26,733 nt of DNA, from positions 1 to 26,733 of IMG/VR virus record IMGVR_UViG_3300042453_001938; one strand, written 5' to 3'. The notes below the pieces were generated by a model. The model saw only the letters and a program-made list of their open reading frames with translations, was not told the DNA's origin and ran no database searches. The stretch comes from a virus. Positions within the stretch are counted from its first letter, which is position 1, and each line of letters starts with the position of its first letter. Shown piece after piece: positions 1-26,733 of this stretch. The position numbers and the translations under genes are program-made.

Positions 1-240
1 ATTTGGCCTGCTATCAACGGCACTAACGTAGCCAACTCTGCGTCACTGATTCAGATTCAAGGCAACAATGCCGAAATCTTCTCTGCCGCTAACTTTTTCT
101 TGCCGTTGTCTAACGGCGATTACTTTCAGTTGTACTTTTCCGTGGATGCGCTGGACGTGCAGTTGCAACAATTTGCTGCTGCCCCTCCAGTCCCGGCCAT
201 TCCTTCAATCATTTTGACTGTTATGCAGGTGTACGTATGA
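1..240 (+). CDS. Partial phage structural protein, C-terminal end
   Basis: The window opens inside an open frame that reads to a TGA at 238-240. The 79 visible residues alternate hydrophobic and polar strands: N-rich turns (INGTNVANS), FFLPLSNGDYFQLYFS, then PAIPSIILTVMQVYV at the end. This pattern resembles the jelly-roll-like C-terminal domain that ends many small phage tail or head decoration proteins. The family link is from memory, not a search. The stop overlaps the start of the next gene (ATGA), so the two are probably translationally coupled in the late structural operon. The start lies outside the window. Confidence 0.75.
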   Translation: MWPAINGTNVANSASLIQIQGNNAEIFSAANFFLPLSNGDYFQLYFSVDALDVQLQQFAAAPPVPAIPSIILTVMQVYV

Positions 241-1037
241 CCGTTTACCTTTCAGCCTTTGCAGGAGCCGGGGCGCAGTTCTTTACCGACGACGGCGCCG
301 TGCTGTCGGGCGGAAAGATCTACACCTACGACGCTGGCACTACTACCCCGCGAGCGACGTATACGTCGATTAGCGGCACGACGACTAACGCTAACCCCAT
401 CATCCTTGACTCTGGCGGACGATTGCCCGAGGACATGTGGTTGGCCGAAGGTGTTAAGTACCGTTTTGTACTGACTGACTCTAACGACGTTCAGATTGGT
501 GAGTACGACGATATTGCCGGTATCAATGACATTTCGACCGAATCGGTCGCTTGGTCGACGATTACCGGCACGCCGACGACGCTTGCAGGGTACGGCATCA
601 CGAACGGCATTACGGCGGCAACTGCTGCGGCCACCTACGCACCGATTGCCTCGCCTACGTTCACCGGCACGCCGTTAATCCCCGACAACGATACGGTTAG
701 CGTCAACTACGCGGTTGGCTATCGAGAAGCCCCGCAAGTGTCAAAGACCGACAACTACACGTTGGTGCTCGCTGATCGCGGCAAGTCCATCTTGATGAAC
801 GGCACGTCTAAGACGCTGACCATTCCGGCTAACGCTTCAGTTGCGTTCCCCGTAGGTACGGTCGTCATTATCGTTAATATCAACTCGTCGGCGCTCTCGA
901 TTGCGATTACGACCGACACGCTGACCTTGGCGAACAGCACCACGACCGGCACGCGCACTTTGGCGCAGAACGGTTTGGCGACTTGCGTCAAGATTGGCAG
1001 CACCTCTTGGCTAATCAGCGGAGCAGGATTGTCTTAA
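237..1037 (+). CDS. Tail fibre / receptor-binding tip protein
   Basis: 266 aa. Residues 1-95 have the pattern FFTDDGAVLSGGKIYTYDAG, TTTPRATYT, ANPIILDSGGRLPEDMWL, YRFVLTDS, which is typical of the virion-binding N-terminal domain of many phage tail fibres and spikes. Residues 107-147 contain fibre repeats (ITGTPTTLAGYGIT, APIASPTFTGTP). Residues 170-266 form a beta-rich C-terminal tip (YTLVLADRGKSILMN, TLTIPANASVAFPVGT, final SWLISGAGLS). It probably attaches to the tail and contacts the host surface. It overlaps the upstream gene by 4 bp and the next start by 1 bp (TAATG). At 266 aa it is short for a fibre, so it may be an adaptor or a distal tip. Confidence 0.85.
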   Translation: MTVYLSAFAGAGAQFFTDDGAVLSGGKIYTYDAGTTTPRATYTSISGTTTNANPIILDSGGRLPEDMWLAEGVKYRFVLTDSNDVQIGEYDDIAGINDISTESVAWSTITGTPTTLAGYGITNGITAATAAATYAPIASPTFTGTPLIPDNDTVSVNYAVGYREAPQVSKTDNYTLVLADRGKSILMNGTSKTLTIPANASVAFPVGTVVIIVNINSSALSIAITTDTLTLANSTTTGTRTLAQNGLATCVKIGSTSWLISGAGLS

Positions 1038-1699
1038 TGGGCGGCGCTACCTTAGCAGCGGCGATTGCAGGCACGACGGGGGGAGCCGGTGCCGGTGTGT
1101 TCGACGCATCGTCTGGGTCGGGCAGCGTCACTATCCCTTCCCTTGCCACAGGCGTTACCATCGAAGTGTGGGGCGCCGGCGGTGGCGGCGGCTATGGCAC
1201 GGTCACTAACATCTTTGGTGAGTTTGCTTACGAGCCGCAAGAGAATCCTGGCGGTGGCGGCGGTGGTGGCGCGTACGCCAAGACGGTGCTGGTGCTAACA
1301 GCGCCGGATGCCGGCAAGACTATCCTCTACACCGTCGGTGCGGCAGGCAACGGCGGCTCTTTGGGCGACGCCGTAGGTGGCGCGGGCGGCCAATCAGTCG
1401 CGTACGCCGGCACGTATGCGCTTGCTGAAATGATCTGCACCGGCGGTTTTGGCGGTTATGGCGGGATTGGCATATTCGGCAGCCAGCAGGGCGCTGGCGG
1501 CACGCAGACGGGCGGCACAGTGCCACCGTCAGTGAACGGCAACGGCGGAGCGGCCTTTACCCAGACGGGCGCCGCAGGCATCGTCGGCGATAACAGCCTT
1601 ACGGCTGGCGCTGGCGGTAACGGTGGCGACCCGGTAGAGGGCGGCGATCCGGGCTTGGCCGGCCTGCCCGGTCGCGTGCGAATGGTATTTACCTTTTAG
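1037..1699 (+). CDS. Glycine-rich tail-tip protein
   Basis: 220 aa from the ATG at 1037, which overlaps the previous stop (TAATG) and has an AGGA-containing Shine-Dalgarno sequence just upstream. An earlier in-frame ATG at 983 would sit inside the fibre gene and is less likely. After an N-terminal Ala/Gly segment there is a beta-like region (SGSVTIPSLATGVTIEVWGAG), then dense Gly tracts (GAGGGGGYG, GGGGGGGAYAKTV, GGAGGQS, GAGGNGGDP) ending in GLPGRVRMVFTF. This matches the glycine-rich domain seen at the ends of phage tail proteins, where polyglycine-II packing can form a receptor-binding tip. Position directly after the fibre gene supports a tail-tip role. Which receptor it contacts cannot be told. 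Confidence 0.75.
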   Translation: MGGATLAAAIAGTTGGAGAGVFDASSGSGSVTIPSLATGVTIEVWGAGGGGGYGTVTNIFGEFAYEPQENPGGGGGGGAYAKTVLVLTAPDAGKTILYTVGAAGNGGSLGDAVGGAGGQSVAYAGTYALAEMICTGGFGGYGGIGIFGSQQGAGGTQTGGTVPPSVNGNGGAAFTQTGAAGIVGDNSLTAGAGGNGGDPVEGGDPGLAGLPGRVRMVFTF

Positions 1700-1706
1700 G
1701 TGACAC

Positions 1707-2042
1707 ATGGCAGTTAACGTAAGAGTCCTGATCCCGGCCAAGATTGCCGAGAACGTGCAGACCACGCAGTACACGGCTGTAAACGTGTCGACGATCATCG
1801 ACAAGTTCACGGCGACGAATTACAGCGCGTCGGCGGCTACCCTGTCGGTCAACTTGGTGACGCAGTTTGACGCGTCGGGCAACCAGAACTTGATTATTAA
1901 GAACAAGACCCTGTTGCCTTCGGAGACGTATACGTTCCCAGAGCTCGTCGGCCATGTGCTGGCACCCGGCGGGTTTATCTCGACGATTGCGGGCACGGCG
2001 TCGGCTATCAACATCCGATCGTCGGGGCGTGAGATTTCATGA
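1707..2042 (+). CDS. Small virion-associated protein, unknown function
   Basis: 111 aa, with no family I can name confidently. The sequence is beta-rich, with TTQYTAVNVSTIIDKFTATN, SAATLSVNLVTQFD, NLIIKNKTLLPSETYTFPEL and a final INIRSSGREIS. This is the style of small tail or decoration proteins that package alternating strands around Asn/Thr-rich turns. It starts 7 bp after the glycine-rich gene and its TGA overlaps the GNAT start (ATGA), so it belongs to the same late transcript. A structural role is inferred from position and composition only. Confidence 0.65.
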   Translation: MAVNVRVLIPAKIAENVQTTQYTAVNVSTIIDKFTATNYSASAATLSVNLVTQFDASGNQNLIIKNKTLLPSETYTFPELVGHVLAPGGFISTIAGTASAINIRSSGREIS

Positions 2043-2497
2043 TCGTCCGCCGCGCTACACTCGAGGATCTACCGGCGTATCTGCCGATGGGGCAGGCGTT
2101 TCACGACGCAAGTCCCATGCACCAAGTCATTCCGTTTGACCCGGAAGGCTTTAGCCAGTTCTACAAGTCGGCGCTTGAGAATCCGCTTGCCGGCATGTGG
2201 ATTACGGAAGTCGACGGGCGCCCGGTCGGCATCGCCGGCGCTCTGGCCTACCCCATGTACTTTAGCCCCTCGCACTTTGTCGCGCAGGAGCTGTGGTGGT
2301 GGCTTGCGCCCGAGGCCCGAGGGCATGGCGCTGGACAAGCAATGTATGATGCAATAGAAGCATGGGCAAATGAGCAAGGTGTGTCCGCCTTGTTCATGAT
2401 TGCGTTAGAAGACGAACGGGCACCGCAGATGGAAAAGTTATACGCCCGCAAGGGGTTCCGTCCGATGGAACGCACGTTTTTCAAAGAGGTCGCATAA
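2039..2497 (+). CDS. GNAT-family N-acetyltransferase
   Basis: 152 aa. It begins with the typical GNAT beta-1 MIVRRATLEDLPAY. The acetyl-CoA pyrophosphate-binding motif A is visible at about residues 94-99 (RGHGAG, fitting Q/RxxGxG/A), preceded by the beta-4 strand ELWWWLAPEA. Motif B follows at ALEDERAPQMEKLYARKGFRPMERTF, where the YARKGF segment is characteristic. It should transfer an acetyl group from acetyl-CoA to an amine; the substrate cannot be read from sequence. The gene is coupled by ATGA to the upstream structural gene and abuts the ejection-protein gene. It is therefore expressed late and may modify a virion or host protein. Confidence 0.9.
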   Translation: MIVRRATLEDLPAYLPMGQAFHDASPMHQVIPFDPEGFSQFYKSALENPLAGMWITEVDGRPVGIAGALAYPMYFSPSHFVAQELWWWLAPEARGHGAGQAMYDAIEAWANEQGVSALFMIALEDERAPQMEKLYARKGFRPMERTFFKEVA

Positions 2498-3286
2498 ATG
2501 GCCATTAGTACCGCAGCCGCCGTTATCGGCAGTTCAGTTTTAGGCGCCGCAGGCAGCGCATACGCGTCGCGCAAGGCGTCTAAAGCGCAAGACAAAGCTA
2601 CCAAAGAAGCCGCTAACATTCAGCGCGAGGCGTTGGCGCGGCAAGAGGAGCTGACCCGCCCGTATCGTGAGCAAGGCATTGAAGCGCAAAACGCGCTCGC
2701 TCGCATGGCGGGCATTGGCCCCGACACGGGCGCACCCGACTATGGCGTGTTGGGGCGACCGTTTGGCGAAAACGAATTGGTCGTTGACCCCGGTTACGGC
2801 TTTCGACTGAAAGAAGGCATGCGCGATCTTGACCGCCGTTTGTCGGCGGGCGGACGCATGTTCTCGGGCGGCGCGCTCAAGGCCGGCCAACAGTACGGTC
2901 AAGAGCTTGCGTCGCAGGAATACCAGAACGCGTTTACTCGCGCGATGGAACTGCGCATGCAGCGCGGCAACGCTTTGTCAGGTTTGTATGGCGGCGGCTT
3001 GCAAGCCGCTATGGGCTTTGGTCAAGACGTTGGTCAATCGGCCCGCAACGTCGGCGATTTAGTAACGTCGGGCGGCGCCGCGCGCGCATCCGGGTATATC
3101 GGCCAAGCCAACGCGCTAAACCAAGCACTCAGCACCGGCGCTAACTATTTAGTGCAGCAGGATTTGCTCAATCGCATTTATCCAACAGGCGGCGCTGGCG
3201 GCGTCGTAGCGCCGGGCGCGTCAGCTGGCGCGCCTAGCCCAGTATACGCAGGCACGCCGCGCATACTGCCGAATATTGCACGCTAA
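2498..3286 (+). CDS. DNA ejection protein, P22 gp7-like
   Basis: 262 aa. The ATG directly follows the GNAT stop. The N-terminus is an Ala/Ser/Gly-rich hydrophobic stretch (residues 1-24), followed by a Lys/Gln/Glu-rich helix. The central region DPGYGFRLKEGMRDLDRRL, SAGGRMFSGGALKAGQQYGQ and ASQEYQNAFTRAMELRMQRG is the signature I know from phage 'DNA transfer' proteins related to P22 gp7. These are carried in the capsid and expelled before DNA to build a channel across the envelope. The Gly/Ala-rich tail (GGAGGVVAPGASAGAPSP) fits a flexible ejected protein. It is followed by two larger internal proteins, matching the gp7-gp20-gp16 order of P22-like phages. Confidence 0.8.
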   Translation: MAISTAAAVIGSSVLGAAGSAYASRKASKAQDKATKEAANIQREALARQEELTRPYREQGIEAQNALARMAGIGPDTGAPDYGVLGRPFGENELVVDPGYGFRLKEGMRDLDRRLSAGGRMFSGGALKAGQQYGQELASQEYQNAFTRAMELRMQRGNALSGLYGGGLQAAMGFGQDVGQSARNVGDLVTSGGAARASGYIGQANALNQALSTGANYLVQQDLLNRIYPTGGAGGVVAPGASAGAPSPVYAGTPRILPNIAR

Positions 3287-3298
3287 AGGTAAGCAATT

Positions 3299-4591
3299 AT
3301 GGCTATTGATCCGCGTATTGCATTAGGCGTTCAGCCGGTACAGATCCAATCGCCGCTGGAAGTGGCGAATCAGATCGCCGGTTTGCGCGACGCTGAACAG
3401 CGTAACGCGCTGGTTCAACGGCAGATACAAGCGCAAGAGCGCGCGCTGACAGAACAGAACGCGTTGCGCCGCCGCGTCTCATCGCCCGACTTTTTTAAGC
3501 AGCCTAACGCTCTTGAGTCGCTGGTTGGCGAGTTTGGCCAAACGGGCGCGGAGTTAGCTAAAGCCATAACGGACGCCCGTAAATCAGAGTCTGACGCGCT
3601 TAAAACTGAGCGCGAACGCAAGATTGAAGAGTCGCGCCAGCTGTTTGATATTTTAGGCGTAGCCGAAGACGACGATAGCTGGGGGCAAGTCTACAACCAA
3701 GCTCAACAGGCTGGGTTAGACATGACCGGCGTTCCGCAAAAGTGGAATCCGTTGTGGACAAGGAACGCCCAGCGCCGCGCGTTGGGCTACACCAAGTTTC
3801 TTGAGAAAGAACGTGAAGATGACAAGCTTGCACTGGAGCAAGATAAAAATCAGCTAAGTAAAGATCGACTAGCGTTTGAAAGAGATCAAGAAACGTGGAA
3901 ACGCAATAATCCGGAGCTTGACCTTGTAGAAACACCGCTTGGATACCTTGCTGTCAACAGACGTAACCCCAGCGATGTACGCCCGGTGATGATTAACGGT
4001 AAACAGGTCACCGGCGCTGTCAGTCAAAAGGCCACAGAAGATCAGCTCAAGACCGCGTACAACGCGGATCGCATGCTATCGGCCGGTGAAGTGATTGGCA
4101 ACGCGCTAAAAGAAAATCCCAGCGCTGAAAAGCCCGGTTTTTTCGAGACGGTAGTCGGAAGCACGCCGTTTATCAAAGGCGCGGTCAACTTCACCCGCGA
4201 CGATCAGCGGCAACAGATTGCGGCAGCTCAAGTGCAGCTCGCCGACGCGTTGCTGTACCTCGCCACGGGCGCTGCGTACAACGAGCTGCAGTACACCAAT
4301 AACCAGAACGCGGTGATCCCCGCTTTCTCTGATGGCGCGCCTGCAATCAAAACCAAGCGCAAGCTGTTCCTTGATCAAGTCGCCGCAGCTAAACGTCGAT
4401 CGGCGGTGGCGTGGACGCCAGAGCATGAGGCTATCTACAAGGACATGCTCAAGATGTACGACACGCCGTTAGCTCCGCCGCCAGGCGCATTGAAAGAGCT
4501 GCAGGCAGATCCGTCGCCAGAAGCGCGCAAAGAGTTTGACGAAGAATTTGGCGCTGGCGCTGCGGATAAAGTGCTCAACCCTAAAAAATAG
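3299..4591 (+). CDS. Internal virion / ejection protein (second of three)
   Basis: 430 aa. An AAGG-containing ribosome site lies just before the ATG. Residues 25-110 are strongly helical and charged (RDAEQRNALVQRQIQAQERALTEQ). A second coiled-coil-like block follows near residues 165-200 (EKEREDDKLALEQDKNQLSKDRLAFERDQETWKRN). The C-terminal half contains KATEDQLKTAYNADRMLSAG and QLADALLYLATGAAYNELQY, a pattern I associate with internal virion proteins of podoviruses. Position between the gp7-like protein and the 951-residue protein suggests the gp20/gp16 group of ejected proteins. I see no enzymatic motif. The family assignment comes mainly from context. Confidence 0.7.
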   Translation: MAIDPRIALGVQPVQIQSPLEVANQIAGLRDAEQRNALVQRQIQAQERALTEQNALRRRVSSPDFFKQPNALESLVGEFGQTGAELAKAITDARKSESDALKTERERKIEESRQLFDILGVAEDDDSWGQVYNQAQQAGLDMTGVPQKWNPLWTRNAQRRALGYTKFLEKEREDDKLALEQDKNQLSKDRLAFERDQETWKRNNPELDLVETPLGYLAVNRRNPSDVRPVMINGKQVTGAVSQKATEDQLKTAYNADRMLSAGEVIGNALKENPSAEKPGFFETVVGSTPFIKGAVNFTRDDQRQQIAAAQVQLADALLYLATGAAYNELQYTNNQNAVIPAFSDGAPAIKTKRKLFLDQVAAAKRRSAVAWTPEHEAIYKDMLKMYDTPLAPPPGALKELQADPSPEARKEFDEEFGAGAADKVLNPKK

Positions 4592-4603
4592 GTGGCGTAA
4601 GCA

Positions 4604-7459
4604 ATGGCTGACCCATATGTTTTTGCAAACTTAGCGCCAAACGAAGTTGTTAAAGCTAAAGATTTGTTTCGCGCGTATGGCCTTTCTCCGCTGCCGCTAG
4701 AACGCGGCGCAGAAGGTTTTGACACGTTGCCTGCTCAATCTCGCCAGCAACTTTTTCAGATATTGCGGCAAAGCGCTGCGCCGACGACAGAAAGATCAGA
4801 CGTCACGGTAACGGGGCCCGGCGGGCGCCCGTTAGGCACAGCGTTACCTGGCCCCGAGGCTTCAACGGAGAAAACAACTTCTAACCGTTTTTCTAAATAT
4901 GTCAATCCGCCCGATCAAACTGCGCCTGCGGCGGCGGCGACTGCGCCTGCTCGCCAGAATCGGTTTGCTAAATACACTGACGACGCGCTGCCGGCTCCGC
5001 GCCAAGAAACGACGTTTCTGGAAGACGCCGCGCGGATTGCGCGTGAAGTGGTCAACCCCAACGTCGCGCCGCTGGCGACCGCTGCGGGTGCGGGCTTCTT
5101 AGCTGGCGGCCCGCTTGGCGCGGCGGTAACGACTGGCGGCTTGTTGGCGAGCGATCTTGCCGTAGGCGGCGTCGTCAACCCGTTGCTGCAGGCGTTTGGC
5201 CGAGAAACGATGATGACGCCCTCTGAGGCGATCAACGCGTTATACGGCCAGAACATTGTCGCACCAGAGGCGACGTCATCTGGCCGTCGCGCCATGCGTA
5301 CGATTGGTGGATTCGTTGCGCCGACGCGCGCGGCTATCGGAACGGCAAGTGATTTAATTGACGCAGGGCTTAAAGGCGACAGATTTCTGCGAACGCCTGC
5401 AGCCCCGCCTAACGCGTTGGTGGAGCCGGGCGTTACTCAAAACGTGTTGCGCGAACTTGCCGCCAAGCCGGGCGCCCAGACTGTCGCCGCTATCGGCGGT
5501 GGCGCGGGTGTCGGCGCAGCGCAAGAAGCCGGCACAGAAAATCCGTTCCTGCTGACGGGCGCAGCTTTGGCCGGCGGCGTCGCGCCGTCGCTTGCTACGA
5601 TGCCCCTCAAGGCCGGCACCCGCGCGTTGTACAACATCACCGAGCCGTTTACGCCGGGTGGCGCCGAGCGCGTCAAAGCTCGCGCGTATCTCGAGGCGTT
5701 CAACAACGACCCCAACAAGGTGCAGCAGGCGATCAATTTGCTCGAGCTGGGCACGCCGCCGGAGAAGGTGGCGACCGCTATGAACGCGTCGGGTTTTGCC
5801 GCGCTGCTTGGCACGGCACGCAACGCCGACACCATTATCAAAGACTTGTACCTGGCCCGCGACAGTGCGTTGCAGCAGGGGCGCGCTAACCAGTTGGCGT
5901 CCGCCACGCGCAGCATTAACGCGCTGCGCGATCAGTTGGATCAAGAGCAGACAAGCCGGCTAATCGCGCTGTCTGAGCAAGATGAAGCAGCGCAAAAGGC
6001 GGTGCGGCAAGAGCGCGAAAAACTGGCTGGGCGGCTACCGAAAGAAAGCCAGCTCGAAGTGGGCTCGACCGTCACTGAACGCCGCGCGCAAGAACTTGAC
6101 CGCGTTAAGAAGGAAGTCATTAGCCCGGCATATCGCGCGGCGTTTGACGCTGCCCCCGAGCCGTTTAGTTTTGATTTGGTTGCGCAGACTGCTCGCGCGC
6201 TGATGGACGATTCAGGTTACGTGTTTAACCCTGAACAAGCGCCGAACGCAGCTAGGGCCGTGGCCGAATATCAATCGCGTGTGGTGCGTGAACCATACGC
6301 GTCCGTCATGGGCCAACCCGCAACACGCGTTGAGCCCACCATGATTACGCTAGAAGACGCAGATGCGTTTATTAAAGCCATTAACGAAGATTTGGCGGTG
6401 CTTACGCGGGCTAATGATGCGGGGTCTAATAGGACTGTAGGCAACCTTATGCGGCTTAAAACCGCCGCTGAAAAAGCCATTGAAGAGGGCACTCAGGGCA
6501 CTGAAGCGGCGAAGCTGTACAAACAAGCGCGCACGTTATTTACCGACGAAGTAATCGGTCGATTCCGCACCGGCTGGGTGTCTGACCTTGAGCGGCAGAC
6601 GACAACCAACGTGCAGAAGCTCGCACCGGAATCGGTTGTTAAGACTATCCTCAGTGGCGAAGAGAACGCGCTGCGATTCGTTGCCGCCCTCGGCGAAGAT
6701 AGCCTCGCGGTCGACGCGGTGCGTCGAGGCATTATTGACAACTATCGTCGTGCGGTGGTGCGCAAAGGCGTTATCGACCCGGCTAAATCCACGGAGTTTT
6801 TACGCCGCCACGACGATGCGCTTAACGCGCTCGAGGAGTCCGGCGTCAAAATATTTGACGACTTGCGCGCGTTTGATGAACAGGCCGCCAAGCTCGCAGA
6901 GACGGGCGAAACCGTTACCGCCCGTGTCGAGGCTGAGTTTACACCGCGTGCTGACGAGCTCAAGACGCTCGAGCGCCAGGCGCGTGTCGCCGCTAACAAG
7001 GTCGGCGTCGACCCGCAGCAATCGGCCGCGACGCTCGATGAGCTGTCTCGCACGTCGGACGACGTAGCGCAGTTGATCCGCGATGTTCGCCGCGACTTGG
7101 CCGATCAGCGCCGCTTCAAGACGCTGGTGCGTGAAGGTTTGGCCGCAGGCGGCGGCGTGCGTGAGCTGGCGTCTGAACAGGTTGGCCCTAAGCTGCAGCT
7201 GTTCGATCAAATTGCCACGTACGCCAACTTCTTGCTCACCCGCGCTCAAGGCCGCGTCGACGCCAAGCTGGCCGTCGAGATCGCCAAGGAAATGATCAAC
7301 GCGGAGCCGGCCGCTAAGGCGCTGGCCGATGCGCTGGTACAGGGTAAGCGTTCAAAGTTTGGCGAGCGGCTGCAGAAGCCGGCAGAAAGGCCGGGGCGCG
7401 GCGCGGTCATCAACGTCCTGGCGCCGATTGTCACAAATCAAAATGCCCTTCGGGAGTAA
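4604..7459 (+). CDS. Large internal virion / ejection protein (third of three)
   Basis: 951 aa. The N-terminal region carries a duplicated motif, NRFSKY at residues 94-99 and NRFAKY at 119-124, separated by a Pro/Ala linker. Two Gly/Ala-rich hydrophobic zones follow (about 153-192, with AAGAGFLAGGPLGAAVTTGG, and about 290-335, with AAIGGGAGVGAAQ). These resemble membrane-inserting segments of ejected podovirus proteins. The rest is mostly charged helix (residues 380-520, 580-720, 760-900). There is no lysozyme or transglycosylase motif that I can recognise, unlike some large internal proteins. As the largest protein of the block it probably plays the gp16-like role in DNA passage across the inner membrane. 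Confidence 0.7.
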   Translation: MADPYVFANLAPNEVVKAKDLFRAYGLSPLPLERGAEGFDTLPAQSRQQLFQILRQSAAPTTERSDVTVTGPGGRPLGTALPGPEASTEKTTSNRFSKYVNPPDQTAPAAAATAPARQNRFAKYTDDALPAPRQETTFLEDAARIAREVVNPNVAPLATAAGAGFLAGGPLGAAVTTGGLLASDLAVGGVVNPLLQAFGRETMMTPSEAINALYGQNIVAPEATSSGRRAMRTIGGFVAPTRAAIGTASDLIDAGLKGDRFLRTPAAPPNALVEPGVTQNVLRELAAKPGAQTVAAIGGGAGVGAAQEAGTENPFLLTGAALAGGVAPSLATMPLKAGTRALYNITEPFTPGGAERVKARAYLEAFNNDPNKVQQAINLLELGTPPEKVATAMNASGFAALLGTARNADTIIKDLYLARDSALQQGRANQLASATRSINALRDQLDQEQTSRLIALSEQDEAAQKAVRQEREKLAGRLPKESQLEVGSTVTERRAQELDRVKKEVISPAYRAAFDAAPEPFSFDLVAQTARALMDDSGYVFNPEQAPNAARAVAEYQSRVVREPYASVMGQPATRVEPTMITLEDADAFIKAINEDLAVLTRANDAGSNRTVGNLMRLKTAAEKAIEEGTQGTEAAKLYKQARTLFTDEVIGRFRTGWVSDLERQTTTNVQKLAPESVVKTILSGEENALRFVAALGEDSLAVDAVRRGIIDNYRRAVVRKGVIDPAKSTEFLRRHDDALNALEESGVKIFDDLRAFDEQAAKLAETGETVTARVEAEFTPRADELKTLERQARVAANKVGVDPQQSAATLDELSRTSDDVAQLIRDVRRDLADQRRFKTLVREGLAAGGGVRELASEQVGPKLQLFDQIATYANFLLTRAQGRVDAKLAVEIAKEMINAEPAAKALADALVQGKRSKFGERLQKPAERPGRGAVINVLAPIVTNQNALRE

Positions 7460-7461
7460 CA

Positions 7462-7686
7462 GTGGATACCGGGCAAATGCTATTTAACATCATCATCGGT
7501 GTAGCAGCGTTTTTTGGTGGTTGGATTCTCAACAACATCAGCCGCACGATCGAGCGTCTCGACAAGGACGTTCGCAGCATGCCACACACCTACGTTACGC
7601 AATCGACGTACCAGCGCGACATAGATGACATTAAGAACATGCTGGGCAAAATCTTCGACAAACTGGATACGAAGGTCGACAAATGA
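7462..7686 (+). CDS. Small single-TM protein of the lysis block
   Basis: 74 aa from a GTG start with a GGGAG ribosome site at 7452-7456. One membrane segment is visible near residues 8-25 (LFNIIIGVAAFFGGWILN). A charged helical tail follows that may form a coiled coil (RDIDDIKNMLGKIFDKLD). Proteins of this shape are common next to phage holins and are often annotated only as hypothetical membrane proteins. It could be a pinholin, an antiholin or an accessory to the following holin-like proteins. It is coupled by ATGA to the next gene. Confidence 0.7.
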   Translation: MDTGQMLFNIIIGVAAFFGGWILNNISRTIERLDKDVRSMPHTYVTQSTYQRDIDDIKNMLGKIFDKLDTKVDK

Positions 7687-8090
7687 GCGAAGACATTGAA
7701 TTGCTGAAAGTGCAAATCAAGGCTGAACTGCAGCGCCTAGAAGCGCACAGCAGCGCCAAAGATGTTGCGGGCAAGGCTATCGGCAAAGACGGCCTTAAAT
7801 ACATTACAGCCATTGTGGTCATCGGTGTGCTGTCCAGCCTCGCGCTAGATAGCGACAAGATTGCTGCCGTGATGGGGCTGCTTGGCGCTTCGCTGACCGC
7901 GCTTATTTCCATGCTCGCCAGCATCGCAGGCACGGTGGAGAAGGAAGAAAAGCCCGAGTTTGAGGTAATCAAGGAACTCATCGCCAAACTGGATCGGCTA
8001 GATCGCAAAGAGCAGCCCATGCGGGTTGACGTTGAGGGCGATCATGTGACCGTCACCAAAGGCGATGACGTTGTGAGGGCAAGCAAATGA
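7683..8090 (+). CDS. Holin-like membrane protein with two TM segments
   Basis: 135 aa, ATGA-coupled to the preceding gene and to the next. The N-terminus is a charged helix (residues 1-38). Two hydrophobic segments follow at about 39-55 (KYITAIVVIGVLSSLAL) and 59-83 (KIAAVMGLLGASLTALISMLASIAG). The soluble C-terminus is rich in Lys/Glu/Asp. Topology and location between another TM protein and the lysozyme cluster make it a holin candidate. No residue pattern proves this, and an antiholin or other membrane role is possible. Confidence 0.65.
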   Translation: MSEDIELLKVQIKAELQRLEAHSSAKDVAGKAIGKDGLKYITAIVVIGVLSSLALDSDKIAAVMGLLGASLTALISMLASIAGTVEKEEKPEFEVIKELIAKLDRLDRKEQPMRVDVEGDHVTVTKGDDVVRASK

Positions 8091-8572
8091 TGACGATGGT
8101 TAGCACGTTTCTGTCGTTCCTTGCGGGCGGCCTACCCAAGATCCTGCAAATCTTTCAAGACCGCCAAGACAAGAAGCATGAGCTTGCCCTGGTTGCCGCC
8201 CAAAAGGAGCGCGAACTAGCCCTTGCAGAACGTGGGTTTATCGCGCAGGCACGGGTTGAGGAAATCAAACTAGAGCAAATCCAGACGCAGACCGCATCTG
8301 AAGAGCGTCAGTCGCTTTACAACCACGACATTGAGATCGGCAAGGGCGCAAGCCAGTGGATGATCAATCTGCGCTCGTCGGTGCGTCCGGTTGTGACCTA
8401 TATTTTTGTGCTGGAACTCGTCGCTATCAACATCGCTGGCGTCTGGTATGCGTACAACACAGGTGTGCCGTTTGCCGCTGCAATGGCTGAAGTGTTCTCA
8501 GATGACGAGATGCTAATCCTGTCTTCGATCATCGCCTTCTGGTTTGGTACGCAGGCCTTTGGCAAGAAGTGA
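8087..8572 (+). CDS. Holin, 3TM / gene-transfer-agent-type family candidate
   Basis: 161 aa. A short hydrophobic N-terminus (MVSTFLSFLAGGLPKILQI) precedes a long amphipathic helix (residues 25-80). The segment WMINLRSSVRPVVTYIFVLE introduces a membrane helix at about 101-122, and a last one lies near 142-156 (EMLILSSIIAFWFGTQAFG). The R-S-x-RP-V-x-TY motif and the closing FWFGTQAFGKK are features I recall from the 'holin of 3TMs, for gene-transfer release' family. It would form membrane holes that let the following lysozyme out. Its stop overlaps the GTG start of the lysozyme gene (GTGA), which supports joint expression. Confidence 0.75.
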   Translation: MMTMVSTFLSFLAGGLPKILQIFQDRQDKKHELALVAAQKERELALAERGFIAQARVEEIKLEQIQTQTASEERQSLYNHDIEIGKGASQWMINLRSSVRPVVTYIFVLELVAINIAGVWYAYNTGVPFAAAMAEVFSDDEMLILSSIIAFWFGTQAFGKK

Positions 8573-9057
8573 AAGTCTCCAAAGCCGCCATCGAGATGAT
8601 CAAACATCATGAGGGCGTAAGGACACGCCCTTACCGTTGCCCGGCCCTTTTGTGGACGGTCGGTGTCGGCCATGTGATTGACCCTACTCACGCTGCGGTG
8701 AAGTATGAGGAGCGCAAGAATCTACCGATACCCGCAGGCTGGGATCGCGTCCTCTCGATGGCAGAAGTTGACGCTATCCTTGCTCAAGACCTTAGCCGGT
8801 TTGAGCGTGGTGTGGTTCGACTTTGCCCTACTGCTGCTGGCAATCAGGGAATCTTCGATTCTCTCGTCAGTTTTGCCTTCAACGTGGGCCTCGGCAATCT
8901 CCAACGCTCTTCCCTTCGGATGAAGACGAATCGGGGCGAGTTTGAAGACGCCGCCGACGAGTTCCTAAAGTGGACGAAAGCGGCCGGGCGTGTGCTCCCC
9001 GGCCTTGTGAAGCGCCGCCAAGACGAGCGCGCGCTGTTTCTGAGCCAGCTAGGCTAA
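8569..9057 (+). CDS. Endolysin, GH24 (T4-type) lysozyme
   Basis: 162 aa from a GTG overlapping the holin stop. The catalytic block is clear: E15 in HHEG, C24 and T30 fit the E-8aa-C-5aa-T spacing of the T4/P22 lysozyme family, followed by WTVGVGH. Downstream, VSFAFNVGLGNLQ and LPGLVKRRQDERALFL match the conserved C-terminal half. It cleaves the beta-1,4 bond between MurNAc and GlcNAc in peptidoglycan. There is no signal peptide or N-terminal anchor, so release should depend on the holin candidates directly upstream. The 3' end overlaps the convergent minus-strand gene by 9 bp, which leaves no room for a terminator between them. Confidence 0.95.
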   Translation: MKVSKAAIEMIKHHEGVRTRPYRCPALLWTVGVGHVIDPTHAAVKYEERKNLPIPAGWDRVLSMAEVDAILAQDLSRFERGVVRLCPTAAGNQGIFDSLVSFAFNVGLGNLQRSSLRMKTNRGEFEDAADEFLKWTKAAGRVLPGLVKRRQDERALFLSQLG

Positions 9058-9231
9058 CCCCTCGAGCAGCTCGGCCCGCTCGCGCAGATCGCGCAGCATG
9101 CTGTAGCGCTGGTGCATGCGGATCAGAAACGTCTTGCGCGGCACCTTTTGCCGGCGCTCCTGCGCGATCAAATACTTAAGCTCTTGCTCGCTCATGTCGC
9201 GGATAGCGACGTTTAGCTCTTGCCAGTTCAT
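9049..9231 (-). CDS. Small helical protein downstream of the helicase
   Basis: 60 aa, start ATG at 9231, overlapping the helicase stop by ATGA. It is a single charged helical protein (NWQELNVAIRDMSEQELKYLIAQE, then MLRDLRERAELLEGL) rich in Arg/Glu/Leu. I have seen similar short proteins next to phage helicase genes but know no function. The coupling argues that it is real and made with the helicase. It could be an accessory or regulator of that enzyme, which is inference from context. Confidence 0.7.
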   Translation of the reverse strand: MNWQELNVAIRDMSEQELKYLIAQERRQKVPRKTFLIRMHQRYSMLRDLRERAELLEGLA

Positions 9232-10571
9232 GCTTTCAGTTCCTCTAATGCCACATCTGAAATGGCGCGCTTGTCATGCAGCGCCGCCCATATCCGTTCG
9301 TCTACAGTCGACGTCGTGAGCAGGATATAAACCCACACGTCATGCGCCTGGCCGCTGCGGTGCAGCCGGCCAACGGTCTGTTCGTACTCCTCGAGCGACC
9401 ACGGCAGCGACAAGAACACCATGCGGCAGCCGCCGTGCTGCAGATTGAGCCCATGCCCTGCAGACTTAGGATGGATCAATAGCAGCTCGACCTTGCCCGC
9501 GTTCCAGCGCTCGATGGCCTGCGGCTCGTCGATCGTCACGGCCTGCGGATAGCGCCGCCGCAGCTCGGCGAGCTGCTCAACAAAGTTGTACACGACGATC
9601 GTATTCGCCCGCTGGTTGCCCTCTAGCACCTCATCGAGCAAGTCAAACTTATGGTCAGAGAACCACACTGGCGTCTTGGTGACATTGAACTTGCCGGGCC
9701 GCGTCGGATCCGCGCTCGACTCGCTGCTATAGACAAACCCAGAAGCCATCTGCTGCAGCTTGGCCGTTACCACACCGGCGTTGGCCGCCATGACGCGCGC
9801 GTCGGGGAAGTCGAACAAAAAGTCGCGCTTCATCTTCACGTACGGCTCGCGGTCAGGCATGTCGCAGCGCAGCTCAATGACGTGCAGCGGCGGCAGCGTG
9901 TCGACGTACTGGCCAGGATCTAGCAGGAACGTCGAGGGGCGTATGCGCTGCATGACCTGTTCAAGCGCCCCCTTGCGCGGCATGTACTCGCCGTACTCGC
10001 GGTTGATGCACACGAAATACTGCTGCAGGAAGGCGCCCTTGCTGCGGCCAAGCAGCGCCTGGTCGATGATCTTGCACTGCCCGAACACGTCCTCGAGCCC
10101 GTTGGACGTGAACGATCCCGTCAGACCCCAGCGCACCTTCATGGGCTGCACGACCTTCTCGAACGCCTTGAAGCGTTTGCCGCTGGGGTTCTTCAAGCGC
10201 GTGAGCTCATCGAACACCACGCCGTCGAAGTTAAGCTCTTGTTCCGCAAGCCATTGCAGATTGTCGTAGTTGGTCACGACCACCTGGGCGGACGACGCCA
10301 GCGCTGCCTCGCGCTGCTTTGGAGTGCCAAGCGCCACAGCGAGCGTAAGTCCATGCGCCCACTTGGGCTGCTCGATGGGCCACACCTTCTCGCAGACGCG
10401 CTTAGGAGCCAGAACCAGCCAACGGGTGACGACGCCCTGCGCTAACGCGTCGCGCATGGCGACGAGCGTGAGCGCCGTCTTGCCAGCGCCCATGGGCGCC
10501 AGCACCATCGCGCGGTCACGCTCGAAGAGAAAGTCAGCGCCAGTCTCTTGATATGGACGCAATCCAAGCAT
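9228..10571 (-). CDS. SNF2-type superfamily 2 DNA helicase/translocase
   Basis: 447 aa. SF2 motifs appear in order. Q/I region: LRPYQETGADFL at 4-15 and Walker A APMGAGKT at 25-32. Ia: LVLAPKRVCEKVW near 52-64. Motif II: VVFDELTRLKN, with DELT in place of the usual DEAH at 121-124. Motif III: WGLTGS at 148-153. V: AGHGLNLQ at 371-378. VI: QTVGRLHRSGQ at 398-408. The GRxHRxGQ form of motif VI is typical of SNF2 proteins. It should be an ATP-driven DNA translocase in phage replication or recombination. Length is close to other compact phage SNF2 helicases. The start overlaps the upstream nuclease gene by 38 bp in another frame, so the two are probably coupled. Confidence 0.92.
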   Translation of the reverse strand: MLGLRPYQETGADFLFERDRAMVLAPMGAGKTALTLVAMRDALAQGVVTRWLVLAPKRVCEKVWPIEQPKWAHGLTLAVALGTPKQREAALASSAQVVVTNYDNLQWLAEQELNFDGVVFDELTRLKNPSGKRFKAFEKVVQPMKVRWGLTGSFTSNGLEDVFGQCKIIDQALLGRSKGAFLQQYFVCINREYGEYMPRKGALEQVMQRIRPSTFLLDPGQYVDTLPPLHVIELRCDMPDREPYVKMKRDFLFDFPDARVMAANAGVVTAKLQQMASGFVYSSESSADPTRPGKFNVTKTPVWFSDHKFDLLDEVLEGNQRANTIVVYNFVEQLAELRRRYPQAVTIDEPQAIERWNAGKVELLLIHPKSAGHGLNLQHGGCRMVFLSLPWSLEEYEQTVGRLHRSGQAHDVWVYILLTTSTVDERIWAALHDKRAISDVALEELKA

Positions 10572-10821
10572 CGACTTGTTCCGTATCCCATAGCGCGATA
10601 TAGCGCTGATTCGTTTGTTTCATCACGTCGGCAAAGACCTTCTGCAGCGGCGACAAGCGCCCGTGCGGCGCTTTGAGCTCGACGAACCACGTCTGCCCAT
10701 TAGGCAAACAAACGATCCGATCGGCCACGCCGCGCTGCGAGGGCGAGCGAAACTTGAACGTCACGCCGCCCACGATCTCGACGGCCCACGTCAAATACTC
10801 TTCGATTGTCTTCTCACGCAT
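10534..10821 (-). CDS. VRR-NUC domain nuclease
   Basis: 95 aa from the ATG at 10821. A longer frame reaches 10998, but it would cross the divergent promoter and read into the opposite gene. Key PD-(D/E)xK features are GVADRIVCLP (D34), WFVELKAP (E48, K50) and Q60 in LSPLQ. This is the VRR-NUC layout found as a stand-alone domain in many phages. It is probably a structure-specific endonuclease acting on replication or recombination intermediates with the adjacent SNF2 helicase. No ribosome-binding sequence precedes the ATG. The predicted -10 (10828-10833) ends 6 bp before it, so the transcript may be leaderless. Confidence 0.85.
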   Translation of the reverse strand: MREKTIEEYLTWAVEIVGGVTFKFRSPSQRGVADRIVCLPNGQTWFVELKAPHGRLSPLQKVFADVMKQTNQRYIALWDTEQVDAWIASISRDWR

Positions 10822-10827
10822 CGTCAG

Positions 10828-10856
10828 ATAATAATTTACAAAAAGATGCTTGACAA
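10828..10856 (-). promoter_or_regulatory. Sigma70-like promoter for the left (minus) early genes
   Basis: On the minus strand, TTGTCA (10856-10851) is followed by a 17-bp spacer and TATTAT (10833-10828). Both hexamers are one mismatch from consensus and the spacing is ideal. The start point would fall at about 10821, at the A of the nuclease ATG, which implies a leaderless message. Experimental start mapping would be decisive. Confidence 0.65.
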
Positions 10857-10878
10857 GCAAAAACGACGGGCATAGCCT
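10850..10878 (+). promoter_or_regulatory. Promoter for the right (plus) replication genes
   Basis: A perfect -35 TTGACA lies at 10850-10855 and is followed after 17 bp by TAGCCT (10873-10878), a weak -10. The -35 overlaps the minus-strand -35 within the inverted repeat GCTTG-A-CAAGC (10848-10858). The two promoters are therefore back to back and may compete. The leader would be about 20 nt and includes AGGAG at 10896-10900, before the GTG at 10907. Confidence 0.55.
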
Positions 10879-10906
10879 TGCATCAAACGTAGTACAGGAG
10901 AGTTCA

Positions 10907-12031
10907 GTGTCACACAGCAATATCGTCGGCGGCAGCACCGCCAAGCGCGTCATCAACTGCCCCGGCAGCGTCAAGCTCTGCCAGCAAGTGCCGCCCAAAC
11001 CATCTAGCTCTTATGCCGACACCGGCACGTTGTTGCATACGGTGATCGCGGATTTATTGGGAACCGACAAGCCGCTGCGCGAGCTCATCGGTACTGAGTA
11101 CAACGGGATCGTGTTCGACGCAGAAATGGCGGGCATGAAGATCCTGCCTGCAATCGAGGCGCTCAATGAAATTGATAAAGACGAAACCATGGAATTCGCG
11201 GTCGAACAGACTGTCAGCTTCGGCGACCTTCTTCCGGGCGTGTTTGGCTCTTGTGATCTTATTGGCCGTATTGGTGATCGTGCCGTTATATTGGATTGGA
11301 AATTTGGCGACGGCGTTCCGGTCGAGGCTGAAGAAAATCCGCAGCTGATGTTCTACGCCGCTGCCGCCATGCGCACCGAGAAGCTCGCATGGGTGTTCGA
11401 CGGCGCGAAGGAAGTCGAGTGCATTATCGTGCAGCCGCCCTCGGTCAAGCGTTGGGTGACGTCGTTCGATCGCTTGCGCATGTTTGAGCGTGAGCTCGTC
11501 TTCGCCGTCAAGCAGTCAGAAAAGCCCGACGCTGCGCTACATGCGGGTGAGCACTGCCGCTGGTGCGCAGCCAAGCCCATCTGCCCGCAGATGACGGGCG
11601 CCGCCGATCGGGCGCTTGCCAAGCAAGTCAAGGAGCTCAACACGAAGGAGCTTGGCCTTGCGCTTGTGAAGGCTGACATGCTCGAGGATTGGATCAAAGA
11701 TTTACGCGCGCTGGCTATCCAAGTGCTTGAGAAGAACGGCGAGGTGCCGGGCTACAAGCTGGTGCAGAAGCGCGGTACGCGACAATGGATTGACGAGCAG
11801 AAGGCGACTGAAGCCTTGCTCGCCAGTCTTCCTGAGTCTGAGGTGATCGAGCGTTCGCTGGTATCGCCGGCGCAGGCTGAGAAGAAGCTCAAAAAGCTGA
11901 AGCTCGCCCTGCCCGACGGACTGACGACGAGCGTATCCTCGGGCACCACGTTAGCGTCGGTGGATGATTCCCGGCCTGCCGTGTTGCAAATCGGGCAGCA
12001 GTTGACTGCGGCCCTCACTAAACTGATGTAA
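10907..12031 (+). CDS. DUF2800 protein, Cas4/RecB-like PD-(D/E)xK nuclease
   Basis: 374 aa from the GTG at 10907, chosen because AGGAG sits 6 bp upstream. The in-frame ATG at 10850 lies inside the -35 box. Residues 40-50 hold DTGTLLHTV (H44). D117 is in GSCDLIG, D130 and K132 are in ILDWKFGDG, and Q146/Y150 are in NPQLMFYAAA, which is the RecB/Cas4 nuclease motif set. C18 plus C217, C220 and C226 (EHCRWCAAKPIC) fit a Cas4-type Fe-S cluster. It is probably an exonuclease acting on phage or host DNA ends in recombination-linked replication. It is the first gene of the plus-strand replication operon and is followed by a gene that often accompanies DUF2800. Confidence 0.85.
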   Translation: MSHSNIVGGSTAKRVINCPGSVKLCQQVPPKPSSSYADTGTLLHTVIADLLGTDKPLRELIGTEYNGIVFDAEMAGMKILPAIEALNEIDKDETMEFAVEQTVSFGDLLPGVFGSCDLIGRIGDRAVILDWKFGDGVPVEAEENPQLMFYAAAAMRTEKLAWVFDGAKEVECIIVQPPSVKRWVTSFDRLRMFERELVFAVKQSEKPDAALHAGEHCRWCAAKPICPQMTGAADRALAKQVKELNTKELGLALVKADMLEDWIKDLRALAIQVLEKNGEVPGYKLVQKRGTRQWIDEQKATEALLASLPESEVIERSLVSPAQAEKKLKKLKLALPDGLTTSVSSGTTLASVDDSRPAVLQIGQQLTAALTKLM

Positions 12032-12044
12032 AGGAGTTAATCAA

Positions 12045-12692
12045 ATGTCTGGTATCGTAAAGTTCGCTAAAGCTGGTTTGCCCGCTGTTACTTCGCTCTC
12101 GACCGCGCTGCGCGCGATTGAGAACGACGTCGGTGCGGTTGGTTCGGCCATCCTCAAGATGGATCGCACCGGCCACTGGGTCTTCGGCGCTGATCAAACA
12201 GAAGTCGAAGACGGCAGCCTCTGGGCAGTCAATCCGTTCTCGTTCGTCCACGGCTACATTGCGTGGGGCGATGGTGACGTTCTTGGTGAGACGATGGTGT
12301 CGGTGTCAGAGCCGCTGCCAGAGCCGCCGCCGGCGCCGCCGCAGAGCAAGAAGGGCTGGGAGAAACAGGTCGGCTTGTCGCTGAAGTGCATCAGCGGCGA
12401 GGACACCGGCCTCGAGGTGCGCTACACCACGACGTCAGTTGGCGGTAAGCGCAGCGTGCAGTCGCTCGCGGTGTCGATCGCCGAGCAAGTTGAGAAAGAC
12501 CAGTCGAAGCCCGTCGCTATCGTGCGCTTGGGCCAAGAGCACTATCAGCACAAGAGCTACGGCCGTATCTATACGCCCGTGTTTTCGGTAGTGGACTGGG
12601 TGTCGATGGATGGTGAGGCAAGCGCCGCCCCTGCTGAGGCAGAGGAAGCGCCTGCTGCAGCGCCCACAGGTCGCCGGCGCCGAGCCGGCTAA
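12045..12692 (+). CDS. Conserved replication-module protein, possible DNA-binding partner of DUF2800
   Basis: 215 aa with AAGGAG 8 bp before the ATG. The N-terminal half contains AILKMDRTGHWVFGADQTEVEDGSLWAVNP, which I recognise as recurring in phage replication modules but without a proven function. A Pro-rich linker (EPLPEPPPAPPQ, 89-100) leads to a second, beta-rich domain (about 104-188). The tail is Ala/Glu-rich and ends in a basic RRRR patch. Phages that carry DUF2800 nucleases often place a single-strand-binding-type protein (DUF2815) here, so an SSB or annealing role is plausible. That is inference from position only. Confidence 0.75.
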   Translation: MSGIVKFAKAGLPAVTSLSTALRAIENDVGAVGSAILKMDRTGHWVFGADQTEVEDGSLWAVNPFSFVHGYIAWGDGDVLGETMVSVSEPLPEPPPAPPQSKKGWEKQVGLSLKCISGEDTGLEVRYTTTSVGGKRSVQSLAVSIAEQVEKDQSKPVAIVRLGQEHYQHKSYGRIYTPVFSVVDWVSMDGEASAAPAEAEEAPAAAPTGRRRRAG

Positions 12693-12758
12693 GGGAGAGG
12701 GAGCCGAAAGCTGCATGCGCCCCACCCACCCGCCACGGTGAGTAGGCTCCCGATTCTG

Positions 12759-12935
12759 ATGATGCGCCAACGTAAGAATTGCCCGATCTGCGGCGTCGAG
12801 ACGTACGGCGGCAAGGCATGCCGCTACCACAAGCGTCGTCAGCAATATCACGAACGTACTGCCCGTGAGCGCCGTGTGCGCTACTGGGTGCAAGAGCTGG
12901 GTGAACTCATAGATCAAGCGAGAGCAAGACAATGA
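12759..12935 (+). CDS. Small basic protein with CxxC motif
   Basis: 58 aa from the ATG at 12759. Other in-frame starts are ATG 12762 and GTG 12738, and none has a clear Shine-Dalgarno. NCPICG and ACRYHKRR suggest a small zinc-binding knuckle (C-x2-C with C and H downstream). The remainder is an Arg-rich helix (RERRVRYWVQELGELIDQARAR). Such proteins could bind nucleic acid, but no function is known to me. Its TGA overlaps the next start (ATGA). The start region lies at the downstream arm of a possible long-range stem (12699-12705 with 12745-12751). Confidence 0.65.
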   Translation: MMRQRKNCPICGVETYGGKACRYHKRRQQYHERTARERRVRYWVQELGELIDQARARQ

Positions 12936-13048
12936 ATGAAGACATTCAATACAAAATTGCATACGTGTTAGTGGTGACGGTGATTGTGCTGGCCATCCTG
13001 ACACTTATCCCGGCAGTCATTCATGTTTGGGCAAAGGTGTTGTCATGA
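12932..13048 (+). CDS. Short single-TM peptide
   Basis: 38 aa. The ATG overlaps the previous stop (ATGA, 12932-12935) and its own TGA overlaps the next ATG at 13045. After a polar start (MNEDIQYKIAY) there is one membrane helix (VLVVTVIVLAILTLIPAVI), then HVWAKVLS. Tight coupling on both sides supports translation despite the small size. Function is unknown. Candidates are an inner-membrane superinfection-exclusion peptide or a replisome tether, neither supported beyond topology. Confidence 0.6.
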   Translation: MNEDIQYKIAYVLVVTVIVLAILTLIPAVIHVWAKVLS

Positions 13049-13251
13049 CCCGCGACGACATCATCCGACTGGCGGAAGAATCTGGTTTAGAAGACGGGTT
13101 ATATCCGTATGGAGCGCTTTGGGAATCAATTGAACGCTTTGCAATTCTTGTTGCCGAAAAAGAGCGGGAGGCGTGTGAGCGAGAGTGTGAGAATTGGGTG
13201 CTAGCCAAATATGCAGCCGCCGCCATCCGTGCGAGGGGAGAAGACAAGTGA
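13045..13251 (+). CDS. Small helical phage protein (TRDDIIRLA family)
   Basis: 68 aa starting at the ATG that overlaps the previous stop. The pattern TRDDIIRLAEESGL, then LWESIERFAILVAEKEREACERECE, then AAAAIRARGEDK is one I recognise as recurring in many proteobacterial phages, usually in early or replication regions. Its function is not known to me. It is all-helical, with a central acidic/basic heptad-like segment and two Cys residues in REACEREC. The stop overlaps the next GTG start (GTGA). Confidence 0.75.
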   Translation: MTRDDIIRLAEESGLEDGLYPYGALWESIERFAILVAEKEREACERECENWVLAKYAAAAIRARGEDK

Positions 13252-13436
13252 TAAAGATTACCCGCGAAATAACGTGCGACTTTTGTAGAGAAGTGTTTTT
13301 TAAAGACGATTGGACGTTAGTCTTTAACGACATTATGCCAACCTCGCCACAAGAAAACCGAATTGGGCGGAATTACGCTTGCGATGATTGTGTTGCTGCC
13401 GCTAAAGAAGCCGCCCTTGAGAGAGGCGCCGTGTGA
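13248..13436 (+). CDS. Small zinc-ribbon-like protein
   Basis: 62 aa from the GTG at 13248, overlapping the upstream stop. ITCDFCREVFF and NYACDDCVAAAKEAAL give two CxxC pairs about 34 residues apart, a layout typical of a small zinc ribbon. Its partner or target is unknown. Its TGA overlaps the GTG start of the DNA polymerase gene (GTGA), so it should be made in step with the polymerase and may assist it. Confidence 0.7.
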   Translation: MIKITREITCDFCREVFFKDDWTLVFNDIMPTSPQENRIGRNYACDDCVAAAKEAALERGAV

Positions 13437-15379
13437 GTGTGCTGTGGGTGGACTTCGAGACGCGCAGCCGCTGCGATCTAAAGCGCGCGGGCGTCTACAA
13501 CTACGCGCAGGACTTGAGCACCGAGGTGCTCTGCATGTCCTACGCGTTCGACGACGAGCCCGTCGTGACGTGGCTCCCAAAGCATCCGTTTCCTGAGCGT
13601 GTGGCAGCGCACACTGGCGAGATCCGCGCGCACAACGCCGCGTTCGAGCGTCTTATCTTTTGGTATGTGCTGCAGATCAACTTCAAGCTCGAGCAGTTCT
13701 ACTGCACGGCGACGCAAGCGCGCGCCAACTGCCTGCCTGGCTCGCTCGAGGATATAGGCCGGGCGCTCGGCGCCAGCATGAAGAAGGATCACCGAGGCGC
13801 TGCGCTCATCCGGCAGCTGTCCATCGCGCGCCACGACGGCACGTTCAACAACGACCCGGAGCTGATGGCCGAGATGGTCGCCTACTGCGAGCAGGACGTG
13901 CGCGCCATGCGCAGCGTGAGTGCCGCGATGCGTGACCTATCCGAGCGAGAGCTTGCCGACTACCACGTCAACGAGCGCATTAACGATCGCGGCGTCATGG
14001 TGGACGTGCCGCTCTGCAAAGCCGCCGTGTCCTACGCGCAGGCAGAGCTTGAGGATATAGAGAAGCTCGTCGTCGAGATCACAGACGGCGAAATCCAAAG
14101 CGTGCGCAGTCCGCGCATGCGCGAGTGGGTCGCCGAGCGATTAGGGCCAGAGGCTCGCAAGCTCATGACCGTGTATAAAGACGGCGAGGCGAAGGCGTCC
14201 ATCGACAAGGCGGTGCGCGCTAATTTGCTTGCCATCGAAGATCCTGAACAAGTCCCGCCCGCTGTGGCGGACGTGATCCAATGCGCCGACGATTTGTGGG
14301 CCTCGTCGGTCGCTAAGTTTGACAGGCTCGCCAACCTAGCCGACGTCGAGGATCACCGTGTCAGAGGAGCATTTGTATTTGCTGGTGGAAGTGCCACGGG
14401 GCGCGCTTCAAGCTACGGCGCCCAAGTTCATAACTTCACGCGTCGCACTCTTGGAAACGCTGATGCCGCCCGCCATTCAATGGTCAGAGGTCACAGTATC
14501 GTTCCAACCTACGGACGACGGGTTACAGATGTTCTTAAAGGAATGCTGCGACCCGCTCTTATCCCCGCCCGAGGTCACGTTTTCATCGTGGCCGACTGGG
14601 CAGCGATAGAGGCCCGCGCCACTCCTTGGTTGTCGAACGACCCGCAGGCCGATACCGTGCTGCAAGTCTTCCGCGATGGCGGCGACATATACAAGCGTGA
14701 AGCAGCCGGCATTTACCACTGTACGCCCGAACAGGTGACGGACGAGCAGCGCCAGATCGGCAAGGTTGCCATCCTGTCGCTTGGATTCGCTGGCGGCGTC
14801 GGTGCGTTCGCCGCGATGGGCCGAGGCTACGGCATCACGTTGCATGAATCAGACGCGCAGCGCATCGTCGACGCATGGCGCCGCGCGAATTCGTGGGCAA
14901 TACGCTACTGGCAGTCGCTCGAGGCCGCCTACACTCGCGCCATGCGCAACCCTGGCCGCGAGTTCTCCGCTGGCCGGGTGACGTATCTTTTTGATCGCCA
15001 TCACTTGTGGTACGCGCTACCGTCTGGGCGTATTCTTTGTTACCCCTTTGCACGGCTTGAGGATGACGGCGTGTCCTATTTGAAGGCCGCATGGAAGCCT
15101 GCTGCTGATGCAAAGGAATGGCCGCGTGCGCGGCTATGGCGAGGGCTCGCATGCGAGAACATCACGCAGGCGACCGCTAATGACTTGTTACGGCATGCGC
15201 TCGCGCAGCTCGAGCACGTCGTCCTGCACGTCCACGACGAGATTGTCATGGAAGTGCCCGAGGCCGAGGCCGAGCACTATGCGCGTGTGCTGCGCGAGAC
15301 GATGTGTACAGCGCCCGAGTGGGCGCAGGGGTTTCCGCTCAAGGCCGAAGTGAAGGTCATGCAGCGGTACGGTAAATAA
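13433..15379 (+). CDS. Family A DNA polymerase with 3'-5' exonuclease
   Basis: 648 aa from a GTG. The proofreading exonuclease is intact: D7 and E9 in VDFETRS, HNAAFE at 67-72 and D155 in YCEQDVRAM. Polymerase motif A is VADWAAIEARATPWLS (D388). Motif B is DEQRQIGKVAILSLGFAGG (R440, K444). Motif C is HVHDEIVMEVPE (D602, E603). The size and lack of a 5' nuclease domain match compact phage PolA enzymes. It copies phage DNA with the primase-helicase encoded next. An apparent alternate frame at 14358-14609 is a shadow, because the polymerase frame stays continuous through it (VRGAFVFAGG, GRASSYGAQVHNF). A stem-loop follows the stop. Confidence 0.96.
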   Translation: MSVLWVDFETRSRCDLKRAGVYNYAQDLSTEVLCMSYAFDDEPVVTWLPKHPFPERVAAHTGEIRAHNAAFERLIFWYVLQINFKLEQFYCTATQARANCLPGSLEDIGRALGASMKKDHRGAALIRQLSIARHDGTFNNDPELMAEMVAYCEQDVRAMRSVSAAMRDLSERELADYHVNERINDRGVMVDVPLCKAAVSYAQAELEDIEKLVVEITDGEIQSVRSPRMREWVAERLGPEARKLMTVYKDGEAKASIDKAVRANLLAIEDPEQVPPAVADVIQCADDLWASSVAKFDRLANLADVEDHRVRGAFVFAGGSATGRASSYGAQVHNFTRRTLGNADAARHSMVRGHSIVPTYGRRVTDVLKGMLRPALIPARGHVFIVADWAAIEARATPWLSNDPQADTVLQVFRDGGDIYKREAAGIYHCTPEQVTDEQRQIGKVAILSLGFAGGVGAFAAMGRGYGITLHESDAQRIVDAWRRANSWAIRYWQSLEAAYTRAMRNPGREFSAGRVTYLFDRHHLWYALPSGRILCYPFARLEDDGVSYLKAAWKPAADAKEWPRARLWRGLACENITQATANDLLRHALAQLEHVVLHVHDEIVMEVPEAEAEHYARVLRETMCTAPEWAQGFPLKAEVKVMQRYGK

Positions 15380-15380
15380 A

Positions 15381-15410
15381 AAGCCCCGGTGGGTTAGACC
15401 GGGGCAAAAG
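15381..15410 (-). terminator. Intrinsic terminator oriented to the minus strand
   Basis: An 8-bp perfect stem GCCCCGGT (15383-15390) / ACCGGGGC (15398-15405) has a 7-nt loop. Read on the minus strand it is followed by TTTTTATTT, a good U-tract. On the plus strand the 3' flank is AAAAG, so it is not a normal plus terminator. It lies between two co-oriented plus genes, where it could stop antisense transcription from the minus operon to the right. It could also act as a 3' stabilising hairpin on the plus message. Confidence 0.65.
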
Positions 15411-15428
15411 CTCTAAGGAGAATGTTCC

Positions 15429-17729
15429 ATGCAGGAGTTCATAGACTATCTAGCACAAGCCGCCCCAGAAGGCGAGACAATTCTTCTGGTGCGTCAAAAG
15501 CCCCGTCTCACCGACGGCGTGCAGCAGTACCACCAGGACGGCACGGCTAAGTACACATGGCCTGCCTGCCTGCCCGATAAGTACCGATCGAATCCGCCGA
15601 AGGCGTGGTACGCCAACACGGCGTCGTTCATCATCGAGCGCTTCCAACAGGGCAAGATCAGCGCGAGCAGCGCGTGCTGCAAACACGTCGCGTTCATGGT
15701 GCTCGATGACATTGGCACCAAGTCCAAGATCCCGCCGCTCGAGCCGACATGGAAGATCGAAACCAGCCCCGGCAATTACCAGTGGGGCTACACGTTCGAC
15801 TACGACAACCAGCCAACCAAGGAAGATTTCTCTGCGGCCATCTTCGCTATCGCCGCAGCGGGCTACACCGATGGCGGCGCCATCAACCCGGTGCGCAACT
15901 TCCGCGTGCCGGGGTCGATCAATCTCAAGCCCGGCCGCGACAACTTCGCTGCCGTGCTCGTTGACTTCCACCCGCTGCGCCAGTTCACCCTGCAGCAGAT
16001 TTGCGCCGCGCTTGGCGTCACACCGGCGCCTGCCGATACCGCCTCACATCAGGCGATTAACATCGAGGACGACGGCAACGACAGCGTGCTGCGCTGGCTC
16101 GCCGAGCAACAGCTTGTCCTGAATCCTCCTAACACGACTGGCTGGGCGGGCGTCGTCTGCCCGAACCACGCCGAGCACAGCGACAACAACCCCGAGGGGC
16201 GCTATCACCCGGTTCACCGCGCGTTCGATTGCTTCCATGAGCACTGTGGCGACTGGACGAGCGAGCGCTTCTTACGTTGGGTCGAGGAGCAAGGCGGCCC
16301 CAAGACGGGCTACGGCCTGCGCGACGACTTACTCGCCGCGACCATGACGACGGCGCTCTCAAAGATCACACCGACCGAGGAGTTCCCCGACGCGGCGGCC
16401 GAGACTATTGCTGAAGTGCGTCGGCGTGAGGTCGGGCGCGTCACCAAGGCCGAGTGGTACGAGCGTTTTGCCTATCTGCAAACGGATGACGCCTACTTTG
16501 ACATGCTTGAACGCCGTGAAATATCGCGTAGCACTTTTAACGCGCTTTTCCGTCATGTTTCCTGCAAGTCCGTTCGCACCAATCGCATCGTCGAGGCGTC
16601 CGTCTGTTACGACGAGAACCGCCAAGAGAAGGGCGCGCACTCTCTGATCGGCGTCACCTACGCCGCCGGCGAGGATATTCTCGTCTCGCGTGCGGGCGAC
16701 GTCTACGGCAACCGTTGGCGCAACGCGCGCCCGCAGGGGCGCTCTGGCGACGTGTCGCGCTGGCTCGAGCACGCCGAGCGCATGATCCCCGATGATCGCG
16801 AGCGCGCGCATGTGCTCGCCGTCATGGCGCACAAAGTCCAGCACCCGAATATCAAAATCAACCACGCCGTCTTGCACGCCGGTAAACCTGGCTCCGGTAA
16901 GGACACCTTGTGGGCGCCGTTCTTATGGGCCGTTGGTGGGCCTATGAACGTGAACATCAGCGTCGTGCGCAATGAGGAATTAAATTCCCAATGGGGCTAC
17001 GCGCTCGAGTCCGAGGTGATGGTCATCAACGAGCTGCGACAAGCCGAGGCCAAAGATCGCCGGGCGCTCGAGAATCAGCTCAAGCCCGTCATTGCCGCTC
17101 CGCCAGAGCTTCTGCCTGTCAACCGTAAGGGGCTGCATCCGTACGATGCCTTGAACCGCATATTTGTCCTCGCGTTCTCCAACGAACGCGCGGCTATTTC
17201 GCTGCCCTCTGACGATCGCCGTTGGTTCGTCACTTGGAGCGAGGCCGACAGACTGCCAGAAGAAAAGGCGCAGGAATTGTGGCACTGGTACAAGTCCGGC
17301 GGGTTTGAACAAATTTCCCGTTGGCTTTTCTCCTATGACGTTTCCGCTTTCAACCCCGGTGCCAGCCCGATAATGACAGAGGCCAAGGCCATTATGATTG
17401 ACGCCGGCATGTCGACGGCCGAGTCGTACCTTGTCGAGATGCTGCGCGGCCGCGTCGGCGAGTTCTCGCGCGGCGTGATCGGCTCGCCGTTTCACGTCGT
17501 GCTCGATCGCGTGGCGGGCTCGATGCCGCCGGGCGTCAAGGCGCCACAATCGGCGCTGTTTCACGCGCTGCGCGAGGCTGGATGGGTCGATAAAGGGCGC
17601 GTCGCGTCGGGTGACTATCCGACGAAAAAGCACCTATTCTGCGCGCCTGATATGGACAGCCGTAGCAAATCGGAGCTGCGCCGGCTGGTGGAAGTCCAGC
17701 CGCCGGCGTCACTCTCCGTCGTCAAATAA
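15429..17729 (+). CDS. Primase-helicase: archaeo-eukaryotic-type primase, zinc finger, SF3-like helicase
   Basis: 766 aa with AAGGAG 8 bp before the ATG. The N-terminal domain (about 50-185) has primase-polymerase features: VAFMVLDDIGTKS (D93, D94), QWGYTFDYD and NFRVPGSINLKPG. A CPNH...CFHEHC cluster (residues 244-273) resembles a zinc finger of the primase CHC type. The C-terminal ATPase has Walker A GKPGSGKDT at 485-493 and Walker B EVMVINELRQ (E535). It continues with FVLAFSNERAAISLPSDDRRWF, as in DUF5906-type phage helicases. It would unwind DNA and make primers for the polymerase encoded upstream. No DnaB-type helicase or loader is present in the window. The 3' end overlaps the convergent minus operon by about 20 bp. 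Confidence 0.9.
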   Translation: MQEFIDYLAQAAPEGETILLVRQKPRLTDGVQQYHQDGTAKYTWPACLPDKYRSNPPKAWYANTASFIIERFQQGKISASSACCKHVAFMVLDDIGTKSKIPPLEPTWKIETSPGNYQWGYTFDYDNQPTKEDFSAAIFAIAAAGYTDGGAINPVRNFRVPGSINLKPGRDNFAAVLVDFHPLRQFTLQQICAALGVTPAPADTASHQAINIEDDGNDSVLRWLAEQQLVLNPPNTTGWAGVVCPNHAEHSDNNPEGRYHPVHRAFDCFHEHCGDWTSERFLRWVEEQGGPKTGYGLRDDLLAATMTTALSKITPTEEFPDAAAETIAEVRRREVGRVTKAEWYERFAYLQTDDAYFDMLERREISRSTFNALFRHVSCKSVRTNRIVEASVCYDENRQEKGAHSLIGVTYAAGEDILVSRAGDVYGNRWRNARPQGRSGDVSRWLEHAERMIPDDRERAHVLAVMAHKVQHPNIKINHAVLHAGKPGSGKDTLWAPFLWAVGGPMNVNISVVRNEELNSQWGYALESEVMVINELRQAEAKDRRALENQLKPVIAAPPELLPVNRKGLHPYDALNRIFVLAFSNERAAISLPSDDRRWFVTWSEADRLPEEKAQELWHWYKSGGFEQISRWLFSYDVSAFNPGASPIMTEAKAIMIDAGMSTAESYLVEMLRGRVGEFSRGVIGSPFHVVLDRVAGSMPPGVKAPQSALFHALREAGWVDKGRVASGDYPTKKHLFCAPDMDSRSKSELRRLVEVQPPASLSVVK

Positions 17730-17768
17730 CCATGCGCAGATAACGGCGACGATCGCGCAGATGGTCAT
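17709..17768 (-). CDS. Possible 19-residue membrane peptide
   Basis: The ATG at 17768 overlaps the stop of the upstream gene (ATGA). The peptide MTICAIVAVICAWLFDDGE is almost entirely one hydrophobic helix with an acidic tail. A start at 17777 would add three residues. It overlaps the 3' end of the primase gene on the other strand. The coupling and clean TM character are the only support. It may be chance. Confidence 0.35.
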   Translation of the reverse strand: MTICAIVAVICAWLFDDGE

Positions 17769-18040
17769 CCAGAGCATGGCGGATCGTCGCGTGTGACGTC
17801 GGCGCGCCGTTGTAGATCGTCTGCGAGCGTCTCGTACCCGAGCGCCCGCGCGGCGACGGCTTGCAGTAGGTAGACGACGCGCCCACCGCCAGAGCACGCG
17901 AGGATTCCCTCGAGCGCTTGCCGGTAACGCTCCGCGCGCTTATCCGGCGACTCCCACCGCGCGGCCGCTTGGCCATGGGGTATGTCCTCGACTTCCCACA
18001 GCTGGCGCTGTTCGTCCTCGCTTAAAAATAGTTTGCCCAT
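17765..18040 (-). CDS. Small protein of the minus operon, unknown function
   Basis: 91 aa from the ATG at 18040, preferred over the in-frame ATG at 18067 because the 41-residue gene upstream ends at 18045, leaving a 4-bp gap. It has a charged N-terminus (KLFLSEDEQRQLWEVEDIPHG), then helices AAARWESPDKRAERYRQALEGILAC and YLLQAVAARALGYETLADDLQRRADV. The helical, Arg/Ala-rich layout is typical of small phage accessory proteins. I recognise no domain. Confidence 0.65.
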   Translation of the reverse strand: MGKLFLSEDEQRQLWEVEDIPHGQAAARWESPDKRAERYRQALEGILACSGGGRVVYLLQAVAARALGYETLADDLQRRADVTRDDPPCSG

Positions 18041-18044
18041 ATCG

Positions 18045-18170
18045 TCACCAATAGACGGAGTCACCATGCCAGCGCCGCACGCATGCCCAGTTGGGTGGCG
18101 GGACGTGCGCCCACTGCCGCCGGCCGTCGTCGTGCCTCTGGCGCCATATCCGCAAAATGTAACGCAGCAT
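18045..18170 (-). CDS. 41-residue basic, Trp-rich peptide
   Basis: The ATG at 18170 overlaps the TAA of the upstream gene (TAATG), and the TGA at 18045 lies 4 bp before the next ATG, so it fills an otherwise empty gap exactly. The peptide begins MLRYILRIWRQRHDDGRRQW and ends RRWHGDSVYW, with five Trp residues and a strong positive charge. No family is known to me. The closely packed junctions make it a credible gene although it is very short. Confidence 0.6.
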   Translation of the reverse strand: MLRYILRIWRQRHDDGRRQWAHVPPPNWACVRRWHGDSVYW

Positions 18171-18451
18171 TACAACCTCCGCAGCTCGTCACCTGCCCGT
18201 TGTAAATCGTCCTCGAGCGTCTCGAGTGTAGCCCGCAGCGCGCCAAATGCGCGCCGCTCGGCCGCCATGGCCGCGTGCCCGGCTGCACGCGCGGCGAGAT
18301 AGTCCGGTGGCCAGTCGTCGGGCATGCGCTCGTCGTACCCGGTGCCATCGCACGCCCAGCATGTGACCGCGCCGCCGTCCTCATCGACGGCGAGCGCGTC
18401 GTACCCGGAGCCCGCGCAGCAACTGCAGCGCGGCCGGGAGCCTGTGATCAT
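18170..18451 (-). CDS. Protein with DnaJ-like CxxCxGxG zinc motifs
   Basis: 93 aa from the ATG at 18451, one base after the upstream stop. Two cysteine motifs are visible, CSCCAGSGYD (residues 9-18) and CWACDGTGYDE (31-41). Both have the CxxCxGxG form of the DnaJ-type zinc finger, so the protein likely binds one zinc. The C-terminal half is helical (YLAARAAGHAAMAAERRAFGALRATLETLEDDLQRAGDE presented as one long helix). Many phages carry such short CxxCxGxG proteins with no known role. Confidence 0.75.
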   Translation of the reverse strand: MITGSRPRCSCCAGSGYDALAVDEDGGAVTCWACDGTGYDERMPDDWPPDYLAARAAGHAAMAAERRAFGALRATLETLEDDLQRAGDELRRL

Positions 18452-18452
18452 G

Positions 18453-18848
18453 TTAGCGGTACCAATAGACGCGGCCGTCGACGTCGACGGTCGAATAGTC
18501 TTCGCGGATGTTGCGCGCAGTGGCTGCCCAGTCGACGACGATATAGTGCGGCATGTCGCGCGGCATGCCGCCGCAGTCGACGACTAAATCCGTCGCATAC
18601 TCGACAAAGTACTCGTCGTCGATCAGCTGCAGCGGGTACCAGTCGCCGCGCCACTGCTCGTCGCCGCCGTACCCCTTCAGCTCGTCGAGTAGCTTAAAAA
18701 TCAAATGGTGCTCGTCGCGAATGTTGTCCAGCGATTGGTCAAGATTTAAATATTCGTTTTCTAGCGCAGCTTCTAGCTCTTCAAATCGCGCGATCACGTC
18801 GCGCACGTCGATCACGTCGGCAGTTAAGTCCAGTTCAGTCGATTGCAT
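18453..18848 (-). CDS. Conserved phage protein with IDW/VDWxxxA C-terminal signature
   Basis: 131 aa from the ATG at 18848, chosen because AGGAG (18857-18861) sits 8 bp upstream. The longer frame to 18884 would translate the CAC trinucleotide run. The N-terminus is acidic and helical (DLTADVIDVRDVIARFEELEAALE). The C-terminus reads LIDDEYFVEYATDLV, HYIVVDWAATARNIREDYSTVDVDGRVYWYR, a pattern widely shared by phage and plasmid proteins. It loosely recalls the end of ArdA-type antirestriction proteins, but I cannot assign it to them. It is acidic overall, so a DNA-mimic or antirestriction role is worth testing. Confidence 0.75.
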   Translation of the reverse strand: MQSTELDLTADVIDVRDVIARFEELEAALENEYLNLDQSLDNIRDEHHLIFKLLDELKGYGGDEQWRGDWYPLQLIDDEYFVEYATDLVVDCGGMPRDMPHYIVVDWAATARNIREDYSTVDVDGRVYWYR

Positions 18849-18864
18849 GTTGTGTGCTCCTAGT

Positions 18865-18879
18865 GTGGTGGTGGTGGTG
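18865..18879. repeat. Trinucleotide run (GTG)5 in an intergenic gap
   Basis: Five GTG units lie on the plus strand, CAC units on the transcribed minus strand. They sit between the clamp stop and the ribosome-binding site of the next gene. Such a run could vary in length and alter spacing or message structure. Confidence 0.6.
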
Positions 18880-18880
18880 A

Positions 18881-19657
18881 TCAAGCGGCCGCGTCGACGT
18901 CTGCTGGCGTCGGCGCTGGGGTGTCGGCGTGCGCTGCAGCGAGCGCGTCCTCGAGCGCTCCGGCGCCGATCTCGCCGCGCATGGGCATGACGACGGCGAC
19001 GGCGTCCGGCTGGCCGTCGGTAATGATCGCGGGCGACGTGCCGCGCGTATGTATGCGCACCGCATGCTGGCCGGCGTGCTTTTTCTGTTTATTGCGCAGG
19101 ATGGCGAACGCGTCGCACGCGTCGGCGACATACTGCCAATTTGTACATGACAGCTCGAGCGCGCCCAGCTGATCGGCCGCCGGCGTGACGCGGCGCCATT
19201 GTGGGAACTGCCCATCGAGCGGCCGGAAGCCGACAGCGCCGCCGTTGGGTACAGCGATCGTGCCTTCTGGCGCGCGGATAATGTGCACGTCTGCGCGCGT
19301 CGCGTCGAGCTCGCGTACCCAGCGCAGGGTGACGGCGACGTCGACGTCGCCTAGGCGCTTGCCGCGCTGGTACTCGCCGCTGTAGAGCTTAAGCGCGGCG
19401 TCGATCGCGTCGTTCGGAATGATGACCCCAGCGCGCAGCTCTGGCGGCATAACGGCGCGATCGTACGCTCGAGCGTGCACGATACCCGGCGCCGAGATCA
19501 CCAGCATGCGGTGGCCGTCAGTGGCGACGACCTTTCCGGCCGTCACGTCGAGATAGACGCCGTTCAAGTAGGAGCGAATATCGCCTTCAGCCGTATGCGT
19601 GCGCGCAGCGCGCAGGGTAGCCAGCGAAACGGTCAGATTCAGTTGCAGAGTGCTCAT
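18881..19657 (-). CDS. DNA polymerase sliding clamp, DnaN/beta-like
   Basis: 258 aa from the ATG at 19657, which has AGGA 9 bp upstream (19667-19670). A longer frame to 19708 is less likely. Residues 28-50 (RSYLNGVYLDVTAGKVVATDGHR) match the bacterial beta-clamp motif 'LNGV..........VATDGHR'. A second clamp-like segment is GFRPLDGQFPQWRRVTP (about 160-176). The usual bacterial protein has about 370 residues, so this is a shortened phage version. The tail is Ala/Pro/Asp-rich. It should encircle DNA and tether the polymerase. No clamp-loader gene is seen in the window, so host loader proteins may be used. Confidence 0.85.
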   Translation of the reverse strand: MSTLQLNLTVSLATLRAARTHTAEGDIRSYLNGVYLDVTAGKVVATDGHRMLVISAPGIVHARAYDRAVMPPELRAGVIIPNDAIDAALKLYSGEYQRGKRLGDVDVAVTLRWVRELDATRADVHIIRAPEGTIAVPNGGAVGFRPLDGQFPQWRRVTPAADQLGALELSCTNWQYVADACDAFAILRNKQKKHAGQHAVRIHTRGTSPAIITDGQPDAVAVVMPMRGEIGAGALEDALAAAHADTPAPTPADVDAAA

Positions 19658-19680
19658 GATGTAGTGTCCTCGAGTGTGGT

Positions 19681-19827
19681 TTAGTTGCGAATGTGATCGA
19701 TGACGCACGCCAGCGCCACAACGGCGGTGGCGGCGATCAGTAGCGACAGCGCGCCGAGATAGACGGCGGCTAGGAACGCGCCGCAGCCGGCGACGGCGAG
19801 CGCGTTCGAGATTTGGCGGGCGCTCAT
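19681..19827 (-). CDS. Small TM protein of the minus operon
   Basis: 48 aa from the ATG at 19827, overlapping the stop of the upstream gene (ATGA). It starts MSARQISNALAVAGCGAFL and has one or two hydrophobic helices (GAFLAAVYLGALSLLIAATAVVALACVI), ending DHIRN. It is probably an inner-membrane peptide. Function is unknown. Confidence 0.6.
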   Translation of the reverse strand: MSARQISNALAVAGCGAFLAAVYLGALSLLIAATAVVALACVIDHIRN

Positions 19828-20030
19828 GAGCGCACCGCCAGCATGTAGTTGGTGCCGGGCTCGAAATAGGCCTCGAGCTGGTGCTCGGCGATCGCCGCCT
19901 CGGTCATAGCGAGCGTCACGCGGTTGCGCGTCGAGCGGCGCATGATGGCGATCACGCGCGCGGCGTAGTCCGGCATGGTGGCGGCGATGGCTCGAGCTTG
20001 TGCCAGCTCGCGTTGTTCGGTTTTGTTCAT
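19824..20030 (-). CDS. Small helical phage protein, unknown function
   Basis: 68 aa from the ATG at 20030. The alternative ATG at 20036 lies only 3 bp from the GGAG at 20040-20043, so the inner start with 9-bp spacing is preferred. The start MNKTEQRELAQARAIAATMPDYAARVIAIMRRS has the look of a recurring small phage early protein. It continues TLAMTEAAIAEHQLEAYFEPG and ends YMLAVRS. No motif indicates a reaction. Confidence 0.7.
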   Translation of the reverse strand: MNKTEQRELAQARAIAATMPDYAARVIAIMRRSTRNRVTLAMTEAAIAEHQLEAYFEPGTNYMLAVRS

Positions 20031-20059
20031 GTGCATGTGCTCCGGGTTGGGGTGATGGG

Positions 20060-20329
20060 TTAGAGCTTGGCGGCGACGGCGCCAAGATTTAAAAGAATGG
20101 CGGTGAGGTTTTTGGCGCTTATGTCGGCCATGTAGACGTCGGTGGTGTCGTTGGCGTCATAGGCGCGCATGATGGCGGCGGGCTCGAGCTCGCATGGCGT
20201 GCGGGTGATGTAATCGAGCCCGCGGTCGATATCCATAAAAATGACGCGGCCGTCGTCGAGCTGGCCGGCGGCGATCCGTTGGCCGTCGGCGCTGTAGGGG
20301 CGGCCGGTATTGAAGCTGATCGTTTGCAT
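20060..20329 (-). CDS. Conserved small early protein (FNTGRxYxxxGQRIA family)
   Basis: 89 aa with AGGAG (20335-20339) before the ATG at 20329. The start MQTISFNTGRPYSADGQRIAAGQLDDGRVIFMDIDRGLDYIT is a pattern I recognise in many unrelated phages as a conserved hypothetical protein, often the first gene of an early operon. The C-terminus (IMRAYDANDTTDVYMADISAKNL) is mixed. Function is unknown. As promoter-proximal gene of the minus operon it would be made early and in quantity. Confidence 0.8.
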   Translation of the reverse strand: MQTISFNTGRPYSADGQRIAAGQLDDGRVIFMDIDRGLDYITRTPCELEPAAIMRAYDANDTTDVYMADISAKNLTAILLNLGAVAAKL

Positions 20330-20380
20330 GTTGTGCTCCTGCGCCGCCGGCTGGCGCTTGTGTCAATGCCGGCATGCACC

Positions 20381-20408
20381 ATTCTCTTTATGGCCAAAAT
20401 GCTGTCAA
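20381..20408 (-). promoter_or_regulatory. Candidate promoter of the minus operon
   Basis: On the minus strand a perfect TTGACA (20408-20403) is followed after 16 bp by GAGAAT (20386-20381), a four-of-six match to the -10 consensus. The leader would be about 45 nt and contains the AGGAG site before 20329. A second TTGACA (20366-20361) has no usable -10. Confidence 0.45.
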
Positions 20409-20450
20409 ACTGTTTTTTATATGGCGACCATTCTGCGGATACTTTTACCC

Positions 20451-20489
20451 GCTGGACGTTTGGGTCATGGCGCTGGACGTTTGGGTCAT
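20451..20489 (+). repeat. Tandem 18-bp direct repeat, 21-bp period
   Basis: GCTGGACGTTTGGGTCAT occurs perfectly at 20451-20468 and at 20472-20489, with a 3-bp spacer. The 21-bp period is two helical turns, so both copies face the same side of DNA, as expected for cooperative protein binding. Each copy ends with the 9-mer TTGGGTCAT of the wider array. Confidence 0.9.
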
Positions 20490-20536
20490 CGAGCGAGCGC
20501 GTGCGGCGGCGGCGATCGGCGGCGAGCGTGAAATTG

Positions 20537-20554
20537 TTGGGTCATTTGGGTCGC
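20537..20554 (+). repeat. 9-mer array, two forward units
   Basis: TTGGGTCAT at 20537-20545 is exact and is followed directly by TTGGGTCGC at 20546-20554, with seven of nine matches. A degenerate TTGGGT follows near 20557. Confidence 0.8.
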
Positions 20555-20578
20555 CGTTGGGTTGTTTGCGTGGGCTGG

Positions 20579-20587
20579 ATGACCCAA
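20579..20587 (-). repeat. 9-mer array, single reversed unit
   Basis: ATGACCCAA, an exact reverse-complement unit, is preceded by GCTGG as in the 18-bp repeat. It can pair with the forward units at 20537-20545. Confidence 0.75.
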
Positions 20588-20622
20588 CGCGGCGAGCTTG
20601 AAAACATGGGGCGCGGGGTGCG

Positions 20623-20641
20623 TTTGGGTCATTTGGGTCAT
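20623..20641 (+). repeat. 9-mer array, two exact forward units
   Basis: Two contiguous exact TTGGGTCAT units (20624-20632 and 20633-20641), preceded by T, border the left edge of the AT-rich centre. Confidence 0.9.
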
Positions 20642-20673
20642 GTTTTTTATCTAATCTTATAAGTCTAGAAATA

Positions 20674-20689
20674 CTGTATATCCGTACAG
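20674..20689. promoter_or_regulatory. LexA (SOS) box-like dyad
   Basis: CTGTATATCCGTACAG fits CTGT-N8-ACAG, the LexA operator of gamma- and betaproteobacteria, with the usual TA bases and AT core on the left side. It overlaps a perfect 12-bp palindrome, GTACAGCTGTAC (20684-20695). By chance such a motif is not very rare in 27 kb, but this one falls in the AT-rich centre of the only large intergenic region. Confidence 0.45.
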
Positions 20690-20733
20690 CTGTACGATAG
20701 AGCGGCGCATGCTGAAGAGCCCGCGCGGACTTT

Positions 20734-20766
20734 TTTGGGCATGCCCAAATGACCTAAATGACCTAA
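20734..20766 (-). repeat. 16-bp palindrome fused to variant reversed 9-mers
   Basis: TTTGGGCATGCCCAAA (20734-20749) is a perfect palindrome. It runs into ATGACCTAA twice (20749-20757, 20758-20766), each one mismatch from ATGACCCAA. Confidence 0.85.
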
Positions 20767-20802
20767 CGCCCCCATGTCGCCATGACTGCGCCCCCTATGC
20801 TG

Positions 20803-20847
20803 TTGGGTCATTTGGGCAATCGGCACGCCATGACCCAAATGACCCAA
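20803..20847. repeat. Inverted pair of double 9-mers (14-bp stem)
   Basis: Forward units at 20803-20820 (second degenerate) face two exact reversed units at 20830-20847. TTGGGTCATTTGGG (20803-20816) pairs perfectly with 20834-20847 around a 17-nt loop, so a cruciform or RNA hairpin is possible. Confidence 0.85.
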
Positions 20848-20896
20848 AGTCCGACGGCCGCATGCCCGCGCTGGCGCGCGCACCGGCTTGCATGCC

Positions 20897-20914
20897 ATGA
20901 CCCAAATGACCCAA
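20897..20914 (-). repeat. 9-mer array, two exact reversed units
   Basis: Two contiguous exact ATGACCCAA units (20897-20905, 20906-20914) form the right edge of the array. They are preceded by GCATGCC, as in the array element near 20740. Confidence 0.9.
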
Positions 20915-20940
20915 CGCCGACGGCCGACGCGCGCGGCGCT

Positions 20941-21103
20941 CGAGCTCGAGCGCTGGCAGGCTGGCGCTGCAGGCTAGGGGTGGCGGGCTCCCGGCTGGGC
21001 GCTGCGGGCTGGCGGCCGCTGGCCGCTGGCATGGGGGGGGTAGGGCCCGAGGCCACCCGGTCAAAATTACGGGGAGCGTTCGCAAAAAATTTTTTATTTT
21101 TTA
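20941..21103 (+). other. GC block, G8 run and A6T6 tract before terminase genes: packaging-site candidate
   Basis: Repeated GCTGG/GGCTGG words fill 20951-21030. Eight G residues (21033-21040) precede TAGGGCCCGAGGCC, and CGGGGAGCGTTCGC leads into AAAAAATTTTTTATTTTTT (21084-21102). A GC-rich core beside intrinsically bent A-tracts just upstream of terS is the usual setting of cos or pac sites. The T-rich end could also act as a terminator. No cleavage site can be read directly. Confidence 0.4.
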
Positions 21104-21149
21104 GCCCACCAGCTTGCAGCCCTGTGCTTTCATCCAGTAACCTTCAGCC

Positions 21150-21602
21150 ATGTCCTTAAAGTCTTTGCCATTCGCGCCGCGCGAGGTGAAAGCAACCGAG
21201 AAGACGCTGCAGGCGATTTACGACGCCGCCGCGCTCGGGTTGAAAGGTGATACGTTGGCGTTGGCGGCAGGATTGCTGCCGATCGAGTACCGCCGTTTGT
21301 GCCAGCTAGATCCGATGGCCCAACTAGCCGAAGAGAAGGGACGCGCCGATGGACACGTCGAAGCCGCCACGCAACTCCGCGAAGCCGCGCGTCAAGGGGA
21401 CGCTAAAGCTGCCCTATCCATACTCACGCATGTGCACGGCTGGGTGGCGAAGCAACAGGTGCAAGTCGACATACAGCAGCAGATCAGCATCACGGCAGCA
21501 CTGCGAGAGGCGGAATCGCGCGTCATTGCTGGTCGCTTGGCACAAGATGAACGGGCACCACTAACTATCGACCAGCCGACGCATGCAAACGCCGATCTAT
21601 AG
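21150..21602 (+). CDS. Terminase small subunit candidate
   Basis: 150 aa, directly upstream of and overlapping the large terminase gene by 20 bp. Residues 15-50 (ATEKTLQAIYDAAALGLKGDTLALAAGLLPIEYRRL) look like an N-terminal helix-turn-helix for recognising packaging DNA. The segment REAARQGDAKAALSILTHVHGWVAKQQV resembles the helical core of small terminases, where 'GD.KAA..IL...' recurs. The C-terminal part is polar. It would form a ring that selects phage DNA and loads the large subunit. Recognition rests on pattern and position. No Shine-Dalgarno is obvious before the ATG. Confidence 0.8.
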   Translation: MSLKSLPFAPREVKATEKTLQAIYDAAALGLKGDTLALAAGLLPIEYRRLCQLDPMAQLAEEKGRADGHVEAATQLREAARQGDAKAALSILTHVHGWVAKQQVQVDIQQQISITAALREAESRVIAGRLAQDERAPLTIDQPTHANADL

Positions 21603-23106
21603 CGCTGACCAAGAAGAGCTGCTCATGAGCAAGCTCTGGTCGCCTGCGATTAAGGATGACCCCGAGGCGTTCGTGCTGTTTGTCTTTCCGTGGGGCCAGG
21701 CCGGCACGCCGCTCGAGCACTTCAGCGGCCCGCGTAAATGGCAGCGCAAAGTGCTACGCAAATTTGCAGAGCATATAAAGGCCAACAAGACCCGTGAGGC
21801 GTACGAAGTGCTGCGCATGGCGACAGCCTCCGGGCGCGGTATCGGCAAGTCGGCGTTGGTCAGTTGGATAACGCTCTGGATGTTATCCACAAGGATAGGC
21901 TCAACAACCATCATCTCGGCTAACAGCGAGGCGCAGCTGCGCTCGGTGACGTGGGCGGAAATTACCAAGTGGCTCGCGCTGCTGATCAATAGCCACTGGT
22001 TCGAAGTGTCCGCCACGCGGCTGATGCCGGCCAAGTGGATCGCGGAGCTGGTCGAGCGCGATCTGAAGAAAGGCACGCGCTATTGGTCGGTCGAAGGGCG
22101 GCTGTGGAGCGAGGAGAACCCGGACGCGTACGCGGGCGTGCACAACCACGACGGCGTGCTCGTCATCTTCGACGAAGCCTCCGGTATACCTGACCCGATC
22201 TGGGCGGTGACGGCGGGGTTCTTCACGGAGAACACACCGCACCGATTCTGGTGCGCGTTTAGTAACCCGCGCCGTAACGAGGGGTACTTCTTTGAGTGCT
22301 TCAACGCCAAGCGGGCGTTCTGGCAGACAGAGAGCATCGACGCGCGCGAGGTGGAGGACACCGACAAGATGGTCTACCAGCAGATCATCGACGAGTACGG
22401 CGCGGATAGCCCCGAGGCGCGCATCGAGGTGTATGGACAGTTTCCGCTTGAGGGCGACGATCAGTTCATCGGCCCGGCGGTCGTCGAGGCGGCGTGCAAC
22501 CGGCAGCGGTGGAAGGATGAAACGGCGCCGGTGGTGCTCGGGGTCGACCCTGCGCGATCGGGCTCCGACAGCACCGTGATCGTCGCGCGGCAAGGGCGGG
22601 ACATTATTGCCATCAAGCGCTACAAGGGCGAGGACACCATGACGACGGTCGGCCGCGTGATCGACGCGATCGAGGAGTTCAACCCGGTGTTTACCGTCAT
22701 CGACGAAGGCGGCCTAGGGTACGGCATATTGGATCGGCTCAAGGAGCAGCGCTACAAGGTGCGCGGGGTGAACTTTGGGTGGAAGGCGAAGAACCCGGTG
22801 ATGTGGGGCAACAAGCGCGCGGAGCTCTGGGGCAACATGCGCGAGTGGCTGCGCGAGGGGCACATACCGAACGATCGGCAGCTAAAGACAGACCTGACTG
22901 GGCCGACGCAGAAGCCCAACTCATCGGGCACTATCTTCTTAGAAGGGAAGAAAGAGATGAAGGCGCGGGGGCTTGCAAGCCCTGACGCGGCTGACGCTCT
23001 GGCGGTGACATTTGCATTTCCGCTCGCACAGCGCGAATATAGAGAGAAAGCTAGGCGCATTGCGGTCAATGAAGGCGGCAGCGTCGGTAGCTGGATGGGG
23101 GCGTAA
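21583..23106 (+). CDS. Terminase large subunit
   Basis: 507 aa. The N-terminal ATPase has Walker A ATASGRGIGKSAL (GRGIGKS at 84-90, like the GRGSGKS of Sf6-type enzymes) and Walker B VLVIFDEAS (D197, E198). A possible coupling motif is FSNP near 226-229. The RNase H-like nuclease domain shows VLGVDPARSGSDST (D322), VIDEGGLGYG (D374) and SPDAADALAV (D468/D471). It pumps DNA into the procapsid and cuts it. The start at 21583 keeps the family-like N-terminus YSADQEELL and PWGQ.GTPLE, and ATG 21625 would remove it. The stop overlaps the next start (TAATG). Confidence 0.95.
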   Translation: MQTPIYSADQEELLMSKLWSPAIKDDPEAFVLFVFPWGQAGTPLEHFSGPRKWQRKVLRKFAEHIKANKTREAYEVLRMATASGRGIGKSALVSWITLWMLSTRIGSTTIISANSEAQLRSVTWAEITKWLALLINSHWFEVSATRLMPAKWIAELVERDLKKGTRYWSVEGRLWSEENPDAYAGVHNHDGVLVIFDEASGIPDPIWAVTAGFFTENTPHRFWCAFSNPRRNEGYFFECFNAKRAFWQTESIDAREVEDTDKMVYQQIIDEYGADSPEARIEVYGQFPLEGDDQFIGPAVVEAACNRQRWKDETAPVVLGVDPARSGSDSTVIVARQGRDIIAIKRYKGEDTMTTVGRVIDAIEEFNPVFTVIDEGGLGYGILDRLKEQRYKVRGVNFGWKAKNPVMWGNKRAELWGNMREWLREGHIPNDRQLKTDLTGPTQKPNSSGTIFLEGKKEMKARGLASPDAADALAVTFAFPLAQREYREKARRIAVNEGGSVGSWMGA

Positions 23107-23369
23107 TGGCTCGCAAGTCGGTGTCGTTGTCCGTAGGACGCGGCGAGAAGCAGTCGACCAAAGCTGGCGCTGGCCTGACGGCCAAAGGACGCGCCAAGTA
23201 CAACCGTGCCACCGGCAGCAACTTGAAGGCGCCAGCGCCCAACCCTAAAAGCAAGGCAGACGCCGGACGTAAGAAGTCGTTCTGCGCAAGAATGAAAGGC
23301 GTCGTTCGTAACGCTAAAGGCCCAGCAGAACGGGCCAAAGCATCACTCAAAAGATGGAAGTGTAGCTAA
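23106..23369 (+). CDS. Small basic protein, DUF6321-like
   Basis: 87 aa, TAATG-coupled to terL and to the next gene. The pattern SLSVGRGEKQSTKAGAGLTAKGRAKYNRATGSNLKAPAPNP, then RKKSFCARMKGV and LKRWKCS is one I associate with DUF6321, a small lysine-rich protein widespread in phages, often near terminase or portal genes. Its role is not known to me. A nucleic-acid or virion-internal role is suggested by the charge. It is the first of four consecutive small basic genes. Confidence 0.8.
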   Translation: MARKSVSLSVGRGEKQSTKAGAGLTAKGRAKYNRATGSNLKAPAPNPKSKADAGRKKSFCARMKGVVRNAKGPAERAKASLKRWKCS

Positions 23370-23530
23370 TGGCTAGTAAGAAGGGACTATATGCTCGAAT
23401 TCATGAAAAACGCGCTCGCATCGCTGCAGGCTCTGGTGAGAAGATGCGTAAACCTGGTGTTAAAGGTGCCCCTACAGCCAAAGCCTTTAGAGAATCTGCC
23501 AAAACCGCCAAAAAGAGGCCCAGCAAATGA
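23369..23530 (+). CDS. Small lysine-rich protein
   Basis: 53 aa, overlapping the preceding stop (TAATG) and the next start (ATGA). It begins MASKKGLYARIHEKRARIAAGSGEKMRKPG and ends KGAPTAKAFRESAKTAKKRPSK. This sequence type recurs beside phage portal and terminase genes in environmental phages. It is nearly all basic and has no hydrophobic core, so it is probably disordered and DNA- or head-associated. Function is unknown. Confidence 0.8.
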   Translation: MASKKGLYARIHEKRARIAAGSGEKMRKPGVKGAPTAKAFRESAKTAKKRPSK

Positions 23531-23712
23531 ACTACCGAAAAATGACCGGCGTGTCGCCCGGCGCAACGATCGGCGACATGATCGTGCAAAGCCGTCAAAG
23601 CGCGCCAAAAATGCAAAAGCCGCGCGCACCAAAGCGCGAGATGAATAGCAACGCTATTCGCACCACGGTAGACTTCCGCCCATCGCCGATGGGACGTAAA
23701 GGGGTACGTTAA
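23527..23712 (+). CDS. Small basic protein, unknown function
   Basis: 61 aa from the ATG overlapping the upstream stop. It starts MNYRKMTGVSPGATIGDMI and includes VQSRQSAPKMQKPRAPKRE and TVDFRPSPMGRKGVR. It is positively charged and Pro/Met-rich. No family is recognised. It belongs to the compact quartet of basic genes between terminase and portal, which suggests a head or packaging-related role. Confidence 0.7.
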   Translation: MNYRKMTGVSPGATIGDMIVQSRQSAPKMQKPRAPKREMNSNAIRTTVDFRPSPMGRKGVR

Positions 23713-23856
23713 ATGCCTTTAGTTAAGTCGGCCACTAATAAAGCATTTCGCGAAAACCTTAAACAAGAGATGCGTTCTGGCAAACCGCAGAAGCAGGCGC
23801 TAGCCATTGCGTATTCGGTGAAGCGTCGCGCGGCGGCAAAGAAAGGCAAGAAGTAA
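23713..23856 (+). CDS. Small basic protein, DUF6496-like
   Basis: 47 aa. The ATG follows the upstream TAA without a gap. The core KSATNKAFRENLKQEMRSGKPQKQALAIAYSVKRRA fits the DUF6496 pattern 'K....A...N...E...GKPQKQA.AIAYS..R'. It ends AAAKKGKK. This is a very common small phage protein near portal genes, of unknown function. Confidence 0.8.
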   Translation: MPLVKSATNKAFRENLKQEMRSGKPQKQALAIAYSVKRRAAAKKGKK

Positions 23857-23859
23857 GTC

Positions 23860-25995
23860 ATGGCTCAAGACCCGACAGGCATGAAAGGCGCGGCGCAAGT
23901 CGCCAACAGTCCGCAATCGCGTCGCACTAAAGACGCTGCTGACGTGCTGGCGCGCATGCGCGACCGTCTGGAACAGTCGTTGTCGGCGTACAGTGACTCG
24001 AGAGACAGCGAGCTGGACGATCTACGCTTCATGGCAGGCTCGCCCGACAACCGTTGGCAGTGGCCACAAGAGGTGCTCGCCACACGCGGTGCGGTGCAAG
24101 GTCAGACGATCAACGCGCGTCCGTGCTTGACGATCAACAAGCTGCCGCAGCATGTGCGTCAGGTCACAAACGATCAGCGTCAGAACCGCCCGTCGGGTAA
24201 GGTCATCCCGGTCGACGATCAGGCGGATATTGAGGTTGCCGAGGTACTAAACGGTGTGGTGCGCCACATCGAGTACATGTCAGATGCGGACGTCGTGTAC
24301 GACACGGCGTGCGACAACCAAGTGACCTACGGCGAAGGGTATTTTCGCATTTTGACGGAATACTGCGACGAGACGAGCTTCGATCAAGACCTTCGCCTGC
24401 AGCGCATCCGTAATTCTTTTAGCGTCTACATGGATCCGCACATTCAAGACCCGTGCGGATCGGACGCTGAGTATTGCTTCATCACTGAAGACATGCCGAA
24501 AGACGAGTTTGCGCGTTTGTTTCCCGACGCCGAACCGATTTCGTCTATCTCAACGCGCGGCGTAGGCGACGAGCAGCTCTCGCAGTGGATTTTGGAAGAC
24601 TCGGTGCGTATCGCGGAGTATTTCTACGCGGTTTACGACAAAGCCACGCTGCATTTATACCCCAACAACCGAACTGCCTACGCTAACTCACCGGAAGCGC
24701 GGCAAATGGAGATGATGGGAGTGCGCCCGCTGCGCATCCGTGAGGTCGAGATCCGCAAAATTAAGTGGATGAAGACCAACGGCTACGAAATTCTTGAAGA
24801 ACAAGACTGGCCGGGCCGTTGGATTCCGGTCATTCGCGTCATCGGCAACGAATTTGAGGTCGACGGACGCATTTACATCTCGGGTTTGGTCAGAAATGCC
24901 AAAGATGCCCAGCGAATGTACAACTACTGGGTGTCGCAAGAGGCTGAAATGCTGGCGCTGGCGCCAAAAGCGCCGTTTATTGGCTACGGCGGTCAGTTTG
25001 AAGGCTACGAGCACCAGTGGAAGACCGCCAACACCACAAATTGGCCGTATTTGGAGGTCAATCCCGACGTCACCGACGGTCAAGGCGCCGTTTTGCCGCT
25101 GCCGCAGCGCGCGCAGCCGCCGTTGGCTCAAACGGGGCTCATTCAGGCCAAAATGGGCGCCTCGGACGACATTAAATCGACCACGGGGTATTACGATTCT
25201 AGCCTTGGAGCGACGTCAAACGAGCGCTCCGGGCGGGCCATCTTGGCGCGTGAACGGCAAGGCGACACAGGTTCATATCACTACGTTGACAACTTAGCTC
25301 GCGCTATTCGCTACGGGACGCGCCAACTTATCGACTTGATCCCGAAGATCTACGACACCCAGCGCATCGCGCGCATCATTGGCATCGACGGCGAGACGTC
25401 GACAGCGCGGATTGACCCGACGCAGGAAGAGGCCGTACGCCAGGTCGTCAACGAAGCGGGTATTGTGATCGAGAAGATCTACAACCCGTCGGTCGGTAAG
25501 TACGACGTCGCGGTCACGACGGGCCCGTCGTACCTGACCAAGCGCCAGGAAGCGATGGACGCCATGTCGCAGATCCTGCAGGCCAACCCTGAGCTGTGGA
25601 ACGTGGCCGGCGATCTGTTCGTCAAGAACATGGACTGGCCGGGCGCTCAAGAGATTGCCAAGCGCTTGCAGAAGACGATCGAGCCGCGCATCCTCGAGGA
25701 TGAAGAGGATCCAGCGCTGCAGGCCGTCAAGATGGAGAACGACGCGCTCAAGCAACAGATGCAAGAAATGCGCGTGATGCTCGATAGCGTGCAGAAGTCC
25801 ATCGACGAGCGTGAGGTACGCGTCAAAGAGTACGACGCGGAGACTAAACGCATCAGCACCGTCCAAGCGGGCATGACGCCCGAACAGATACAGGACATTG
25901 TCATGGGCACGATTAGCGGCATGATGACGTCCGGCGATCTTGTAGCGCCCGTTTCACGTGAAACCGCTATGCCGATGGAGTTACCGCCGCAATGA
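23860..25995 (+). CDS. Portal protein, P22-type
   Basis: 711 aa, close to the 725 aa of P22 gp1. Family-like segments include DELDDLRFMAGSPDNRWQW, NARPCLTINKLPQHVRQVTNDQRQNRP and VIPVDDQADIEVAEVLNGVVRHIEY. Others are YDTACDNQVTYGEGYFRI, YNYWVSQEAEMLALAPKAPFIG and TSNERSGRAILARERQGD. The end is a helical barrel-like region (about 600-665). The protein forms the dodecameric ring through which DNA enters and leaves the head and on which terminase docks. The stop overlaps the next start (ATGA). Codons for residues 698-702 spell the parS-like palindrome described separately. Confidence 0.93.
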   Translation: MAQDPTGMKGAAQVANSPQSRRTKDAADVLARMRDRLEQSLSAYSDSRDSELDDLRFMAGSPDNRWQWPQEVLATRGAVQGQTINARPCLTINKLPQHVRQVTNDQRQNRPSGKVIPVDDQADIEVAEVLNGVVRHIEYMSDADVVYDTACDNQVTYGEGYFRILTEYCDETSFDQDLRLQRIRNSFSVYMDPHIQDPCGSDAEYCFITEDMPKDEFARLFPDAEPISSISTRGVGDEQLSQWILEDSVRIAEYFYAVYDKATLHLYPNNRTAYANSPEARQMEMMGVRPLRIREVEIRKIKWMKTNGYEILEEQDWPGRWIPVIRVIGNEFEVDGRIYISGLVRNAKDAQRMYNYWVSQEAEMLALAPKAPFIGYGGQFEGYEHQWKTANTTNWPYLEVNPDVTDGQGAVLPLPQRAQPPLAQTGLIQAKMGASDDIKSTTGYYDSSLGATSNERSGRAILARERQGDTGSYHYVDNLARAIRYGTRQLIDLIPKIYDTQRIARIIGIDGETSTARIDPTQEEAVRQVVNEAGIVIEKIYNPSVGKYDVAVTTGPSYLTKRQEAMDAMSQILQANPELWNVAGDLFVKNMDWPGAQEIAKRLQKTIEPRILEDEEDPALQAVKMENDALKQQMQEMRVMLDSVQKSIDEREVRVKEYDAETKRISTVQAGMTPEQIQDIVMGTISGMMTSGDLVAPVSRETAMPMELPPQ
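25951..25964. other. Exact parS-core palindrome (ParB-binding-like site)
   Basis: GTTTCACGTGAAAC matches the 14-bp core of bacterial chromosomal parS sites (TGTTNCACGTGAAACA) with no mismatch. It encodes V-S-R-E-T near the portal C-terminus. An exact match to this 14-mer is unexpected by chance in a window of this size, although coding constraint makes it less surprising. No parA or parB gene is visible here. Confidence 0.6.
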
Positions 25996-26354
25996 CATGC
26001 GAAGTCTTTATCGGACGGCTATTTTTGGCGCGGGATGTGACCCATTCCACGCACCTGAATACCCGTAACTACGCTAAACACAAGGCACTACAGAAGTTCT
26101 ACGAGGGCATCATTCCCCTCGCAGACGACTTTGCCGAGGCGTATCAGGGTCGGCACGGACTGATTGGCCCGATTGCCCTAGCCTCTGCCCAGAAGTCAAA
26201 CAACGTGCTTGACTTTCTGGAGAAGGAGCTTAAGGAACTTGAGGAAATGCGGTATAAAGTCGTCAGTAAAGACGACACGACGCTGCAAAACCTGTTGGAC
26301 GCCATATTTGGCTTGTATTTGTCGACGATCTATAAACTCAAATTTTTGGCTTGA
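25992..26354 (+). CDS. DUF5856-like phage protein
   Basis: 120 aa, ATGA-coupled to the portal. FIGRLFLARDVTHSTHLNTRNYAKHKALQKFYEGIIPLADDFAEAYQGRHG and LGLYLSTIYKLKFLA-like ending (here IFGLYLSTIYKLKFLA) match a pattern I associate with DUF5856, an all-helical family resembling ferritin/Dps-type four-helix bundles. Several His and Glu residues (H37, H40, E63) could bind metal. It is a usual neighbour of portals in environmental podoviruses. Function is unknown. Confidence 0.75.
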   Translation: MTCEVFIGRLFLARDVTHSTHLNTRNYAKHKALQKFYEGIIPLADDFAEAYQGRHGLIGPIALASAQKSNNVLDFLEKELKELEEMRYKVVSKDDTTLQNLLDAIFGLYLSTIYKLKFLA

Positions 26355-26365
26355 GGTAACCTCAA
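26351..26365 (+). promoter_or_regulatory. Hairpin over the ribosome-binding site of the next gene
   Basis: TTGAGG (26351-26356) and CCTCAA (26360-26365) pair around a 3-nt loop. The GAGG that would serve as Shine-Dalgarno for the ATG at 26367 is within the stem, so ribosomes finishing the upstream gene (TGA 26352-26354) may have to open it. Confidence 0.4.
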
Positions 26366-26366
26366 A

Positions 26367-26666
26367 ATGGCTGCATCACTTGGCTTGGTTATTCGTCGCC
26401 CGATCTATGGATCGGCCACGAAAACCGCATACACCGGCACGGCAGGCTCGACGACCGTTCCACCGTACACGGCCTCCGTTCTGCTGTGGTGCAGCACGGC
26501 GGCTTATGTGCGCGTAGGCGGCACGGCAACGACAAGCGATTTGCCGCTTCCGGCTAACGCGCCCATCATCATCCCGACCGACAACACGACTGGCGCACCG
26601 ATCACGGTATCGGCCATTCAGGACTCGTTGGGCGGCAACCTTTACTGCATTGCGATGGCGGACTAA
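26367..26666 (+). CDS. Small virion protein candidate
   Basis: 99 aa. It is beta-rich and Thr/Ala/Pro-rich (IRRPIYGSATKTAYTGTAGSTTVPPYTASVLLWCS, YVRVGGTATTSDLPLPANAPIIIPTDN, ISAIQDSLGGNLYCIAMAD-like end). Such sequence is typical of small phage decoration or tail-associated proteins. It follows the DUF5856-like gene by 12 bp within the late operon. No specific family is assigned. Confidence 0.65.
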   Translation: MAASLGLVIRRPIYGSATKTAYTGTAGSTTVPPYTASVLLWCSTAAYVRVGGTATTSDLPLPANAPIIIPTDNTTGAPITVSAIQDSLGGNLYCIAMAD

Positions 26667-26669
26667 CCC

Positions 26670-26733
26670 ATGTTTGTTTCATCCCAAACTGTAGACAATC
26701 TGGCCCTTTTGGATGTTGCTGCCGTCAATGTTG
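26670..26733 (+). CDS. Partial CDS, start of next structural gene
   Basis: The ATG at 26670 follows the previous stop by 3 bp. The frame stays open to the end of the window, giving MFVSSQTVDNLALLDVAAV and two more residues. Too little is visible to assign. Given the order it should be another virion gene before the capsid region. Confidence 0.5.
   Translation, partial: MFVSSQTVDNLALLDVAAVNV

Follow-up and report, generated by a model that had tools for sequence, protein, structure and literature searches.

Among the described replication systems, the closest to the one proposed here include those of phage P4 and of the PICIs and SaPIs. The alpha protein of P4 joins a primase, an SF3 helicase and a C-terminal winged helix in one polypeptide; the winged helix binds the origin repeats, after which the protein unwinds and primes (PMC4234260, citing Ziegelin & Lanka 1995 and Yeo et al. 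2002), and its primase is of the bacterial Toprim type (PMC4234260). In PICIs and SaPIs two sets of iterons flank an AT-rich region, and the PICI origin is located directly 3' of rep. The window analysed here, a 26,733-base IMG/VR record of an uncultivated podophage with a P22-type portal and terminase genes, contains an iteron array that resembles the PICI/SaPI origin in having two iteron sets around an AT-rich region, but differs from the PICI origin in its position, since it is found beside terS and about 2.7 kb from the gene of the proposed initiator. The window also differs from P4 in that it is a podophage genome, whereas P4 is a satellite. The closest annotated genomes are those of two uncultivated phages, DSL-LC05 (OR003940, proposed 'Luchaoviridae', PMC10611076) and ctNMl277 (MW202483), whose TerL is 68% identical to that of the window phage. 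Both lack the repeat unit of the window, TTGGGTCAT, and carry different repeats in its place (TGACCCACTGGGTCA; GTTTACATAAAC). The initiator is also encoded by ctNMl277 (52%), in which the repeat array is located upstream of terS, and no homologue of the window initiator or of PolA was found in DSL-LC05. From our comparative and structural analyses, we conclude that the array is very likely the phage replication origin, with iterons that are read by the phage's own primase/SF3-helicase; that the protein binds, that the DNA melts and that the site acts as an origin are inferences.

The array occupies the divergent intergenic region that separates the leftward genes from the packaging operon, which runs rightward. 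Its 9-bp unit TTGGGTCAT is present in 11 exact copies within 20460-20914 and in none elsewhere in the window, with six copies on the + strand (20460, 20481, 20537, 20624, 20633 and 20803) and five on the - strand (20579, 20830, 20839, 20897 and 20906). When up to one mismatch is tolerated, the window holds 15 matches, where 3.4 would be expected and none of 100 shuffles gave more than 9, and only the matches at 19422 and 21315 fall outside the array. The outer left arm (20460-20545, + strand) consists of TTGGGTCAT iterons at 20460-20468, 20481-20489 and 20537-20545, the last directly followed by a degenerate TTGGGTCGC (20546-20554), and a lone reversed iteron lies at 20579-20587 (- strand). 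The inner left tandem pair TTGGGTCATTTGGGTCAT (20624-20641, + strand) shows the strongest conservation within the core. It borders a stretch of 72% AT (20642-20691), a candidate DNA unwinding element, in which the palindrome CTGTATATCCGTACAG (20674-20689) fits the LexA consensus CTGT-N8-ACAG. The inner right tandem pair (20749-20766, - strand) is degenerate here, with ATGACCTAA present twice, and is an exact ATGACCCAAATGACCCAA in most relatives. It is followed by a forward pair of TTGGGTCAT and TTGGGCAAT (20803-20820, + strand), a tandem pair at 20830-20847 (- strand) and an outer tandem pair at 20897-20914 (- strand).

A sequence-only reading of the window had listed the 11 exact copies, two copies with one mismatch, an inward orientation and contiguous copies that form 18-bp tandem sites, and had dismissed some predicted proteins as false. 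All of this held: the exact copies were confirmed in full with their coordinates and orientations, the two copies with one mismatch have the sequence TTAGGTCAT and lie at 20749 and 20758 (- strand), the exact copies are on the + strand in 5/6 cases on the left and on the - strand in 4/5 on the right, and the short open reading frames with MTQMTQ or LGHLGH arise merely from the repetition of the 9-bp unit. The AT-rich centre, which had been placed at 20642-20733, held only in part, as only the first ~50 bp (20642-20691) are AT-rich and the remainder has 40% AT. No Rfam match was found anywhere in the window, a nucleotide search of the array region against phage records gave no match, and the top literature matches for the 9-mer, searched in either orientation, were primer or oligonucleotide noise only.

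The array has a fixed place in related phages. The 18-mer TTGGGTCATTTGGGTCAT was present in at least 119 IMG/VR stretches; lone 18-mer matches in AT-rich contigs without terS (e.g. L037, L043, L055) were treated as unrelated. At approximately 92 IMG/VR loci with a terS homologue, among which TerS identity goes down to 54%, the array is found at most about 1 kb upstream of terS, with inward arms and an AT-rich centre. The core consists of a forward tandem pair, a centre of 76-119 bp and a reverse tandem pair. Summed over 79 loci of relatives with the same motif, the left arm contains 201 + and 16 - copies and the right arm 34 + and 396 - copies, and the first 50 bp past the left arm have an average of 73% AT versus 45% for the loci. 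Outside the array, six long contigs contained single stray motif copies at most. The array was always near terminase genes, as the sequence-only reading had proposed to check, and the dispersed host repeat that would have refuted that reading was not observed, as each phage contig has one array site. When the primase/helicase was used as the query, 80 relatives were collected, many of which keep the array upstream of terS with a different 9-mer. The alternative 9-mers of the more distant relatives include GTGGACAAT, GTTGGCTAT, GTGGGCAAT, GTAGGCAAT, GTTTACAT, TTGGGCAAT, GTGGGTCAT and others; most motifs, aligned in register, fit [GTA]T[GAT][GA][GAT][TC][CAT][AG]T, and in some relatives variants are mixed within a single array. 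The array, its conserved place and symmetry, and the replacement of its motif are shown directly by these comparisons.

The constant right-hand neighbour of the array is a gene at 21150-21602 (+ strand) without PHROG or Pfam match, which we call terS because it precedes terL, the terminase large subunit gene (21583-23106, + strand), and is homologous within the phage group. The portal gene (23860-25995) lies on the right side of the window as well, and the left side encodes PolA (13433-15379), an exonuclease and an SNF2 helicase. Conserved in the phage group are terS, terL, the primase/helicase, PolA, SSB and nucleases. The proposed initiator, a VirE-like primase/SF3-helicase of 766 amino acids, is encoded at 15429-17729 (+ strand); the array begins about 2.7 kb past its stop codon, with other open reading frames in between. 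Its membership of the SF3 helicases is supported by a match of residues 485-598 to DUF5906 (PF19263) with 37.8 bits, above the curated cut-off of 27.6. The assignment of a primase domain rests on a weak RepB_primase match in Pfam at the N-terminus, below the cut-off, and on PHROG primase names. As no match to the Toprim family was found in the protein, it does not have a Toprim-type primase by this measure. It may resemble P4 alpha in combining primase, SF3 helicase and C-terminal winged helix in one polypeptide, with the winged helix predicted and the primase match weak, but differs from it at the N-terminus.

An AlphaFold2 model of residues 400-766 (mean pLDDT 78) predicts a C-terminal winged helix composed of helices 688-696 and 707-716, strand 720-725, a wing loop 726-733 and strand 734-738. 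Foldseek neighbours of the model are the C-terminus of the NrS-1 polymerase, the SaPI PriRep1-dsDNA complex 7pds, the SaPI5 primase-helicase 7ola and D5-type helicases. The closest solved structure of the helicase part is that of the primase-polymerase of phage NrS-1 (6k9c, 6k9e, 6lrb), with about 16% identity over the structural match; sequence searches also retrieved NrS-1, and a PDB sequence search with the primase/helicase returned no P4 alpha chain. We found no description of an iteron array for NrS-1, the genome of which was not scanned.

The protein that varies with the motif was sought by partial Spearman correlation between motif distance and protein distance, controlled for TerL distance. 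The highest values, up to 0.59, were obtained for residues ~420-740 of the primase-helicase, while its primase half (residues 1-285) reached only 0.02-0.24, PolA mostly about 0.1 and at most 0.21, and SSB about 0.1. TerS and the start of TerL showed moderate correlations of 0.3-0.4, as expected from linkage, and linkage accounts for part of the correlations since the values drop along TerL and toward the primase N-terminus. The best-correlating segment is nevertheless at least 2.7 kb from the array, whereas TerS, only a few hundred bases away, scores lower. For motif base 1, the first rank among 2958 alignment columns from eight proteins went to residue 728 of the primase/helicase, and the best-column score for this base was 0.84 in the wing versus 0.41 in TerS.

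The covariation is sharpest in the wing of the predicted C-terminal winged helix, a strand-wing-strand hairpin of residues 720-738 encoded at 17586-17642 (+ strand). Residue 728 (codon 17610-17612) pairs with motif base 1 and residue 726 with motif base 5, and in the model both fall in the loop between the two strands; the window protein has Gly728 and Ala726. Arg728 is found with G at base 1, and Gly, Ser, Ala or Lys728 with T or A. This rule was obeyed in 92 of the 93 loci of the first data set (41 with Arg728 and G, 51 without Arg and with T or A) and in 49 of 50 distinct wing sequences (Fisher p 3e-13, uncorrected for kinship). The one exception in that data set, L006, has Arg728 with T at base 1 in a TTGGGTCAT array and could be a recombinant or an assembly chimera. 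An out-of-sample set of 132 contigs, retrieved with two other queries and without overlap with the earlier ones, obeyed the rule in 93 of the 95 loci with a callable base; because 85 of these are Arg-G, the informative part is the eight non-Arg cases with T or A. For two out-of-sample loci (L309 and L249) the open reading frame is, judged by its sequence, probably not the initiator, and L309 was kept in the count as an exception. In the same set Lys726 occurred with GGAC in 35 loci and with GG[TC] in 7; 35/36 GGAC loci have Lys726, and 53 loci combine another residue with GG[TC].

The changes in wing and motif also coincide on trees. In trees of three different protein segments, with only supported independent pairs counted, the residue-728 and motif traits changed together in 3/4, 3/3 and 3/3 pairs and in the opposite direction in none, although sign tests cannot reach significance with so few supported independent changes (3-5). 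A near-minimal pair is formed by L162/L163 (Lys728, TTGGGCAAT) and L164/L165/L170 (Arg728, GTGGGCAAT). Similarly, L178 and L179, whose genes are 89% identical, have Ala726/Gln731 and Lys726/Asp731 in the wing and GTTGGCTAT and GTGGACAAT in the array, respectively. The co-change of motif and wing is shown by these data. The wing does not determine every base, as motif bases 3 and 6-8 differ between L206, L209, L223 and L224, the wings of which are almost identical. In four relatives (L182, L196, L201 and L205) the initial motif call was a second palindromic repeat, GTTAGTGnnCACTAAC, and not the iterons, and was replaced after masking. The masked sequences contain GTGGAC-type or GTGGGC-type iterons with G at base 1 in 4/4, in agreement with the prediction from their wings.

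We propose that the C-terminal winged helix of the primase/SF3-helicase binds the 9-bp iterons and that the inward-facing arms load SF3 helicase rings on both sides of the AT-rich stretch, which would melt. The rings would then unwind outward, the same protein would prime and the phage PolA would extend. This scheme of binding, ring assembly, melting and replication is drawn by analogy with P4 alpha (PMC4234260) and PICI/SaPI Rep (PMC6092414, PMC7581432); as for the C-terminal recognition by the PICI/SaPI initiator-helicase, the wing residues of the window protein strongly covary with the motif, but no binding data are available. The proposal of the sequence-only reading, a replication origin with iterons, an unwinding element and an unknown initiator, is thereby strongly but indirectly supported, and the initiator can now be named, its binding being inferred. 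Evidence against an origin is that the GC skew of 14 long contigs does not switch at the array, a check also put forward in that reading, together with the distance of about 2.7 kb to the initiator gene and the lack of read-depth and binding data. The missing skew signal carries little weight either way in small phage genomes.

As a first alternative, the array could be a terminase recognition site (pac/cosB), at which TerS binds repeats beside its own gene and starts packaging. In favour of this are the invariable location of the array a short distance upstream of terS, also in phages whose other genes differ, the different repeat arrays that adjoin terS in DSL-LC05 and ctNMl277, and the moderate correlation of TerS distance with motif distance. 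However, the specificity of a pac/cosB site should track TerS, and this was not found: TerS columns account for the motif far less than the primase wing does, and the apparent recognition-helix region of TerS varies inside the group with the same motif. In addition, a block conserved ~100 bp upstream of terS (135/170 regions) qualifies better as a candidate packaging site. The positions of true contig ends near terS range from about -330 to -1040 without a single common base, and because they do not coincide the array is not recognizable as a physical genome end. We consider this explanation very unlikely. A second, very improbable alternative is a transcriptional operator for a phage repressor or activator, situated between the leftward genes and the packaging operon. 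The divergent intergenic location and a palindrome of changing sequence in the AT-rich centre support it, but the covariation implicates the primase-helicase, and we found no conserved repressor candidate since none of the genes to the left of the array is conserved throughout the group. Because of this palindrome, which is a likelier operator than the iterons, the master operator that had been suggested from sequence alone remains possible as an additional role. Finally, P4 crr is a copy-control/incompatibility element, and a similar or autoregulatory function of the array, bound by the primase-helicase with replication starting elsewhere, would rest on the same motif-wing covariation and on the distance to the initiator gene, but is very improbable given that the array is the sole motif cluster in the long contigs checked and has its own AT-rich stretch and opposed arms.

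The individual components of the proposed iteron origin are already known. Within the literature searched, the novelty lies in an origin layout like that of PICIs across a widespread group of phages, in its location beside terS, in the repeated switching of its motif and in a wing-to-base code that can be read. For a large group of uncultivated podophages, this provides a predicted replication origin and a named candidate reader protein, and a layout described as unique to PICIs, in which iteron sets flank an AT-rich region, is apparently also present in phage genomes. If true, the code (Arg728 with G at base 1, Lys726 with GGAC) would predict origin specificity from the initiator sequence only, and it can be tested directly with one protein and two oligonucleotides. 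The many related motif/wing pairs also provide a data set for the evolution of origin specificity and for a base-recognition code of winged helices in SF3 initiators. A bolder reading, which we consider less likely than not, is that these phages represent a natural series in which the origin-initiator specificities exclude one another: as about ten dispersed iterons and the wing repeatedly change together, close relatives could not use each other's origin. Escape from satellites or plasmids with a stolen origin, defence systems, or competition between co-infecting phages might drive such changes.

Several further observations were made. The palindrome at the array centre is of the CTGT-N8-ACAG type in 27 loci and of the AAGGGTATACCC type in 30; in most other phages the LexA-like palindrome is swapped for others of the AAGGGTATACCCTT, TTTCAnnnnGTGAAA or GTATACAGTTACTGTATGC type, possibly as if an operator of changing specificity were located inside the origin. 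A 275-amino-acid protein (18881-19708, - strand) has a weak sliding-clamp match (DNA_pol3_beta_2) and a PHROG match named RusA-like resolvase, and might be a phage clamp. The relatives found in genome collections are confined to one Rhodoferax MAG, which weakly suggests that the host could be a Burkholderiales bacterium. Between -400 and -180 upstream of terS, L013 has a TTGGGTCAT array with GTGGACCAT-type repeats behind it, possibly a remnant of a recombined origin. A second palindrome array of GTTAGTGnnCACTAAC, with ~30-bp spacing, is present between the iteron array and terS in L182, L196, L201, L205, L183 and L215. The conserved block upstream of terS (21031-21103 in the window, consensus GGGGnggGGGtAGGGCC...CGnAggGntCgcnAACAAttTTTTTT) consists of a G-rich part followed by T-runs, usually lies ~100 bp upstream of terS and is conserved regardless of the iteron motif; it is a possible packaging (cos/pac) site or terS leader.
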